Origin: Neisseriaceae bacterium TC5R-5
GTDB taxonomy: Bacteria > Pseudomonadota > Gammaproteobacteria > Burkholderiales > Chromobacteriaceae
Assembly (NCBI GenBank): GCA_020830965.2
Contig: JACCFC020000019.1
Coordinates: 1-58,850 of the forward strand
Direction: 5' to 3'
Length of the DNA: 58,850 nucleotides
Both the position numbers and the translations under genes were made by a program. Shown in pieces: positions 1 through 58,850 of the stretch. The notes beneath the pieces are model-generated. The model saw only the letters and a list, made by a program, of their open reading frames with translations, made no database searches and had not been told where the DNA came from. Each line of letters starts with the position of its first letter. Positions within the stretch are counted from its first letter, which is position 1.

Positions 1-144
1 AAGGGCTACGACGCTGGCAAAAAGGTTTCTGGCATCAAGCGTCATATCGCTGTCGATACACAGGGGCTGCCTCATGCTGTGCTCATCACCACGGCTGACG
101 TGACAGATCGCCATGGCGCCTTACTCATGAACAACGCTAATTGA
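1..144 (+). pseudogene. IS5-family transposase remnant (partial, C-terminally truncated)
   Basis: Frame 1 is open from the first base to a TGA at 142-144. It reads KGYDAGKKVSGIKRHIAVDT and continues through GLPHAVLITTADVTDRHGA. This is the typical central block of IS5-family (IS427-like) transposases, around the DDE core segment that precedes the DR-x-GA motif. The reading frame stops right after this block, where an intact transposase would continue to its catalytic Glu. The 5' part lies outside the window. No terminal inverted repeat was recognised downstream. It is probably a dead insertion-sequence fragment, next to the isolated GH28 gene. The family assignment rests on recalled motif similarity. 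Confidence 0.75.
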
Positions 145-353
145 AGCTAATTACTCTAGCAGCTGTGTTGCTATCCGCATTGAGTTAGATCACTACAGCG
201 ATGCCACCACATGCACGCGCATCTGTTTTATGACAAAATACGGTTACCTTGAAAATTTAATGCTTTTAGCTTATTGATGGTTGTGGCTTGTCAGCTATGC
301 GCCACGCTTGCCGGAATAAGCCCTCATCACCCCTTGGTAGGTAAGGAGCCATT

Positions 354-2363
354 GTGCAAAAGCCGCAAACCAAACTCAACAAAACAACCGAACAGACTAC
401 GCTACCCTCGCCCACCCGACGCCGATTTATGTTATTGGCTGGCTCTTCCGTCGGTGCTACCTTGCTAGGCGGTTTGAGTGCCTGTGATGATAGTGGTTCG
501 TCCTTCTCTCAGAATAAGCTGGAGCCATTTAATCCCGATCCTATCTGGGGTAGCAATGGATCAGCCACCAAGATAATCAGTTCACTGCAAGGACTGACCC
601 AAGCTCGTTTCCCGGCGCGTGATTTTGTCGTGACACAATATGGTGCGCAACCTTGCCAGGTCGTCGCGGCAAGCAACCCTTATACTGATCCGGCAAAATC
701 GCCATTGAGCACTGGTGCAGAACAAACCCACGCTCCCGGTTCAGTGGATGCTCGTCCTGGTTTTCGTGCTGCCATCCAGGCTTGTCATGATGCTGGTGGT
801 GGCCGGGTAGTAGTACCCGCAGGTAATTGGTATTGTGCCGGGCCGATTGTGTTGCTGAGCAATGTCAATTTCCATCTGGCAGCCAATTGCACCATCTACT
901 TCAGCCCCAACCCAGTTGATTACGCCAAGGATGGCCCAATGAATTGCGGGGCGAATGGCAAATTATTTTATAGCCGCTGGCAATCCAATGATTGCCTGAA
1001 CTATGGCTCTCCGATATATGCACGCAATCAGAACAATATCGCCCTCACCGGCGAAGGTGAGACGTCAGTGTTGAATGGTCAGGCAATGACCCCATTTGCC
1101 GGCAGTGGTAATAGCAGTACCTGCTGGTGGACGTATAAAGGTAATAGCGGCGTTTACGGTGTCGTCAATTCGGCAACACCATCGCAGGTGTGGAACAATC
1201 CATTGAATGTAGATTTGCGGGCACTAGTCCCTGCTATAGATGCTGCTTTGTATACGTTGCTTACCTCTCCGGTTACACCATGGCAGCAGGACCAGAACTA
1301 CTTGCCTGCTTTATCTGAGGCTGGCGTACCGATAGAGCAGCGTGTTTTCGGCATTGGCCATTATCTGCGTCCGTGTATGGTGGAGTTTCTGAGTTGTAGC
1401 AATGTGCTGATGGAGGGATATCACACCAATAACACACCGTTTTGGCAGCACCACCCTACCGACTGCACCAATGTGGTGATACGCAATGTGCTGATAGATA
1501 GCATAGGGCCGAACAATGATGGTTTCGATCCGGATGCCTGCCGTAATGTGTTGTGCGACAGTGTGGTCTTCAATAGCGGTGACGATTGCATCGCTATCAA
1601 GTCCGGCAAGGACCTTGATGGTCAATATGGCCCGGCACAAGATCATGTTATTCAGCACTGCACGATGAACAGCGGCCACGGTGGCCTGACACTGGGCAGC
1701 GAGATGGGGGGCGGAGTACAGCGTATTTATGCACGTAATCTGGTGATGTTGAACCAATTCTGGCAAACCAACCCGCTTGATATCGCCATTCGTATCAAGA
1801 CCAATATGAATCGCGGTGGTTTCGTTAAAGATCTATACGTTAACGGGGTTACGCTACCTAATGGGGTAAACCTAAATAGTGGTGGCTACGGCAGCAGTCT
1901 GCTGGCGGGCAGCCCGATTAACAGCCGCGTGCCACTGGGCGTGAGTACGGCGGGCGCCAGCAATCCATCGGCTTCACGTGGCGGCATCATCACTTTTGAC
2001 TGCGATTACCAACCGTCAAAAGATGCGATTCGTAACCGGCCACCACTAGTACAAAACATCAATATCAGCAATGTGAAGGCCAGCAATGTTAGCCTGAATG
2101 GCATCACCGCCTCTTGCTTTCAGGCCATTGTCGCACAGGGGCCGGTAGCCTTTGATTACAACGGTTCGCTGCCCATGCCGACGGTGTCACCGCTGAGCGG
2201 CATCAAGATCAGTGACTGTGACTTTGGTACTCCGGTGGCCACCGGCCCAGCTAGCACAATCCAAGCCGGCCCGATTTATGCCTATAACGTGCAGGACATC
2301 ACCTTGAGCAACACGGTGATCGCGGGACAGCTTTATAACAGCACGGTGACCGATCCACGTTAA
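354..2363 (+). CDS. GH28-family glycoside hydrolase (polygalacturonase-like), Tat-exported lipoprotein
   Basis: Predicted 669-residue pectin-type polysaccharide hydrolase with a right-handed beta-helix fold. The GH28 signature motifs are present in order: NNDG at 387-390 (NTDG in most members), GDDC at 409-412 with the two catalytic Asp, GHGG at 441-444, and RIK at 480-482. The N-terminus has a twin-arginine motif (RRRFM, residues 22-26), a hydrophobic stretch and a lipobox LSAC (41-44). The protein is therefore probably exported folded and anchored by lipid. The start is GTG at 354, preceded by GTAAGGAG. It is longer than typical secreted polygalacturonases (about 400-500 residues) because of inserts before the catalytic motifs. 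It stands alone, with an IS5 remnant upstream and no pectin-uptake genes nearby. The exact substrate cannot be told. Confidence 0.85.
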   Translation: MQKPQTKLNKTTEQTTLPSPTRRRFMLLAGSSVGATLLGGLSACDDSGSSFSQNKLEPFNPDPIWGSNGSATKIISSLQGLTQARFPARDFVVTQYGAQPCQVVAASNPYTDPAKSPLSTGAEQTHAPGSVDARPGFRAAIQACHDAGGGRVVVPAGNWYCAGPIVLLSNVNFHLAANCTIYFSPNPVDYAKDGPMNCGANGKLFYSRWQSNDCLNYGSPIYARNQNNIALTGEGETSVLNGQAMTPFAGSGNSSTCWWTYKGNSGVYGVVNSATPSQVWNNPLNVDLRALVPAIDAALYTLLTSPVTPWQQDQNYLPALSEAGVPIEQRVFGIGHYLRPCMVEFLSCSNVLMEGYHTNNTPFWQHHPTDCTNVVIRNVLIDSIGPNNDGFDPDACRNVLCDSVVFNSGDDCIAIKSGKDLDGQYGPAQDHVIQHCTMNSGHGGLTLGSEMGGGVQRIYARNLVMLNQFWQTNPLDIAIRIKTNMNRGGFVKDLYVNGVTLPNGVNLNSGGYGSSLLAGSPINSRVPLGVSTAGASNPSASRGGIITFDCDYQPSKDAIRNRPPLVQNINISNVKASNVSLNGITASCFQAIVAQGPVAFDYNGSLPMPTVSPLSGIKISDCDFGTPVATGPASTIQAGPIYAYNVQDITLSNTVIAGQLYNSTVTDPR

Positions 2364-2409
2364 TATGGCCATGATCAGCCCCTCACCCTAGCGTATTGAG
2401 AACCTTCTT

Positions 2410-3129
2410 ATGAAACAGCATTCAGAATCCATGATTACCTTTAATCGCCCGGACGGGCAAAGCCTGCAAGGGTATCTGGCCAAGCCACAACAAGCAGAAG
2501 GCGCCCCTGCCATTGTGGTGCTACAGGAGTGGTGGGGCTTGAATGCTCAGATTCGTGGCGTAGCAGATCGATTGGCGCAGTGCGGCTATCTAGTATTGGT
2601 GCCGGATTTGTATCGGGGAAAATCTACGGTCGAAGCAGAAGAAGCACACCATTTGATGAGCGGCCTCGATTTTGGTGATGCTGCCGCGCAGGATATTCGA
2701 GGAGCGGTACAGTACCTGCAGCAGTATACAACGCAGGTTGGCATCACCGGTTACTGTATGGGAGGAGCGTTAACACTGTTAGCGCTGTGCCAAGTGCCAG
2801 AGCTAGCAGCGGGTGTCATCTGGTATGGTTTTCCACCGCTAGAGTATATTGATGCCAGCAAAATCAAAGTGCCCTTACTCGCACACTGGGCAAGCCAGGA
2901 TGAGTTTTTCCCGCTGACAACGGTAGCGCAATTGGAAGACAAACTGCATGAAGCGAAGGTCGACTTTACATTCCATCGCTATCTTGCCCATCATGCCTTT
3001 GCTAACGAAACAGCAGTGGGAGCACACCGTACCGCCAGCACACAGTTTGACCCGGTCTGGTCGCAATTGGCGTGGGATCGCACGCTAACCTTTTTCGGTC
3101 GCCATTTATGGTCACATCCCAAGCAATAA
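2410..3129 (+). CDS. dienelactone hydrolase family protein
   Basis: 239-residue alpha/beta hydrolase of the DLH family, cytosolic (no signal peptide). The nucleophile elbow is GYCMGG with Cys116. Asp164 (ASQDEFF) and a His at 194/195 (LAHHAF) complete the Cys-Asp-His triad. The N-terminal LQEWWGLN segment is typical of carboxymethylenebutenolidase-like proteins. No chlorocatechol or other aromatic-ring genes are nearby, so the substrate is unknown and a general esterase role is as likely as true dienelactone hydrolysis. ATG at 2410 has no clear Shine-Dalgarno sequence; ATG at 2431 is an alternative start. It lies 46 bp after the GH28 gene on the same strand. A Correia-like repeat begins 4 bp after its stop. 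Confidence 0.85.
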   Translation: MKQHSESMITFNRPDGQSLQGYLAKPQQAEGAPAIVVLQEWWGLNAQIRGVADRLAQCGYLVLVPDLYRGKSTVEAEEAHHLMSGLDFGDAAAQDIRGAVQYLQQYTTQVGITGYCMGGALTLLALCQVPELAAGVIWYGFPPLEYIDASKIKVPLLAHWASQDEFFPLTTVAQLEDKLHEAKVDFTFHRYLAHHAFANETAVGAHRTASTQFDPVWSQLAWDRTLTFFGRHLWSHPKQ

Positions 3130-3133
3130 ACTA

Positions 3134-3247
3134 AGAGCCGCTAACAACACCCCTGATCCAGCGTTGCGCCTCCTTGCCATACCACTTGTCCTGTCTTCGT
3201 CGGCACGCCTTGGCTCAGCTGCTCTTCGAGCTTTTGTTCGCGGCGCT
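3134..3247. repeat. Correia-like interspersed repeat, copy 1 (orientation B)
   Basis: Full-length copy, about 114 bp, with terminal inverted repeats (AGAGCCGCTAACAACACCCC on the left, TTTTGTTCGCGGCGCT on the right). The inner part matches the other copies in the window read in reverse (GATCCAGCGTTGCGCC, then GGCACGCCTTGGCTCAG). The middle (TTGCCATACCACTTGTCCTGTCTTCG) is slightly diverged. It lies in the convergent gap between the hydrolase and BLUF genes. Confidence 0.88.
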
Positions 3248-3262
3248 AAGTAAAGCGATGCA

Positions 3263-3290
3263 AAAATGCGGGCCACCTTGCCCGCATTTT
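3263..3290. terminator. bidirectional intrinsic terminator
   Basis: Perfect 10-bp stem AAAATGCGGG / CCCGCATTTT with an 8-nt loop and A/T tracts on both sides. It sits in the convergent gap between the hydrolase (plus strand) and the BLUF gene (minus strand), so it can terminate both. Confidence 0.85.
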
Positions 3291-3330
3291 ACTTATTTTG
3301 TCGTGCTAACCCTCTACCTGACACACACGT

Positions 3331-3762
3331 TTAAGCCTGTTGCCGATGATACAGATTACCACTGGCAACGAGCTCATCTAGTAGCAACTCAGCGGAAGCC
3401 CCCGACATGATGAAAGGATTCAGCGCGGCTCTTTCTGAGTAGCGCAGCAATAAAGAGGCATTCATTTTATCCAGTGGGATTTTGGCCATTGCCCAGTTGG
3501 CAAACTTGCGCTGCTGGATTTCCTGATAGTCGAGCAGCATCACGTCTTTATGCCGTGTATCCTGCGCCAATTGCAGATAAAGCCGATTGACTTCGCTACG
3601 CCCACCTTCCAACACTTGCAAAAAAGCGTCACTACCATAGCATAGCAGGCCAGTAATACCTTTTAGCGGATTGTTACAGTGAGCTGAACTCAAAATACTG
3701 ACCAGCATTTCGTTAGTTATTGCTTCAAGTGAGCGACTGCAATAAATCAGGCGTACCAACAT
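3331..3762 (-). CDS. BLUF-domain blue-light sensor protein
   Basis: 143-residue stand-alone BLUF protein, expected to bind FAD and sense blue light. The flavin-site residues are visible: Tyr7 (LIYCSRS), Asn31 (NNPLKGITG) and Gln49 (FLQVLEGG). Trp90 and Met92 (FANWAMAKI) complete the usual switch region. There is no fused output domain, only a short C-terminal extension of about 45 residues, so it must signal through a partner. It starts 9 bp after the folE stop, and its AGGAG ribosome-binding site directly follows that stop, so it is very probably co-transcribed and possibly translationally coupled to folE. Its link to pterin synthesis is unexplained. Family assignment is firm; the downstream partner is unknown. 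Confidence 0.93.
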   Translation of the reverse strand: MLVRLIYCSRSLEAITNEMLVSILSSAHCNNPLKGITGLLCYGSDAFLQVLEGGRSEVNRLYLQLAQDTRHKDVMLLDYQEIQQRKFANWAMAKIPLDKMNASLLLRYSERAALNPFIMSGASAELLLDELVASGNLYHRQQA

Positions 3763-3771
3763 GATTTACTC

Positions 3772-4467
3772 CTATTTGTTCATCAGCGATAAAAACTCAC
3801 GGCGTAGATTGGCATCGCGCAAAAAGGAGCCACGCATCACGCTATTGATCATTTTGCTAGTGTTATCTTTGACACCTCGCCAATGCATGCAAAAATGATC
3901 GGCCTCCATCACAATAGCCAAGCCATCGGGTTGTAGCTTGTCCATCAATAAATCGGCAATCTGCGATACCGCTTCTTCTTGAATTTGTGGCCGGGTCATG
4001 ATCCAGTCGATCAGACGTGCGTACTTGGACAAGCCGATCAGTTGCGAATTTTCATTCGGCATCACCCCCACCCAAACACGGCCCATGATCGGACATAGAT
4101 GGTGCGAGCAGGCACTACGCACCGTAATCGGACCAACAATCATCAATTCATTCAGTTTCTCGATATTAGGAAACTCCGTGCTGGCTGGCATCGCGACATA
4201 CCGGCCACGAAACACTTCCTGCACGAACATTTTAGCCACTCGCTTGGCCGTATCGATGGTGTTATGGTCATGCTCGGTATCAATCACCAAGCTTTCCAAT
4301 ACTCCCATCAGGCGCTGCTGCACTTCAGCTTGCAGCTCTGCCAGCTCCCCTTCTTCGATAAAATCCGCAATATTATCGTTGGCATGAAAACGTGCACCGG
4401 CTCGTTGCAGTCGGTAACGGATACGCTGCGACGCAGAGGTCGGCGGCTCTAGTTCAGAAGTGCTCAT
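3772..4467 (-). CDS. folE: GTP cyclohydrolase I
   Basis: 231-residue type I GTP cyclohydrolase. It makes 7,8-dihydroneopterin triphosphate from GTP, the first step to tetrahydrofolate and to tetrahydropterins. The zinc ligands Cys120 and Cys193 and the conserved His122-His123 are present in SACSHHLCPIMG and ADHFCMHWRG. The C-terminal NSVMRGSF block is also typical. The first ~30 residues are a variable extension. Upstream of ATG 4467 only a weak AGGTT resembles a ribosome-binding site. A BLUF gene follows 9 bp downstream. A tetrahydropterin-dependent phenylalanine hydroxylase (phhA) lies 44 kb away in this window and is a plausible consumer of the product, but there is no phhB or folate gene next to folE. 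Confidence 0.95.
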   Translation of the reverse strand: MSTSELEPPTSASQRIRYRLQRAGARFHANDNIADFIEEGELAELQAEVQQRLMGVLESLVIDTEHDHNTIDTAKRVAKMFVQEVFRGRYVAMPASTEFPNIEKLNELMIVGPITVRSACSHHLCPIMGRVWVGVMPNENSQLIGLSKYARLIDWIMTRPQIQEEAVSQIADLLMDKLQPDGLAIVMEADHFCMHWRGVKDNTSKMINSVMRGSFLRDANLRREFLSLMNK

Positions 4468-4570
4468 GGTGTTGGCAACCTAGTCTAGTCAACAAAAATG
4501 ATGGGGTAATCGTGCGGCCCATTATAGCCTAATGGGATTTAACAGGTGGGCACTCTGCATCCCAGCATCG

Positions 4571-5491
4571 TCACAGTGGAGCGGTTTTATCAAATGGTGG
4601 GTAATCAACATCACCTTCATCCTGTTCTTTTGGCACATTATCAATATAACGATGCTGCCAGAGTATGTCTTCGCTCAACCAGGCATGGCCAGTATGTATC
4701 GATTGGGTTGTCGTACTGTCAAACCCTTCCAGGGTAAGCAAGATTGACCCTTCCGACTCCGCCAGGGTCTGTGCAGTTTGGCCGTGTAATGGACTGGATT
4801 GGTCAATCACATGAATCAGTGTCCAATACAGCATCAGTACCGGATAATGGTCGAGCTCCAGTTTCAACTCATGCAGCTTCGGTACCATCACCCCTTCCGC
4901 ATTCATTTCCCGCAAAATCAGCCACATCCTAGCCTGCACCCCACCGATAACATTATGACGCTCGTTGGCTACACGTACCTCCAACGCCATCTGGTCATGC
5001 TGAGAACCAATCACAACAGAACGGGCGAAGGCAAGCCTCGATTTAGGTCGCGAGAAACGTGCAAAAATCACCCCAGTCATCAGCGCAATACTGCACATAC
5101 CAATAAAAATCTCCAGCGTGGCAATAATATGCGCATAGAGCGTTTGCGGGTGCATATCACCATAACCAACAGTAGCCAGTGTTTCGACACTAAAGAAAAA
5201 TGCGCCGGCAAAGCCAGGGGGGAATTGATTGGCAATCGGCGCATGGCCCAGCATAAAGAGCAAGGCAAATACCAAATTCAGCAAGAAGAAAGCGACGGCA
5301 ATTGACCCAAAAAAAACCGGCCAGCTCATTGCCAGAGCATAGAAATAGAGGTCATGCCAGATATATTCAGACTGGCTGGTGGAAACCACGACATTGGGAA
5401 GCAATAACTGTTGTTTCCTCTGCCTGCTTCGATGTTGCCATGTCTGTTGGTTGACAATAAAGTGCTTGGTATTGCGATTGGGCATTTTCAT
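4571..5491 (-). CDS. inward-rectifier potassium channel, KirBac family
   Basis: 306-residue inner-membrane K+ channel when started at ATG 5491 (MKMPNRN). It has an amphipathic slide helix (about 43-53), TM1 (59-82), a pore helix, the selectivity filter TVGYGD (107-112) followed by MHP as in KirBac channels, and TM2 (118-145). A beta-rich cytoplasmic domain follows (RPKSRLAFARSVVI, the MWLIL strand, the LILD/LTLEGFD region). The same frame stays open upstream to 5626, but those codons lie inside a repeat copy (5543-5656), so the longer 351-residue reading is rejected. No strong Shine-Dalgarno sequence is seen for any start; ATG 5485 is equally possible. It is a single gene with no regulator next to it. 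Confidence 0.88.
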   Translation of the reverse strand: MKMPNRNTKHFIVNQQTWQHRSRQRKQQLLLPNVVVSTSQSEYIWHDLYFYALAMSWPVFFGSIAVAFFLLNLVFALLFMLGHAPIANQFPPGFAGAFFFSVETLATVGYGDMHPQTLYAHIIATLEIFIGMCSIALMTGVIFARFSRPKSRLAFARSVVIGSQHDQMALEVRVANERHNVIGGVQARMWLILREMNAEGVMVPKLHELKLELDHYPVLMLYWTLIHVIDQSSPLHGQTAQTLAESEGSILLTLEGFDSTTTQSIHTGHAWLSEDILWQHRYIDNVPKEQDEGDVDYPPFDKTAPL

Positions 5492-5542
5492 AACAGGTAT
5501 CACACAAAGCGGAACAACGTGCATTGAGTGCACGAAAAAACA

Positions 5543-5656
5543 AGAGCCGCTAACAAAACCTCGAAGAGTCCCTGAGCCAAGGCGCGCCGACGCAGACAGT
5601 ACCCGTAGTACGGCAAGGAGGCGCAATGCTGGATCAGGGGTGTGGCTAGCGGCTCT
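5543..5656. repeat. Correia-like interspersed repeat, copy 2 (orientation A, near-consensus)
   Basis: 114-bp full-length copy with intact terminal inverted repeats (AGAGCCGCTAACAAAACC on the left, AGCGGCTCT on the right). The inner segments are the reference for the family: TCGAAGAG, CCCTGAGCCAAGGCGCGCC, GACGCAGACAGTAC, GTAGTACGGCAAGGAGGCGC and GGATCAGGGG. Inner halves such as CCCTGA/TCAGGG and GTAC/GTAC also pair, so a transcript would fold into one long irregular hairpin. It lies just upstream of the KirBac gene. Confidence 0.92.
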
Positions 5657-5915
5657 AAGGCCGCTGATAGTACAACATAACGATATGTGTAATCAGACTA
5701 CCCGCAATACTTTTATGAAAACAACCCTGTTTATAAGGAAAAATCGCTACTTATCACAATATTTGTAATCACATCAGAGCTTATGTACACATCGGCGGAC
5801 AAACCCTGTTCTAATTTGCAAAACAGTTTTATACGAACCAACCATGGCCCACATAATTTGATGACTTATCCGTCTTCTGGGTCGGACACAAGCAATAATA
5901 TTGCCAACAACGCTT

Positions 5916-6845
5916 TTATAAAAAATGAATACTAGGCATTTCAGTGCTAATACGAGTTCCACATTTGCCCTGAACCATTCCCTCAATATCTGCTAAGGAA
6001 CCAATCACGGCGACCTTTCCTGTGCGCTGAGCAAACTTGCAGGCCGCCTGAACTTTCGGAGACATAGAACCCTCGGCAAAATCTATCTTTGCCATGTCTG
6101 TCGGATGTGCCTGTCTGATAGCCCGCTGAGTGGGCTGATTCCAATCAGTAAAAACTGCACTCACATCCGTAGCAATGATGAGCAGGTCGCAATCTAATTG
6201 CTCAGCCAGCAAAGCAGAACATAAATCCTTATCTATGACTGCCTCGACACCAATGAGCATACCCTGCTCATCGTACTGTGTTGGAATTCCACCTCCGCCA
6301 GCACAAATGACAATACAGCCTTTCTCCAATAGCCACTGAATAGGTTGGATTGCAAGTATACGTTTGGGCTTCGGGCTGGCAACGACCCGGCGAAACTGAT
6401 TACCATCCGGCGCAATTTTCCAGCCCTTCTCCACCGCCAGTCTTTCAGCTTCTGCTTTAGAATACAGAGGGCCAATTGGTTTACTCGGAACATCAAAAGC
6501 GGCATCTTCCGGGTCTACCTCAACTTGCGTCAGCACAGTTGCGAAAGAAACATCTGCAGGCAGCAGATTCCGTAACTCCTGCTCTATCATGTAGCCAATC
6601 ATGCCCTCAGTTTCAGCACCCAATACATCTAGAGGATAGGGACTGACTGGCGTATAGGCTGCCGCCTGTAATGACAGCAAGCCGATTTGTGGGCCATTGC
6701 CATGGGTAAGTAACAATTGCTTGCCAGTTGCAATCCTGGCGATTTGTTCAACCGCGATGCGAATATTGGCACGTTGATGATCAGCCGTCATCGGTTCGTG
6801 CCTGCGCAGCAAGGCGTTACCGCCCAATGCAATGACTACTCTCAT
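5916..6845 (-). CDS. arcC: carbamate kinase
   Basis: 309-residue carbamate kinase. It makes ATP from carbamoyl phosphate and ADP, the last step of the arginine deiminase pathway. The N-terminal [10 protein letters not shown] motif, [24 protein letters not shown] and the ICAGGGGIP loop are all typical and full-length. It is the last gene of arcDABC on the minus strand. It is separated from arcB by 151 bp that contain a repeat copy, so its mRNA is probably processed or attenuated between the two. The downstream 5657-5915 segment contains no recognisable gene. Confidence 0.95.
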
Positions 6846-6883
6846 AACTTGATCTTTCCTTAGTCTGCTTGGTCAATAAATTA

Positions 6884-6998
6884 AGAGCCGCTAACAAAAC
6901 CTCGAAGAGCATCTGAGCCAAGGCGCGCCGACGCAGACAGTACCAAGAGCTACGGCAAAGAGGCGCAACGCTGGATCAGAGGTGTTGTGAGCGGCTCT
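6884..6998. repeat. Correia-like interspersed repeat, copy 3, inside the arc operon
   Basis: 115-bp full-length copy in orientation A with inverted ends AGAGCCGCTAACAAAACC and GTGAGCGGCTCT. It lies in the arcB-arcC gap, and its outer edge (CTCT at 6995-6998) supplies two bases of the arcB stop codon (TAG, read on the minus strand at 6999-6997). The RNA of the arc operon must run through it. Confidence 0.92.
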
Positions 6999-8007
6999 AA
7001 ATATCTGCCAACGTAGCCACCAAAATGGCTTTGATGGTATGCAGACGGTTTTCTGCTTGTTCGAATGCGATATTGGCGCTTGACTCAAAAACTTCTTCAG
7101 TCACTTCCACCCCATTGGCTAAATATGGGTGGCGTGCAGCGATATCCTGGCCTAATTTGGTTTCGCTATTATGAAGAGCAGGAAGGCAGTGCATAAATTT
7201 GACGCGTGGATTGTTTGCCGCCTGCATCAGTTGGCTATTCACCTGATAAGACAGTAGTTGTTCAATCCGACTATCCCAGCTTTCCTGTGCTTCTCCCATC
7301 GAAACCCACACATCCGTGTGAATGAAGTCGACACCCTCAACCGCTGCCTGAGGATTTTCGGTAATGGAAAGACGGGCACCACTTTCCTGGGCAAAAGCCT
7401 GGCATTGAACGATGAAACCCTCATCAGGCCAGAATGCTTTGGGTGCAGCTATACGCACATCCATGCCCAGCTTCGCGCCAATAAGTAATAAAGAATTACC
7501 CATGTTGTAGCGTGCGTCGCCAAGGTAGGCATAACGGATATCACTCAGCGGTTTATCACTATGTTCGCGCATCGTCAGAACATCTGCCAGCATCTGGGTC
7601 GGGTGAAACTCGGCTGTCAGGCCATTAAATACAGGGACGCCGGCAAACTCTGCCAGCTGCTCCACAGTTTTTTGTTCGAAACCACGATATTCAATGGCAT
7701 CAAACATACGGCCCAAGACACGGGCGGTGTCTTTCATGCTTTCTTTGTGGCCAATTTGTGATGAAACTGGGTCAATATAAGTAATATGAGCACCTTGATC
7801 ATGCGCGGCCACTTCAAAGGCACAACGTGTACGTGTTGAGTTTTTTTCGAAGATCAGCGCAATGTTTTTACCTTTCAGATGAGCTTGTTCTGTACCCGTG
7901 TACTTGGCACGCTTCAAATCACGCGAAAGATCAAGGAGATAGTGCAGCTCACGACTGCTGTGATGCATCAGGCTCAGTAAGCTTCGGTTCCGCAGGTTGA
8001 AAGCCAT
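6997..8007 (-). CDS. arcB: ornithine carbamoyltransferase, catabolic type
   Basis: 336-residue enzyme that splits citrulline to ornithine and carbamoyl phosphate in the arginine deiminase pathway. The carbamoyl-phosphate loop STRTR is at 57-61, and the ornithine-binding HCLPALHN block is near the C-terminus. Length and sequence fit the catabolic ArcB/ArgI group. It starts 27 bp after the arcA stop. The C-terminus [14 protein letters not shown] is the normal family end, and the stop TAG is formed across the edge of repeat copy 3. Its position between arcA and arcC decides the catabolic name over argF. Confidence 0.96.
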
Positions 8008-8034
8008 GGTGTTACCTCTCTCGGAAATGGGGTT

Positions 8035-9294
8035 CTAGGTGTAATCGATTGGATCGCGAATGATTGGACAGGTCATACAGTGCCCTCCTCCGCGACCACG
8101 ACCAAGTTCGCTGGCATTGATGGTAATCACTTCGACACCCGCCTTACGCAGCATGGTATTGGTATGGGTATTGCGGTCATAAGCAATGACGACACCGGGC
8201 TCTAGCGCCACCACATTATTACCATCGTCCCATTGTTCGCGCGCAGCGGTGAAACGGTTGCCTCCGGTTTCTACCACTCGCAGTTTTTTTAGCTTGAGGG
8301 CTGCGGCAACCGTCTCAATAAAACTAAGCTTTTCACGACGTACATCAATCCCGGCCAGCATCGTTTCATCGGGACGCAGTGTAAAGGTAGAAATTTGCTC
8401 TACTACTTCAGTGAAAACGGTGACTAAATCCCGATCACAAAAACTAAATACCGTATCCAGATGCATTGCTGAACGCAATTTTGGCAAAGCAGCAATAATG
8501 ACCTGCTCTGCCGCCTGATGTTTGAACAAGCTTTGTGCCAGTTGGAAAATCGCCTGCAAAGAAGACCGTTCCCCCATACCGATCAGCACAACGCCATGAC
8601 CAATGGGCATAATATCGCCCCCTTCCAGCGTTGCGTTGCCATGATCCAGATCTGGGTTGCCGTACCAAATCTGAAATGAGTGCTTACTAAACTCTGGATG
8701 AAATTGATAAATGGCGCTGGTCAGCAGTGTCTCCTGGCGCCTGGCCGGCCAGTACATTGGATTAAGGCTTACCCCGCCGTAAATCCAACAGCTTGTATCA
8801 CGGGTGAACAGCGTATTGGGCAATGGCGGCAAGATGAAACCGGTATGAGCAAGCAAATCACGCAGCATGCTGATACCCTTGCCACCAAAATCATTGGGCA
8901 AATCATCGACAGCGATGCCGCCGATCAAGAAATCAGCGATTTGGCGTGGCTCCAGGCTACGTAACCAAGCACGAATGTCATCGACCAGGCTGATGCCAAC
9001 CTGATTCGGACTCACCTTACGTGTCAGTATCCAGTCGAGCGCTTCTGGCTGGGCAACGATATCTGTTAGCAGATTGTGCATTTCCAGAACATCAACATTG
9101 TGCTCACGCATTTTAGTGACGAAATCAAAATGATCACGCTTGGCCTGATTCACCCACAGCACATCATCAAACAGTAACTCGTCACAATTGCTTGGAGTCA
9201 GCCGCTGCTGCGCTTGGCCAGGGGAACATACCATCACCTTACGTAATTTTCCTGCTTCCGAATGAACACCATAGTCAATATTTTCCATCGTCAT
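8035..9294 (-). CDS. arcA: arginine deiminase
   Basis: 419-residue arginine deiminase (arginine to citrulline and ammonia). The catalytic Cys is in [10 protein letters not shown], at residue 406, matching the position known for the Pseudomonas enzyme. The FTRD motif (LFTRDTSCW), the EGGD motif (TLEGGDIM) and the catalytic His region (HLDTVF) are also seen. ATG 9294 was chosen because AAGGAG lies 7 bp upstream. The same frame runs open to 9423, into the 3' end of arcD, but that extension has no family similarity. It is preceded by arcD (44-bp gap) and followed by arcB. Confidence 0.96.
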
Positions 9295-9338
9295 TCTGGA
9301 TCTCCTTTTCTTGTTGCAAAACAGCTCAAAGCAAGGCT

Positions 9339-10766
9339 CTACAGTGTGAATATCCCCTGATAAAGACTGTAAACCGCGAGCAGCGCCCCAGTCATCACGG
9401 CCATGAAGATCCATTTTTCCCAATAGGTAAAAATGGCTTTATCTGACTCATACCTGGCTTTTGTGAATAGGAAAACGCCGGGTAAATAAAGCAGGCAAGA
9501 TAGCAATAAGTATTTGAGGCCTCCCGCATAAAGCAGCCAGCTTGCATAAATTAAAGCAGTGGCGCTAATCAACAGGTCTTTGCGCTGTTGAACCTGAGCG
9601 CCTGCATAAGTCTCACCGCGTACTGTTAATAACAATGCATAGGCTGCGGACCAGAAGTAAGGCACCAAGATCATCGAAGTCGCCAGATAGATGAGAGATA
9701 AGTAGGTGCTGGCAGAAAAGAGTGTGATAAGCAGGAAAATTTGTACCATCAGGCTACTAAGCCATAAGGCATTGCTGGGTACATAATTGATATTTTTCTT
9801 ACACAAAAAGGCAGGCATAGTATGGTCTTTGGCTGCCGTAAACATGATTTCAGCAGATAGCAATGACCAAGACAATAGTGATCCGAATAGCGCAATGACC
9901 AAGCCGATACTAATCAGTAAGGTACCCCAGTAACCAAGTACATGCTCCAGTACCCCTGCCATCGAAGGATTTTTTAACCCGGCTAGCTCCGGTTGGGTCA
10001 TGATCCCTAACGACAGGACATTGATGAGCACAAGTAACAGCAATACCATCCCAAAACCGATTATCGTTGCTTTACCCACATCAGAGCGCTTCTCTGCTCG
10101 GGCTGAAAAAATACTGGCGCCTTCTATACCAATAAATACCCAGACGGTCACAAGCATCATATTACGCACCTGATTCACAATCCCCCCAAGACTGGGATTT
10201 TTTATTCCCCATATATCAGCCTTGAAAATATCTAGCTTGAAAGCAAAAAGGGATAGGCAGATGAATAACAATAATGGGACGATTTTGGCAACCGTGGCTA
10301 TCAAGTTGATAAAAGCGGCCTCTTTGACACCACGTAAAATGAGGAAATGCACAATCCAGAGCAAAACAGAGGCACAGAAGATAGCAAGAGGAGTATTACC
10401 GTCACCGAAGATAGGAAAGAAATGACCGAGCGTTCCAAATAACAGCACTAAATAACTGACATTGCCTAACCAGGCGCTGATCCAATAACCCCAGGCAGAA
10501 GAAAAGCCCATGTAGTCGCCAAAGCCCGCTTTGGCATAAACATAGACTCCACCATCTAGATCAGGTTTGCGATTGGCCAGTGTCTGAAATACAAATGCCA
10601 GCATCAGCATGCCAATAGCGGTAATACACCAGCCAATCAGAATAGCGCCAGCTCCGGCACTGACACTAATATTCTGCGGCAGTGAAAAGATGCCACTGCC
10701 TAGCATCGAACCGATAACTAAGGCGACCAAAGCACTTAGACGTAAACGACCAGAAGGCTGCGACAC
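9339..10766 (-). CDS. arcD: arginine/ornithine antiporter
   Basis: 475-residue APC-superfamily membrane transporter with about 12-13 hydrophobic segments. It begins with [14 protein letters not shown], the substrate-loop signature of ArcD/YcaM-type antiporters. It should exchange extracellular arginine for intracellular ornithine and so feed the deiminase pathway without energy cost. The start is GTG at 10766 with AGAGGA 7 bp upstream. It is the first gene of arcDABC. About 220 bp separate it from acnB, and its promoter must lie there. Confidence 0.93.
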
Positions 10767-10925
10767 GGTATTGTCCTCTGCTGTTACTGGCTCTATTTAA
10801 AGGAAAAACCTCAAAGCCAATCACAAGCGTGAGTCCTACCGTACTCCATAGCAATATGAAAATCAATTAATAAAAACAGTCTCTAAATGATCATTACAAT
10901 ATCTTACAGTCCCCAGAAAAAATTT

Positions 10926-10966
10926 CACCTGATCTATCCCTAGCTAGCAGCGGGATAGATCAGGTG
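10926..10966 (-). terminator. intrinsic terminator of acnB
   Basis: Perfect 15-bp stem CACCTGATCTATCCC / GGGATAGATCAGGTG with an 11-nt loop. Read on the minus strand it is followed by AAATTTTTT, a good U-tract. It ends acnB transcription and insulates the arc promoter region. Confidence 0.92.
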
Positions 10967-10987
10967 TCGGTAGAGAATAATGTCGTA

Positions 10988-13579
10988 CTATGACGGCAGT
11001 TTTACGGTATCAGCGAGATCTTGATAGTCTGCAATTTCGTTGAAATTCATATAACGATAAATTTCAGCAGACTTCTGTTGCAGAATACCCATATCTGCCA
11101 TGTACTCTTCCTTAGTAGGAATACGCCCCAAGCGTGAACAGATCGCGGCGAGTTCGGCTGAGCCCAGGTAAACGTTGGCGTTCTTGCCTAGACGATTCGG
11201 GAAGTTACGCGTCGAGGTAGACATCACTGTTGCCCCTTCGCGCACCTGTGCCTGATTACCCATACACAAGGAGCAACCGGGCATTTCCATACGTGCCCCG
11301 GCGGTACCGAACGTGCCATAGTGCCCTTCCGCCGTTAACTGCTCAGCATCCATCTTGGTTGGCGGTGCCACCCACAACTTCACTGGGATATCGCGCTTGC
11401 CTTCCAATAGTTTAGACGCCGCGCGGAAGTGGCCAATATTAGTCATGCAAGAACCGATAAACACTTCGTCAATCTTGGCGCCAGCCACTTCTGACAAGGT
11501 TTTCACATCATCAGGGTCATTGGGGCAGGCCACTACCGGCTCATGAACATCGGCCAGATCAATCTCGATCACCGCTGCATAGTCTGCATCGGCATCTCCT
11601 TTGAGCAATTGCGGCTTGGCAATCCAGGCTTCCATCGCCTTGATACGGCGTTCCAGCGTGCGCGCGTCTTCATAACCATTGGCAATCATGGTTTTCATCA
11701 GCGTGATATTGGACGTCATGTATTCAATAATCGGCGCCTTATCCAAATGCACGGTACAACCGGCAGCAGAACGTTCTGCCGACGCATCAGACAATTCAAA
11801 AGCCTGCTCAACTTTCAGGTCTGGCAAACCTTCGATTTCCAGAATACGACCAGAAAAGATATTTTTCTTACCGGCCTTGGCGACAGTGAGCAAGCCTTGT
11901 TTGATCGCGTATAAAGGAATGGCATTAACCAGATCACGCAATGTCACGCCCGGCTGCATCTCACCTTTAAAGCGTACCAGTACCGACTCCGGCATATCCA
12001 ACGGCATTACCCCGGTAGCGGCGGCAAACGCCACCAATCCGGAACCTGCTGGAAAGGAAATACCAATCGGGAAGCGGGTATGGCTATCGCCACCGGTGCC
12101 AACGGTATCGGGCAGCAGCAAACGGTTTAGCCAGCTATGAATCACACCATCACCTGGACGTAAGGAAACACCACCGCGGTTAGACATAAAGGTAGGCAAC
12201 TCCTTGTGCATCTTCACATCGACCGGTTTCGGATAGGCGGCCGTGTGACAGAAGGATTGCATGACCAAGTCTGCGGAAAAACCGAGACAGGCCAAGTCTT
12301 TTAATTCGTCACGTGTCATCGGCCCCGTCGTGTCCTGCGAACCCACCGTCGTCATTTTCGGCTCGCAATAGGTGCCAGGACGCACGCCCTTGCCTTCAGG
12401 GAAGCCACAGGCCCGACCGACCATTTTTTGTGCCAGCGTAAAGCCCTTGCCGCTATCAACCGGGGCTTTGGGTAAACGGAACGCGGTCGATGCCGGTAGC
12501 CCCAACGCTTCACGCGCCTTACTGGTTAAGCCGCGACCAATAATCAGATTGATACGGCCACCGGCACGCACCTCATCCAGAATAACCTCGGACTTGAGAG
12601 CAAAATCGGCAATTTTGCTGCCATTTTTATCAATTTTTCCCTGATAGGGGTAGATATCGATGACATCGCCCATATCCATTTTGGAGACATCTACTTCAAT
12701 CGGCAGTGCGCCGGAGTCTTCCTGGGTATTGAAGAAGATAGGAGCAATCTTGCCACCCAGACAGACCCCACCAAAGCGCTTGTTCGGCACATAGGGAATA
12801 TCCTCACCAGTGGCCCAGATCACGCTATTGGTTGCTGATTTACGTGAAGAGCCGGTACCTACCACATCACCGACATAAGCCACCAGATGGCCTTTTTTCT
12901 TCAGGTCTTCAATAAACTGCATTGGGCCACGTTTGCCGTCCTCTTCCGGCGTAATACCCGGACGGGCATTTTTCAACATTGCCAGATAGTGCAAGGGAAT
13001 GTCGGGACGACTCCAGGCATCGGGGGCCGGCGATAAATCATCGGTATTAGTTTCACCGCTGACCTTGAACACCGTCACCGTAATTTTTTGAGCAAGCTCT
13101 GGGCGGCTGGTAAACCATTCGGCATTGGCCCAAGATTCGACGACTTCCTTGGCAAAATGATTGCCCTTGTCCATTTTTTCCTTCACATCATGGAAGGCAT
13201 CAAACATCAACAACGTTTTTTTCAAGCCATCGGCAGCAATTTGCGCCACGGCGGCATCGTCCAGCAATTCAATCAGCGGATGAATATTGTAACCACCCAG
13301 CATGGTGCCCAATAACTCAGTGGCCAGTTGGCGCGAAACCAGCGGCGATTGAACACTGCCCTCGGCTACTGCAGCCAGAAAAGAGGCTTTTACCTTGGCG
13401 GCATCATCAACACCCGGCGGCACTCGGTAGGTAATCAGTTCAAGCAGCGTCTGCTCCTCACCTGCTGGTGGGGTTTTCAGCAGCTCGACCAGTTGTTCGG
13501 TCTGCTTGGCATTGAGTGGCAGCGGTGGAATACCCAGAGCGGCGCGTTCGGCCACATGTTGACGATAAGCGGTAAGCAT
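10988..13579 (-). CDS. acnB: aconitate hydratase B
   Basis: 863-residue AcnB, close to the 865 residues of the E. coli enzyme. It isomerises citrate to isocitrate in the TCA cycle using a 4Fe-4S cluster. The cluster ligands are in [10 protein letters not shown] and [10 protein letters not shown] near the C-terminus. The N-terminal HEAT-like AcnB domain ([18 protein letters not shown] onward), the swivel domain and the catalytic domain appear in the AcnB order. ATG 13579 is preceded by AAAGGAT. The 24 extra codons up to 13651 have no family match. A LysR gene is divergent; a strong terminator follows the stop. Confidence 0.97.
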
Positions 13580-13736
13580 GACTTGATCCTTTTGCTTAAG
13601 TGGTTTTGAACAATCCATGGTGACTATATAGCCTGTTTTACAGCAGGCCAATACGCTATTTATGCGAAGAGTACGCGCTTACGCACATACTGACAAACGA
13701 GTTATCGCCACAGCATCTGTGAGTTAAAATCACAGC

Positions 13737-14624
13737 ATGAATACCTACCCCCCACTGAACACCCTGCGCGCTTTTGAAGCCGCAGCAAGACTGGAGAGCT
13801 TTTCTGCTGCGGCCAGTGAGCTTTTCGTGACCCATGGAGCTGTGAGCAAGCAGATCAAGCAGCTAGAACAATGGCTAGGCGTGCCGCTTTTTATACGCAG
13901 CGGCGGCAAAGTTAAATTAAGTGAAGCTGGCTGGCGCTATCTGATACAAATCCAGGATGGCCTAGATTTAATCGCCAATGCTACCTCACAACTCTTACAA
14001 CCCAATCACCAGCGCCGGCTCAGCATTAACGCCACGCCGACTTTAGCCCTGCATTGGCTCTTGCCGCGTTTGAGTACATTTCGCCAGCAGTTTCCCGAAC
14101 TGGAGCTGCACTTGCTCACCTCGGATCGAGATATTCGCCGGCTGGATGACCCCTTTGATATTGCGATTCGCCGTGGCCCCGGAGATTGGCCTGGCCATCT
14201 TGCCAAACCTTTCCTGAAAGAATGGGAACTGCCCTTATGCAGCCCCCAACTACTGGATAGCAAGCCGATACGCACACCCAGCGATCTAGGCCAGCATACC
14301 CTGTTGTATGCCGATACCCGTCCTACCTCCTGGCAGCGCTGGCTGACCCTGGCCGGCGTCGCAGAATTAAAACCGACAGCCAGCATGCACTTCGACAGTT
14401 TTGCCTTGGCCTTACAAGCGGCCATCAATGGGCTGGGCGTGGTATTAGGGCCAATCCCGATGGCTAACAGCCTGTTGGACAATGCTCAGTTACTGGCACC
14501 ACTGGCCAGCCCACTGCTGGCGGTACGTGACTATTGCTGGATCGCACCACGCAATGCCAGCAGTGATCCGGGAATAGCGGCATTTTGTGACTGGCTGGAG
14601 TACGAGGGGAAGAAAAAAAAATAA
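13737..14624 (+). CDS. LysR-family transcriptional regulator (GcvA-like)
   Basis: 295 residues. The N-terminal winged HTH (LNTLRAFEAAARLESFSAAA, then VTHGAVSKQIKQLEQWLGV, residues ~7-50) is of the GcvA type, followed by a substrate-binding domain with the GcvA-typical DIAIRRGPGDWPG segment. It is divergent from acnB with only 157 bp between the starts, so acnB is an obvious candidate target along with itself. The effector is unknown. It ends in a lysine-rich tail (GKKKK). The ATG at 13737 is the first in frame with the family start. Confidence 0.9.
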   Translation: MNTYPPLNTLRAFEAAARLESFSAAASELFVTHGAVSKQIKQLEQWLGVPLFIRSGGKVKLSEAGWRYLIQIQDGLDLIANATSQLLQPNHQRRLSINATPTLALHWLLPRLSTFRQQFPELELHLLTSDRDIRRLDDPFDIAIRRGPGDWPGHLAKPFLKEWELPLCSPQLLDSKPIRTPSDLGQHTLLYADTRPTSWQRWLTLAGVAELKPTASMHFDSFALALQAAINGLGVVLGPIPMANSLLDNAQLLAPLASPLLAVRDYCWIAPRNASSDPGIAAFCDWLEYEGKKKK

Positions 14625-14697
14625 CACTTTATGTGCCGCCTCACCTTGGCGTCGAGGCTATTATCATGCCCCTACCATCTTGCCTTCAGGTACGTTT

Positions 14698-15192
14698 ATG
14701 CTTGGTGTCATCTTGCTATTTGTGGGTATTGTTCTGATCAACAATGGTGCAGCCAGATTGCTTGGTTTCGATCCCAAACCCACCGCCGTTCTCAATATTT
14801 TTGTAGGTTTGTTATCAGTCAGCCTCAATATCATCATCTTATTTAAGGCGCCAACTGCCATAGCCTATTACCAGGCAGGTACCGGTTTGCTGTTTGGTTT
14901 TACCTATTTATTTATTGCGCTCAATCTTATTTTTAATTGGGATACAAGACCTTATGGTATCTACAGCTTGCTGGTGGCAATCATTGCTGTTCCCGCTGCA
15001 TTTGTTGCACTCCAGGCCGGGGATGTTCGCTTTTTTATCATCTGGTTACTGTGGTCTTTATTATGGCTGACGGGCTTTATAGAAACAGTTCTACAACGCC
15101 ATCTAGGGCATTTTGTTTCTTATCTGCTGCTGTTTAGCGGGGTCATGACCGGGCTCATTCCGGGTTTTCTGATGTTGATTCAGCAGTGGTGA
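14698..15192 (+). CDS. AmiS/UreI-family amide or urea channel
   Basis: 164-residue inner-membrane protein with six hydrophobic segments matching the AmiS/UreI family. It begins LGVILLFVGIVLINNGAARL, then GFDPKP, then the FGFTYLFIALNLIFN region and a conserved tryptophan-rich TM5 (WLLWSLLWLTGF). Family members pass urea or short-chain amides. No urease or amidase gene adjoins it. The window's purine locus produces urea, so urea movement is one possible role, which is inference only. ATG 14698 was chosen because the family begins MLGV here; the frame open upstream to 14587 overlaps the LysR gene and is unsupported. A truncated repeat follows the stop. Confidence 0.85.
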   Translation: MLGVILLFVGIVLINNGAARLLGFDPKPTAVLNIFVGLLSVSLNIIILFKAPTAIAYYQAGTGLLFGFTYLFIALNLIFNWDTRPYGIYSLLVAIIAVPAAFVALQAGDVRFFIIWLLWSLLWLTGFIETVLQRHLGHFVSYLLLFSGVMTGLIPGFLMLIQQW

Positions 15193-15199
15193 CAGTGCA

Positions 15200-15285
15200 C
15201 TAAGCCAAAGTGCGCCGACGCAAACAGTACAAAGTAGTACGGCAAAGAGGCGCAACGCTGGCTCAGGGGTGTTGTTAGCGGTTCT
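15200..15285. repeat. Correia-like interspersed repeat, copy 4 (left end missing)
   Basis: Orientation A copy of about 86 bp that begins at AAGCCAAAGTGCGCCGACG and has lost the left inverted repeat. The right part GGCAAAGAGGCGCAACGCTGG and end GTTGTTAGCGGTTCT are kept. It lies 8 bp after the AmiS/UreI stop. Confidence 0.85.
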
Positions 15286-15290
15286 AAACA

Positions 15291-15333
15291 AGCGAACAGC
15301 GCAGAGCACTTACTCGAGTCTGTGCTGTTCGCT
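15291..15333. terminator. stem-loop, probable terminator of the leu operon methyltransferase
   Basis: 15-bp stem (AGCGAACAGC + GCAGA pairing with TCTGT + GCTGTTCGCT, one G-U) and a 13-nt loop. Read on the minus strand it is followed by TGTTTAG, a weak U-tract. It lies between two convergent genes. Confidence 0.65.
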
Positions 15334-15356
15334 ACTACAAAAGCTATGCTTGATGG

Positions 15357-16121
15357 CTATTTTCTAGCCCACACCACCAGTACCTCGGTACTAAAACTAC
15401 CATCACTCTCTATAGCAAAATAATCCCGTACTTCTTGTGCTGCTTTGGCCTGCAGTTCGCCAATCGCCGCGGCCAGCACCGCTGGAGTACGCATGCGAGC
15501 CAGCCAGGAAGCAAACTCCAGTCTTAGCTGCTGCTGCTGACTATGCTGTACAAACAGACCCGCCTCAGCCAAAAAGGCCAGCCATTCAGCGGCAGAGTAG
15601 TCGCGCACATGGCTGGTATCGCGTAACAACTCTATCGCTTGCAAATGGGTATCCAACAAGGGCTGCCCTGGTGACAACACATCAATAAAAGCCGCTTGGC
15701 CACCCGGTTTGAGCACCCGACGCACTTCACGCAAAGCCAGGCCTATATCACTCCAGTGATGAGCAGAGTAGCGACTAAAGACAAAATCAAACTCAGCTTC
15801 GCCAAATGGCAAAGATTCTGCCGGACCCTGGCAAGTAATAAGATTGCTCAACTGACGGCGCCTGGCTTCTGCTGCAACGACCTCCAGCATACTACTTGAC
15901 AGGTCATAAGCCACCACCTGGCTCGCCTCGACAGCTATCTGAAAGCTGATGTGGCCAGCACCACAACCCAAGTCTAATACGCGTGCGCTGCCGTGTGCCG
16001 CCACCGCGGCGCGCAGCTGTGCAAACTCGGCGCCTTCGGCGTGTACCGCACTACTAAGGTAGGCATTGGCCTGTTCACCAAACTGCTGCTGTACGTGATC
16101 AGAATGGCTAATGATCTCCAT
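15357..16121 (-). CDS. SAM-dependent methyltransferase, class I (type 11)
   Basis: 254 residues with the class I methyltransferase fold: motif I VLDLGCGAGHIS (SAM-binding), an acidic residue at AYDLSSSML, motif II/III SLPFGEAEFDFVFSRYSAHHW, and the VRRVLKPGG post-motif. It resembles UbiE-like and Methyltransf_11 enzymes; the substrate is unknown. ATG 16121 overlaps the leuD stop by one base (TGATG), so the two are translationally coupled. The longer reading to 16142 lies inside leuD. As the last gene of the leuC-ecn-leuD unit it may have a role unrelated to leucine. It is followed by a stem-loop. Confidence 0.88.
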   Translation of the reverse strand: MEIISHSDHVQQQFGEQANAYLSSAVHAEGAEFAQLRAAVAAHGSARVLDLGCGAGHISFQIAVEASQVVAYDLSSSMLEVVAAEARRRQLSNLITCQGPAESLPFGEAEFDFVFSRYSAHHWSDIGLALREVRRVLKPGGQAAFIDVLSPGQPLLDTHLQAIELLRDTSHVRDYSAAEWLAFLAEAGLFVQHSQQQQLRLEFASWLARMRTPAVLAAAIGELQAKAAQEVRDYFAIESDGSFSTEVLVVWARK

Positions 16122-16765
16122 CAGGCCTCCCGAAACAACCACGGCTGCTGCGCACGATGCCGGGCTTCAAAAGCCTTGATTTGCTCGGCATACTGCAAGG
16201 TCAGGCTGATTTCATCCAGTCCGCCCAACAAGCAATGTTTGCGGTGCTCGGTAATCTCAAAACTGAAGCTATCACCCGATGGTGTGCGGATAGTCTGGCT
16301 GACTAGGTCTACCGTTAACTGGTAAGCAGGCGTGGCCACACACTCATCAAAGAACCGATCAACAACCGCAGCCGGCTGCACAATAGGCAAGAGGCCATTC
16401 TTGTAGCAGTTATTGAAGAAGATATCGGCAAAGCTGGGAGCAATGACCACACGGAAGCCTTGATCATCCAATGCCCACGGGGCGTGCTCACGGCTAGAGC
16501 CACAGCCAAAGTTTTCACGCGCCAGCAAGATCTGCGCCCCCTGATAACGTGGTTGATTCAGCACAAAATCGGGGTTTAACGGACGCTGGCTATTATCCAT
16601 GCCCGGTTCGCCATGATCGAGATAACGCCACTGATCGAATAAATTGGGGCCAAAACCGGAGCGTTTAATCGACTTAAGAAACTGCTTGGGAATAATCGCG
16701 TCGGTATCCACATTAGCCCTATCCAATGGGCACACCAAACCGCTCAAGGTGGTAAATGCTTTCAT
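16121..16765 (-). CDS. leuD: 3-isopropylmalate dehydratase small subunit
   Basis: 214-residue swivel subunit of isopropylmalate isomerase, partner of LeuC, in leucine synthesis. Typical blocks are [35 protein letters not shown] and [20 protein letters not shown] 16765 has CAGGAT 7 bp upstream and matches the family start ([11 protein letters not shown]). The 24 upstream codons are spurious. The gene is separated from leuC by a small entericidin-like gene. Confidence 0.96.
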
Positions 16766-16836
16766 CTCAGTATCCTGTTGCTTATAGAGCGCTGTATTGA
16801 ATTCGTTATGCCAGCGGGCGGATGCCCGCCGCAACA

Positions 16837-16974
16837 CTACATTTTATTGGAAACATCCTTGGCTGCTTTTTCTACTGCCTGGCCACCTTTGGAAACATCT
16901 TTTCCTACTCCCTGGATGGTATTGCAGGCAGTCAACAAAACCAGCAGCCCCAACAGACTAAATAGTTTTTTCAT
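16837..16974 (-). CDS. ecnB: entericidin-like small lipoprotein
   Basis: 45-residue ORF starting at ATG 16974 with GAGGGA 6 bp upstream. The sequence begins [20 protein letters not shown]: a lipoprotein signal peptide with lipobox LTAC, then [17 protein letters not shown], the alternating K/G-rich tail of the entericidin A/B family. The mature peptide would be about 29 residues, lipid-anchored in the membrane. It sits in the leuC-leuD gap, an arrangement I recall from other betaproteobacteria. The symbol is by family; toxin or antidote activity cannot be inferred. A short hairpin (GCGGGC/GCCCGC, 16814-16829) follows the stop. Confidence 0.82.
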
Positions 16975-16990
16975 AGCATCCCTCGCACTG

Positions 16991-18397
16991 TTAAAGTGAC
17001 GTCACATCGACAAAATGACCACAGACCGCAGCGGCAGCCGCCATTGCCGGGCTCACCAGATGGGTACGTCCACCCTGGCCCTGGCGACCTTCAAAATTGC
17101 GGTTAGAGGTAGAAGCGCAACGCTCACCCGGCTGCAGGCGATCGGCATTCATCGCCAGACACATAGAGCAACCTGGTTCACGCCACTCAAAGCCAGCCGC
17201 AACAAAAATCACATCCAGCCCCTCTGCTTCTGCCTGAGCCTTCACCAGTCCAGACCCGGGCACCACCAGCACCTGCTTCACATTGGCAGCCTTGTGACGG
17301 CCACGAGCCACACTGGCTGCTGCGCGCAAGTCTTCAATCCGGCTATTGGTACAGGAACCGATAAACACGATATCTACCGGAATGTCCGTCACAGGTGTGT
17401 TAGCGGTTAATCCCATATAAGCCAGCGCACGCTCAATACCCGCTTTTTTGGTCGGATCGGCTTCGCGGGCCGGATCCGGTACCCGCCCATCAACCGCCAC
17501 CACCATTTCCGGCGACGTTCCCCAAGTCACTTGTGGCTTGATGTCTTCCGCTTTCAGTTCCACGACCGCATCAAAATGTGCGCCGGCATCAGAATGCAAG
17601 GTCTTCCAATAAGCGACTGCCTGCTGCCACTGTCCCGCTGGTGGCGCAAACGGGCGACCTTGTACATAGTCTATGGTCTTCTGATCTACCGCGACTAAAC
17701 CGGAGCGTGCACCGGCTTCAATTGCCATATTGCACAGCGTCATACGCCCTTCCATCGATAGGCTACGAATCGCACTGCCCCCAAATTCAATCGCATAACC
17801 AGTACCACCTGCGGTACCAATCTTGCCAATAATCGCCAAGGCCACGTCTTTGGCTGTAATGCCGCTGGCCAGCTCACCCTCTACCTTGACCAACATATTC
17901 TTGGATTTTTTGGCCACCAGACACTGCGTAGCCATCACATGTTCCACTTCCGAGGTACCAATACCATGTGCCAAGGCACCGAAAGCACCATGGGTAGAGG
18001 TATGGCTATCGCCACACACCACGGTCATGCCCGGCAAGGTTGCTCCTTGTTCCGGCCCCATTACATGGACAATCCCTTGGCCCTTATCTTTAAAGGGGAA
18101 ATAAGCCAGCGCACCAAATGTCTTGATATTGGCATCCAGTGTTTCTACTTGTTGCCGTGAAATCGGGTCTTTAATTCCTTCGTCCCAGTGATCGGTCGGC
18201 GTGTTATGGTCTGCGGTAGATACCACCGAATCAATACGCCACAGCTGGCGATTGGCTAGTTTCAAACCTTCAAATGCCTGTGGGCTGGTCACTTCATGAA
18301 CCAGGTGCCGATCGATATACAATAAGGCCGTACCATCGGCCTCCTCACTGACGACATGGCTCTGCCACAATTTGTCATACAAAGTAGATGTGCTCAT
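16991..18397 (-). CDS. leuC: 3-isopropylmalate dehydratase large subunit
   Basis: 468-residue catalytic subunit of isopropylmalate isomerase (2-isopropylmalate to 3-isopropylmalate). The 4Fe-4S ligands lie in IGSCTNSR and [10 protein letters not shown]. Family blocks [16 protein letters not shown] and [12 protein letters not shown] are intact. ATG 18397 ([11 protein letters not shown]) is the family start; the extension to 18454 is rejected. It is the first gene of leuC-ecn-leuD-methyltransferase, divergent from an MmyB-like regulator, with a palindromic operator in the 150-bp gap. Confidence 0.96.
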
Positions 18398-18455
18398 GCT
18401 CTTTACTCTGGTGGGGTCAATAATTGCAAGACTGGCCTGTACCAGCCTGCTCAAA

Positions 18456-18504
18456 ACAAGATAGCTGCTATCTTGTCGCCAATTTTTTCTCTACACAAGA
18501 TAGG
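18456..18504. promoter_or_regulatory. palindromic operator plus third half-site in the leuC/regulator gap
   Basis: A perfect palindrome of two 10-bp arms, ACAAGATAGC and GCTATCTTGT, with a one-base centre lies at 18456-18476. A third arm (ACAAGATAGG) is at 18495-18504, directly upstream of a TATACT -10 box at 18509-18514. Position and symmetry suggest an autoregulatory site of the adjacent HTH regulator that may also act on leuC. This is inferred, not shown. Confidence 0.7.
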
Positions 18505-18547
18505 TCGTTATACTAGTAGCGATACTAACACTCTAGCTACCCTCCTT

Positions 18548-19327
18548 ATGCCTCCTAGCAAACCCCATAGCCTGTTAGCCGACTTTATCCGCAGCCACCG
18601 CGAACGCCTAAGTCCGGAACAAGTTGGCCTACCGCCAGGCTTGCGTCGTCGAGCCAAGGGTTTGCGACGTGAAGAGGTGGCGGCTTTATCCGGCATCAGC
18701 ACCACTTGGCTCACCTGGATAGAACAAGGCCGTACTCAATCTATATCCGCTGCCACCTTGTCACGACTGGCCGATACCTTATTATTGAATGCTGCAGAAC
18801 GCGATTATTTATTCACGCTGGCCGGTTTGAAGAAGCCGGAATCCGAACGTCACGACGATAGCCAGGAAGCCCAGCAACTACTTGAGCTGGCTATCAGCAA
18901 GATCCACGCCCCGGCTTATGTGCTGGATGCCTATTGGCACGCGGTGGCATGGAATACGGCAGCTGCTGATTTATTTTGTCATTGGCTGGGAACCGGGCAA
19001 GCGCCAGACAGTTTATTGGATTTTATTTTTCTTAATCCACATGCCCGCAGCTTCATTGAAGATTGGCCGACTCGCGCTGGCCGCGTCGTCGCCGAATTGC
19101 GCGCCGATATCAGTAACCATCTGGAAGAGCCTGCAACCGCGACGATGATTCAGCATTTACGAGAAAATAGTGCTGAATTTGCCCTGCTCTGGCAACAGCA
19201 GGATGTCTTAGAACGCGAAGGTGGCTCACGCATCTTTCACCACCCTCGCAGCGGACGTATTGAATATCAGCAAATCACCTTAAGGCTAGCCCAAGCGCCA
19301 GACTACAAGCTGGTGATGCTGATTTAG
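18548..19327 (+). CDS. XRE-family regulator with MmyB-like ligand-binding domain
   Basis: 259 residues. The N-terminal HTH (about residues 5-70: LLADFIRSHRERLSPEQVGL, RRAKGLRREEVAALSGISTTW, WIEQGR) is followed by an MmyB-type PAS-like ligand-binding domain (YVLDAYWHAVAWNTAAADLF, RVVAELRADI, FHHPRSGRIEYQQITLRLA). Members often control neighbouring oxidoreductase or transport genes. Here the divergent neighbour is leuC, and the gene itself is preceded by a palindrome and a half-site. ATG 18548 is used because the family starts here; there is no Shine-Dalgarno sequence. The stop TAG (19325-19327) merges with the edge of repeat copy 5. Confidence 0.88.
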   Translation: MPPSKPHSLLADFIRSHRERLSPEQVGLPPGLRRRAKGLRREEVAALSGISTTWLTWIEQGRTQSISAATLSRLADTLLLNAAERDYLFTLAGLKKPESERHDDSQEAQQLLELAISKIHAPAYVLDAYWHAVAWNTAAADLFCHWLGTGQAPDSLLDFIFLNPHARSFIEDWPTRAGRVVAELRADISNHLEEPATATMIQHLRENSAEFALLWQQQDVLEREGGSRIFHHPRSGRIEYQQITLRLAQAPDYKLVMLI

Positions 19328-19439
19328 AGTCGCTAACAAAACCCCTGATCCAGCATTGTGCCTCCTTGCCGTACTACTGGTACTGCCTGCGTCGGCGCGC
19401 CTTGACTCAGGGACTCTTTGAGCTTTTGTTAGCGGCTCT
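19326..19439. repeat. Correia-like interspersed repeat, copy 5 (orientation B)
   Basis: 114-bp full-length copy with ends AGAGTCGCTAACAAAACCCC and TTTTGTTAGCGGCTCT. Its first bases overlap the stop codon of the MmyB-like regulator. The centre GCCGTACTACTGGTACTGCC keeps the inner GTAC pair. It lies between convergent genes. Confidence 0.92.
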
Positions 19440-19475
19440 TAACCACTAGTCAAGCCACAACAGCTTCTGCACAGA

Positions 19476-20915
19476 TTAATGCGGCTCAGGCTCCCAGCCT
19501 CCACCCATGGCCCGAAACAGGGCGATCTGGCTTTGTAATTGCTGCACCTGCTGTGTCAGTAACGCCGAGCGGGTATCCAATAAGGCGACTCGTGCCTGCG
19601 CAATATCCAAACGCCCGGCCTCGCCTACTTTTATCTTAAAGCGCACCTTGTCGAACACACTGCTGCGCTGTGCCAGTTCCGCCCGCGTTGCCAACTGCTG
19701 TTGTTTGTCTCTTTCCAATTGTGCCAGTGCGCGCTCGACATCAAACATAGCCTGGCGGGCACTATTCTCATAGGCCAGTAAAGCCTCTTTACTGCGCGCA
19801 TCCATCAGCTTGACTTGCGCCTCACGCGCGCCGAAGTCGATCAAGGGCAGCATCATCACCAGACTGAGCAACCGTAAGCCGCTGGCGCCGGGTATGCCAG
19901 AACCCAAATCCAGACTGCTGCGCCCTGCCGCACCGGCCAGACCAAACTTGGGCCAATAATCCAGGCGGGCGGCATCACTTTGTTTCAGTGCCGCCAGTAA
20001 ACGCGCTTGCGTTGCCATCACGTCCGGACGTCGTGCCAGTAAATCCAATGGTTGTCCTGGTTTGATTTCGGCAGGAAGAGCAGGCAATCCACTCTGGGTG
20101 GTCAGCATGGCTTGCAGTTCACCTGGCGTCACTCCACAAATGCTTTCCAAGTTCAAACGCAATAGCGCAATACCGCCATTTACCTGTTCCAGCCGTGCTT
20201 GTATTTGTGCGACGCCAGCACGAGCCAAGTCGATATCTGTGCTCTGAACTAAGCCAGCGGTAAAGCTATGCTCGGCAATATCTTGGATTTCCCTGGCCTC
20301 ACGCAAACCCTCCTGCAACAACTGTTCTTGCTGTTGTAAGCCACGGTAATTGACATACAGGCTGGCCACTGCCGCACTTAAGCTCAGGCGTACCGCCTGC
20401 ACATCGGCCGCCATCGCCTTTGTTTGCTCGCGTGAGGCGGCCAATCGTGCGCGGCCAGCGCCAAATAGATCCAATTCCCAACTGGCACGTAAACTTGCCT
20501 GCCAATACGTGGCGCTGGTATCGGTTATTCCGGCCTGATTCAATAGCAGCGAATCGGTGTCACTACCATAGAAGCGTTTAGCTTGCGCGCCCAGGCCAAT
20601 ATTGGGCAGTAAGAGTGCTCCTGCGCTCTGTTCTAGCGCACGCGCTTGCTCTACGCGACTCAAGGCCTGCTGTAAGTCCAGATTATGCGCCAGTGCCTGT
20701 TCTACCAACTGGCTGAGAACCGGCGCGTCAAACTGCTGCCACCAGAGCGCCAACTCTGCCTGGCTCAAGGACTTGCCCTGAGTGGTCGTCGGCTGATAAT
20801 AGCTAGTCGGCAGGGCGGGTAATTCGCTGCCAGGCCGTGGCAGATTGCTGCAAGCCGTTAGTGCCAGCAGCAATCCTGCGTTCAAAATGTGCCGTGTGCT
20901 TTGCTTTAAGACCAT
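19476..20915 (-). CDS. RND efflux outer-membrane channel lipoprotein (NodT/OprM type)
   Basis: 479 residues. Lipoprotein signal with lipobox LTAC (Cys22), then two TolC-like repeats with long coiled helices (LVEQALAHNLDLQQALSRVEQ near the start; the second repeat includes RRPDVMATQARLLAALKQSD). It should form the trimeric outer-membrane duct of the tripartite pump. ATG 20915 overlaps the end of the RND gene by 10 bp, so the two are coupled. The longer frame up to 21038 is inside the RND gene. It is the third gene of the MFP-RND-OMF operon; a repeat follows it. Confidence 0.92.
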   Translation of the reverse strand: MVLKQSTRHILNAGLLLALTACSNLPRPGSELPALPTSYYQPTTTQGKSLSQAELALWWQQFDAPVLSQLVEQALAHNLDLQQALSRVEQARALEQSAGALLLPNIGLGAQAKRFYGSDTDSLLLNQAGITDTSATYWQASLRASWELDLFGAGRARLAASREQTKAMAADVQAVRLSLSAAVASLYVNYRGLQQQEQLLQEGLREAREIQDIAEHSFTAGLVQSTDIDLARAGVAQIQARLEQVNGGIALLRLNLESICGVTPGELQAMLTTQSGLPALPAEIKPGQPLDLLARRPDVMATQARLLAALKQSDAARLDYWPKFGLAGAAGRSSLDLGSGIPGASGLRLLSLVMMLPLIDFGAREAQVKLMDARSKEALLAYENSARQAMFDVERALAQLERDKQQQLATRAELAQRSSVFDKVRFKIKVGEAGRLDIAQARVALLDTRSALLTQQVQQLQSQIALFRAMGGGWEPEPH

Positions 20916-23900
20916 TCTGACTCCTTGATGGAGAAGAAGCACGCATACAAGGCCGGTACTGCCACGAGTGTTAAGACGGTGGCAAAGGCCAGGCCGGCCA
21001 TCATGGTAATAGCCATATCGTAGAAGAAACCATCCCACAACAAGGGCACCATGCCCAGAATCGTGGTACCAGCAGCCAAAGCGACCGGGCGCAAACGGCT
21101 CATCGTCCCTTCGACCAGAGCTTTTTGCCGCGGCACACCGGCAGCGATCTGGTCATCAATTTCCTGTACCACCATCGCCGCGTTTTTAATCAGCATGCCA
21201 AACAGGCTAAGCAAGCCGAGTAAGGCGATAAAACCGAATGAACCGCCAAACATCAACAAGCCTATCGTCACCCCACAAATCGACATCGGCACCACCAGCA
21301 AGACAACCAGCGCCGGCTTCACCCGTCCGAACATCAGCAAGACCAATAAAGCCATGCCCAAGAAGGCCATTGGCAGTTGTCGGAATAAGCTTGTCTGCGC
21401 ATTGGTGGAGGACTCGTGCTCACCTCCCCATACCAACTGATAACCGGCAGGCAGTTTGATGCTCTCGATGGCAGGCCGTATCCGTTCAAACGCATCGACA
21501 CTACTATCGCCATAGGCTGGATTAGCCAATACCGTCAGCGTGCGGTCACGGGTACGGCGGGCAATACGACCATTCTCGGTTTCGACAGCGCTACCGCTGA
21601 GCACACTACCAATCGGTACATAACGACGTAGGCCACTGCTAAACACTTGCAGATTCAGCAGATTGCTCACCCCCTGCTCACTGTCCGGAGCACGTAGCAT
21701 GATAGGCAGGAGTTGATCGCCCTCACGGTACAGGCCGCTAAGCAAACCTTCGCTACCATAGGCCAAGGTATCGCTCAGATGACGCCGAGTCACACCCATG
21801 CTGCGTGCCCTGCCCTCATCAAACTGCGGACGGATAATGCTGACCGGTGGGTCCCAATCATCACGAATGGCAATCATGCGTCCATCAGCATGCAGTAACT
21901 GCTGGGCCTGTTGGCTAAGGCGACGCAATACCTCGGGATTAGGGCCGCTGAACCGGGCTTGGATCTTGGGGCCGCTATTCGGGCCAAATGCCGGTCGACT
22001 TAAAGTCCAGCGCGCCTCAGGGAAACGCTCACTCAGCAACTTATCGATCTTGGGCATCATCGCCTCAATCTGTTCTACCTTCTGCACCCGCACCACAAAC
22101 TGACCATAGGCAGGATCGCGGGTTTCCGGGTCATAGGTAAGGAAGAAGCGGGTAGCACCACCGCCGATATAGCTGCTGATCCAGCTGACGTTCTGCTGTT
22201 TTGCCACCAGTTGTTCGGCCTTGGCCATCAGTTCCGATGTGGCGCGGATATCGGTACCACGCGGCATATTTAAATCGACATAAAATAAGGGGGTTTCCGA
22301 TACTGGGAAAAACCCGCGCTCAACAAAACGAAAACCCGCAATACACAGCACCGTAATCAAGGCTAAGCCACCAATTACCCATAAATTACGCCGGGTTACC
22401 CAAGCCAAGAAACGGCCGTACTTTTGATAAATCGGTGCCGCAAACGGGTCCTCCAGTTCGCCCTCCGGTACTTTCAGCAGATATTTGCCTAATAAGGGAG
22501 TAAGAGCAATTGCAATCACCCAACTGCTCAACAAGGAAATAATCGCCACCGAAAACAAGGAGGCACAAAACTCCCCAACCGAATCTGGCGACAAACCAAT
22601 GCCAGCAAAAGCCAGAATGCCGACAACGGTAGATGCCAGCAAAATCCATTTGCTCTGCATCAGCACTTCGCCCGCTGCCGCAACGTGGCTCATCCCCTTC
22701 TGCACCCTGACCAGCATGCCTTCACACACCACAATACTATTGTCGGCGAGCATACCCATCACGATAATCAGCGCACCTAGCGATACTCGTTGCAACTCAA
22801 TCCCGGCCACATACATCAGCGCCACGGTAATCATCACCGACAACAGCAGTTCAATTCCCAAAATCAGCCCGGCGCGCCAGCCCAAACCAAAACACAACGC
22901 GATACCAACCACACTAACCGACAGCAATACATCAAACACAAAGCCCTGCACACTGCTTTCCACCACCTTGGGCTGATCATAAAGCACATGCCATTGAATG
23001 CCCGGCGGCCGGATTTTTTCCAACTGCTGCAAGCGCTCTCTCACCTCAGCACCAACCTTCACCACATCAACTTGCGCACGGGCGCTAATGCCGATATTTA
23101 AAGCGGGTTGCTGATTAAAACGGATCAAGCTGCCGGGTATCGGCGCATAACCATGGCTGACTTTGGCAATATCACCAAGCAGTACCGGGTTAGCACTCTG
23201 TCCGATTGGCAAGGAACGAATCGCTTCCACCGAGCTCAGTGCGCCGGACGGCTTAATCTGCACCAGCCAATCGCCCACCCGCTCCCGCCCGGACGGACGG
23301 ATCTGGTTTTGCAGGTTCAAGGCTTGAGCGACATCATCTGGTGAAAGATTATTGGCAATCAGATTCGCCTGATTGATCTCCACCGTAATCTGTTCCTGCT
23401 GCTGCCCCGTCACCACCACATCAGCCACATTGTCCAGCATCAATAATTGACGCCTTACCTCACGCGCATACTCATACAACTGTGCCGGGCTGTAACCTTT
23501 ACCAGTAATGGCATAGAAAATACCGTACACATCGCCAAAACGATCAAGCACCCGGCTAGGGCCGGCACCTGGCGGTAAGGTCGGGCCAGTATCGCCAACC
23601 TGTTTGCGTAGTTCATCCCAGATTTGTGGAAGCTGTGGCGAGGTGAATTTGTCGCGAATGTGCACGCGGATTTCTGAAAAACCGGGCATAGAGCGAGATT
23701 CCAGATAATCCACCTGCTCCATTTGCTGAATGGCGCTCTCCAGACGGTCAGTCACCTCTTGTTCAACTTCTTTGGCACTGGCGCCAGGATATTGCGTGAT
23801 CACCAAGGCTGTTTTAATGGTGAAGTTAGGGTCTTCCAGACGGCCAATATTGAAATAGGCAAACAGGCCACCAAATACCGATATCAATATAATGAGCCAG

Positions 23901-23941
23901 GCGAATAATGGCTTTTCTATCAAGACGCGAGCTAGATTCAT
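20906..23941 (-). CDS. RND-family efflux permease (AcrB superfamily)
   Basis: 1011-residue inner-membrane proton/drug antiporter. It starts MNLARVLIEKPLFAWLIILI. The large periplasmic loops (PGASAKEVEQEVTDRLESAI; EFCASLF; FFLTYDPETRD) and the TM4/TM10 duplication are visible, with the proton-relay Asp pair replaced by GMLADNSIVVCEG in TM4. The shorter loops and the TALVITQYPGAS segment place it with the multidrug-type HAE branch rather than heavy-metal CusA pumps, but the substrate is open. It is 52 bp downstream of the adaptor gene and overlaps the outer-membrane gene. Confidence 0.93.
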   Translation of the reverse strand: MNLARVLIEKPLFAWLIILISVFGGLFAYFNIGRLEDPNFTIKTALVITQYPGASAKEVEQEVTDRLESAIQQMEQVDYLESRSMPGFSEIRVHIRDKFTSPQLPQIWDELRKQVGDTGPTLPPGAGPSRVLDRFGDVYGIFYAITGKGYSPAQLYEYAREVRRQLLMLDNVADVVVTGQQQEQITVEINQANLIANNLSPDDVAQALNLQNQIRPSGRERVGDWLVQIKPSGALSSVEAIRSLPIGQSANPVLLGDIAKVSHGYAPIPGSLIRFNQQPALNIGISARAQVDVVKVGAEVRERLQQLEKIRPPGIQWHVLYDQPKVVESSVQGFVFDVLLSVSVVGIALCFGLGWRAGLILGIELLLSVMITVALMYVAGIELQRVSLGALIIVMGMLADNSIVVCEGMLVRVQKGMSHVAAAGEVLMQSKWILLASTVVGILAFAGIGLSPDSVGEFCASLFSVAIISLLSSWVIAIALTPLLGKYLLKVPEGELEDPFAAPIYQKYGRFLAWVTRRNLWVIGGLALITVLCIAGFRFVERGFFPVSETPLFYVDLNMPRGTDIRATSELMAKAEQLVAKQQNVSWISSYIGGGATRFFLTYDPETRDPAYGQFVVRVQKVEQIEAMMPKIDKLLSERFPEARWTLSRPAFGPNSGPKIQARFSGPNPEVLRRLSQQAQQLLHADGRMIAIRDDWDPPVSIIRPQFDEGRARSMGVTRRHLSDTLAYGSEGLLSGLYREGDQLLPIMLRAPDSEQGVSNLLNLQVFSSGLRRYVPIGSVLSGSAVETENGRIARRTRDRTLTVLANPAYGDSSVDAFERIRPAIESIKLPAGYQLVWGGEHESSTNAQTSLFRQLPMAFLGMALLVLLMFGRVKPALVVLLVVPMSICGVTIGLLMFGGSFGFIALLGLLSLFGMLIKNAAMVVQEIDDQIAAGVPRQKALVEGTMSRLRPVALAAGTTILGMVPLLWDGFFYDMAITMMAGLAFATVLTLVAVPALYACFFSIKESEWS

Positions 23942-23993
23942 CTTCGGGTGCCTCTTAGAACCGCTACGGGCAAAGGGTGGGGAGCCATTGTTA

Positions 23994-25082
23994 TTAATTC
24001 TGCTCTAGAGCATGCACAGTTTGTCCATCACGCAAGAACTGCGCGCCGGCAGCTACCACTTTTTCACCCATCACCAGCTTACCGGTTACCAGTGCCGCCT
24101 CCTGTTGCATTTCCTGAACTTTAACCGGCACCGCCTGCACTTTTCCGGCCTTGCTGTCAAAGCGCCAGACGCGATGACTACCATCCCCTGTCACACTTAA
24201 AGCACCAATCGGCACGGCAAACCACTCGGCCTGCTGTGCTGCGCTGTCCTCCGTTGGCTCAATACGAATACGCATCGACATGCCAGGAGACAAGGCCAGC
24301 CCATCTGGTCGCTGCCCACTGAAAACCACTCGTGACACCCCTGGTGCCGTGGCTAAGGCCATGTGCTCACGATAAGACAAGGTCAACGGCTGCTGCGGCC
24401 GATCAGGCAGCCATGCCTTGGCTTTGAGCGCCGTATTAAAATGCAGTTGTTGCACCAAGTTTTGCGCAATATCGACGCTCACATCCAAACGCTGATTGTC
24501 TTCCAGATTAAATATCGGTACCCCCACTTGCACGGTTTGCAGCAACTCAACATTGCGGCTTAACAAGCGCCCATCAAATGGTGCCCGCAGCTCGGTATTG
24601 CGCATATCGCGCTGTGCCATGTCGCGCTGCACTCGTGCCATGGTGGTGCTGGCTTCCAATTGCTCCAAAGCCGCTTTCGGTAAAATACCTTGCGCGTTTA
24701 ATTGCCGCTTGCGCTGCAAATCCAGGCTTAGTTGCTGATATTGAGCATTACTGCGGCGCAGTTGCAGCTGATACGGCTCAGCATCAATTCTGGCAATCAA
24801 CTGACCACGCTTCACGGTGGAACCATCCAATACCGGAATCGCCACCACCCGCCCGGCCACCTCGGCGGCTAATGGTGACACGCTAGTTGGCTCCACTCGT
24901 CCGGAAAAATCCCTTAATCCGATCAACGCGGATGGCTCAAGACGCGCTAACTTGACTCCCTGACTAGGTGCCACCTCCTGAGCTGCCTCCCGCTTACCAC
25001 AAGCAGGCAAGGCCAGCACCAGCGTAAGAAGTAACAAACGATACGGATAACGTCCTATACCATGATTCTTCTGTTTCATCAT
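23994..25082 (-). CDS. RND efflux periplasmic adaptor (membrane fusion lipoprotein)
   Basis: 362 residues from ATG 25082 (AGAGG about 9 bp upstream; ATG 25079 is equally possible). Signal peptide with lipobox LPAC (Cys28). Then come a barrel-sandwich hybrid half-motif (SPLAAEVAGRVVAIPVLDGS, GQLIARID), an alpha-hairpin (QLSLDLQRKRQLNAQGI..ALEQLEAS), the second lipoyl half (NTELRAPFDGRLLSRNVE) and a beta-barrel/MP domain. First gene of the tripartite pump proper. About 40 bp upstream is the CDF gene, with a scrap of repeat in the gap. Confidence 0.92.
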   Translation of the reverse strand: MMKQKNHGIGRYPYRLLLLTLVLALPACGKREAAQEVAPSQGVKLARLEPSALIGLRDFSGRVEPTSVSPLAAEVAGRVVAIPVLDGSTVKRGQLIARIDAEPYQLQLRRSNAQYQQLSLDLQRKRQLNAQGILPKAALEQLEASTTMARVQRDMAQRDMRNTELRAPFDGRLLSRNVELLQTVQVGVPIFNLEDNQRLDVSVDIAQNLVQQLHFNTALKAKAWLPDRPQQPLTLSYREHMALATAPGVSRVVFSGQRPDGLALSPGMSMRIRIEPTEDSAAQQAEWFAVPIGALSVTGDGSHRVWRFDSKAGKVQAVPVKVQEMQQEAALVTGKLVMGEKVVAAGAQFLRDGQTVHALEQN

Positions 25083-25104
25083 CAAACAGCCTCTTCTCAT
25101 ATTG

Positions 25105-25125
25105 AGCCACCGCTAAGAGCGGCTA
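25105..25125. repeat. remnant of the Correia-like repeat terminus
   Basis: The short string AGCCACCGCTAAGAGCGGCT resembles two repeat ends joined back to back after loss of the interior. It overlaps the TAG stop of the CDF gene (25125-25123). This is weak evidence because it is only about 20 bp. Confidence 0.4.
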
Positions 25126-26055
25126 AAAATCACCCCAACGCTCATCTGCGGTAAAGCAGACCGACAACCAAATCTCAGTAGCCGGACTATCGACAAAGTC
25201 CCATATCCTGCTGCGCAGCTCATCCTGATTTTTAATATTCTGCAATTCGGATTGCCCATCCACCAGAAAGTTGATTTCAAGTAAATTCAAACGACCAACC
25301 TGTGTCACATGGCTGGTGTGTTTTTTAATGGCATAATCTGTCTGAATCTGTTTTATTACTTGATTCAACCGCTCCAATAACAGCGGATCTACTGTAGACA
25401 TATGCAGCAACTCTTTCATATTGCCAATAATCACTCTTAGTGGAGTGGGTAATAAAAATAATGCCAAAACCACTACCATGAAACTATCCATATAGCGTAC
25501 CCAGCTATCGCTATAGGCATCCCCCAAGAAATAAGTGAATAAAAACCCTATAAAAGTCACCGTACTGAATGCGGTTTTAATCACCCACTTACCAGTATCA
25601 TTTCTCAGAAGCTTAGAATTAACCTGACGACATGCCCATTTTTTATAAAGTAAAATCAACAAACAAAACACAACACTGAGACCACTGAACCAAGTTGCCC
25701 CACCAGTATCCACTTTATGGCCACCATGGCGTATACCTTCTATACCATTTAGCAAAGCATAAAAACACACCATGACCATCAAAATCCCATTAAAACAATT
25801 AACCATAGGCTCCACATGCCAATAGCCATATTGAAAGACTTTATCTGCAGGTCTTGCTACTAATTTAGCCGCCAACAAGCCGAGAATTGCACTGATAAAA
25901 TATAATAAAAATAGAATGCCATTCAAAATAATGGCATCCGATTTAATATACAAACCGTAAACAATATTGGCAAATAAACCAAAAATAAGCGCGTAAAGAG
26001 AAAAAGCTAAAGTACGCTGCTCAATAATGCTGGCTTGCTCTTTGTCTTCAATCAT
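25123..26055 (-). CDS. cation diffusion facilitator-like membrane protein with a degenerate metal site
   Basis: 310 residues, about six TM segments plus a cytoplasmic C-terminal domain typical of CDF transporters (VDPLLLERLNQVIKQI; HVTQVGRLNLLEINFLVDG). The fold matches, but the tetrahedral transport site does not. The TM2 motif ALLADG is here AIILNG (Asn45), with Phe where the second acidic residue should be. The TM5 HxxxD pair is replaced by lysines (KWVIKTAFS). A normal zinc/iron antiport role is therefore doubtful. ATG 26055 is preceded by AAGGGTG. Codon use is more AT-rich than the downstream efflux genes. It is probably the first cistron of their operon. Confidence 0.75.
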   Translation of the reverse strand: MIEDKEQASIIEQRTLAFSLYALIFGLFANIVYGLYIKSDAIILNGILFLLYFISAILGLLAAKLVARPADKVFQYGYWHVEPMVNCFNGILMVMVCFYALLNGIEGIRHGGHKVDTGGATWFSGLSVVFCLLILLYKKWACRQVNSKLLRNDTGKWVIKTAFSTVTFIGFLFTYFLGDAYSDSWVRYMDSFMVVVLALFLLPTPLRVIIGNMKELLHMSTVDPLLLERLNQVIKQIQTDYAIKKHTSHVTQVGRLNLLEINFLVDGQSELQNIKNQDELRSRIWDFVDSPATEIWLSVCFTADERWGDF

Positions 26056-26763
26056 CACCCTTCAGCTTTCATAGGTTTCGCCACAATTAATCATCACGTA
26101 AATATCATTTACATTAGAATAATTTATGGAAAATCAGGCAATGCCAAACACGAATGTCTGTTGACTTAGCCTACATAAAATATTAATTATGAGAATATTA
26201 AAAAATTCGAATAGACAAGATCATGACAAGGGCACAAGACAAACGCACAAGCACCCTTAGTTATTAATAGGCAACTATCAGTCAATTTAAAAGCCAATTT
26301 ACACAAAAATATTCATATCTAAATTAGAACAATTTGTCGTCATCGTATTTAGGGCAACACGTAGAACTTGCTAAGGACAGGACGAAGAAAAGATCATGAC
26401 CTCTTTCATAAAAATCTGTGAAGCATTCCAAATATTGTTCGCCATTTGACTATTTTGCACCTCAGAAAACCTCATTCCAAAAAATATATCATTTAAAAAT
26501 TAGATACTTATCAATATAAATCTCCAGAAACATCAGGCTTTCGAGACGCACTATTATCGATTCACAAGCGGTAATCAGCGGTTGAATAAAGTCGGCAACA
26601 CCCTCCACCATGCTGCCATATCGCACTGTGAACACGGCCCACATCTACACGCCTCGCCGTAGACACTACGTTGAGTTTTGTTAACGGGACTCAATGTAGT
26701 GGCCCTGGAACTTAGCTAATTCGGTTGGAAAGAGCTTGCTTAAAATAGGTAAATATTTTTAAG
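26056..26763. other. AT-rich gap without a recognisable gene
   Basis: About 700 bp between the CDF gene and the TetR promoter region. It is clearly AT-richer than its surroundings and carries no ORF with family features on either strand. A near-perfect 13-bp hairpin lies at 26664-26701 (CACTACGTTGAGT / ACTCAATGTAGTG), with TTTTGTTAACGGG in its loop, which faintly recalls the repeat terminus. It may be decayed mobile or accessory DNA. Confidence 0.5.
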
Positions 26764-26770
26764 GATTTGC

Positions 26771-26817
26771 TTGACAAAGCTCTTCTGCTTGCTCAGCATA
26801 ACTACCTATTGATAGGT
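26771..26817 (+). promoter_or_regulatory. candidate promoter and TetR operator upstream of the TetR gene
   Basis: A consensus -35 TTGACA (26771-26776) is followed by CATAAC/TAACTA as a loose -10. The palindrome ACCTAT-TG-ATAGGT lies at 26804-26817, between promoter and start codon. A further half-site ATAGGT is at 26745-26750. The arrangement fits autorepression by the TetR protein. Confidence 0.6.
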
Positions 26818-26841
26818 TACTTTTCAGGGTTTTAATTGGTA

Positions 26842-27420
26842 ATGAAGCATTTTTCAGAACTTTCTCCATCAGCAGAGCGAATTGTTGATGCGGCAGAAGA
26901 ACTAATACGCAATGTTGGTTACAACGGTTTCTCTTTTGAAAACATAGCGCAAATGGTTGGGGTCAAAAAGCCTAGCATTCACCATCATTTTGCCACCAAG
27001 GTAGAGCTCGGGGTGGTCATGGTGCAGCGTTACAGTCACCGGTTCCGCCAGGCTTTATTACATATCGAAGGCACAATGAGCAAAGCTCCTGATCGTCTAA
27101 AAGCTTATGCCGAGTTATTTGACTCTACATACAGACAGAATCACGCTATGTGCGTTTGCGGCATGTTGAGTGCAGAGTCAACTTCTCTTGCCGAGCTGAT
27201 TAATGCAGAGGTTGAGCGCTTTTTTCAAATCAATCTAGCCTGGCTAACCGAAGTAATTACCCAGGGCTTAACAGATGGATCACTACATAGCAATCAGACT
27301 GCTGATCAGCTAGCAGAAATAATGTTGGCCTTGTTGGAAGGAGCGATGGTGGTAGGCCGTGGATTAAAATTTGGACGTGGGCCACGTAAGACCGTAGAAG
27401 TTTTTTTGTCAACAATTTAA
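26842..27420 (+). CDS. TetR/AcrR-family transcriptional regulator
   Basis: 192 residues from ATG 26842 (TTG 26836, with CAGGG closer, is an alternative). The N-terminal TetR HTH spans about residues 10-55 (RIVDAAEELIRNVGYNGFSF, then IAQMVGVKKPSIHHHFATK). The C-terminal ligand domain contains MCVCGMLSAE, two closely spaced cysteines at the place where many TetR proteins have a conserved C-G-L motif; a thiol or electrophile sensor role is possible but unproven. It is divergent from the CDF-efflux genes 780 bp away, so it may control them and itself through the nearby palindrome. Confidence 0.9.
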   Translation: MKHFSELSPSAERIVDAAEELIRNVGYNGFSFENIAQMVGVKKPSIHHHFATKVELGVVMVQRYSHRFRQALLHIEGTMSKAPDRLKAYAELFDSTYRQNHAMCVCGMLSAESTSLAELINAEVERFFQINLAWLTEVITQGLTDGSLHSNQTADQLAEIMLALLEGAMVVGRGLKFGRGPRKTVEVFLSTI

Positions 27421-27480
27421 ATTCAAATCAATTTTAAATGTTGCACTTTGATTTCAATCACTAACATTTGCTTGGTTTTA

Positions 27481-27588
27481 AGAGGTGCTGACAAAACCTC
27501 GAAGAGTCCCTGAGCCAAGGCGCACCGATGCTGCCCAGTACCCGTAGTACGGCAAGGAGGCGCAACGCGGGATCAGTGGTTTAACAGC
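27481..27588. repeat. Correia-like interspersed repeat, copy 6 (degraded)
   Basis: Orientation A copy whose left end reads AGAGGTGCTGACAAAACCTCGAAGAG and whose centre is CAGTACCCGTAGTACGGCAAGG. The right inverted repeat is eroded to GGTTTAACAGCC. It lies 60 bp downstream of the TetR stop. The following 180 bp up to the universal stress gene shows no gene. Confidence 0.85.
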
Positions 27589-27767
27589 CAACACTCCTGC
27601 ATTCCAAAAGAATTTAGAACGCATAAATACTATTTCAACAACAGAAAACAATAGACAGACCATCAAGCGGAACTAGTATTCTAAAAGTTTGCTAAACTAG
27701 CGATATGATACTGCCATCAATCTGCTAAGCTCTAGGCAAGCACTAGCATACGAGGGGTTTTAAGCTC

Positions 27768-28217
27768 ATGTATAAACGAATATTCGTTCCAGTTGATGAT
27801 AGCGAAACTTCCAATCTTGCTCTGCAAGAGGCCTGTAAGCTGGCAAAGGAACTTGGGGCGGCCTTACGCGTAGCTCATGTTGTCGATCTAGCCCAATTCG
27901 GTTGGGGTGGAACCGAGTTTTTAGATGCAACCGAACTGCAACAATCCATCAAGCAGGCAGGCGAGCAAGTCCTTAGTCAGATAAACGCCAGTATCAAAGC
28001 TCAAGGCCTGACTGCTGATTGCCAAATACTAGAAAGTTGGGGAGACAAAATTGCAGTGGTTCTACTAGATGACGCAAATGGTTGGAACGCAGATTTAATC
28101 GTTATGGGAACGCACGGGTGGGGTGGTTTGATGCATCTGCTATTAGGTAGTGTGGCAGAGGGTTTACTCAAAATCAGCGAAGTGCCGGTATTACTCATCC
28201 GTAACCCGAATAACTGA
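27768..28217 (+). CDS. universal stress protein (UspA family)
   Basis: 149 residues with the UspA fold. The N-terminal strand YKRIFVPVDDSETSNLAL and the C-terminal nucleotide-binding motif GTHGWGGLMHLLLGS (G-x2-G-x9-G-S) are present, so it belongs to the ATP-binding subgroup (UspFG/TeaD-like). Cytosolic. It stands alone; a repeat begins 3 bp after its stop, then a strong bidirectional terminator. Confidence 0.93.
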   Translation: MYKRIFVPVDDSETSNLALQEACKLAKELGAALRVAHVVDLAQFGWGGTEFLDATELQQSIKQAGEQVLSQINASIKAQGLTADCQILESWGDKIAVVLLDDANGWNADLIVMGTHGWGGLMHLLLGSVAEGLLKISEVPVLLIRNPNN

Positions 28218-28220
28218 ATA

Positions 28221-28319
28221 AGAGCCGTTAACAAAACCCCAGAAAGCCTCTGATGCAGACAGTACAAGTGGCACCGCAAGAAGGCGCAACGCTAGATCAA
28301 GGGTTTTGTTAGCAGCTCT
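28221..28319. repeat. Correia-like interspersed repeat, copy 7 (short variant)
   Basis: 99-bp orientation A copy with both ends (AGAGCCGTTAACAAAACCCC and TTTTGTTAGCAGCTCT). A small internal deletion removes the GCCAAGGCGCGCCG segment. Confidence 0.88.
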
Positions 28320-28335
28320 AAAGACTACCCAAAAA

Positions 28336-28369
28336 AAACAAAGCCAGCTGACAATAGCTGGCTTTGTTT
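28336..28369. terminator. bidirectional intrinsic terminator
   Basis: Perfect 14-bp stem AAACAAAGCCAGCT / AGCTGGCTTTGTTT with a 6-nt loop. On the minus strand it is followed by a run of eight T. It terminates the small HTH gene and probably also the plus-strand stress gene. Confidence 0.93.
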
Positions 28370-28389
28370 CATCTTAAGGCAGAACAAGC

Positions 28390-28716
28390 TTAACCGCTTA
28401 TGGCCTCAATACCTCCACCCTCTTGTGTTTCAAGCTTGGTACGAACCGCTTTGCGCAAGCTCTTATAGAGATCAGGATGAGTTTCTTTCAGATATTCAAC
28501 AATCTCGAAGTCCTCACGGCGAACTTTCGACAGATCAATCTGCTCAACATGCACTAGGCGTAGTAACTCGCGTACAGGCTTGGGCATATTGCGGCCACTC
28601 TCATAACGAGAACCGCCAGATTGGGTCACGCCAATACGACTCCAGAATTCCTGCTGATTCAGGCCAAGCTTGCGGCGTATTTCGCGTGGGTTGGTAATTT
28701 TTTCAAACAATTTCAT
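28390..28716 (-). CDS. small helix-turn-helix protein (XRE-like)
   Basis: 108 residues. An HTH lies at about residues 9-55 (REIRRKLGLNQQEFWSRIGV, TQSGGSRYESGRNMPKPV), followed by a charged helical tail ending in GGGIEAISG. GAGAGGAA lies 6 bp before ATG 28716. It has no toxin partner beside it, so it is more likely a stand-alone regulator than an antitoxin. Target genes are unknown. Confidence 0.82.
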   Translation of the reverse strand: MKLFEKITNPREIRRKLGLNQQEFWSRIGVTQSGGSRYESGRNMPKPVRELLRLVHVEQIDLSKVRREDFEIVEYLKETHPDLYKSLRKAVRTKLETQEGGGIEAISG

Positions 28717-29007
28717 TGGGCGTTCCTCTCACAGTATCAGGTTCTAATATTTTTGGGCTTACACGTTACACCCTTTAAAAATAGCAAATAATCTATCCAG
28801 AAGTAATTTCTGATGCAAAAAGGCTGACGAAGTTCCATTACAGAGGAAAAGTCATCATTGCTAATCTTAGTGGCTTCTTGTCATCAAGGACAATGGAATT
28901 TGTGGGCCCGGCGCAGGAAGATACTGCCTAGTCGCTTTTTTGTAAAGCATTATTTATGCTTATAGGAAGTTTAGCTATGGCTAATTTAGGAAGACAAAAT
29001 GAGATGG

Positions 29008-29108
29008 TAGGTGGCGAGCCTAACCCCCGGCACTTACACTAAATAACTATGGCTGCTTCCTTCCGGACCTGACCAGATTCGCTATCGTGCAATGCGGGGA
29101 GACCCGCC
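29008..29108 (-). ncRNA. ffs: signal recognition particle RNA, 4.5S type
   Basis: Read on the minus strand, the segment contains the invariant SRP domain: the apical sequence GGTCAGGTCCGGAAGGAAGC (about 29061-29080), followed by AGCCATAG. The 5' GGCGGGTCT pairs with the 3' AGGCTCGCC to close the hairpin. Length is about 101 nt. It is the scaffold of the Ffh-RNA particle that targets membrane proteins co-translationally. The ends are set by base pairing and may be off by a few bases. Confidence 0.95.
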
Positions 29109-29130
29109 GTAGAACTTAAAGCAGAGCGGC

Positions 29131-29159
29131 ATTGTAACTGCTTAAGGCACTCTTGCCAA
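29131..29159 (-). promoter_or_regulatory. promoter of ffs
   Basis: On the minus strand TTGGCA (-35, 29159-29154) and TACAAT (-10, 29136-29131) are separated by exactly 17 bp. The -10 box lies about 22 bp before the presumed mature 5' end, so a short 5' leader must be trimmed. Confidence 0.75.
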
Positions 29160-29359
29160 GAAGAGTCATCATCTCAGAAAGACCTCAACTGAAGCATCCC
29201 ATACCCCCATATTTCTAGTCAGCTCCGCGCTTAGATACAAATCACTTTAAAATCAAAATATTAAAAATGATGATTATTGGTTTTACAGCCTGTCTAAGGA
29301 CGGCTCAGCCAAATAACCGCTAAAACAGACCTTTTTTCACTCGCTAGGTAAACATCTTT

Positions 29360-29463
29360 AGGGCTGCTAACAAAAAGCCGAGCCAAGGCGCGCCGACACA
29401 GACAGTACCAGTAGTACGGCAAGGAGGCACAACGCGGGATCAGGGATTTTGGTTAGCGGCTCT
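29360..29463. repeat. Correia-like interspersed repeat, copy 8
   Basis: 104-bp orientation A copy. The left end has drifted to AGGGCTGCTAACAAAAAGCC; the right end is TTTTGGTTAGCGGCTCT. The CCTCGAAGAG segment is missing. It sits just downstream of thiD. The remaining ~250 bp between ffs and this copy shows no gene. Confidence 0.88.
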
Positions 29464-29491
29464 TATTGGCAATATCCGCGAGGTTTGTTCG

Positions 29492-30292
29492 TTAACGCCA
29501 TAATGCATGAAAATGATGAACTGGCCCGTTTCCCTTACCTACATTCAAGCTTTGAGAAGCTAGCATGGCTTTAGTCAGATAATCTTTAGCCAAGGCAACA
29601 CTCTCCTCCATCGGAAAGCGCGTCAAGAGCGCAGTCAAAGCCGCGGACAACGTGCAGCCGGTACCGTGGTTATTATTTGTTTCAATACGCTGGGCTGTCA
29701 GTACCGCAGCTCTGTCCCTACTCTTCAGTAAGTCGGTACTTTCCGGTTCCTGCAGATGCCCTCCTTTCAACAATACCCACGCCGAGCCCAAGGCCAGCAA
29801 ATCATCCAGCAAGGCATACATTTCATCCGTGCTGCCCGGTAGTTGGCAATCCAGCAGAATGCTGGCTTCCGGCAGATTGGGGGTGATGATAGTAGCCAGC
29901 GGAATCAGTTGCTCGCGAATCACAGCAATAGCATCCGAGCTCAAGAGACGATCCCCACTCTTGGCCACCATGACAGGGTCGAGCACAATTATGGCCGGGC
30001 GATAATAGCTAAGACGCTCCGCAATAGCCTCGGCAATAGCCGCATTGGCCACCATGCCCACCTTGACAGCATCCACCTGTATATCGGTAAACACCGCATC
30101 GATCTGCTCTGCGACAAATGCGGGGGCCATGGCATGAAAGCTTTTTACACCACAGGTATTCTGTGCCACCACCGCCGTTATAGCGGCCATCCCGTAGCTA
30201 TTGAATGCAGAAAATGTTTTCAGATCTGCCTGGATACCGGCCCCTCCACTTGGGTCCGTGCCGGCAATAGATAAAACGTTAGCAATTTTCAT
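29492..30292 (-). CDS. thiD: hydroxymethylpyrimidine/phosphomethylpyrimidine kinase
   Basis: 266-residue ribokinase-like enzyme that phosphorylates HMP and HMP-P in thiamine synthesis. N-terminal SIAGTDPSGGAGIQADLKTF, the DPVMVAKSGDRLL block and the C-terminal anion hole NNHGTGCTLSAAL are all present. No thiE or TPP riboswitch is beside it and no Shine-Dalgarno sequence precedes ATG 30292, so expression may be low. Repeats flank it on both sides. Confidence 0.94.
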   Translation of the reverse strand: MKIANVLSIAGTDPSGGAGIQADLKTFSAFNSYGMAAITAVVAQNTCGVKSFHAMAPAFVAEQIDAVFTDIQVDAVKVGMVANAAIAEAIAERLSYYRPAIIVLDPVMVAKSGDRLLSSDAIAVIREQLIPLATIITPNLPEASILLDCQLPGSTDEMYALLDDLLALGSAWVLLKGGHLQEPESTDLLKSRDRAAVLTAQRIETNNNHGTGCTLSAALTALLTRFPMEESVALAKDYLTKAMLASQSLNVGKGNGPVHHFHALWR

Positions 30293-30331
30293 AAACTTTT
30301 ATATGTTGCGTTAGCCAATTAACCATCCCTT

Positions 30332-30439
30332 AGAGCCGCTAACAAGACCTCGAAGAGGTGCTGAACCAAGGCGCGCCGACGTAGAGAGTACAAGTACTAC
30401 GGCAAGGAGGCGCAACGCTGGATCAGGGGTTTGTTAGCA
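30332..30439. repeat. Correia-like interspersed repeat, copy 9 (right end cut)
   Basis: Orientation A copy beginning AGAGCCGCTAACAAGACCTCG and ending GGGGTTTGTTAGC. The last eight bases of the right inverted repeat are lost where the stop codon of the NCS2 permease begins. Confidence 0.9.
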
Positions 30440-31795
30440 TTAATGCGCTTGCTGTAACTTCGCCTCTGGAACTACAGACTGCACTTGCGGCTTGTCCAAA
30501 CCATTAAACCAAAGATTTAAACCCACCGCACTGAGCGTAGCCAATAAGATACCACTATGCAGCAGAGGAGCTAAGGCCGCAGGGAACTGCTGGAAGAAAT
30601 TAGGCGCGACCACCGGGATCATCCCGGCACTCAAACTGATCGCCACAATCAGCATATTATGGCGCTGCGTCACATAATCCACCTTGCCGAGTATCTTGAT
30701 ACCGGTTGCCAATACCATGCCAAACATCACCATACCCGCCCCACCCAATACAAACGGCGGAATAGAAGCCACCATTACCGCCATTTTCGGCACCAGCCCA
30801 AAAGCAATCAGGATCCCCCCCGCCATCACACACACCCAGCGGCTACTGACCCCGGTCACGCCCACCAGGCCGACATTCTGGGAAAACGACGTGTGCGGAA
30901 AGGAATTGAACACCCCCCCAATCACCGTACCTAAGGCATCCACCCGCAAACCACGCACCAGTGCTGTGCGATCTACCGGCCTCTCCACCAACTCACCGAG
31001 AGCCAGGAACATCCCCATGGACTCGACAAAAATAATCATCATCACCACTGTGAGCGTCAAGATTGACCAAATCTCAAAAACAGGCGGCCCATATTGAAAC
31101 GGCACAATTGGAGCAAACCATGCCGCATCGCCTAAACCGGCCAGATTGACTCGACCCAATAATAAGGCCAAAACAAAGCCAAACAGCAAGCCCAACAGAA
31201 CTGAAATATTGCTGAAAAAACCTTTCAGATAACGGGAAATCAGCAGAATAAACCCTAGCACTGCCAACGACACCGCTAAAAATACAGGATTGCCATAATC
31301 GGGATTACCTTTGCCCCCAGCCGCCCAGTCAATACCGACTCGGATGATGGACAGACCAATAATGGTAATCACAACACCGGTAACCAGCGGTGGAAACAAA
31401 CCAATCAAGCGCCCAATCAAAGGGACCAGTAACAGACTCAGCAAACCGGCGGCAATGGTTGCGCCAAAAATGCCAGGCAAACCCAATGCCGGATTCTGAC
31501 CAATTGCCAGCATCGGCCCCACAGCAGCAAACGTCACCGCCATAATAACGGGCAAACGTATCCCGAAGCCTTTGAGCCCCACACACTGCAAGATCGTCAC
31601 CACCCCACAGCAAAATAGATCGGCACTGATCAAGAATGCCATTTGCGCTTTTGGCAAGCCCAAAGCAGCACCGATAATCAACGGAACCGCTACCGCACCG
31701 GCATACATCACCAGCACATGTTGCAAGCCCAAAGTAAATAGCTTGCCTAAAGGCAATTTTTCATCCACCGGATGCACAGTCGTTGCAGAAGTCAT
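30440..31795 (-). CDS. NCS2-family xanthine/urate permease
   Basis: 451-residue nucleobase:cation symporter-2 with about 12-14 TM segments. Family signatures: GLQHVLVMYAGAVAVP (QH motif, TM1), FVESMGMFLALGE (the conserved Glu of TM8) and FPHTSFSQNVGLVGVTGV (TM9/10, typical of the XanQ/UacT purine branch). Import of xanthine or urate fits its place at the downstream end of the purine-degradation locus. ATG 31795 is preferred over 31807 because GGAGAAAG lies directly before it. A terminator-like stem upstream (31868-31889) suggests its own promoter. Confidence 0.9.
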   Translation of the reverse strand: MTSATTVHPVDEKLPLGKLFTLGLQHVLVMYAGAVAVPLIIGAALGLPKAQMAFLISADLFCCGVVTILQCVGLKGFGIRLPVIMAVTFAAVGPMLAIGQNPALGLPGIFGATIAAGLLSLLLVPLIGRLIGLFPPLVTGVVITIIGLSIIRVGIDWAAGGKGNPDYGNPVFLAVSLAVLGFILLISRYLKGFFSNISVLLGLLFGFVLALLLGRVNLAGLGDAAWFAPIVPFQYGPPVFEIWSILTLTVVMMIIFVESMGMFLALGELVERPVDRTALVRGLRVDALGTVIGGVFNSFPHTSFSQNVGLVGVTGVSSRWVCVMAGGILIAFGLVPKMAVMVASIPPFVLGGAGMVMFGMVLATGIKILGKVDYVTQRHNMLIVAISLSAGMIPVVAPNFFQQFPAALAPLLHSGILLATLSAVGLNLWFNGLDKPQVQSVVPEAKLQQAH

Positions 31796-31867
31796 TGCTT
31801 TCTCCATTGAGACATTATTCGGCTGATTATTTTTTTAAACTGGTCGCCGTAATATAAAAAATACACA

Positions 31868-31889
31868 CCAGCCACTCCTCAATGGCTGG
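31868..31889 (-). terminator. terminator after the racemase gene
   Basis: 7-bp stem CCAGCCA / TGGCTGG with an 8-nt loop. Read on the minus strand it is followed by TGTGTATTTTTTATA. It is placed between the racemase and the NCS2 permease. Confidence 0.7.
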
Positions 31890-31914
31890 CAAGTCAATAC
31901 ACTCAAATTCAATA

Positions 31915-32658
31915 CTACTTCCCCTGTGGCCAAGCAAATGGCTGCAATAAACCGCTGTAAGGCTTGGGTAAGGGATAAGCCCAATCACCGCGTTTACAGG
32001 TAGTAAGGCCCAGCTGATGTAGACTTTCTAGCAACTTCACCGCCACCGACACCCCATCAATTACGTTGATGCCGAGCATTTGGCGCAATTCTTGGCACCA
32101 ATCTGCCATGCCGGCACAACCCAGCACGATGCTATCTATTCCATCCTCATGAATCGCTCGCCGGCATTCGTCGGCAATGCGGTTCAATATTTCGGCGCTG
32201 TTTTCCTCCAAAGCCAATACCGGCAACTCACACGCCCGCACATTACGGCATAGATGACGCATGCCGTAACGCTCCGCCAGATGCCAGCTCATGCCACAAG
32301 TACGTTGCAAAGTCGTTACCACACTAAAACTACTACCAATCAAGCTGGCCGCATGCATTGCTGCCTCAGCAATCCCTATTACCGGCCCACGTGCGGCTTC
32401 GCGTGCCGCATACAAACCAGGATCGCCAAAACAGGCAATCACATAGCCATCTACCCCCTCCGCCTCCCCCTTGCTGATTTCCTGCAAAATACCAGGAACG
32501 CTCAAGGCCTCATCGTAATGGCTCTCTATGGAAGCCGGCCCCATAGCAGGACTCACCGCAATAATTTCGGTGCCCGGTGCCGCGACTAGGCGGGCAGACA
32601 AACCGATTTTCTCGGTCATCGGCCAGCTAGTATTAGGGTTGATCACTTTAATTTTCAT
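31915..32658 (-). CDS. Asp/Glu/hydantoin racemase family protein (probable allantoin racemase)
   Basis: 247 residues of the cofactor-independent racemase family. The two catalytic cysteines are Cys76 (VIACFGDPGL) and Cys181 (VLGCAGM). The N-terminus MKIKVINPNTS is typical of the hydantoin/allantoin racemase branch (HyuE, HpxA). Between an NCS1 permease and a purine permease, in a locus with allantoinase, allantoin racemisation is the likeliest activity: it would make the (R)-form available to PuuE. Substrate is inferred from context. Confidence 0.85.
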   Translation of the reverse strand: MKIKVINPNTSWPMTEKIGLSARLVAAPGTEIIAVSPAMGPASIESHYDEALSVPGILQEISKGEAEGVDGYVIACFGDPGLYAAREAARGPVIGIAEAAMHAASLIGSSFSVVTTLQRTCGMSWHLAERYGMRHLCRNVRACELPVLALEENSAEILNRIADECRRAIHEDGIDSIVLGCAGMADWCQELRQMLGINVIDGVSVAVKLLESLHQLGLTTCKRGDWAYPLPKPYSGLLQPFAWPQGK

Positions 32659-32715
32659 CTGCTTCCCCTTTTTATGATGTTCTCTAGTTTATTATCAGCA
32701 CACCAAATAAAACGA

Positions 32716-34185
32716 TTAGGCTCTGCCACTTAACACAATATCAGCTCGCTGTTTGTGAACACTATTAATCAAATAATAAAAAACAAAACCACAACTCATA
32801 CCGACAAACCAAGTAAAGTTCAGCAGAAACTCCAAACTGGGCAGCAGTACACAGAGTGCAGCTAAAATAAAGGCCGGAACCAAAGCACCAATAGCTTTCC
32901 AGTTATAACCATTACTAAACCAGTATTCGCTTTTTTTATCCAGAATATACAAATCGTCCACAACAACTCTTTGCTTTTTCAACCAGAAATAATCGGCAAT
33001 TACAATACCAAATAAGGGCCCGATAATGGCTCCTAATACATCCAGCGTGTAATGAATAACTTGTGGGTTATTAAACAGATTCCACGGCGTAATAAATATC
33101 GAACCAACGGCAGCAATCATGCCACCAGTACGCCAGCTGATATAACGCGGTGCCACATTGGAGAAATCAAAGGCAGGAGAAACAAAATTGGCCACCACAT
33201 TAATACCAACGGTTGCCACCATGAAAGTCAATCCGCCCAAAATAACAGCGAAGCTATGATCAATATGCCCGACCATTTCTACCGGATCGGTAATCAGCTT
33301 GCCAAATACCGGTTGAGTAGCCGCAATACACACCACCGTTAATAAAGAGAAGAATAAGAAATTAATTGGCAAACCCCATAAGTTTCCTTTTTTTACCGCA
33401 CTAAAACTTTTGCCATAACGTGAAAAGTCGCCGAAATTCAACATCGGCCCGGAAAAATATGAGACCACCAGCGCAATCGCGTTCAACATAATGGGTATGG
33501 AGGCCCAGCCGGTGTATTTCACCCCTGCCAGGTTCAAATCCAGAGCACGCCAGCCAGCCTTCCATACCAGCCAGGCGGCCAACATCAACATCACCACATA
33601 CACAACGGGACCAGCCCAGTCAATGAAGCGGCGAATAGTTTCCATACCAGCTGTAAACACCAGTGCCTGCAATACCCACATCACCATAAAAGCCAACCAA
33701 CCGAGATAAGACAGGCCGAGAAAACCGTAGTTTTTTACTTCAGCATAAATAGTGAGTGAAGGAGCCAGTTTTAGCAGAATCAGTAGAAATGCCGCTGAGG
33801 CTAGATAAGTCTGAATACCATACCAAGCAACCGCAATCAAGCCGCGTAAAATAGCCGGGATATTGGCACCCAGCAAACCAAATGTTGCACGACAAATCAC
33901 CGGATAAGGCACTCCCGTTACCTGACTTGACTTGGCTACCAGATTAGTAAATAACTGCACAATCAAAATACCAATCAGCAAGGATAATAATACCTGCCAA
34001 CTACCCAGACCCAGGGCAAACAAACTACCAGCCATGATATAGCCGCCTACGCTATGCACATCCGACATCCAAAAAGCAAAGAAATTATAACTTGTCCACG
34101 TTTGCTCTTTTAATGGTGCCAAATCTTCATTGGTTAAACGGGGGCTGTAGTTATCTTTTATCACTGCGTTGCTTTTTTCCATCAT
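32716..34185 (-). CDS. NCS1-family allantoin/hydantoin-type permease
   Basis: 489-residue nucleobase:cation symporter-1 with 12 TM segments. It opens with NEDLAPLKEQTWTSYNFFAFWMSD, the standard NCS1 start, and has GVPYPVICRATFGLLGAN and FSGPMLNFGDFSRYGKS. It is close to PucI/Mhp1-type allantoin or hydantoin carriers. AAGGAG precedes the tandem start codons at 34185/34182. It follows allA after a terminator-like stem and precedes the racemase by 57 bp. Confidence 0.9.
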   Translation of the reverse strand: MMEKSNAVIKDNYSPRLTNEDLAPLKEQTWTSYNFFAFWMSDVHSVGGYIMAGSLFALGLGSWQVLLSLLIGILIVQLFTNLVAKSSQVTGVPYPVICRATFGLLGANIPAILRGLIAVAWYGIQTYLASAAFLLILLKLAPSLTIYAEVKNYGFLGLSYLGWLAFMVMWVLQALVFTAGMETIRRFIDWAGPVVYVVMLMLAAWLVWKAGWRALDLNLAGVKYTGWASIPIMLNAIALVVSYFSGPMLNFGDFSRYGKSFSAVKKGNLWGLPINFLFFSLLTVVCIAATQPVFGKLITDPVEMVGHIDHSFAVILGGLTFMVATVGINVVANFVSPAFDFSNVAPRYISWRTGGMIAAVGSIFITPWNLFNNPQVIHYTLDVLGAIIGPLFGIVIADYFWLKKQRVVVDDLYILDKKSEYWFSNGYNWKAIGALVPAFILAALCVLLPSLEFLLNFTWFVGMSCGFVFYYLINSVHKQRADIVLSGRA

Positions 34186-34281
34186 TTCTCCTTCTTGATT
34201 AGCGTGGCATTCTTTTTTTGGTGATGATGAATCCGCATGTGATTTTTAGTTACTATGCTGATTATTAATCCTACAAAAAAT

Positions 34282-34308
34282 AAGCCTGCTTTATAAAAAG
34301 TCAGGCTT
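34282..34308 (-). terminator. terminator overlapping the end of allA
   Basis: Stem AAGCCTG / CAGGCTT with a 13-nt loop. On the minus strand it is followed by ATTTTTTG. The upstream arm includes the last codons and the TGA stop of allA. Confidence 0.7.
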
Positions 34309-34801
34309 GCACTATTTGATAAGATTTAGATAAAGACACTTCATCACAGTTATGTCCGCCACCAATACGATCTAGCATGATAAAGACACCCACTTGGTTC
34401 AGACTCATCAAGGGATGATGCCAAGTGCCACGGTGATAATGCACCCCCTGCTCACCACTGGCCAAAAATGCACGCATCCGACCTTCTTCGGGAGCATTGC
34501 TGGTGGTAGGGGGGGCCACCACAATAATGGCGGAAGTACCATTACAGGGAATAAAAGCTTGGCTGCCTAAAGGATGGCGCTCCAATATGTGGATGGTTTG
34601 CGGTAACGTGAAGGCGTCTCCACGCGCCATACTAATGCCAGCTTGGCCACCTTCCGTACTACTATCCAGCAGGCCGAGCTTATGATAACGACGGGTGGTG
34701 CCATTATTAATAGGTAACCAGTCGCTACCCGCTATTTCGATAACATCGCCAAATGGTGCAAAAGCCTGCTTAGTCAATGGCTCCAACACTAATATGCTCA
34801 T
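34301..34801 (-). CDS. allA: ureidoglycolate lyase
   Basis: 166-residue AllA that splits ureidoglycolate to glyoxylate and urea, the last step of this ureide route. Family blocks: LTKQAFAPFGDVIE, NNGTTRRYH, LERHPLGSQAFIP, and the active-site loop GVHYHRGTWHHPL. ATG 34801 with CAGGAG 7 bp upstream is the family start; the extension to 34840 is rejected. It lies 69 bp after alc. Confidence 0.94.
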   Translation of the reverse strand: MSILVLEPLTKQAFAPFGDVIEIAGSDWLPINNGTTRRYHKLGLLDSSTEGGQAGISMARGDAFTLPQTIHILERHPLGSQAFIPCNGTSAIIVVAPPTTSNAPEEGRMRAFLASGEQGVHYHRGTWHHPLMSLNQVGVFIMLDRIGGGHNCDEVSLSKSYQIVQA

Positions 34802-34870
34802 GATTTTCTCCTGTGAGCAACAGCTCTCTAGCTGCGGCAAACCTTAAGCTCCGCCGCAGCTAATGCTTTG

Positions 34871-35911
34871 TTAATCTGCCAGACGGCCCCAGATACGCAA
34901 ACGGCTCACGCCGCCATCCGGGAAAATATTCAGCCGCACATGGGTAACTGCCCCCAATTCACGCAACTGCTCTTTGCCGTAAAAGTGCTGACAATCCATG
35001 CTGGTTTTTTGCTCGGACAATAAGGTGTCCCAGAACATCGCCTGAGTGATGATGGATTGATCGGTACCATGTGAGACGTAAGCCGCCTGAATAGAAACGC
35101 GATCGGGGTAATTGCCTTTGAAGTGTGCGGTGTCGACTTCGATTTTTTCGACGATAGCAGCATGGCCCAGTTCAACGATGCACCAGTCATTACCCGGTTC
35201 ACGGCGGCGACGGGTTTCCCAGCCATCGCCCATATTGACGCCACGGCCAGGCATGATCATCCGGAACGGCACGCCAAAATGAGCATCGTTATAGGCAACA
35301 ATACGCCCACCATTTTCCAGTGCCGACACCTCGTACAGCGCATTCGGGTCTTGCTGCTCCCAATTACAGGCGGGTTGGCCATAAACGCGGAAGCGCGCTA
35401 CCCCGCCATCCGGATAAATATTCAAACGCAAATGCGTCCATACCCGAGCATCATCAATCTCAATAAAGTGGTGGGCGCTGCTACCCAGCGAGGTAGAGGG
35501 CACCAGTTCGACCCATTGCGTGTTACTGCCGGGCTCGCCATCACAACAGCAGGCCTCTACTGATGCTGCCGGCGGAAAGTTACCAGTAAAGTGGCTGGTA
35601 TCAATATCCAGACCCTTGATAACACCTGCCAAACCAAGCTTGATGACGGCATGGTCATAGCCGCCATTACGGCGACGCTGTGTTTCCCAGCCATCCATCC
35701 ATTTGCCGTGATCATCAAACTTGCCAACGATAAAGACCGGTTCGCTCGCTTGCAGCATGCGCCCGGCATCGGCAAACCATTGGTCAGAGCAACTCAGCAC
35801 CTTAGCACCAAAATCAGCATGGGCTAGGTTGGCATAACGTATTGCAAAATCCGGTTTTTCAACTGCTGCTGCTTGTAATACGGTGCCTACCGGATGGTTG
35901 ATTGCGGCCAT
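34871..35911 (-). CDS. alc: allantoicase
   Basis: 346-residue allantoicase (allantoate to ureidoglycolate and urea). It has two internally duplicated jelly-roll domains. Each carries the conserved MxDGWETxRRR motif (DGWETQRRR near residue 74; GDGWETRRR near 230) and a DTxHFxGNxP motif ([20 protein letters not shown]). The C-terminal [15 protein letters not shown] is repeated in part as [15 protein letters not shown] in the first half. GAGGAG precedes ATG 35911. Allantoicase (not allantoate amidohydrolase) is used, so two ureas rather than ammonia are produced per allantoin. Confidence 0.96.
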
Positions 35912-35985
35912 ATTGAGTTATCTCCTCTGTTATTAACGCTTGGGTTTTAAACAAGCGGGGGCAAAAAATAAATACAGTATTACCA

Positions 35986-36612
35986 CTACGCCAGACCCGC
36001 TCTATCCAACAGCACGACCAGACCTAGTGCCAAAAAAAACAGCGCAGAGGTTTTGAGAAAAAGCTGTCTGAGCATCGCCACGCGCTGAAAGAACAATTGC
36101 GCTAGTAGGCCGTAGCTGGTTTTACAGAACAGATCAACCAGCACCCAGCCCAGTACCATCCAGCCCAGTTGCGGCAGGAAGGGGGCCGACGGGTCGAGAA
36201 ACTGCGGTAATAAGGCTACGAAGAAGGCAATGTCTTTAGGGTTGCTGATGCCAAGCAGAAAGGCGTGAGAAAACAGTTGCGAAGCTTGTCGTGGCGACTG
36301 CCCCGGAGTCGCTGCCTGTTGCTTGCCTGCCGCCCCGCGCCAGGCCTGGATGCCCAGAAAAATCAGATAGGCCGCACCCAGTAGCTGCAGGGTGGCAAAC
36401 AGTTGTGGCGAGGTCAGCACTAGCGTACCGACCCCCAAAGCAGAGAGCAGTAATAAGCTGAGCGAAGCGGAAACGCCGCCGATAAACGCCGGCCAAGCCC
36501 GCAACAGACCATGCTGCACGCTGGTATTGACCATAAATAGTGATAGCGGGCCGGGTATGGCAATCACGACCAGAATGGCCAGCAGATAGGTAACAAGCAT
36601 TTCACTGGACAT
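35986..36612 (-). CDS. LysE/RhtB-family exporter
   Basis: 208 residues with six TM segments. It begins AIPGPLSLFMVNTSVQHGL, the PGP motif of LysE/RhtB translocators, and has GISNPKDIAFFVALLPQFL. These export amino acids or small amides. Its place between uraD and alc suggests export of a ureide or metabolite of the same pathway, but the substrate cannot be read from the sequence. It is spaced 32 bp from uraD and is clearly in the operon. Confidence 0.9.
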   Translation of the reverse strand: MSSEMLVTYLLAILVVIAIPGPLSLFMVNTSVQHGLLRAWPAFIGGVSASLSLLLLSALGVGTLVLTSPQLFATLQLLGAAYLIFLGIQAWRGAAGKQQAATPGQSPRQASQLFSHAFLLGISNPKDIAFFVALLPQFLDPSAPFLPQLGWMVLGWVLVDLFCKTSYGLLAQLFFQRVAMLRQLFLKTSALFFLALGLVVLLDRAGLA

Positions 36613-36644
36613 AAGGTGTTATCTCTCCGTACCAGGCAAGCTGC

Positions 36645-37163
36645 CTAGGCAACAATCAGTGTATTTAGGCGGAAATTAGCAATGCGGTAGATCTGTTGCA
36701 GGCAAACCCGTTTTTCTTCATCAGGAGACAAGCTCAGACGACGTTGAAACTCGGCGATGATACCGACGCGGTCATAACCTTTAACGGCCAGGATGAAAGG
36801 AAAGCCGAAGCGGGCGTTGTAGTCACTATTCAGCTTTTGCAACAGCGCCAGTTCTGCTGCCGAACACTGATCAAGCCCAGCCCCGCTTTGTTCGGAGGTG
36901 GATTCATTAGTCAGCTCACCACGCAGGGCAGCCTTGCCGGCAAGCTCGGGATGAGCCCGGATCAATTGCAGTTGGGTGGCTTCATCAGCCAGTTCCACTT
37001 GCTGCACCATACAGGCATGTAGCTCAGCCACCCGGGCAAACGGGCGCAAATGCACGACTTGCTCGGCCACCCAAGCGGAGTGTTCAAAAATACCGGATAA
37101 CAGTTGCACGAATTCGGCCGCTGGTAGTGCATTGATCATGGCAAGAGTGTGAGCCTGCTTCAT
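36645..37163 (-). CDS. uraD: 2-oxo-4-hydroxy-4-carboxy-5-ureidoimidazoline decarboxylase
   Basis: 172-residue OHCU decarboxylase, which gives (S)-allantoin. The catalytic His71 is in RAHPELAGKAA, Glu91 in TSEQSGAGL, and the LNSDYNARFGFPFILAVKG block is intact. ATG 37163 lies 3 bp after the puuE stop, with GGAG inside the end of puuE, so the two are coupled. Confidence 0.95.
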   Translation of the reverse strand: MKQAHTLAMINALPAAEFVQLLSGIFEHSAWVAEQVVHLRPFARVAELHACMVQQVELADEATQLQLIRAHPELAGKAALRGELTNESTSEQSGAGLDQCSAAELALLQKLNSDYNARFGFPFILAVKGYDRVGIIAEFQRRLSLSPDEEKRVCLQQIYRIANFRLNTLIVA

Positions 37164-37166
37164 TGA

Positions 37167-38099
37167 TTATTTCTCCGCTGCACGATAGGGGTGCTGTTCA
37201 TGCCAGTGGCGAGCGATGTCGACACGGCGACAAATCCAGACTTGCTGGTGCTGCTGAATGTAGTCGAGGAAGCGTTGCAGACCGGCAAAGCGCCCAGGCC
37301 GACCCAGCAGGCGGCAATGCATCCCAACTGACAGCATGCGCGGTTTATCGGCACCCTCGGCATAGAGCACATCAAACGCATCTTTCAGATAACTGAAGAA
37401 ATGATCGCCGGTATTGAAGCCTTGAGGCGTGGCAAAGCGCATATCATTAGTGTCCAGTGTATAGGGCACGATCAATTGCGGGCGCGTTGTACCATCACTA
37501 CGCGTGACAGCAGTCCAGAAGGGCAAGTCATCGCCGTAGTAATCGGAGTCGTACAGAAAGCCGCCATCATCAGCGACCAGGCGCAGCGTATTGGGGCTAT
37601 CACGGCCGGTATACCAGCCCGCCGGATGTCGTCCGGTGATCTTGGTGATGATTTCCACGCAACGCTGCATGTGTTCACGCTCAATCTCTTCTGAAGTGTT
37701 CTGATAGTGAATCCAGCGATAACCATGACCGGCAATTTCATGGCCGAGCTCAACCAGAGCACTGGCCAGTTCCGGATGGCGTTCCAGCGCCATGCCGATA
37801 CCGAACACCGTTAGCGGTAGCTGGCGCCGCTCAAACTCACGCAAAATCCGCCACACACCAGCACGTGAGCCGTATTCGTAGATCGACTCCATCGACAGAT
37901 GGCGATCGGGATACGCTGCCGCGCCAATGATTTCCGACAGGAACTGTTCTGAGCCGGCGTCGCCATGTAATACACAGTTTTCGCCACCTTCTTCGTAATT
38001 CAACACAAACTGTACAGCGATACGGGCCTGTTCCGGCCAGTTGGCATCGGGTAGATCGCGGCCATAACCAATCAAATCACGCGGGTAATGCTGTTGCAT
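37167..38099 (-). CDS. puuE: allantoinase, polysaccharide-deacetylase type (PuuE)
   Basis: 310-residue cofactor-free allantoinase (allantoin to allantoate), of the polysaccharide-deacetylase fold, unrelated to metal-dependent AllB. Typical start YPRDLIGYGRDLPDANWP, then VQFVLNYEEGGENCVLHGD, SRAGVWRILREFERR, the EIAGHGYRWIHY block and MLSVGMHCRLLGRPGR. ATG 38099 has AAAGGA 5 bp upstream; ATG 38105 is possible. It starts 16 bp after gntR and is followed at once by uraD. Confidence 0.94.
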   Translation of the reverse strand: MQQHYPRDLIGYGRDLPDANWPEQARIAVQFVLNYEEGGENCVLHGDAGSEQFLSEIIGAAAYPDRHLSMESIYEYGSRAGVWRILREFERRQLPLTVFGIGMALERHPELASALVELGHEIAGHGYRWIHYQNTSEEIEREHMQRCVEIITKITGRHPAGWYTGRDSPNTLRLVADDGGFLYDSDYYGDDLPFWTAVTRSDGTTRPQLIVPYTLDTNDMRFATPQGFNTGDHFFSYLKDAFDVLYAEGADKPRMLSVGMHCRLLGRPGRFAGLQRFLDYIQQHQQVWICRRVDIARHWHEQHPYRAAEK

Positions 38100-38115
38100 G
38101 AACATCCTTTTGCTA

Positions 38116-38886
38116 TCAACGCTTAAGATTAAAAACAGTCCAGGGGTCAAGTGGGGCCGGTACTTGATTGATGCGCATGCGCCGTTCGCAATCTTCCAGA
38201 TGGTGGTTCATCGCGGCCAGCGCAGCGGCACGATCTCCGATAGCCAAGCTGGCCAGAATCACATCATGTTCGTCAAAAGAGCAGGCATTACGCCCTGGAG
38301 CATCATACAAGGCGATGATGAGGGCGGTACGTGAACACAGGCCATGCATCAGTTCGGTAAGCACATCGTTGTCAGCCAGGCGTGCCAACTGCACGTGGAA
38401 GGCGTTAGACAACCGTATCCAGCTCACCCGGTCACCACAAATAAAGGCCGCACGCTCATCAGCTACCATCGTCTGCAGTGTTTGTAGACGTTTAGGTAAG
38501 TCCGGCAGCGTGAGCAGTTTGTCCAGAATCGCCGCTTCCACCATGCGTCTGGCCTCAAACACCTGCTGAGTTTCTTGCAGATCCGGTTTGGCAACAAAAG
38601 CACCACGATTCGGCACAATGTCCACAATCTTGTCGTGTGCCAGCTCGGCCAAGGCGCTACGCGCACTGCTGCGGGAACATTTAAATGCCTCACACAACAC
38701 GGCTTCTGTTAATTTCACCCCTGGCAACAGGCGCTGATCCATCACCGCATCGACAATTTCCCAATACAGGCGCTCGGTATCGCTGGTGGGCTTGCTGGTG
38801 ATCAGCAAGCTGGAAGCACGGGGCGCTTTCTTTCTTGGTGAGCTGCCGTGAGCGGCGGTAGATACACTGCCTTCACTTATTTGCAT
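38116..38886 (-). CDS. GntR-family regulator (FadR subfamily), presumed purine-catabolism regulator
   Basis: 256 residues from ATG 38886 (TTG 38898 is an alternative; neither has a clear Shine-Dalgarno sequence). The winged HTH (about residues 40-105: IVDAVMDQRLLPGVKLTEAV, CEAFKCSRSSARSALAEL, VPNRGAFVAKP) is followed by an all-helical FCD domain (FEARRMVEAAILDKL; the metal/ligand His residues in FHVQLARL and EHDVILASL, MNHHLEDCE). First gene of the long minus-strand operon and divergent from uraH, with TTGTTGACAA-type sites between. The ligand is probably a ureide or urate, by inference. Confidence 0.9.
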   Translation of the reverse strand: MQISEGSVSTAAHGSSPRKKAPRASSLLITSKPTSDTERLYWEIVDAVMDQRLLPGVKLTEAVLCEAFKCSRSSARSALAELAHDKIVDIVPNRGAFVAKPDLQETQQVFEARRMVEAAILDKLLTLPDLPKRLQTLQTMVADERAAFICGDRVSWIRLSNAFHVQLARLADNDVLTELMHGLCSRTALIIALYDAPGRNACSFDEHDVILASLAIGDRAAALAAMNHHLEDCERRMRINQVPAPLDPWTVFNLKR

Positions 38887-38915
38887 GGGTTTATTCAATC
38901 GTTTTGTTTAAAATT

Positions 38916-38971
38916 TTGTTGACAATTATTGGCATTGACTAACAATATCGTCAACATAAATTGTCGACAAT
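38916..38971. promoter_or_regulatory. divergent gntR/uraH promoters with multiple GntR-like operators
   Basis: Three related sites lie in 56 bp: TTGTTGACAAT (38916-38926), ATGTTGACGAT on the minus strand (38957-38947) and the perfect palindrome ATTGTCGACAAT (38960-38971). A looser ATTG-N5-CAAT is at 38934-38946. They fit the TnGT..ACnA pattern of FadR-type regulators. Minus-strand promoter: TTGACG (38954-38949), 18 bp, AATAAT (38930-38925). Plus-strand promoter: TTGACT (38935-38940), 16 bp, TAAATT (38957-38962). The operators overlap both. Confidence 0.75.
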
Positions 38972-39026
38972 CCAAAAGCACAGCCCAAAGATGCTTAGAC
39001 AAATTCAACAGCAAAGGAGAAACATC

Positions 39027-39380
39027 ATGGGCAAACTCAGCACCCATGTGCTTGACACCATGCACGGTAAACCGGCAGCGGCTGTGCGCTGTCAGTTGTA
39101 CCGCTTGGAAGGGCAGCAGCGTGAGCTGCTTGCCGATGTAATAACCAATCACGATGGCCGCTGTGAACGGCCACTGCTAGAAGGCGATCAACTGGTGGTG
39201 GGCGTTTATGAACTGGTCTTCCATGCTGGCGACTACTTTGCCAGCATGGGCGTGGCTCTACCTGAGCCACGTTTCGTTGATCAGGTGGTGCTGCGCTTTG
39301 GCATAGCCAAGGCAGGCGAGAACTACCATGTGCCGCTGGTAGTGACACCGTGGACTTATTCCACATACCGCGGCAGTTAA
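39027..39380 (+). CDS. uraH: 5-hydroxyisourate hydrolase (transthyretin-like)
   Basis: 117-residue HIU hydrolase, turning 5-hydroxyisourate into OHCU. Active-site motifs: LSTHVLDT (His7), the RPLL segment and the C-terminal signature YRGS. Cytosolic form without signal peptide. ATG 39027 with AAAGGAG 9 bp upstream is chosen; the longer frame from 38961 would start inside the operator. First gene of the divergent uraH-puuD unit. Confidence 0.96.
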   Translation: MGKLSTHVLDTMHGKPAAAVRCQLYRLEGQQRELLADVITNHDGRCERPLLEGDQLVVGVYELVFHAGDYFASMGVALPEPRFVDQVVLRFGIAKAGENYHVPLVVTPWTYSTYRGS

Positions 39381-39381
39381 T

Positions 39382-39461
39382 CTCCCGTCGTTGTGCCCTC
39401 ACTCAAACCCCGGCCGCTACCGTAAGCGGCCGGAAGAGTGATGGCGCCAGCACGTCGGGAG
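39382..39461 (+). other. structured intercistronic RNA element between uraH and puuD
   Basis: 80 bp with three nested stems. The outer stem is CTCCCGTCGT / ACGTCGGGAG (39382-39391 / 39452-39461, one mismatch). The middle stem is CACTC / GAGTG (39400-39404 / 39436-39440). The inner stem is a perfect 9-bp CCGGCCGCT / AGCGGCCGG (39410-39418 / 39425-39433). No U-tract follows, so it is not an ordinary terminator. It begins 2 bp after the uraH stop and ends 34 bp before puuD. Confidence 0.6.
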
Positions 39462-39495
39462 GTGGTTCTCGTCAACACTACACTGGATCTGTACT

Positions 39496-40749
39496 ATGGA
39501 AAGTTATCTATTAGAGGTAGGTAATCTGCTGCTGCGCTGGTTACACGTCATTGCCGCTATTGCCTGGATAGGCGAGTCGATTTATTTTGTGATGCTGGAC
39601 AATAGCTTAAGTCCACCACAAAACGCTGCCGATAAACAGCGTGGCCTGCATGGTGAAATGTTTTCTGTTCATGGCGGCGGTTTTTATCATAATCAGAAAT
39701 ACCTCACCCAGCCCCCCTTCCCGCTGAATGATAAATTGCACTGGTCTTATTGGAAGGCCTACACCACGTGGTTGTCCGGCTTTTTTCTATTTGTTCTGCT
39801 TTATTTGTTCAACTCTTCTATCTATCTGGTCAACCCGGCGAGTCCGTGGGCCTGGGCTGCGGCTCTCTCCAGCACCGAGGCCGGCATTGTCGCCATCGCT
39901 TTTCTGCTGCTAGGCTGGCTAGTTTACGATCAGCTATGCCGCCGTATCAGCCCGGAAATGACTCGCGACGGTATCTTAAGCTGGGCGGTTTTACTGATGA
40001 TGGCTGCTGTAGCCTTTGCCAGTAACCATATTTTTCAGGGGCGCGCGGCGTTTCTGATTACCGGGGCGGTCATGGCCACCTGCATGTCGGCGAATGTGCT
40101 GTTCTGGATTATTCCCGGTCAGCGCCGTATGGTGAAAGCCATCCGCGCCGGGGAAAAACCGGAGCCACTGGATGGGCTGCGTGGCAAACAGCGCTCGGTA
40201 CATAATACCTACTTCACTTTGCCGGTCGTCTTTCTGATGATCAGCAACCACTACGCCTTCACTTATGGCAATCAGTATGCTTGGCTCATCATGCTGCTGT
40301 TCATCGTAGCCGGTGCGCTGATTCGGCAATACTTTGTGCTGCGTCACTCCGGTCGCCATCAGCCGCTGCTCCCGGCGCTGGGCGTGGCCATGTTGATTGT
40401 CATCGCGATTCTGGCCGCCCCTACCCGCCAAGCACCAAGTCCAGCCGCTACCGCCAACAGCACAGCGGGGGTTAGCACCCCTGAGCCGGGTCAGGATCAA
40501 CAGTTGATACGCGTGCAAAATATCATTGCCCACCGCTGTATCGTCTGTCACTCCGCCACACCGAGCCAACCGGGTTTTGTGGCGGCACCGGCCGGGCTAA
40601 AGTTTGATCATGAGCAGGAGATTTTGCTCAACGTCAAGCGTATCAAGCAGGCGGTGGTATCCAAAACCATGCCCTTGGCCAATCTCACTCAGATGAGTGA
40701 TGAAGAACGCCAGGTGATAGCAGAATGGACGCCCAAGGTGGACAACTAA
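39496..40749 (+). CDS. puuD: membrane-bound urate oxidase/hydroxylase with cytochrome c domain
   Basis: 417 residues. An N-terminal membrane domain of about eight TM segments (LLRWLHVIAAIAWIGESIYF with conserved His/Trp; HGGGFYHNQKY; ASNHIFQG; MATCMSANVLFWIIPGQRRM) matches the PuuD/DUF989 family. After a Pro/Ala-rich linker comes a periplasmic cytochrome c domain with heme motif CIVCH (348-352) and Met ligand candidates at KTMPLANLTQMSDEER. It oxidises urate to 5-hydroxyisourate and passes electrons to the respiratory chain, unlike soluble peroxide-forming uricase. Second gene after uraH. A GC-rich structured leader lies upstream. Confidence 0.94.
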   Translation: MESYLLEVGNLLLRWLHVIAAIAWIGESIYFVMLDNSLSPPQNAADKQRGLHGEMFSVHGGGFYHNQKYLTQPPFPLNDKLHWSYWKAYTTWLSGFFLFVLLYLFNSSIYLVNPASPWAWAAALSSTEAGIVAIAFLLLGWLVYDQLCRRISPEMTRDGILSWAVLLMMAAVAFASNHIFQGRAAFLITGAVMATCMSANVLFWIIPGQRRMVKAIRAGEKPEPLDGLRGKQRSVHNTYFTLPVVFLMISNHYAFTYGNQYAWLIMLLFIVAGALIRQYFVLRHSGRHQPLLPALGVAMLIVIAILAAPTRQAPSPAATANSTAGVSTPEPGQDQQLIRVQNIIAHRCIVCHSATPSQPGFVAAPAGLKFDHEQEILLNVKRIKQAVVSKTMPLANLTQMSDEERQVIAEWTPKVDN

Positions 40750-40850
40750 GTCAGTGAGGGAGACTCAGGTGGCGACGTAAGTTAATTGCTTATCGTAGCA
40801 AAGTCGCCCCCAAGCTCAGCTTGTAGACGCTCTTTTAATGCTACTCCTAT

Positions 40851-41078
40851 TTACCAAAAAACTAATTCAACCTCATGTGAAGCTAATCCCGATTCCGTAG
40901 GGTTATCTGCGCAATAAGTAGCTTCATAATTTTCTTCCCACTGATTAATATCTTGTTTTAGTCGATCACTAATAGGCAAAGTATTTGCATCAATATTATC
41001 AACAAAGCCTTCACTATCAGACTCCCAGAGTGAATAGCTAAAATAATCAGGCTTGAGCTTTATAGTTCTCAAAATCAT
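40851..41078 (-). CDS. small hypothetical protein
   Basis: 75 residues, acidic, rich in Asp, Glu and aromatic residues (WESDSEGFVDNID; INQWEENYEATY), no TM segment or known motif. AAGG lies 3-4 bp before ATG 41078. It is AT-rich relative to neighbours and follows a decayed gene on the same strand. Small acidic proteins like this are common as immunity partners of contact-dependent or polymorphic toxins, but no toxin is nearby, so this is a guess. I do not recognise the family. Confidence 0.55.
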   Translation of the reverse strand: MILRTIKLKPDYFSYSLWESDSEGFVDNIDANTLPISDRLKQDINQWEENYEATYCADNPTESGLASHEVELVFW

Positions 41079-41116
41079 TACCTTGCTGGATTAGCGCCTA
41101 CAATAGAAGCCGCGTC

Positions 41117-41415
41117 CTATTCCTTAGTTGACTCTTCATATAAGGCCCTAAGAGCATTAGAAAGCTGCTCCAAGTCTAGGTAAGAAAACTACTCACCATC
41201 CATGTTTTTTTTTCAACGATGCCCAATCATCTCTTAATGAGCCGACCATGTAACTAGGGTCTGTTTCAAATTCTGTCCATTCATCGGTGGCGATGAACCC
41301 ATACAAGTCCGTTTCTATTTCGATATTTGTTTTTCTTCTTGCTCAAAAAAGACAAAGGTTCTAAAAAAAAAACTTCTTTTATTTCATTTGGTTGAATTTT
41401 CACAATCACAACCAT
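41117..41415 (-). pseudogene. frameshifted pseudogene, immunity-like hypothetical protein
   Basis: Minus-strand coding similarity is spread over three frames. ATG 41415 begins MVVIVKIQPNEIKEVFF. After a frameshift between about 41330 and 41370 the reading continues IEIETDLYGFIATDEWTEFE and TDPSYMVGSLRDDWASLKK. Then an A9 tract (41205-41213) and an in-frame TAG (41191-41189) interrupt it before YLDLEQLSNALRALYEESTK, which ends at TAG 41119-41117. The VGSLxDDWxSLKK + DLxxLxxxLRxLxE pattern recalls proteins found in toxin-immunity clusters; that link is from memory and uncertain. The decay itself is plain from the sequence. Confidence 0.72.
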
Positions 41416-41744
41416 AGGCAATGCTTATTTTGTATTTTTATAACAAAATAAACATAAAAATATTTATCAAAAAACCCACTCAAATAATCAATGGCTTGTC
41501 TTATGCTTTTTTGTAGACGGTTAATCCGTACAAAAAATATTTAAAAGACTTAAAACGACGATCTTACTGATCAATCAAGCACCACACCCCACTTATGCTG
41601 ATGAATTAATGCAAACTTTTCTGCAAATAGTGCCATGCAAAGTCTGATGAATCGGCACTCAATCCTTGACAGCTAAATGTCTTGCCGTATGCTAGCGTTC
41701 GCTTAGCTTTTTTCATCAGGCATTCAATCCACGGTTAACCAGTC
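41416..41744. other. AT-rich intergenic stretch, no gene seen
   Basis: About 330 bp of AT-rich DNA between the decayed gene and the BASS transporter. No ORF with family features, no repeat copy and no clear hairpin. It must hold the promoter of the downstream transporter. Confidence 0.5.
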
Positions 41745-42719
41745 ATGCCCAAACTATTCGACTCTTTCACTTTATCCATTATTGCGACTGTACTCATTGC
41801 TACCATACTTCCTTGCTCTGGCACGATGGCGGACATATTTAATGTGGTTACCAATCTTGCCATTGCCTTGCTGTTCTTCTTGCATGGCGCCAAGCTGTCG
41901 CGCGAGGCGGTAGTGGCTGGCATTACCCACTGGCGCCTGCATCTCACCGTACTCAGTTGCACCTTTGTGCTGTTCCCACTGCTTGGCCTGGCCTTACATC
42001 CCCTCTTCGAACAGCTGATTACACCCGAGCTAGCCATGGGCGTGTTATATCTGTGCATGCTGCCTTCCACCGTACAGGCTTCCATTGCTTTCACCTCGGT
42101 AGCACAAGGCAATATACCGGCGGCTATCTGTAGTGCCACGCTGTCTAATATTTTGGGGATGTTCATTACGCCCTTACTGGTAAGCCTGCTGATTACTCAG
42201 CACGGCAATAGCACGCAAGGTCTGGAGTCGCTGCTTAAGATTGTGTCGCAACTATTACTACCTTTTATTGCCGGACAAATCACTCGGCGCTGGATAGGCA
42301 CTTGGGTGGATAAGCACAAGAGCTTGCTGCGCTATGTGGATCAGAGTTCTATTCTGCTGGTGGTCTACACTGCCTTCAGTGCGGCGGTGATTTCTGGCCT
42401 CTGGCAACAGACCCCGCCACAAGCCCTCGTCACGCTGCTGTTGATTGATGGCGTCCTGCTGGCTATTTTGCTGGGCATCACCATAGTCGGCAGCCGTAAG
42501 CTTGGGTTTTCACGTGAAGACCAGATTGCGATTATTTTCTGCGGTTCTAAAAAAAGCTTGGCCAGCGGGGTACCGATGGCCAAGGTATTATTCGGCAGTG
42601 CCATGCTGGGTAGCATCGTGCTACCCCTGATGTTGTTTCATCAAATTCAGTTAATGACTTGTGCCGTTCTGGCACAACGCTATCGACGCCAACAGCAATT
42701 GGCACATGCCGAGCACTGA
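41745..42719 (+). CDS. bile acid:sodium symporter family transporter (YfeH-like)
   Basis: 324 residues with about ten TM segments matching the SBF-like/YfeH branch. FFLHGAKLSREAVVAGITHWRLH, the LYLCMLPSTVQASIAFTSVAQGN motif (helix-break region) and FCGSKKSLASGVPMAKVLF are typical. It probably carries an organic anion with sodium; the true substrate is unknown. No Shine-Dalgarno sequence precedes ATG 41745. Convergent with uvrB, whose end is 18 bp away. Confidence 0.88.
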   Translation: MPKLFDSFTLSIIATVLIATILPCSGTMADIFNVVTNLAIALLFFLHGAKLSREAVVAGITHWRLHLTVLSCTFVLFPLLGLALHPLFEQLITPELAMGVLYLCMLPSTVQASIAFTSVAQGNIPAAICSATLSNILGMFITPLLVSLLITQHGNSTQGLESLLKIVSQLLLPFIAGQITRRWIGTWVDKHKSLLRYVDQSSILLVVYTAFSAAVISGLWQQTPPQALVTLLLIDGVLLAILLGITIVGSRKLGFSREDQIAIIFCGSKKSLASGVPMAKVLFGSAMLGSIVLPLMLFHQIQLMTCAVLAQRYRRQQQLAHAEH

Positions 42720-42737
42720 TACGCTTTCAATTCACGA

Positions 42738-44750
42738 TTACAAACCGCTCACCCAGGCTTGCTCTTTCAGCTGTTTCAGTTGATCGCGCAGCTTGGCGGC
42801 TTGCTCAAACTCCAGATTACGCGCGGCGGCAAGCATTTCTTTTTCCAGGCGCTTGATTTCTTTCGCCAGTGATTTCTCATCAAGCATTGCTACGCGAGCA
42901 CTTTCCACCAGTTTTTTGCGCTCGTCCTCGACACTGTAAACGCCATCGATAATATCGCGAATCTTCTTTTCTATCCCTTTGGGGGTAATGCCGTGCTCCA
43001 GATTAAACGCAATTTGCTTATTGCGACGCCGCTCGGTTTCTTCCATCGCCCGCCGCATCGAATCGGTAATACGGTCGGCGTATAACAAGGCACGCCCGTG
43101 TAGATTCCGTGCGGCACGGCCAATAGTTTGAATCAGGGAGCGATCCGAGCGCAAAAAACCCTCTTTATCGGCATCCAGTATTGCCACCAGGCTAACTTCC
43201 GGAATATCCAGCCCTTCCCGCAACAAATTAATACCAATCAGCACATCAAACATACCCAGGCGTAAATCACGAATAATCTCCACCCGCTCTACCGTATCGA
43301 TATCACTATGTAGATAGCGTACTTTAATACCATGCTCGGTGTAGTAATCCGCCAACTGTTCAGCCATACGCTTGGTCAGGGTGGTGACTAGCACTCGTTC
43401 AGCACGCTCTATCCGTAAGCGGATTTCGGAGAGTAGATCATCAACTTGCGTAGCAACCGGCCGCACTTCGATTTCCGGGTCGACCAGACCGGTTGGCCGC
43501 ACCAGTTGTTCCACCACTTGCCCGGTATGCTCGTGTTCATAGCGCGAGGGAGTGGCTGAGACAAAAATGGCCTGTGGTATCAGTTGCTCAAACTCATGAA
43601 ACTTGAGTGGACGGTTATCTACGGCCGAGGGTAGGCGAAAACCATACTCCACCAGATTGTTCTTACGAGCCGCATCCCCCTTATACATCGCGCCTATCTG
43701 CGGGATGGTGACATGAGATTCGTCAATAAACATCAGGGCGGTTTTAGGCAGATAATCAATCAGCGTAGGCGGCGGATCACCCGGCCCACGCCCGGAGAAA
43801 TGCCGCGAGTAGTTTTCAATCCCTTTACAAAAACCCATTTCGTACAGCATTTCCAGATCAAAATGCGTGCGCTGTTCCAAGCGCTGTGCTTCCACTAGCT
43901 TACCGCCTTGCTGATAGTGCTCAATACGCTGCCGCAGCTCCACCTTGATTTTTTCACAGGCTTGCAACACCGTACCGCGCGGCGTCACATAATGGCTGGA
44001 CGGAAACACCGTGAAGCGCGCTACCCTTTGCTTAGTCACACCGGTCAGCGGGTCAAACAGAGTCAGCGTTTCCACCTCATCATCAAACAAGCTGATACGT
44101 ACCGCGGTATCGCTACTTTCCGCCGGATAAATATCGATCACATCACCGCGCACCCGGAAACAGCCACGGCCAAAATCGATATCATTGCGGTCATACTGCA
44201 TCACAGTCAGCCTGCTGATGATGTCGTGCTGCGCAATATTCTCCCCCTCTTTCAGATGCAAAATCATCTGGTGATAATCAGAAGGGTCGCCAATACCATA
44301 AATAGCCGACACGGTTGCCACGATAATACAATCTGGCCGCTCCAGAATGGACTTAGTGGCAGACAGACGCATCTGCTCAATATGTTCATTAATGCTGGAA
44401 TCTTTTTCGATGAATAAATCACGACTGGGCACATAGGCCTCTGGCTGGTAATAGTCGTAATAAGAAACAAAATACTCCACCGCATTTTCAGGAAAGAAAT
44501 CCCGCATCTCACTATACAGCTGTGCTGCCAGCGTTTTATTGTGCGCGAGGATAATCGCTGGCCTACCCGTTCTGGCAATCACATTAGCCATAGTGAACGT
44601 TTTCCCGGAACCAGTGACGCCCAGCAAAGTCTGAAAGGACAAACCATCCTCCAAACCCTCTACCAGCTTGGCTATTGCAACGGGCTGGTCACCGGCGGGA
44701 GCAAAAGGCTGTTTCAACTTAAATGGACTATTAGGAAATGTTTGCAACAT
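42738..44750 (-). CDS. uvrB: UvrABC system protein B
   Basis: 670-residue excision-repair helicase-like subunit that verifies DNA damage with UvrA and recruits UvrC. Walker A GVTGSGKT is at 44-51, the beta-hairpin region [12 protein letters not shown] at about 95-110, DESH box FIDESH, helicase motif [11 protein letters not shown], and a C-terminal UVR domain ([23 protein letters not shown]) that binds UvrC. ATG 44750 is the family start; the frame open to 44795 begins with TTG and is not needed. Length matches E. coli UvrB (673). Confidence 0.97.
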
Positions 44751-44976
44751 GGGATTTATGCACGTATAGGGAGTATTGGATTTTACGCCGATCAAGCCAG
44801 CAAGCCCACTTAATCAATGGAAATATAAAAATCTTGAGGTTTTACCGTCAAAGCATCTAAACATTGTTTAAAATACAAATATATTCCTGAAAGTCATTGG
44901 CTAGGGTCTTCGCTATCACTAGTTCAATAATTTTATTACAAAAGCATATGTTGCAATATTTTCACCGGGGTGAAAC

Positions 44977-45846
44977 ATGATAAAAAAATTCGCCGGCGTA
45001 CTCGTCTCTATGGCCCTGACCATGCCTGTACTAGCCAATCAACCGCACAATGTGATGGTGGCCAGCCAAATGGCCAACCAGATTGCACCGAAGCTCAATT
45101 CGCACTCGGTACTTGTCCTTAATGGCCTGACGGGTGAGCCACTGTATGCAAAGAATATCCATCAACGCATGCCGATAGCCTCCATCACCAAGATGATGAC
45201 AGCGATGGTGCTACTCGACTCTGGCGTTTCGCTGGAACAAATGGTCACAGTGTCAGACGCTGAAATTGACCGACTGAAAAAAACCAGTTCACGCCTGGCT
45301 GTCGGCAGCACCCTCAGTCGTCAGGAAATGCTACTGCTAGCGCTGATGTCTTCAGAAAACCGTGCTGCCGCGACACTAGCCCGTACCACCTTTCCCGGCG
45401 GCACCGCCACCTTTGTTGAGCGCATGAATAATAAAGCACGCAGCCTGGGCATGACAGAAACCGAATTCCACGACGCTACCGGGCTGAATATGCACAACAC
45501 CTCAACAGCTGCCGACTTGGCTCTGATGGTGAAGGCGGCAAATAACTACCCCTTGATCCGGGCATTCACCACTACGGAAAAACATCAAATCCTCTCCACC
45601 CGTAATCGCATCCTGCAATACAAAAATAGCAATGCGCTGGTACGTGAAGGCGACTGGGATATTGCTCTGCAAAAAACGGGTTACATTCAGGAAGCGGGTC
45701 GCTGCTTAGTGATGCAGGCAACGGTAGGTTCACAACCGTTGATCTTTGTCCTGTTGGCCGCTGGCGGCAGTTCTGCCCGAGTCAACGATGCCAAGGCAAT
45801 CAGAACCTGGCTGGAAGCACGCCCAGATAACTGGCTGGCAGGTTAA
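44977..45846 (+). CDS. pbpG: D-alanyl-D-alanine endopeptidase (PBP7/PbpG-like)
   Basis: 289-residue periplasmic serine peptidase (S11 family). Signal peptide 1-20 (MIKKFAGVLVSMALTMPVLA). The active-site motifs are S69-I-T-K72, S126-E-N128 and K233-T-G235. Lack of the long C-terminal domain of DacA/DacC and the overall length fit PBP7, which cleaves peptidoglycan cross-links during remodelling. GGGGTGAA lies just before ATG 44977. Monocistronic; a hairpin follows. Confidence 0.92.
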   Translation: MIKKFAGVLVSMALTMPVLANQPHNVMVASQMANQIAPKLNSHSVLVLNGLTGEPLYAKNIHQRMPIASITKMMTAMVLLDSGVSLEQMVTVSDAEIDRLKKTSSRLAVGSTLSRQEMLLLALMSSENRAAATLARTTFPGGTATFVERMNNKARSLGMTETEFHDATGLNMHNTSTAADLALMVKAANNYPLIRAFTTTEKHQILSTRNRILQYKNSNALVREGDWDIALQKTGYIQEAGRCLVMQATVGSQPLIFVLLAAGGSSARVNDAKAIRTWLEARPDNWLAG

Positions 45847-45855
45847 AGAGGAAAA

Positions 45856-45881
45856 GCCAGAAGGAGCTATCTCCTTCTGGC
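45856..45881 (-). terminator. intrinsic terminator between pbpG and the MFS gene
   Basis: Perfect 11-bp stem GCCAGAAGGAG / CTCCTTCTGGC with a 4-nt loop. On the minus strand it is followed by TTTTCCTCTTT, so it mainly ends the MFS transcript. A repeat-end remnant (TAAGAGCCGCT) lies between it and the MFS stop. Confidence 0.82.
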
Positions 45882-45891
45882 TAAGAGCCGC

Positions 45892-47166
45892 TTACCTGGT
45901 TTTTATGCCCCGTCTTTGCCAAGGCCTGAACGTCATCCAAAGCAATAAACCGGGGATTTGCAAGGCAACTAGCAAGCTCAGAGACCACTGATAAGCAACG
46001 ATTGGATAGCTGCCGCCAACATTACTCCAATGAGCAATAACGCCGCCGACTAGCCATTGCAGAGCAAAGGCCAGAACAAATACAACTAGATTAAACGAAG
46101 CGCTAACCCGGCCAGCCAGTTCTGGTGTCACCGACTGGGCGACAATCGCATAGTTCATCGTTGTAGCGGTACCAAAGAAACTGAAACCGACAGTAATCAG
46201 CCAGGGAGGAACTGGTAAACCGCTGATCATCAACACCTGAAAAAACACAAATATAACGACCCCACCGCCACAAATCATGATGGGCTGTACGCCGAACTTA
46301 CGCAGATAATCAGTTAACCAGCCAAAACTGAGAGAACCAGCGACCATCGCCACCGTGCCATACATCAGGGTATTCGCCATCGCTGTTCCGCTTAGCCCGG
46401 CGACATCCCGCAACCACGGCCCCATCCACAACGCTAGAATCGCCATATAAGTAGCATGAGCAAATACTGAGTACAGCGCCAAACGCCAAAAAGTCCATGA
46501 GTAATACAAATGCCCCACCGCATGACACATATCGCGGAAACTACTGGTTTTAGGCGTATAGGCTCCGCGGACACAAAAATGAATGACCGTGGCTACCACA
46601 ACTGTTGCTACTGCCAGCAAGAGGAAAACCTCACGCCAGTTCATCCAATTCAGTAAGGCATGCAGTGGTGCCGTTGAAGCCATCGCCCCCAAGCCACCGA
46701 TAGATAGCAGGCAAGCGGTGCTAAGCGGTAGCCGGTCAAGTGGCAGCCAAATCGAACAGGCTTTGATCGCGCTCATTAAAGAACCAGCCACACCCAACCC
46801 AATCAGCCCGCGTCCCACTAACAGGCCCCATTCATTGTGTGACACAGCAAAAATCAAGGAGCCTGCCGCCGCAATAAGCAACATCGGTCCTTGCACGGAA
46901 CGTGGCCCGTAACGATCCAGCAATACACCCAGTGGCAATTGAGCAAAAGCAAATGTCAGAAAATAGACACCCGTCAAGAGCCCCAAGCTTTCTACTGACA
47001 AATGCAATTCTTTGGATAAATCCTGATAAATCACCGCATTCACAGTGCGATACAAATAAGAAATAAAATGCCCTAGACCAAAAGGAACAAAAATGGTCAA
47101 AAACAATATGACGAAGCTCTTTTTTGCCTCTGACGAAGTGAGTGTAACTATCTGTTCATTTTGCAC
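45892..47166 (-). CDS. major facilitator superfamily transporter
   Basis: 424 residues from GTG 47166, chosen because AGAAGGA lies 8 bp upstream; the open frame to 47259 adds a basic stretch without similarity. Twelve TM segments; the MFS loop 2-3 signature is GVLLDRYGPRSVQGP (variant of GxLaDrxGrkxxl) and the loop 8-9 counterpart is GWLTDYLRKFGVQP. It resembles sugar-acid/nitrate-type or general MFS members, but I cannot name a substrate. Divergent from a LysR gene about 150 bp away, which probably controls it. Confidence 0.87.
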   Translation of the reverse strand: MQNEQIVTLTSSEAKKSFVILFLTIFVPFGLGHFISYLYRTVNAVIYQDLSKELHLSVESLGLLTGVYFLTFAFAQLPLGVLLDRYGPRSVQGPMLLIAAAGSLIFAVSHNEWGLLVGRGLIGLGVAGSLMSAIKACSIWLPLDRLPLSTACLLSIGGLGAMASTAPLHALLNWMNWREVFLLLAVATVVVATVIHFCVRGAYTPKTSSFRDMCHAVGHLYYSWTFWRLALYSVFAHATYMAILALWMGPWLRDVAGLSGTAMANTLMYGTVAMVAGSLSFGWLTDYLRKFGVQPIMICGGGVVIFVFFQVLMISGLPVPPWLITVGFSFFGTATTMNYAIVAQSVTPELAGRVSASFNLVVFVLAFALQWLVGGVIAHWSNVGGSYPIVAYQWSLSLLVALQIPGLLLWMTFRPWQRRGIKTR

Positions 47167-47313
47167 CCAGAGATTCCTTCTGCGTCTTTTAAGTTGAGAA
47201 TGTAACGCGTACTGTGCAGCGCACATGGCCACCGCTATCATGCAACCGTAAGCCATCACACATTAAGCGTAAGCGAATAGTTTGTCACCGTCCTTTTTGA
47301 TCTGGAAGCAATC

Positions 47314-48219
47314 ATGCTATCAATAGAAACCTTAAGCGCCTTTGTTACCGTGCATGAGCTGGGTTCATTTTCCGCTGCAGCAGAACGGCTTGGGCAAACG
47401 CCCTCCGGTATCAGCCGCAGTATCGCGCGGCTAGAGGCCCAATTAGGTATCAGCCTGATTACTCGTACTACACGTCGGCTGGATTTGACCGCAGAAGGCT
47501 TGTGGCTGCTGGAACGCGCTAAACAGATATTAAGTCACCTGCAAGATACCGAAGCACAGTTGATCGCCCATCGCACCGAGCCTGCCGGGTTGATCCGCAT
47601 CAATGCGGCCACGCCGATTCTGAATCATCTGCTCGCCCCGCTGGCTGGCAATTTCATCCAGCGCTATCCATTGGTACGATTGGAACTGATAGCCGCAGAA
47701 ACGATTGTTGACCTCATTGAAGAACGTGCCGATATGGCTATTCGGGTAAGCCGAGGGCCGCTGGCTGACTCCAGCCTGAATGCACGGCGGCTGGCTGAGA
47801 TGTCTTTACATCTGGTGGCATCGCCAGAATACTTTGCTAAATATGGACGACCAGACTCTGTTGCGGCACTGGCACAACATAAGCTGCTCGGTTTCAGCGC
47901 TCCGGAGACGCTCAATATCTGGCCCCTGCCACACGCACAAGGCAATGGCCTAAGCATTCAGCCAAATATCATCGCTTCAAACGGTGAAACTCTGTACCAA
48001 CTCGCCTTACATGGTGCGGGTATTGCCTGTCTTTCCAATACCCTCACCGTCGCCGATCTGCGCAGCGGCCGCTTGCAAACTACATTAGAGGATATTCAAC
48101 TACCTTGGCGCCAAACCATCTGGGCCGTTTTCTATAAATCAGCACTGCAAAGCCGACGCATCACCGTATGGTTGGACTATCTGACTCAAGAACTGAATAC
48201 GATACTGAATAATCGATGA
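47314..48219 (+). CDS. LysR-family transcriptional regulator
   Basis: 301 residues. Winged HTH at the N-terminus (LSAFVTVHELGSFSAAAERL, GQTPSGISRSIARLEAQLG, residues ~5-50) and a type-2 periplasmic-binding effector domain (DMAIRVSRGPLADSSLNARRL). It belongs to the CrgA/DmlR-like LysR branch. Divergent from the MFS transporter, the usual arrangement for a regulator and its target. The effector is unknown. Confidence 0.92.
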   Translation: MLSIETLSAFVTVHELGSFSAAAERLGQTPSGISRSIARLEAQLGISLITRTTRRLDLTAEGLWLLERAKQILSHLQDTEAQLIAHRTEPAGLIRINAATPILNHLLAPLAGNFIQRYPLVRLELIAAETIVDLIEERADMAIRVSRGPLADSSLNARRLAEMSLHLVASPEYFAKYGRPDSVAALAQHKLLGFSAPETLNIWPLPHAQGNGLSIQPNIIASNGETLYQLALHGAGIACLSNTLTVADLRSGRLQTTLEDIQLPWRQTIWAVFYKSALQSRRITVWLDYLTQELNTILNNR

Positions 48220-48236
48220 GTCGCAGCCATCCCCAC

Positions 48237-49106
48237 TCACCCACCATCTCCTTGCTGCCAGACACAATCCGTCGCAATAATCTCGTCGGCAGCCAATAGC
48301 GTATCCTGGGCTAATTGTGCATAGAGCGGAGCAAAATCCGGCGCGGTAGCGTCAAATAATTGCTGAAAGCTATCAATGACAAAATAACTCTGCTGGAAAG
48401 TATCAATACGATAATGTGTACGCATGATACGAGCCAGATTAAATCCCAAACGATTCGGGCGGCTATTCTGTAGGCAATAAACCGATTCTGTTCTGCTGGA
48501 AACAATCCCCGCCCCATAAATACGCAAACCCTGCGCAGTCTGGATCAAACCGAACTCCACCGTATACCAGTACAAGCGCGCCAGCATTGGTAGGGCCCCC
48601 AGGCTCTTCGCCTTCATCCCCCCCCGACCATAAGCCTGCAAGTAATCAGCAAATACCGGGTTCATCAACAAAGGCACATGGCCGAATAAATCATGAAAGA
48701 CATCCGGCTCCTGCAGATAATCCAACTGCTGCGGCTCGCGCAGCCACCAGGTCACCGGAAAGCACCGCTGGGCCAAGTGCTGGAAAAACACCTCGTCGGG
48801 AATCAGGCCCGGCACCGCCACAATCTGCCAGCCAGTCGCCATACGCAGACGCTGGTTTAAATCATCAAAGTCGGGCACTTGCTCAGCACTGACTCCTAGC
48901 TGCGCCAGACCTTGCAGAAACTCATCACATACCCGCCCCGGCAGCAAATGGCTCTGCCGCTGATACAACAATGCCCAGGTCGCATGATCCTGGGCACTAT
49001 AACGCTGCCATGGCTGCACCAGCGTAAAATCGGCCTCATCGTGACTGAGGTTGAGATTTTTGCGAGTAGTGATATCCGGCACCACAAAATCTGTAAAAGC
49101 GCCCAT
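48237..49106 (-). CDS. phhA: phenylalanine 4-monooxygenase
   Basis: 289-residue iron- and tetrahydropterin-dependent phenylalanine hydroxylase (Phe to Tyr). The facial triad is His138 and His143 (DVFHDLFGHVP) and Glu184 (YWYTVEFGL), the numbering I recall for the Chromobacterium enzyme, which supports ATG 49106 as the start. The upstream TTG at 49139 is less likely. No phhB (pterin dehydratase) lies beside it. folE in this window could supply the pterin. It is convergent with the LysR gene, 17 bp apart. Confidence 0.96.
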   Translation of the reverse strand: MGAFTDFVVPDITTRKNLNLSHDEADFTLVQPWQRYSAQDHATWALLYQRQSHLLPGRVCDEFLQGLAQLGVSAEQVPDFDDLNQRLRMATGWQIVAVPGLIPDEVFFQHLAQRCFPVTWWLREPQQLDYLQEPDVFHDLFGHVPLLMNPVFADYLQAYGRGGMKAKSLGALPMLARLYWYTVEFGLIQTAQGLRIYGAGIVSSRTESVYCLQNSRPNRLGFNLARIMRTHYRIDTFQQSYFVIDSFQQLFDATAPDFAPLYAQLAQDTLLAADEIIATDCVWQQGDGG

Positions 49107-49249
49107 CGCAGCAGACTCGATTCGATTAATGTTTAGCAATGCTTTTTGCTACAAGCGTCTATTCAGCATAGTCTTAGAGCTCTTTTTTGTCATCTAAGCG
49201 AACTCAAGAGAGCCAACGCTGGCACGGATAATCTCCGCAGTCTGTCCTA

Positions 49250-49299
49250 AGAGCCGCCAACAAAACCTCGAAGAGCCCCTGAATCAAGGTGCGCCGACA
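49250..49299. repeat. Correia-like interspersed repeat, copy 10 (left half only)
   Basis: 50-bp orientation A fragment: AGAGCCGCCAACAAAACCTC, GAAGAGCCCCTGAATCAAGG, TGCGCCGACA. It then breaks off into unrelated sequence. The 49140-49499 interval otherwise holds no gene. Confidence 0.82.
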
Positions 49300-49428
49300 A
49301 GTAGGCGTAATGTATTTGCTAACGATGCGTAAAGTTGGCTTGGCCAGAGCACCAATTTTACTGGCTAAAATATTGACGCTACTCTTCACCCCGACAATCA
49401 ATATTGACCGGCCCAGCTACAAAACCGT

Positions 49429-49459
49429 AAAATACCCCAGTTAAACAGTAGGGTATTTT
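49429..49459. terminator. AT-flanked stem-loop upstream of grxD
   Basis: 9-bp stem AAAATACCC / GGGTATTTT with a 13-nt loop, 41 bp before grxD. It could be a terminator of a decayed upstream unit or a 5' leader hairpin. Confidence 0.5.
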
Positions 49460-49499
49460 CTGTCCTAAACTACCTGATTTACCGCAAGGATCAAACACC

Positions 49500-49811
49500 A
49501 TGAGCGCTCAGCAAGCTATCCAGCAAACCGTTACCGATAATTCAGTCGTCCTGTTCATGAAGGGCTCGGTACAATTTCCACAATGCGGTTTCTCCTCGCG
49601 TGCGGTACAAATTCTCAAAGCCTGTGGCCTGGAAAAATTCGCTACCGTAGACGTACTGCAAAATGCCGAAATTCGTCAAGGCATCAAGGAGTTTTCCAAT
49701 TGGCCAACTATCCCGCAGCTCTATATCAAGGGCGAATTTATTGGTGGCTCCGACATCATGACCGAGATGTATGAGAACGGTGAGCTGCAAACACTGCTCA
49801 ACGATCTGTAA
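49500..49811 (+). CDS. grxD: monothiol glutaredoxin, Grx4 type
   Basis: 103-residue CGFS-type glutaredoxin (Cys29-Gly-Phe-Ser; [14 protein letters not shown]), which binds and delivers 2Fe-2S clusters with glutathione and BolA partners. [20 protein letters not shown] forms the glutathione site. Cytosolic. Monocistronic, with a strong GC-rich hairpin after the stop. Confidence 0.96.
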
Positions 49812-49821
49812 ATCACCCACA

Positions 49822-49843
49822 CACGCCCGGCTTGCCGGGCGTG
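49822..49843 (+). terminator. GC-rich hairpin after grxD
   Basis: Perfect 10-bp stem CACGCCCGGC / GCCGGGCGTG with a 2-nt gap, followed by CTTGCCTCTTC, a poor U-tract. Probable terminator. Confidence 0.7.
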
Positions 49844-49975
49844 CTTGCCTCTTCATTATTAGCAAATGGCTTTAGCTCAAGATAACAGAGTAGAATACGC
49901 CCCCATATCAGCAGCGCAGGGCAGCCAGATACTCAAACAACAACTCCTGCGCGCGATCCAGCCAGGAAAGCCATC

Positions 49976-50608
49976 ATGCAAATTACCGTAGTTAATCACC
50001 CCCTAGTACAGCACAAGCTTGGCCTATTGCGTGCCGCCGACACCAGTACCATGAAATTTCGCCAGCTTACTCAAGAACTGGCGCGCCTCCTCGCCTATGA
50101 AGCCACACGTGACTTTGCGTTGGAAACCGTCAATATCGAAGGCTGGTGCGGCAATATCGAGGTCGCCCAAATCAAGGGCAAAAAAGTCACCGTCGTCCCT
50201 ATTCTGCGTGCTGGCATCGGCATGCTGGATGGCGTGCTTGATCTGGTGCCATCCGCCAAAATCAGTGTGGTAGGCCTCGCCCGGAATGAAGAAACGTTAG
50301 AGCCGGTTTCCTATTTTGAAAAATTTGTTGACGCACTCAATGAACGCATCGCCATCATTATCGACCCGATGCTAGCCACTGGCGGCTCAATGAACGCCAC
50401 TATAGATTTGCTTAAACGCAAAGGCTGCCGACAGATTAAAGCCGTCGTGCTGGTCGCGGCCCCGGAAGGCGTACAGTTGGTCAATCAAGCTCATCCTGAT
50501 GTACAAATCTATACCGCTTCGCTCGACAGTCATTTGAATGCACAGGGCTATATCATTCCTGGTCTGGGTGATGCCGGCGACAAAATCTTTGGCACTAAAC
50601 ACTGCTGA
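49976..50608 (+). CDS. upp: uracil phosphoribosyltransferase
   Basis: 210-residue enzyme converting uracil and PRPP to UMP. The PRPP loop is [12 protein letters not shown], and the uracil-binding C-terminus is [17 protein letters not shown]-terminus [19 protein letters not shown] is standard. CAGGAAAG precedes ATG 49976. First gene of upp-(unknown)-uraA. Confidence 0.97.
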
Positions 50609-50617
50609 GCACCTGCC

Positions 50618-51256
50618 ATGAATGCCTACCAGCAAATTGACAACGACTTCCTGCTACGTTTCCCGCAAGGTCTGCAAGATAGTCAATGGCAGCAGTTGAG
50701 TAAAAAGCATCGCAGCGTTTACAAAGTGATTACCCTCTGTCAGCAAGGTTTGACTGCTGATGTCATGCAAAACGCAATAGCCAGTCAACAACTGGCTGGC
50801 ATCACCGAAACCTGCCGTCAGATCATCAGCCGTTGCACCACAGTGAGCACTTTTGAAAAGATCGCTTTTCGCAATTATCTGAACTATCGCGATGTCCACC
50901 TGCCTTTTGTACAAGCGCTCTATCAGCTCTTACATCAGTTTGATGAAGGCAACTTCCATCACTTTGTCGAGGTGCTGCAACTGTGTCAGCACGATAAAAA
51001 TGCCAATCCGGCCAAATGGCCGCTAGTCACTGCTTTTCTTGCCTATTTCGACCCAGAACAGCATGTCTGCGTTAAACCGACTACCATAAAAAAACTTGCC
51101 GCCCGGCTGAAGGTGGACATTGCCTATCAGGCACAGCCCAACCCGCTCACCTACCAGCGAGTGCAAGGTATGGTGCAAAACTTCCGCCAATACAGCACCT
51201 TGGCCAGGGAGGAAAATAACATCATCGCTCAGGCCATCATGTACTGCACCCTATAA
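50618..51256 (+). CDS. uncharacterised protein in the uracil-salvage operon
   Basis: 212 residues, no signal peptide or TM segment, mostly helical. The C-terminal third (KWPLVTAFLAYFDPEQHV, CVKPTTIKKLAARL, IAYQAQPNPLTYQRVQGM) recalls an uncharacterised family with a F/VKPxxTKxAAxRL signature, known to me only as hypothetical. Start ATG 50618 is 9 bp after the upp stop and the stop is 45 bp before uraA, so it is almost certainly co-transcribed with both. A role in pyrimidine salvage is inferred from position only. Confidence 0.8.
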   Translation: MNAYQQIDNDFLLRFPQGLQDSQWQQLSKKHRSVYKVITLCQQGLTADVMQNAIASQQLAGITETCRQIISRCTTVSTFEKIAFRNYLNYRDVHLPFVQALYQLLHQFDEGNFHHFVEVLQLCQHDKNANPAKWPLVTAFLAYFDPEQHVCVKPTTIKKLAARLKVDIAYQAQPNPLTYQRVQGMVQNFRQYSTLAREENNIIAQAIMYCTL

Positions 51257-51301
51257 AGACAAGACCACACCCGCCCCAAAGAAATCACAAGAGAAAACAA
51301 T

Positions 51302-52525
51302 ATGTTCCAACAGCTCAAGCTGGCACTCTCCGGCGCACAAATCCTGTTTGTTGCCTTCGGTGCCCTCGTCCTCGTTCCGCTGCTCACCGGTCTTAATCCG
51401 GCGATGGCGCTGCTTGGGGCCGGCATCGGCACTTTACTGTTCCAATTCTGCACCGGCCGCCAGGTTCCCATTTTTCTAGGTTCTTCCTTCGCCTTCATTG
51501 GCCCGATTATCTACTCCACCCAAACCTGGGGTCAGGGTGCCACCCTGTTTGGCTTGTTTGCCGCTGGTTTCATGTACTTTGTCTTTGCCGCCCTAATCAA
51601 ATGGCGCGGTATTGCCCTAGTGCACAAACTGCTGCCGCCGGTCGTGATTGGCCCGGTAATTATGATTATCGGCCTGTCCGTCGCGGGTGCCGCCGCCAAT
51701 ATGGCGATGGGCCTGGCCGGTGGTCAGCAAGCCATCCCCTATACCACTGCTCTGCTGCTGGCCACCATTTCGCTCGGCACTACTATCATTGTTTCCATTT
51801 TTGCGCAGGGCCTGCTCAAACTAATACCAATACTGGCAGGCGTTATCGTGGGTTATCTCGCCGCTGCCTTGTTGGGGCTGATCGACTTTGCCAGCCTGGC
51901 AGCTGCGCCCTGGTTTGCGATGCCCACCTTCCATCACCCGGAAGTGAACTGGGCCGCTGCGCTGTTCATGCTACCGGTGGCGATTGCCCCGGCCATTGAA
52001 CACATCGGCGGCATTATGGCCATAGGGGGCGTCACCGGTAAGGACTACACCGCGCAACCCGGTCTGCATCGCACCCTGGCTGGCGATGGGCTAGGCGTCT
52101 GCGTGGCCGGCCTTATCGGCGGCCCGCCAGTCACCACCTATGCCGAAGTGACTGGCGCGGTAATGATCACCCGGCAATTTAACCCCGTCACGATGACCTG
52201 GGCCGCTCTGTTTGCTATCGCGATGGCCTTCTTCGGTAAATTCAATGCCCTGCTCAAGTCTATTCCGCTGCCGGTAATGGGCGGCATCATGGTCTTGCTG
52301 TTCGGTACTATCGCCGCTATTGGCCTGAAAACACTGATTGAAGCCAAAGTCGACCTGATGGCTCCTCGCAATCTGGTGATCGTTTCGGTTGTGCTCACCA
52401 TCGGCATCGGCGGCCTCGCCATACGCTTAGGTGGCTTTGAGCTAGCCGGTGTCGGCCTCTGCTCACTGCTGGCCATTGTGCTCAACCTCATCCTGCCGGC
52501 CAACAAAAATCAGGACCAGCACTGA
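51302..52525 (+). CDS. uraA: uracil permease (NCS2 family)
   Basis: 407 residues with about 14 TM segments; uracil:proton symporter. It begins LKLALSGAQILFVAFGALVL, where Ala-Gln replaces the Gln-His pair of the purine permeases. It has IFLGSSFAFIGPI, the TM8 Glu in PVAIAPAIEHIGGIMAIGG, and GGPPVTTYAEVTGAVMIT (TM10), typical of UraA/RutG. Being co-directional with upp fits uracil uptake followed by conversion to UMP. A repeat begins 10 bp after the stop. Confidence 0.92.
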   Translation: MFQQLKLALSGAQILFVAFGALVLVPLLTGLNPAMALLGAGIGTLLFQFCTGRQVPIFLGSSFAFIGPIIYSTQTWGQGATLFGLFAAGFMYFVFAALIKWRGIALVHKLLPPVVIGPVIMIIGLSVAGAAANMAMGLAGGQQAIPYTTALLLATISLGTTIIVSIFAQGLLKLIPILAGVIVGYLAAALLGLIDFASLAAAPWFAMPTFHHPEVNWAAALFMLPVAIAPAIEHIGGIMAIGGVTGKDYTAQPGLHRTLAGDGLGVCVAGLIGGPPVTTYAEVTGAVMITRQFNPVTMTWAALFAIAMAFFGKFNALLKSIPLPVMGGIMVLLFGTIAAIGLKTLIEAKVDLMAPRNLVIVSVVLTIGIGGLAIRLGGFELAGVGLCSLLAIVLNLILPANKNQDQH

Positions 52526-52535
52526 CTTGACAATA

Positions 52536-52635
52536 AGAACCGCTAACAAAATCACGAAGAGGTCCTGAATCAAGGCGCGCCGACGCAGACAGTACCAGTA
52601 GTACTGGCAGGATCAGGGGTTTTGCTAGCGGTGCT
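52536..52635. repeat. Correia-like interspersed repeat, copy 11 (internal deletion)
   Basis: 100-bp orientation A copy: AGAACCGCTAACAAAATCACG, CAAGGCGCGCCGACGCAGAC, AGTACCAGTAGTACTGGCAGG, ATCAGGGGTTTTGCTAGCGG. The GGAGGCGCAACGC segment is missing. It lies between uraA and ccoI. Confidence 0.88.
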
Positions 52636-52705
52636 AAGCCAGCCTTGTTGGAGACTGATCGTGCAGGCAAGCAAAACTATTCAGGATTGTTTACAATGGC
52701 GCGCC

Positions 52706-55144
52706 ATGAACGAATCCTGTTTCCATTGCGGCCTGCCAATCCCCGCCACTGCCGACTTCCCGGTGCGCTATCGTGAGCAAGCACAGGCCACTTGTTGCGC
52801 CGGTTGTCAGGCAGTAGCCAGCACCATTATTCAAAGCGGGCTGGCTGATTATTATCAGCACCGCACTGCTGGTGCGCGACAAGCGGAACCCTTGCCACGA
52901 GAGCTGCTGGAACAGATCCGGCTCTACGATGCCGAAGCCTTGCAGCGCAGTTTTGTGCATATTGAAAACGAGCAGGTGCGCGAGGCCTCGCTGATGCTGG
53001 AAGGCATCACCTGCGCCGCCTGTGTCTGGCTGAACGAACAACATCTGAGCCGCTTGCCTGGCGTACTTAGCGTCGATATCCATTACGGCAGCCATCGCGC
53101 ACGAGTGCGCTGGGATACCCAGCGCCTGCGCTTATCTGACATCTTGCAAGCGATTCATGCTATCGGTTATCACGCCCACCCCTATGATGCGAATCGTCAG
53201 GAGGCCTTGCAGCAGCGGGAACGCAAACAGACCATCAAGCGCTTATGGGTAGCTGGGCTATCGATGATGCAGGTGATGATGTACGCCGTGCCGATTTATC
53301 TCGATTCCGCCCAGGAAATCAGTGCCGATTTTCTCTGGCTGCTACACTGGGCCAGCTTCATTCTGACGCTGCCGGTGGTGCTGTACTCGGCAGTGCCGTT
53401 TTACCGTGCCACCTGGCGCGACCTCAAAGCCCACCGTGTCGGTATGGATACCCCCATCAGCATCGGTATTCTCACCGCTTTTATTGCCAGTTGCTGGGCA
53501 CTGCTGCAGCGTGTGGAACACGGCATCTATTTTGACTCGGTGTCGATGTTTGTGTTTCTGCTCCTGGGTGGGCGCTATCTGGAAAGCCTGGCCCAGCGCA
53601 AAGCTGGAGCGGCCACCGAAAGCCTGATCAAATTGATCCCCGCCTTTGCTCATCAGCTCAGCGACTGGCCGGCCTCGCATAACAGCCAGCAAGCGGCAGT
53701 GACGCAATTGCATAAAGACGACATTATTCTGGTGAAGCCCGGCGAAACCATTCCGGTAGATGGCTTGGTGTTAGCGGGTAATAGCGCCAGCAATGAGGCT
53801 TTGCTCACCGGAGAGAGCCGTTTGCTCGACAAAACGGAGGGAGACACAGTCATTGCCGGCAGCGTGAACTGCACCAGCCCGCTGGTGATCAGGGTCGAAC
53901 GCAACGGCGAAGACACACGTTTGGCCAGCATTGTGCGCTTACTAGACAAGGCCCTGGCGGAAAAACCCCGTCTAGCACTCTTGGCCAACCACTTTGCCAG
54001 TTGGTTTGTCACCTTATTACTGCTCACTGCGGCCGCCACTTATCTGGGCTGGCATTATGTAGACCCCGATCGCGCCTTGTGGGTGATGGTAGCAGTGCTG
54101 GTTATCTCCTGCCCCTGTGCTTTATCACTGGCCACCCCCACCGCCTTGACTGCCGCCGCCGGTCATCTGGCCAGCTTGGGCATTCTGGTGACGCGCGGCC
54201 ATGCGCTGGAAACCCTGCCCAAGGTCAGCGAGGTGGTATTCGATAAAACCGGCACACTCACTTATGGCGAGCTGCGTCTGCTTGACTGCCTACCCATGGC
54301 CGTAGACGACCGCAGCACTGTACTGCAATTGGCTGCTACCTTAGAACAAGGTTCCGAACACCCGCTAGCGCGCGCACTATTAGCCGCTTTGCCGACAGAT
54401 AAGATGCTGCCCGCCTGCAGCCAATTGCAAAGTCTGCCGGGCCAAGGGCTAAGCGGCCACATTGATGGAAAACCTTACTGGCTGGGCGCGCCGGAATTCA
54501 TCTGCCAGCAGTTAGGCTTGGCGCAACTACCACAACCCGACTGGCAGGCCGATAACACCGTTATTGCACTCGCTAATCAGCAACAGTTGCTGGCACTATT
54601 TGCCTTCGGCGACGCGCCACGCGCCGAAGCTGCCGAGTTGATTCAACAACTAAAGCAGCAAGGATTGAACGTACACTTGCTCAGTGGTGATGGCGACGGT
54701 GCGGTATCCGCACTGGCACAACGACTGGCCATCCCGCAACAACGCGCCCGCGCCACGCCAGAAGACAAGCTAGCCTATGTCAGTGCCCTACAGGCACAAG
54801 GTAAACGTGTGCTGATGGTGGGCGACGGCATCAATGATGCGCCGGTACTGGCTAAGGCCGATGTCTCCCTGGCAATGGGCGCTGGTACCGATGTCGCCCG
54901 TGCCAGCGGCGATATGATTCTGATCAATAACCAGCTAACCCTCATTGCTCAGGCCATGAAGGTGGCCCGGCGCACACTGCACATCATCCAGCAGAATCTG
55001 TGCTGGGCAGCTGGCTATAATCTGCTCGCACTGCCACTGGCCATCAGTGGCCATGTCACCCCTTGGATCGCCAGTCTTGGCATGGCCACCAGCTCATTGC
55101 TGGTAGTCAGCAATGCCTTACGCTTGCTCAGGCGGAAAAGCTGA
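52706..55144 (+). CDS. ccoI: copper-transporting P1B-type ATPase for cbb3 oxidase assembly
   Basis: 812 residues. An N-terminal cysteine-rich segment (C5-x2-C8, then C30-C-x2-C34) is followed by an HMA domain with GITCAACVW (Cys103/Cys106). About eight TM segments follow, with ion-binding CPC at 469-471, phosphorylation motif DKTGTLT (Asp513) and hinge GDGINDAP (706-713). The N-terminal ferredoxin-like region and the ccoS partner mark FixI/CcoI, which loads copper into cbb3 oxidase. ATG 52706 is the family start (MNESCFHCGLP); the open frame from 52622 begins in the repeat. The oxidase genes themselves are not in the window. Confidence 0.93.
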   Translation: MNESCFHCGLPIPATADFPVRYREQAQATCCAGCQAVASTIIQSGLADYYQHRTAGARQAEPLPRELLEQIRLYDAEALQRSFVHIENEQVREASLMLEGITCAACVWLNEQHLSRLPGVLSVDIHYGSHRARVRWDTQRLRLSDILQAIHAIGYHAHPYDANRQEALQQRERKQTIKRLWVAGLSMMQVMMYAVPIYLDSAQEISADFLWLLHWASFILTLPVVLYSAVPFYRATWRDLKAHRVGMDTPISIGILTAFIASCWALLQRVEHGIYFDSVSMFVFLLLGGRYLESLAQRKAGAATESLIKLIPAFAHQLSDWPASHNSQQAAVTQLHKDDIILVKPGETIPVDGLVLAGNSASNEALLTGESRLLDKTEGDTVIAGSVNCTSPLVIRVERNGEDTRLASIVRLLDKALAEKPRLALLANHFASWFVTLLLLTAAATYLGWHYVDPDRALWVMVAVLVISCPCALSLATPTALTAAAGHLASLGILVTRGHALETLPKVSEVVFDKTGTLTYGELRLLDCLPMAVDDRSTVLQLAATLEQGSEHPLARALLAALPTDKMLPACSQLQSLPGQGLSGHIDGKPYWLGAPEFICQQLGLAQLPQPDWQADNTVIALANQQQLLALFAFGDAPRAEAAELIQQLKQQGLNVHLLSGDGDGAVSALAQRLAIPQQRARATPEDKLAYVSALQAQGKRVLMVGDGINDAPVLAKADVSLAMGAGTDVARASGDMILINNQLTLIAQAMKVARRTLHIIQQNLCWAAGYNLLALPLAISGHVTPWIASLGMATSSLLVVSNALRLLRRKS

Positions 55145-55344
55145 TGGAAAGCCTCTACATCTTGATCCCTCTCAGCCTGGTATTGGTCTTCGTCATTGGC
55201 GTCGTCTTCTGGTGGGCAACCAACTCCGGTCAATTTGACGATCTGGAAGGGCCGGCCCATCGCATCCTGATGGATGACGACAGCGCCAAAACCGAGCCCG
55301 AACCCGAGCCTACTGACAAAGCAGCAGACAAATCCGCTTCCTAA
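55144..55344 (+). CDS. ccoS: cbb3-type cytochrome oxidase assembly protein
   Basis: 66 residues: one TM helix (YILIPLSLVLVFVIGVVFWW), then the conserved NSGQFDDLEGPAHRILMDDD and a charged tail. The ATG overlaps the ccoI stop by one base (TGATG), so translation is coupled. It is needed for heme and copper insertion into cbb3 oxidase. Confidence 0.94.
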   Translation: MESLYILIPLSLVLVFVIGVVFWWATNSGQFDDLEGPAHRILMDDDSAKTEPEPEPTDKAADKSAS

Positions 55345-55400
55345 TACCGATTTCTGTTAACAAACCGCAACTTCAACACACTTAATTTTCAAGGCTGAAT

Positions 55401-56702
55401 GTGAATACCTTACAAGCACTCATTGGCATGCTGTTCCTGATTGGCACCGCCTACGCCCTCTCCACCAATCGCCGTGCAATCAACTGGCGCATTGTTCTGA
55501 TCGGCATTGCGATGCAAAGCGGGCTGTTTCTGATCATCACCTATGTACCAGCCGCGCGAGCTGTCTTTGGTAGCATTGGCGCGGGTTTCGCTCAGTTACT
55601 TACCTTTGCTGGCGACGGTGCCCGCTTTGTCTTTGGTGACCTAGCCAACCCCAAGGGCAGCATGGGCTTTTTATTCGCCTTCATGATTCTGCCAGTGATT
55701 ATTTTCTTCTCCGCCCTCACCGCCCTGCTCTATCACTTCGGCATTCTGCAACGCGTAGTGGCGGCAATGGCCTGGGTAATGCAGCGCAGCATGAAGCTGT
55801 CCGGCCCAGAAAGCCTGACCGTAGCCGGTAATATTTTCCTCGGACAAACCGAGGCCCCGCTGCTGATACGCCCTTATCTCGAGAAAATGACTCGCTCCGA
55901 ACTAGCCTGCGTAATGATTGCCGGCATGTCCACCCTGGCAGGCGGGGTACTGGCGGCTTATGTGGCTTTTCTGGGGGGCGATAGCCAAGCAGAACAGGCA
56001 CGCTTTGCCACTTATCTCCTGATGGCCTCCTTTATGAATGCACCAGCCGCCGCCGTGTTTGCCAAAATCATCTTTCCGGAAACAGACATTCAGCAAAACG
56101 TCCGCGACAATCTGCAACGCAACAGCAAAGAAGAACACGGCACCTTCATCAATGCCATCGTTAATGGCGCGATGTCCGGCATGAAAATGGCCGCCGCGAT
56201 TGCCACCATTCTGCTGGCGATTGTCTCGCTGATTGCGCTGCTCAACTTTTTGGTCAAAGATGGCATCGGTGCCAGCCTGGGTGTGAATGAGCTGATTAAG
56301 ACCTCGACCAATGGCATGTTTGACGGCCTCACCCTGCAATATCTTTTCGGTCAGGTTTTCCGCATCTTCGCCTTCATGATGGGGGTGAGCTGGCAGGAAA
56401 CGCTGCAAGTGGGCAGCCTGCTTGGACAAAAAATTGTGGTAAACGAATTTATTGCCTATCTGGAACTGGCCAAAATGAAAGCGGCCGGCCAGCTATCCCC
56501 ACAAGCTATTCTGATCTCCACTTTTGCGCTGTCCAGTTTTTCCAACTTCAGTTCCATCGGTATTTGTGTCGCCGGCATCGGTGCCTTAGCCCCCTCGCGT
56601 CAGCAGGAACTGGCCCAGATCGGCCTGCGCGCACTGGCCGCCGCCGTAATGGCTGGTTTTATGACCGCCACTACTGCCGGTTTATGGATGTCTATTTTCT
56701 AA
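55401..56702 (+). CDS. concentrative nucleoside transporter (NupC/CNT family)
   Basis: 433 residues with about ten TM segments. CNT signatures: SGPESLTVAGNIFLGQTEAPLLIRPYL (split over the hairpin HP1 region), GMSTLAGGVLAAYVAFLGG, and FALSSFSNFSSIGICVAGIGALAP (HP2 region). It should import nucleosides with a cation. GTG 55401 with CAAGG 7 bp upstream is the start. It is followed by a terminator. Confidence 0.93.
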   Translation: MNTLQALIGMLFLIGTAYALSTNRRAINWRIVLIGIAMQSGLFLIITYVPAARAVFGSIGAGFAQLLTFAGDGARFVFGDLANPKGSMGFLFAFMILPVIIFFSALTALLYHFGILQRVVAAMAWVMQRSMKLSGPESLTVAGNIFLGQTEAPLLIRPYLEKMTRSELACVMIAGMSTLAGGVLAAYVAFLGGDSQAEQARFATYLLMASFMNAPAAAVFAKIIFPETDIQQNVRDNLQRNSKEEHGTFINAIVNGAMSGMKMAAAIATILLAIVSLIALLNFLVKDGIGASLGVNELIKTSTNGMFDGLTLQYLFGQVFRIFAFMMGVSWQETLQVGSLLGQKIVVNEFIAYLELAKMKAAGQLSPQAILISTFALSSFSNFSSIGICVAGIGALAPSRQQELAQIGLRALAAAVMAGFMTATTAGLWMSIF

Positions 56703-56733
56703 ACTTGTACCCCAATTACAGCAAGCGATGGAT

Positions 56734-56766
56734 ACGATAAGGCCGCTGATATGGCAGCCTTATCGT
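56734..56766 (+). terminator. intrinsic terminator after the nucleoside transporter
   Basis: Stem ACGATAAGGC / GCCTTATCGT (10 bp) with a 13-nt loop. The 3' side (TATC) is only mildly T-rich. Confidence 0.7.
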
Positions 56767-56836
56767 TATCTCGACAGCGAATAGGTGTTTCAAGCTGTCC
56801 GTTGTATAATTTCGCCTTTTTTCACAGACGGTTCTT

Positions 56837-58156
56837 ATGGCTGATAGCGTCCCGAGCATAGGTTTTGTCTCCCTGGGTTGTCCCAAGGCGGCTTCTGATT
56901 CTGAACAAATCCTGACTCGCTTGCGCGCGGAAGGTTATGACATCTCCGCTAGTTATAGCGATGCCGATTTAGTCGTCGTCAATACCTGTGGCTTTATTGA
57001 CTCCGCCGTGGCCGAATCGCTGGACGCTATTGGCGAAGCCTTACGCGAAAACGGCAAGGTCATCGTTACCGGCTGTCTCGGCGCGAAAAGCGATGTCATC
57101 CAGGCCGCCCACCCCAGCGTGCTGGCGGTAACCGGCCCGCATGCCACCGAAGAAGTAATGGCGGCAGTACATCAACACTTACCCAAGCCACACCACCCGT
57201 TTACTGACCTGGTACCGGACATCGGCATCCGTCTGACACCGAAACATTACGCCTATCTGAAAATTTCCGAAGGCTGCAATCACCGCTGCACGTTCTGCAT
57301 CATTCCCTCCATGCGCGGAGATCTGGATAGCCGTCCGATTCATGATGTACTGCGCGAAGCAGAAAATCTGGCCAAGGCCGGTGTCAAAGAGGTGCTGGTA
57401 ATTTCGCAGGACACCTCGGCTTATGGGCTGGACACCAAGTACAAACTCGGTTTTCACAATGGCCGCCCGGTCAAGACCCGTATGACCGAACTATGCGAAG
57501 AACTCGGTAAACTGGGCATCTGGGTGCGCCTGCACTATGTTTACCCCTACCCGCATGTGGACGAAGTGATTCCACTAATGCGCGATGGCAAAATCCTGCC
57601 TTATCTGGATATCCCCTTCCAGCATGCCAGCCAGCGCGTGCTGAAGCTGATGAAGCGGCCAGCCAATAGCGAAAATGTACTAGCACGCATCAAGAAATGG
57701 CGTGAGATTTGCCCAGAACTCGTCATTCGCTCCACCTTTATCGTCGGCTTTCCTGGCGAAACCGAGGCAGACTTCGAAGAACTGCTGCAATTTCTGCGCG
57801 AAGCCGAGCTGGATAGAGTCGGTTGCTTTACCTATTCGGCAGTAGATGGCGCCACAGCCAATCAACTACCCGACCCGGTGCCAGAAGCGATTAAAGAAGC
57901 ACGCAAAGAACGCTTTATGGCCGTCCAGGCCGAAATTAGCGCGCAGCGACTGGAACGGCGTATCGGTCAGCAATTAACCGTCTTGGTCGATGATATTGAC
58001 GACGAAGGCACTGCCATCTGCCGTAGTTACGCTGATGCTCCCGAAATTGATGGCCTAGTATTTGTTGAAAACGCCGGCACCATGCAGGTGGGCGAATTCT
58101 ACCCGGTTAAGATCATCGATTGCAGCGAACATGACCTATGGGGCGAGCGGATCTAA
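56837..58156 (+). CDS. rimO: ribosomal protein S12 methylthiotransferase
   Basis: 439-residue radical-SAM methylthiotransferase acting on Asp88-type residue of ribosomal protein S12. N-terminal MTTase domain with cluster cysteines in [14 protein letters not shown] (Cys15), VNTCGFI and VTGCLGAK. The radical-SAM motif C147-x3-C151-x2-C154 is in [11 protein letters not shown], and a TRAM domain closes the protein. A TATAAT -10 box (56805-56810) lies 27 bp before ATG 56837, so it has its own promoter. Confidence 0.97.
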
Positions 58157-58185
58157 GCCTCCATCTTTGATAACACTCATCCTGA

Positions 58186-58217
58186 CTGTCTATCTGCGTG
58201 CTTGACGCGATAGACAG
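58186..58217. terminator. hairpin after rimO
   Basis: Stem CTGTCTATC plus GCGT pairing with ACGC plus GATAGACAG (13 bp with one bulged T), loop GCTTG. No U-tract, so it is a stabilising hairpin or Rho-assisted terminator. Confidence 0.6.
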
Positions 58218-58260
58218 ACTGGTGCCTCATTGAGCCCGTTAATGTCATCAGGAGGATGTT

Positions 58261-58542
58261 ATGAAAAAGAGCATTTTATTATTCTGGCCATCATTCATCA
58301 TCGCCGCCTTGGCTACTGTCGTGTTTTTTTCTATTTTTGACCCGGCAGAACTGAGCCTGCATGGCCAGACACTCTTCCACGACAACATCACTGCCTACTC
58401 AACATTTTTATTAATCAGCTGGGTATTTGGCGCACTGAATACCAGCATTGTGCTATTACTTAGCCGGAATGCCCGTCAGCTCAATGGCTTTAGCACGCCA
58501 CCGCTCACTCCCCCAACAGTAGAGCAAGAAGAAGGGCTGTAG
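58261..58542 (+). CDS. small membrane protein of unknown function
   Basis: 93 residues, two TM helices (about 5-25 and 46-68) joined by a short loop, and a Pro/Glu-rich tail (PPLTPPTVEQEEG). GGAGGATG directly precedes ATG 58261, a strong ribosome-binding site. It resembles small conserved hypothetical membrane proteins near respiratory genes, but I recognise no family. Confidence 0.75.
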   Translation: MKKSILLFWPSFIIAALATVVFFSIFDPAELSLHGQTLFHDNITAYSTFLLISWVFGALNTSIVLLLSRNARQLNGFSTPPLTPPTVEQEEGL

Positions 58543-58760
58543 AGCAGCCACCTCGTAGTCACTTGGGCGGGTTTTCGTGTTTAGCTGACGATTCCATTAG
58601 GGATACCCATAGAAACCAACCCGCTGCAACTGTCATTTAGCACGGCTTAATCGGTCGTTTTTTTACTATTTACCTTGCGATAGCTCATGGTAAAGTACTT
58701 CAGCAAAGCGGCCACTACCCAAATTATTTCCAAGCAGTGGCTACACGATTACTTATCCGG

Positions 58761-58850
58761 ATGTTAGCCACCATGCCGATACCCTCTCCTCTGCAGCCCC
58801 AGCACGCCCACACCGCCGAACCCACCAGCCCTAGCCATCCGCTGTATGAC
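58761..58850 (+). CDS. start of a gene cut by the window end
   Basis: Frame open from ATG 58761 (or ATG 58773) to the end of the window; reads MPIPSPLQPQHAHTAEPTSP from the second ATG. Only about 30 codons are visible and no family is recognisable. The 58543-58760 interval shows no other gene. Confidence 0.4.
   Translation, partial: MLATMPIPSPLQPQHAHTAEPTSPSHPLYD

Follow-up and report, generated by a model that had tools for sequence, protein, structure and literature searches.

Short intergenic repeats recur at high copy number along a 58,850-nt stretch of contig JACCFC020000019.1 from Neisseriaceae bacterium TC5R-5 (hereafter the window), which raises the questions of what these repeats are, what moves them, and whether they are kin to the Correia elements of Neisseria, as an earlier note made from the letters alone had proposed. 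All eleven copies listed in that note were found at their positions. The reference copy (5544-5655, +; best match of model R1, E 1.6e-19) has terminal inverted repeats (TIRs) at 5544-5560 and 5639-5655 and a structured core at 5563-5640, of the form CAAGGCG-B-CGCAG-C-loop-C'-GCAAG-B'-CAA(C/T)G on the plus strand, the one that probably folds. Three further copies are complete, namely 3134-3247 (-), whose right end and the stop codon of a dienelactone-hydrolase-family gene are 4 nt apart, 6884-6998 (+), flanked by an amino-acid-kinase (carbamate-kinase-like) gene and an OTC gene, and 19326-19439 (-). The other copies, all on the plus strand, lack the left TIR (15200-15285), the right TIR (27481-27582) or the right tip (30332-30437), carry a subterminal deletion beside a complete core (29360-29463), have an internally deleted core (28221-28319 and 52536-52635) or are truncated to the left half (49250-49298); the whole core is present in eight of the eleven, the exceptions being the last three. 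The two or three additional remnants once reported were not recovered at an E-value of 0.05, and model R2 found ten copies, beyond which all of its matches had E >1. The consensus gave no BLAST match in any of ten dinucleotide-shuffled windows. Near the copy at 29360, the window also encodes a bacterial small SRP RNA (RF00169, E 2.9e-16; 29010-29108, -).

Identical 3-mers flank 25 of the 34 two-ended copies of this genome and are always TAA (14) or TTA (11), which defines an element of 112 bp that runs from GAGCCGCTAACAAAACC to GGTTTTGTTAGCGGCTC, plus a TNA duplication. The family had been described as 100-115 bp long, with inverted-repeat ends usually flanked by TA or TAA; its size and its ends (17-bp TIRs) agree with this description, as does TAA (TAA/TAA in 14/34), and the TA is replaced by a 3-mer TNA that includes TTA/TTA (11/34). 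The repeat is short and non-coding, with 17-bp TIRs, a target-site duplication and ends common to one insertion sequence (IS) of the same genome, and is thus best read as a non-autonomous DNA transposon, i.e. a MITE. Model-based counting, which the earlier note had suggested, put the number in the 3.53-Mb genome (148 contigs) at 141 or more (E<=1e-3), 150 of 1263 first-look candidates having been scored. At one locus (L007, ~1480-1614), the left flank of a MITE resembles by eye the right end of another MITE with the TAA in common, as in a head-to-tail tandem.

A candidate transposase is resident in the same genome. Of its 21 PF01609 matches, 20 loci were scanned for the ends of the repeat, and a single one (L032, G000:C80) revealed an 864-bp IS whose ends match those of the MITE at 17/17 and 16/17 positions. 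This IS encodes two frames, with PF13340 and PF01609, which place it in the IS5 family, and it is flanked by TAA on one side and TTA on the other, so that its own duplication is imperfect. At nine loci with IS5 or IS630 elements, no core was found between the IS ends; two matches there were neighbouring MITEs. Given that the L032 IS holds no core and has only its ends in common with the MITE, the latter is not a deletion product of that IS. Instead, the common ends together with the TNA duplications suggest mobilization in trans, in which the resident IS5-family DDE transposase most likely inserts the MITE at TNA targets, frequently at stop codons. Separately, a DDE_Tnp_1 transposase fragment lies at the contig edge (window 1-129, +).

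The statement that no copy lies inside a gene stands in substance, except that the copies at 6884-6998 and 19326-19439 share 2 nt with the final codon of an adjacent ORF (in the latter case a stop codon). Three mechanically called ORFs (4571-5626, 5379-5768 and 52622-55144) also extend into copies, for which misassigned starts or chance are the probable reasons, and outside the window one of 27 examined copies lies inside an ORF, a dubious one of 95 aa. Among 38 copies of this genome, 11 lie between convergent and 2 between divergent genes, 15 between tandem genes with the core opposite and 7 with the core in the same direction, along with 2 at contig edges and 1 in a dubious ORF. Of 53 sampled loci, which are non-independent (five are pstB of one family), 19 have a stop codon no more than 24 nt from the CAACGCC side and 6 have one that close to the other side; the genes identified at five stop-adjacent loci encode PstB, GroEL, IF-2, YbaB and AceF. 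The side bias in this set was 27 versus 12 on the right (p 0.024) and 22 versus 20 on the left. We had considered a one-sided bias to gene 3' ends, which was rejected because, unlike the sampled loci, 140 cores from named, viral and plasmid sequences lean toward 3' ends on both sides (left, 59 toward versus 34 away, p 0.012; right, 60 versus 43, p 0.11). For the window copy at 6884, in the arcB-arcC gap, two genomes of the same genus (G767 and G768) have no MITE at this position, and the gap is not a clean empty site; a search of window 6500-7400 in 12 same-genus genomes gave repeat-length matches in at least nine. The surrounding region (5916-10766) carries amino-acid-kinase and OTC genes (Pfam), and the next genes resemble, by eye, an arginine deiminase cluster.

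The proposed Correia link was borne out as far as the core is concerned; it does not extend to the outer ends. The consensus aligned to a gonococcal Correia copy with a local score of 40, against a maximum of 19 in 2000 dinucleotide shuffles, and the core alone scored 33 (maximum 20 in 2000 shuffles). Both repeats are short and palindromic, and a chance or convergent likeness of unrelated palindromes might be suspected on that ground; the shuffled maximum, the BLAST E-values of 4e-12 to 7e-3 in 7.3 Gb and the recurrence of a pattern with 24 fixed bases in at least 108 stretches (see below) refute this explanation and leave it next to no probability. The outer ends differ, being GAGCC.../TNA in the window and TATAGTGG... 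in the gonococcal copy, and they resemble different transposase families. With a common core and different outer ends, the window repeat is a relative of the Correia element and not a Correia element proper. Correia elements target the TA dinucleotide, and this target is not that of the window repeat, which has a TNA 3-mer duplication instead. Nor are the ends of the window repeat, GAGCCGCTAACAAAACC, the 26-bp Correia terminal repeat TATAGTGGATTAAC printed in the available text of PMC5039591 and PMC9778887. An IS5-like assignment of the Correia ends was dropped, as these resemble the IS630 type. Compared end by end, the left ends of the window and gonococcal repeats are weakly alike (40 of 2000 shuffles reach the score), and the right ends have GGTTTTGTTA in common (1 of 2000 shuffles). 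Both end types contain (C/T)TAACAAAA, and given this common motif the ends may have changed gradually. Two Neisseria papers contain GTACTGTCTGC; among the papers listed in a literature search, none dealt with the core outside Neisseria, although subscription papers may contain more.

Outside Neisseria, where the earlier note had thought that a relative would be of interest, the distribution is far wider than it supposed. When the consensus was searched by BLAST in 72,556 plasmid records (7.3 Gb), ten records were retrieved, from Eleftheria (2; E 4e-12), Cupriavidus (2), N. gonorrhoeae (2; E 4e-6, at least 40 places each), Paraburkholderia (2), Massilia (1) and Undibacterium (1; E 7e-3). The two gonococcal records (NZ_CP119142.1 and NZ_CP119140.1) are 2.17-Mb ‘plasmid’ entries and evidently chromosomes. 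Among the records listed from this collection, the best match to the UvrB of the window is also from N. gonorrhoeae (74.7%), so that the host is probably a betaproteobacterium close to Neisseriales; a 16S sequence was looked for and not found. The 24-fixed-base core pattern matched at least 108 stretches of GTDB contigs, and among the matches listed the hosts included Neisseria species, Vogesella, Aquitalea, Cupriavidus, Ralstonia, Massilia, Janthinobacterium, Herbaspirillum, Undibacterium, Glaciimonas, Rhodoferax, Novimethylophilus, Thiobacillus, Cardiobacterium, Rappaport and others, i.e. named Beta- and Gammaproteobacteria. At E<=1e-5, matches to model R1 were present in 38 of 369 genomes from the class (one being that of the window), and model R2 found the core across the phylum, in 72 of 398 sampled genomes (that of the window, 16 of the same order, 23 of the same class and 32 of other classes). 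Phage records did not match the consensus, BLAST of three class-level elements against plasmids gave no match, and Rfam searches of the window and of 28 loci (8 + 20) gave nothing over the core, with three sub-threshold matches in window 5500-5700 (E 2.1-8).

Around this core, the ends vary between hosts. The GAGCCGCTAACAAAACC ends of the window have similar counterparts in Vogesella and Ralstonia soli, and the core is flanked by GAGACGCTATCAAAATGA and variants in Cupriavidus, by GGACTTACGCAAAATTG in Rhodoferax, by GCGGGCCTGAAAAATG in Janthinobacterium, by TATAGTGGATTAAC and four or more further TATAG types in Neisseria, and by TATAGTTGAAGAAGTG in Rappaport, among others. In several families, inverted core twins lie ~110 bp apart (L240, L241, L244, L245, L230, L229, L246, L231, L233 and L271), an arrangement that resembles BIMEs. 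We compared 18 nt of MITE ends with IS ends in five hosts. The MITE of the window matched its own IS5 at 18/18 and other IS at 12 or fewer, and the core-bearing MITE of Cardiobacterium valvarum, a genome with 18 PF13358 (IS630) matches, reached 15/18 with its own IS630 and at most 12 with other IS. Partners were less distinct in N. elongata (14 with its own IS630, 14 with that of another Neisseria), Neisseria S28M (13 and 13) and Cupriavidus sp. IDO (14 with its own IS5 relative, 13 with the IS5 of the window). MITEs with TATAG ends matched IS630 ends at 11-15 positions and IS5 ends at 4-8, and those of the window and Cupriavidus were closer to IS5 ends. Judged by this sequence likeness, all five hosts have a clear end type (IS5 or IS630), and two also have a clear resident partner IS. 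IS630 transposases are present in Cardiobacterium and N. elongata, and among core-bearing genomes the IS5 protein of the window matched 2/10 and PF13358 5/8. N. sicca and Neisseria S5R, both rich in such MITEs, had neither an IS5 nor a PF13358 match, and N. dentiae had no PF13358 match. None of the three PF13358 loci of Rappaport displayed an IS with MITE ends, and a search by end pattern returned mostly MITE-spaced pairs.

What has been conserved across these hosts is an imperfect hairpin of three stems, in which the bulges are fixed and the stem letters vary between lineages while pairing is kept. The module spans ~55 nt and reads stem A, AA bulge, GGC, stem B, GCA, stem C, loop, then C', AA, B', AAC bulge, GCC and A'. 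In 41 non-redundant cores aligned without structure (MAFFT), 82.0% of cells paired versus 63.8% after shuffling, and double-changed cells numbered 188 versus 64.7+-7.2, with at most 82 in a slid control. Columns 28-29/58-59 of this set are GC/GC in 24 rows and tandem GA/GA in 12. Because the search pattern fixed stem C in these 41 rows, this stem was judged on model matches from other families, and it is covered by the double-change counts of two larger alignments (86 rows, 507 versus 149+-11, slid control at most 152; 109 rows, 667 versus 188+-12, slid control at most 148), which, like the 11-row alignment below, were fitted to the model and so lean toward it, their loci being non-independent. 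Inner cores were also stabler than shuffles (mean z -2.1, n=41; -2.5, n=38), and most of 20 printed inner-core foldings adopted the same fold. On the CAAGGCG strand, G.T exceeded A.C in all five groups (143 versus 37), an asymmetry indicating that one strand folds. Without the genome of the window, the count was 102 versus 19 in 85 rows, 46 of the 102 falling in two outer-stem pairs; in the 24 rows from the genome of the window, 17 of 41 G.T cells represent one consensus pair. RNA folding energies were mixed, with the other strand stabler in 26 and the CAAGGCG strand in 14 of 41 inner cores, and the CAAGGCG strand stabler in 26 of 38 class-level cores; hence, it is from the G.T/A.C count that we infer CAAGGCG to be the folding strand.

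Whether this fold is kept after insertion seems to differ between settings. Among 112 copies of the window's own genome, divergence was 0.098 at the ends, 0.092 in the core and 0.106 in the subterminal parts, and the core had no clear G.T excess (139 versus 115 A.C, p 0.15). Stem A alone did show one (52 versus 27, p 0.007), and of 18 double changes, with 13.7 expected by chance, 17 stay paired, which means that drift is incomplete or that sub-families exist. Between lineages the fold is under selection; within this genome, most change in a copy once inserted looks like drift, so that selection on the fold probably acts through the spread of the element. The pstB-phoU site of another family presents a different picture. 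There, the element was found at 11 of 30 loci (the 30 best of a 59-genome search), the other 19 having no model match, and the 11 fitted rows contained 32 double-changed cells versus 9.1+-2.4, with 20 G.T versus 2 A.C. The fold is thus maintained in place at this site by compensatory change, which suggests that the host later came to use the element at some old sites, this one downstream of pstB among them. Within this family (L221, L257, L262, L263, L273 and L372-L401), some members have the element at the stop codon of pstB and others gave no match, and L376 shows, by eye, an internally deleted remnant.

How the same module came to lie between unlike ends can be explained in more than one way. 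It could represent a single MITE lineage across Pseudomonadota, whose ends drifted together with their transposases and whose core is simply the palindrome middle needed for the ends to pair. This would fit the inner ends CTAACAAAA/TTAACAAAA, which the window and gonococcal copies have in common, and the graded series of ends that surround a single core in Cupriavidus and, separately, in Neisseria. However, the IS5 (PF01609) and IS630 (PF13358) transposases belong to different families, so that at least one jump is needed, upkeep of a simple palindrome does not predict fixed bulges beside variable stems, and in a Neisseria element (L122) two end types flank one core, as judged by eye; we consider such a lineage rather unlikely.

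Two other explanations assign the hairpin a primary role of its own. It may be a host-useful 3'-UTR RNA that acts in stability, RNase III processing or termination, as has been reported of the nemis transcripts of Neisseria, with transposition as a secondary means of spread. The preference of copies for gene 3' ends, including the 19 versus 6 stop-side bias among the 53 loci, and the in-place compensation at pstB are consistent with this possibility, as is the RNase III cleavage of Correia transcripts reported in the available text of a review (PMC10969869). We nonetheless regard it as unlikely, since the strand that folds according to G.T and A.C counts is antisense to the abutting gene, 19 of 30 pstB loci lack a model match, and copies in the genome of the window mostly drift. 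Alternatively, the core may be a folded single-stranded DNA (ssDNA) site for a hairpin-acting enzyme, as in attC or REP/RAYT systems, with a secondary role for the DDE-type ends. A strand-specific fold with fixed bulges, on the strand antisense to the abutting gene as in attC bottom strands, and the inverted twins ~110 bp apart would all be expected of such a site. Against it, the genome of the window has no PF01797 (Y1_Tnp) match at E<=1e-3, a control having matched 5 of 14 genomes, no attC boxes were seen by eye, and TNA duplications with IS-like ends indicate DDE transposition; we therefore find it quite improbable.

We lean, with modest confidence, toward an ancient strand-specific hairpin module carried in MITEs with exchangeable ends, of which the Correia element would be one branch. 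The interior of the MITE does not derive from the resident IS and is instead a conserved module that folds on one strand as an imperfect hairpin, and the same module lies between other ends elsewhere, of IS630 type in Cardiobacterium and, by resemblance, in the Correia element of Neisseria. Since a module found between IS5-type and IS630-type ends requires at least one change of transposase family, such a change must have happened, probably by recombination through the common core. In the genome of the window, the fold probably serves the spread of the element itself, the hairpin forming as ssDNA, as a cruciform or as antisense-strand RNA and being recognized by some factor distinct from the DDE transposase; this reader could act on ssDNA or antisense-strand RNA, and the strand count speaks against sense mRNA. 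At old sites such as pstB, the hairpin may later have been used by the host. A broader version, in which a superfamily across at least two classes, defined by its strand-specific bulged hairpin and not by the ends, has repeatedly changed transposase (IS5, IS630 and others), is selfish, and is in places kept by hosts beside the stop codons of core genes, with Correia as its Neisseria branch, is held more tentatively, as somewhat likelier to be wrong than right.

The nearest known counterparts include the CREE/nemis elements of Neisseria, which have a core homologous over CAAGGCG...GCAGACAGTAC...TAGTACGGCAAGG....GCAACGC, a similar size (~104 bp, and 112 bp for the window MITE) and a high copy number. 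They differ in their host group and their ends, which are TATAGTGGATTAAC and IS630-type-like, whereas the window MITE has GAGCCGCTAACAAAACC, IS5-type ends and a TNA duplication. REP/BIME/REPIN sequences, mobilized by RAYTs, are likewise imperfect intergenic hairpins with inverted twins in some families; unlike them, the window MITE has TIRs and target duplications, lacks the GTAG head that is a feature of REPs, and resides in a genome without a Y1_Tnp match. Integron attC sites resemble it as bulged hairpins near gene 3' ends whose folded (bottom) strand is antisense to the gene, and differ in that the window MITE has TIRs and TNA duplications and no R/L boxes recognized by eye. In size, IS5-type ends and short duplication, the features on which it was compared, the window MITE is also like MITEs derived from IS5, among them the Pseudomonas syringae element MITEPsy1, which is 100 nt long with IS5-type ends and a short duplication and is reported to transpose in the available text of PMC3189936.

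Taken together, these comparisons bear on how such elements arise. Conservation across hosts is higher in the middle of this family than at its ends, and the middle occurs with the ends of two transposase families, whereas the usual explanation of a bacterial MITE is that it arose from a single IS by internal deletion. Eukaryotic SINEs, which borrow their engines, provide a partial analogy for such a module. To our knowledge, the transposase of the Correia element is unsettled, and the present results offer a testable origin for it, namely IS630-like ends that came to enclose an old hairpin. A covariance model is now available for counting the family and for seeking the partner that may bind its hairpin.
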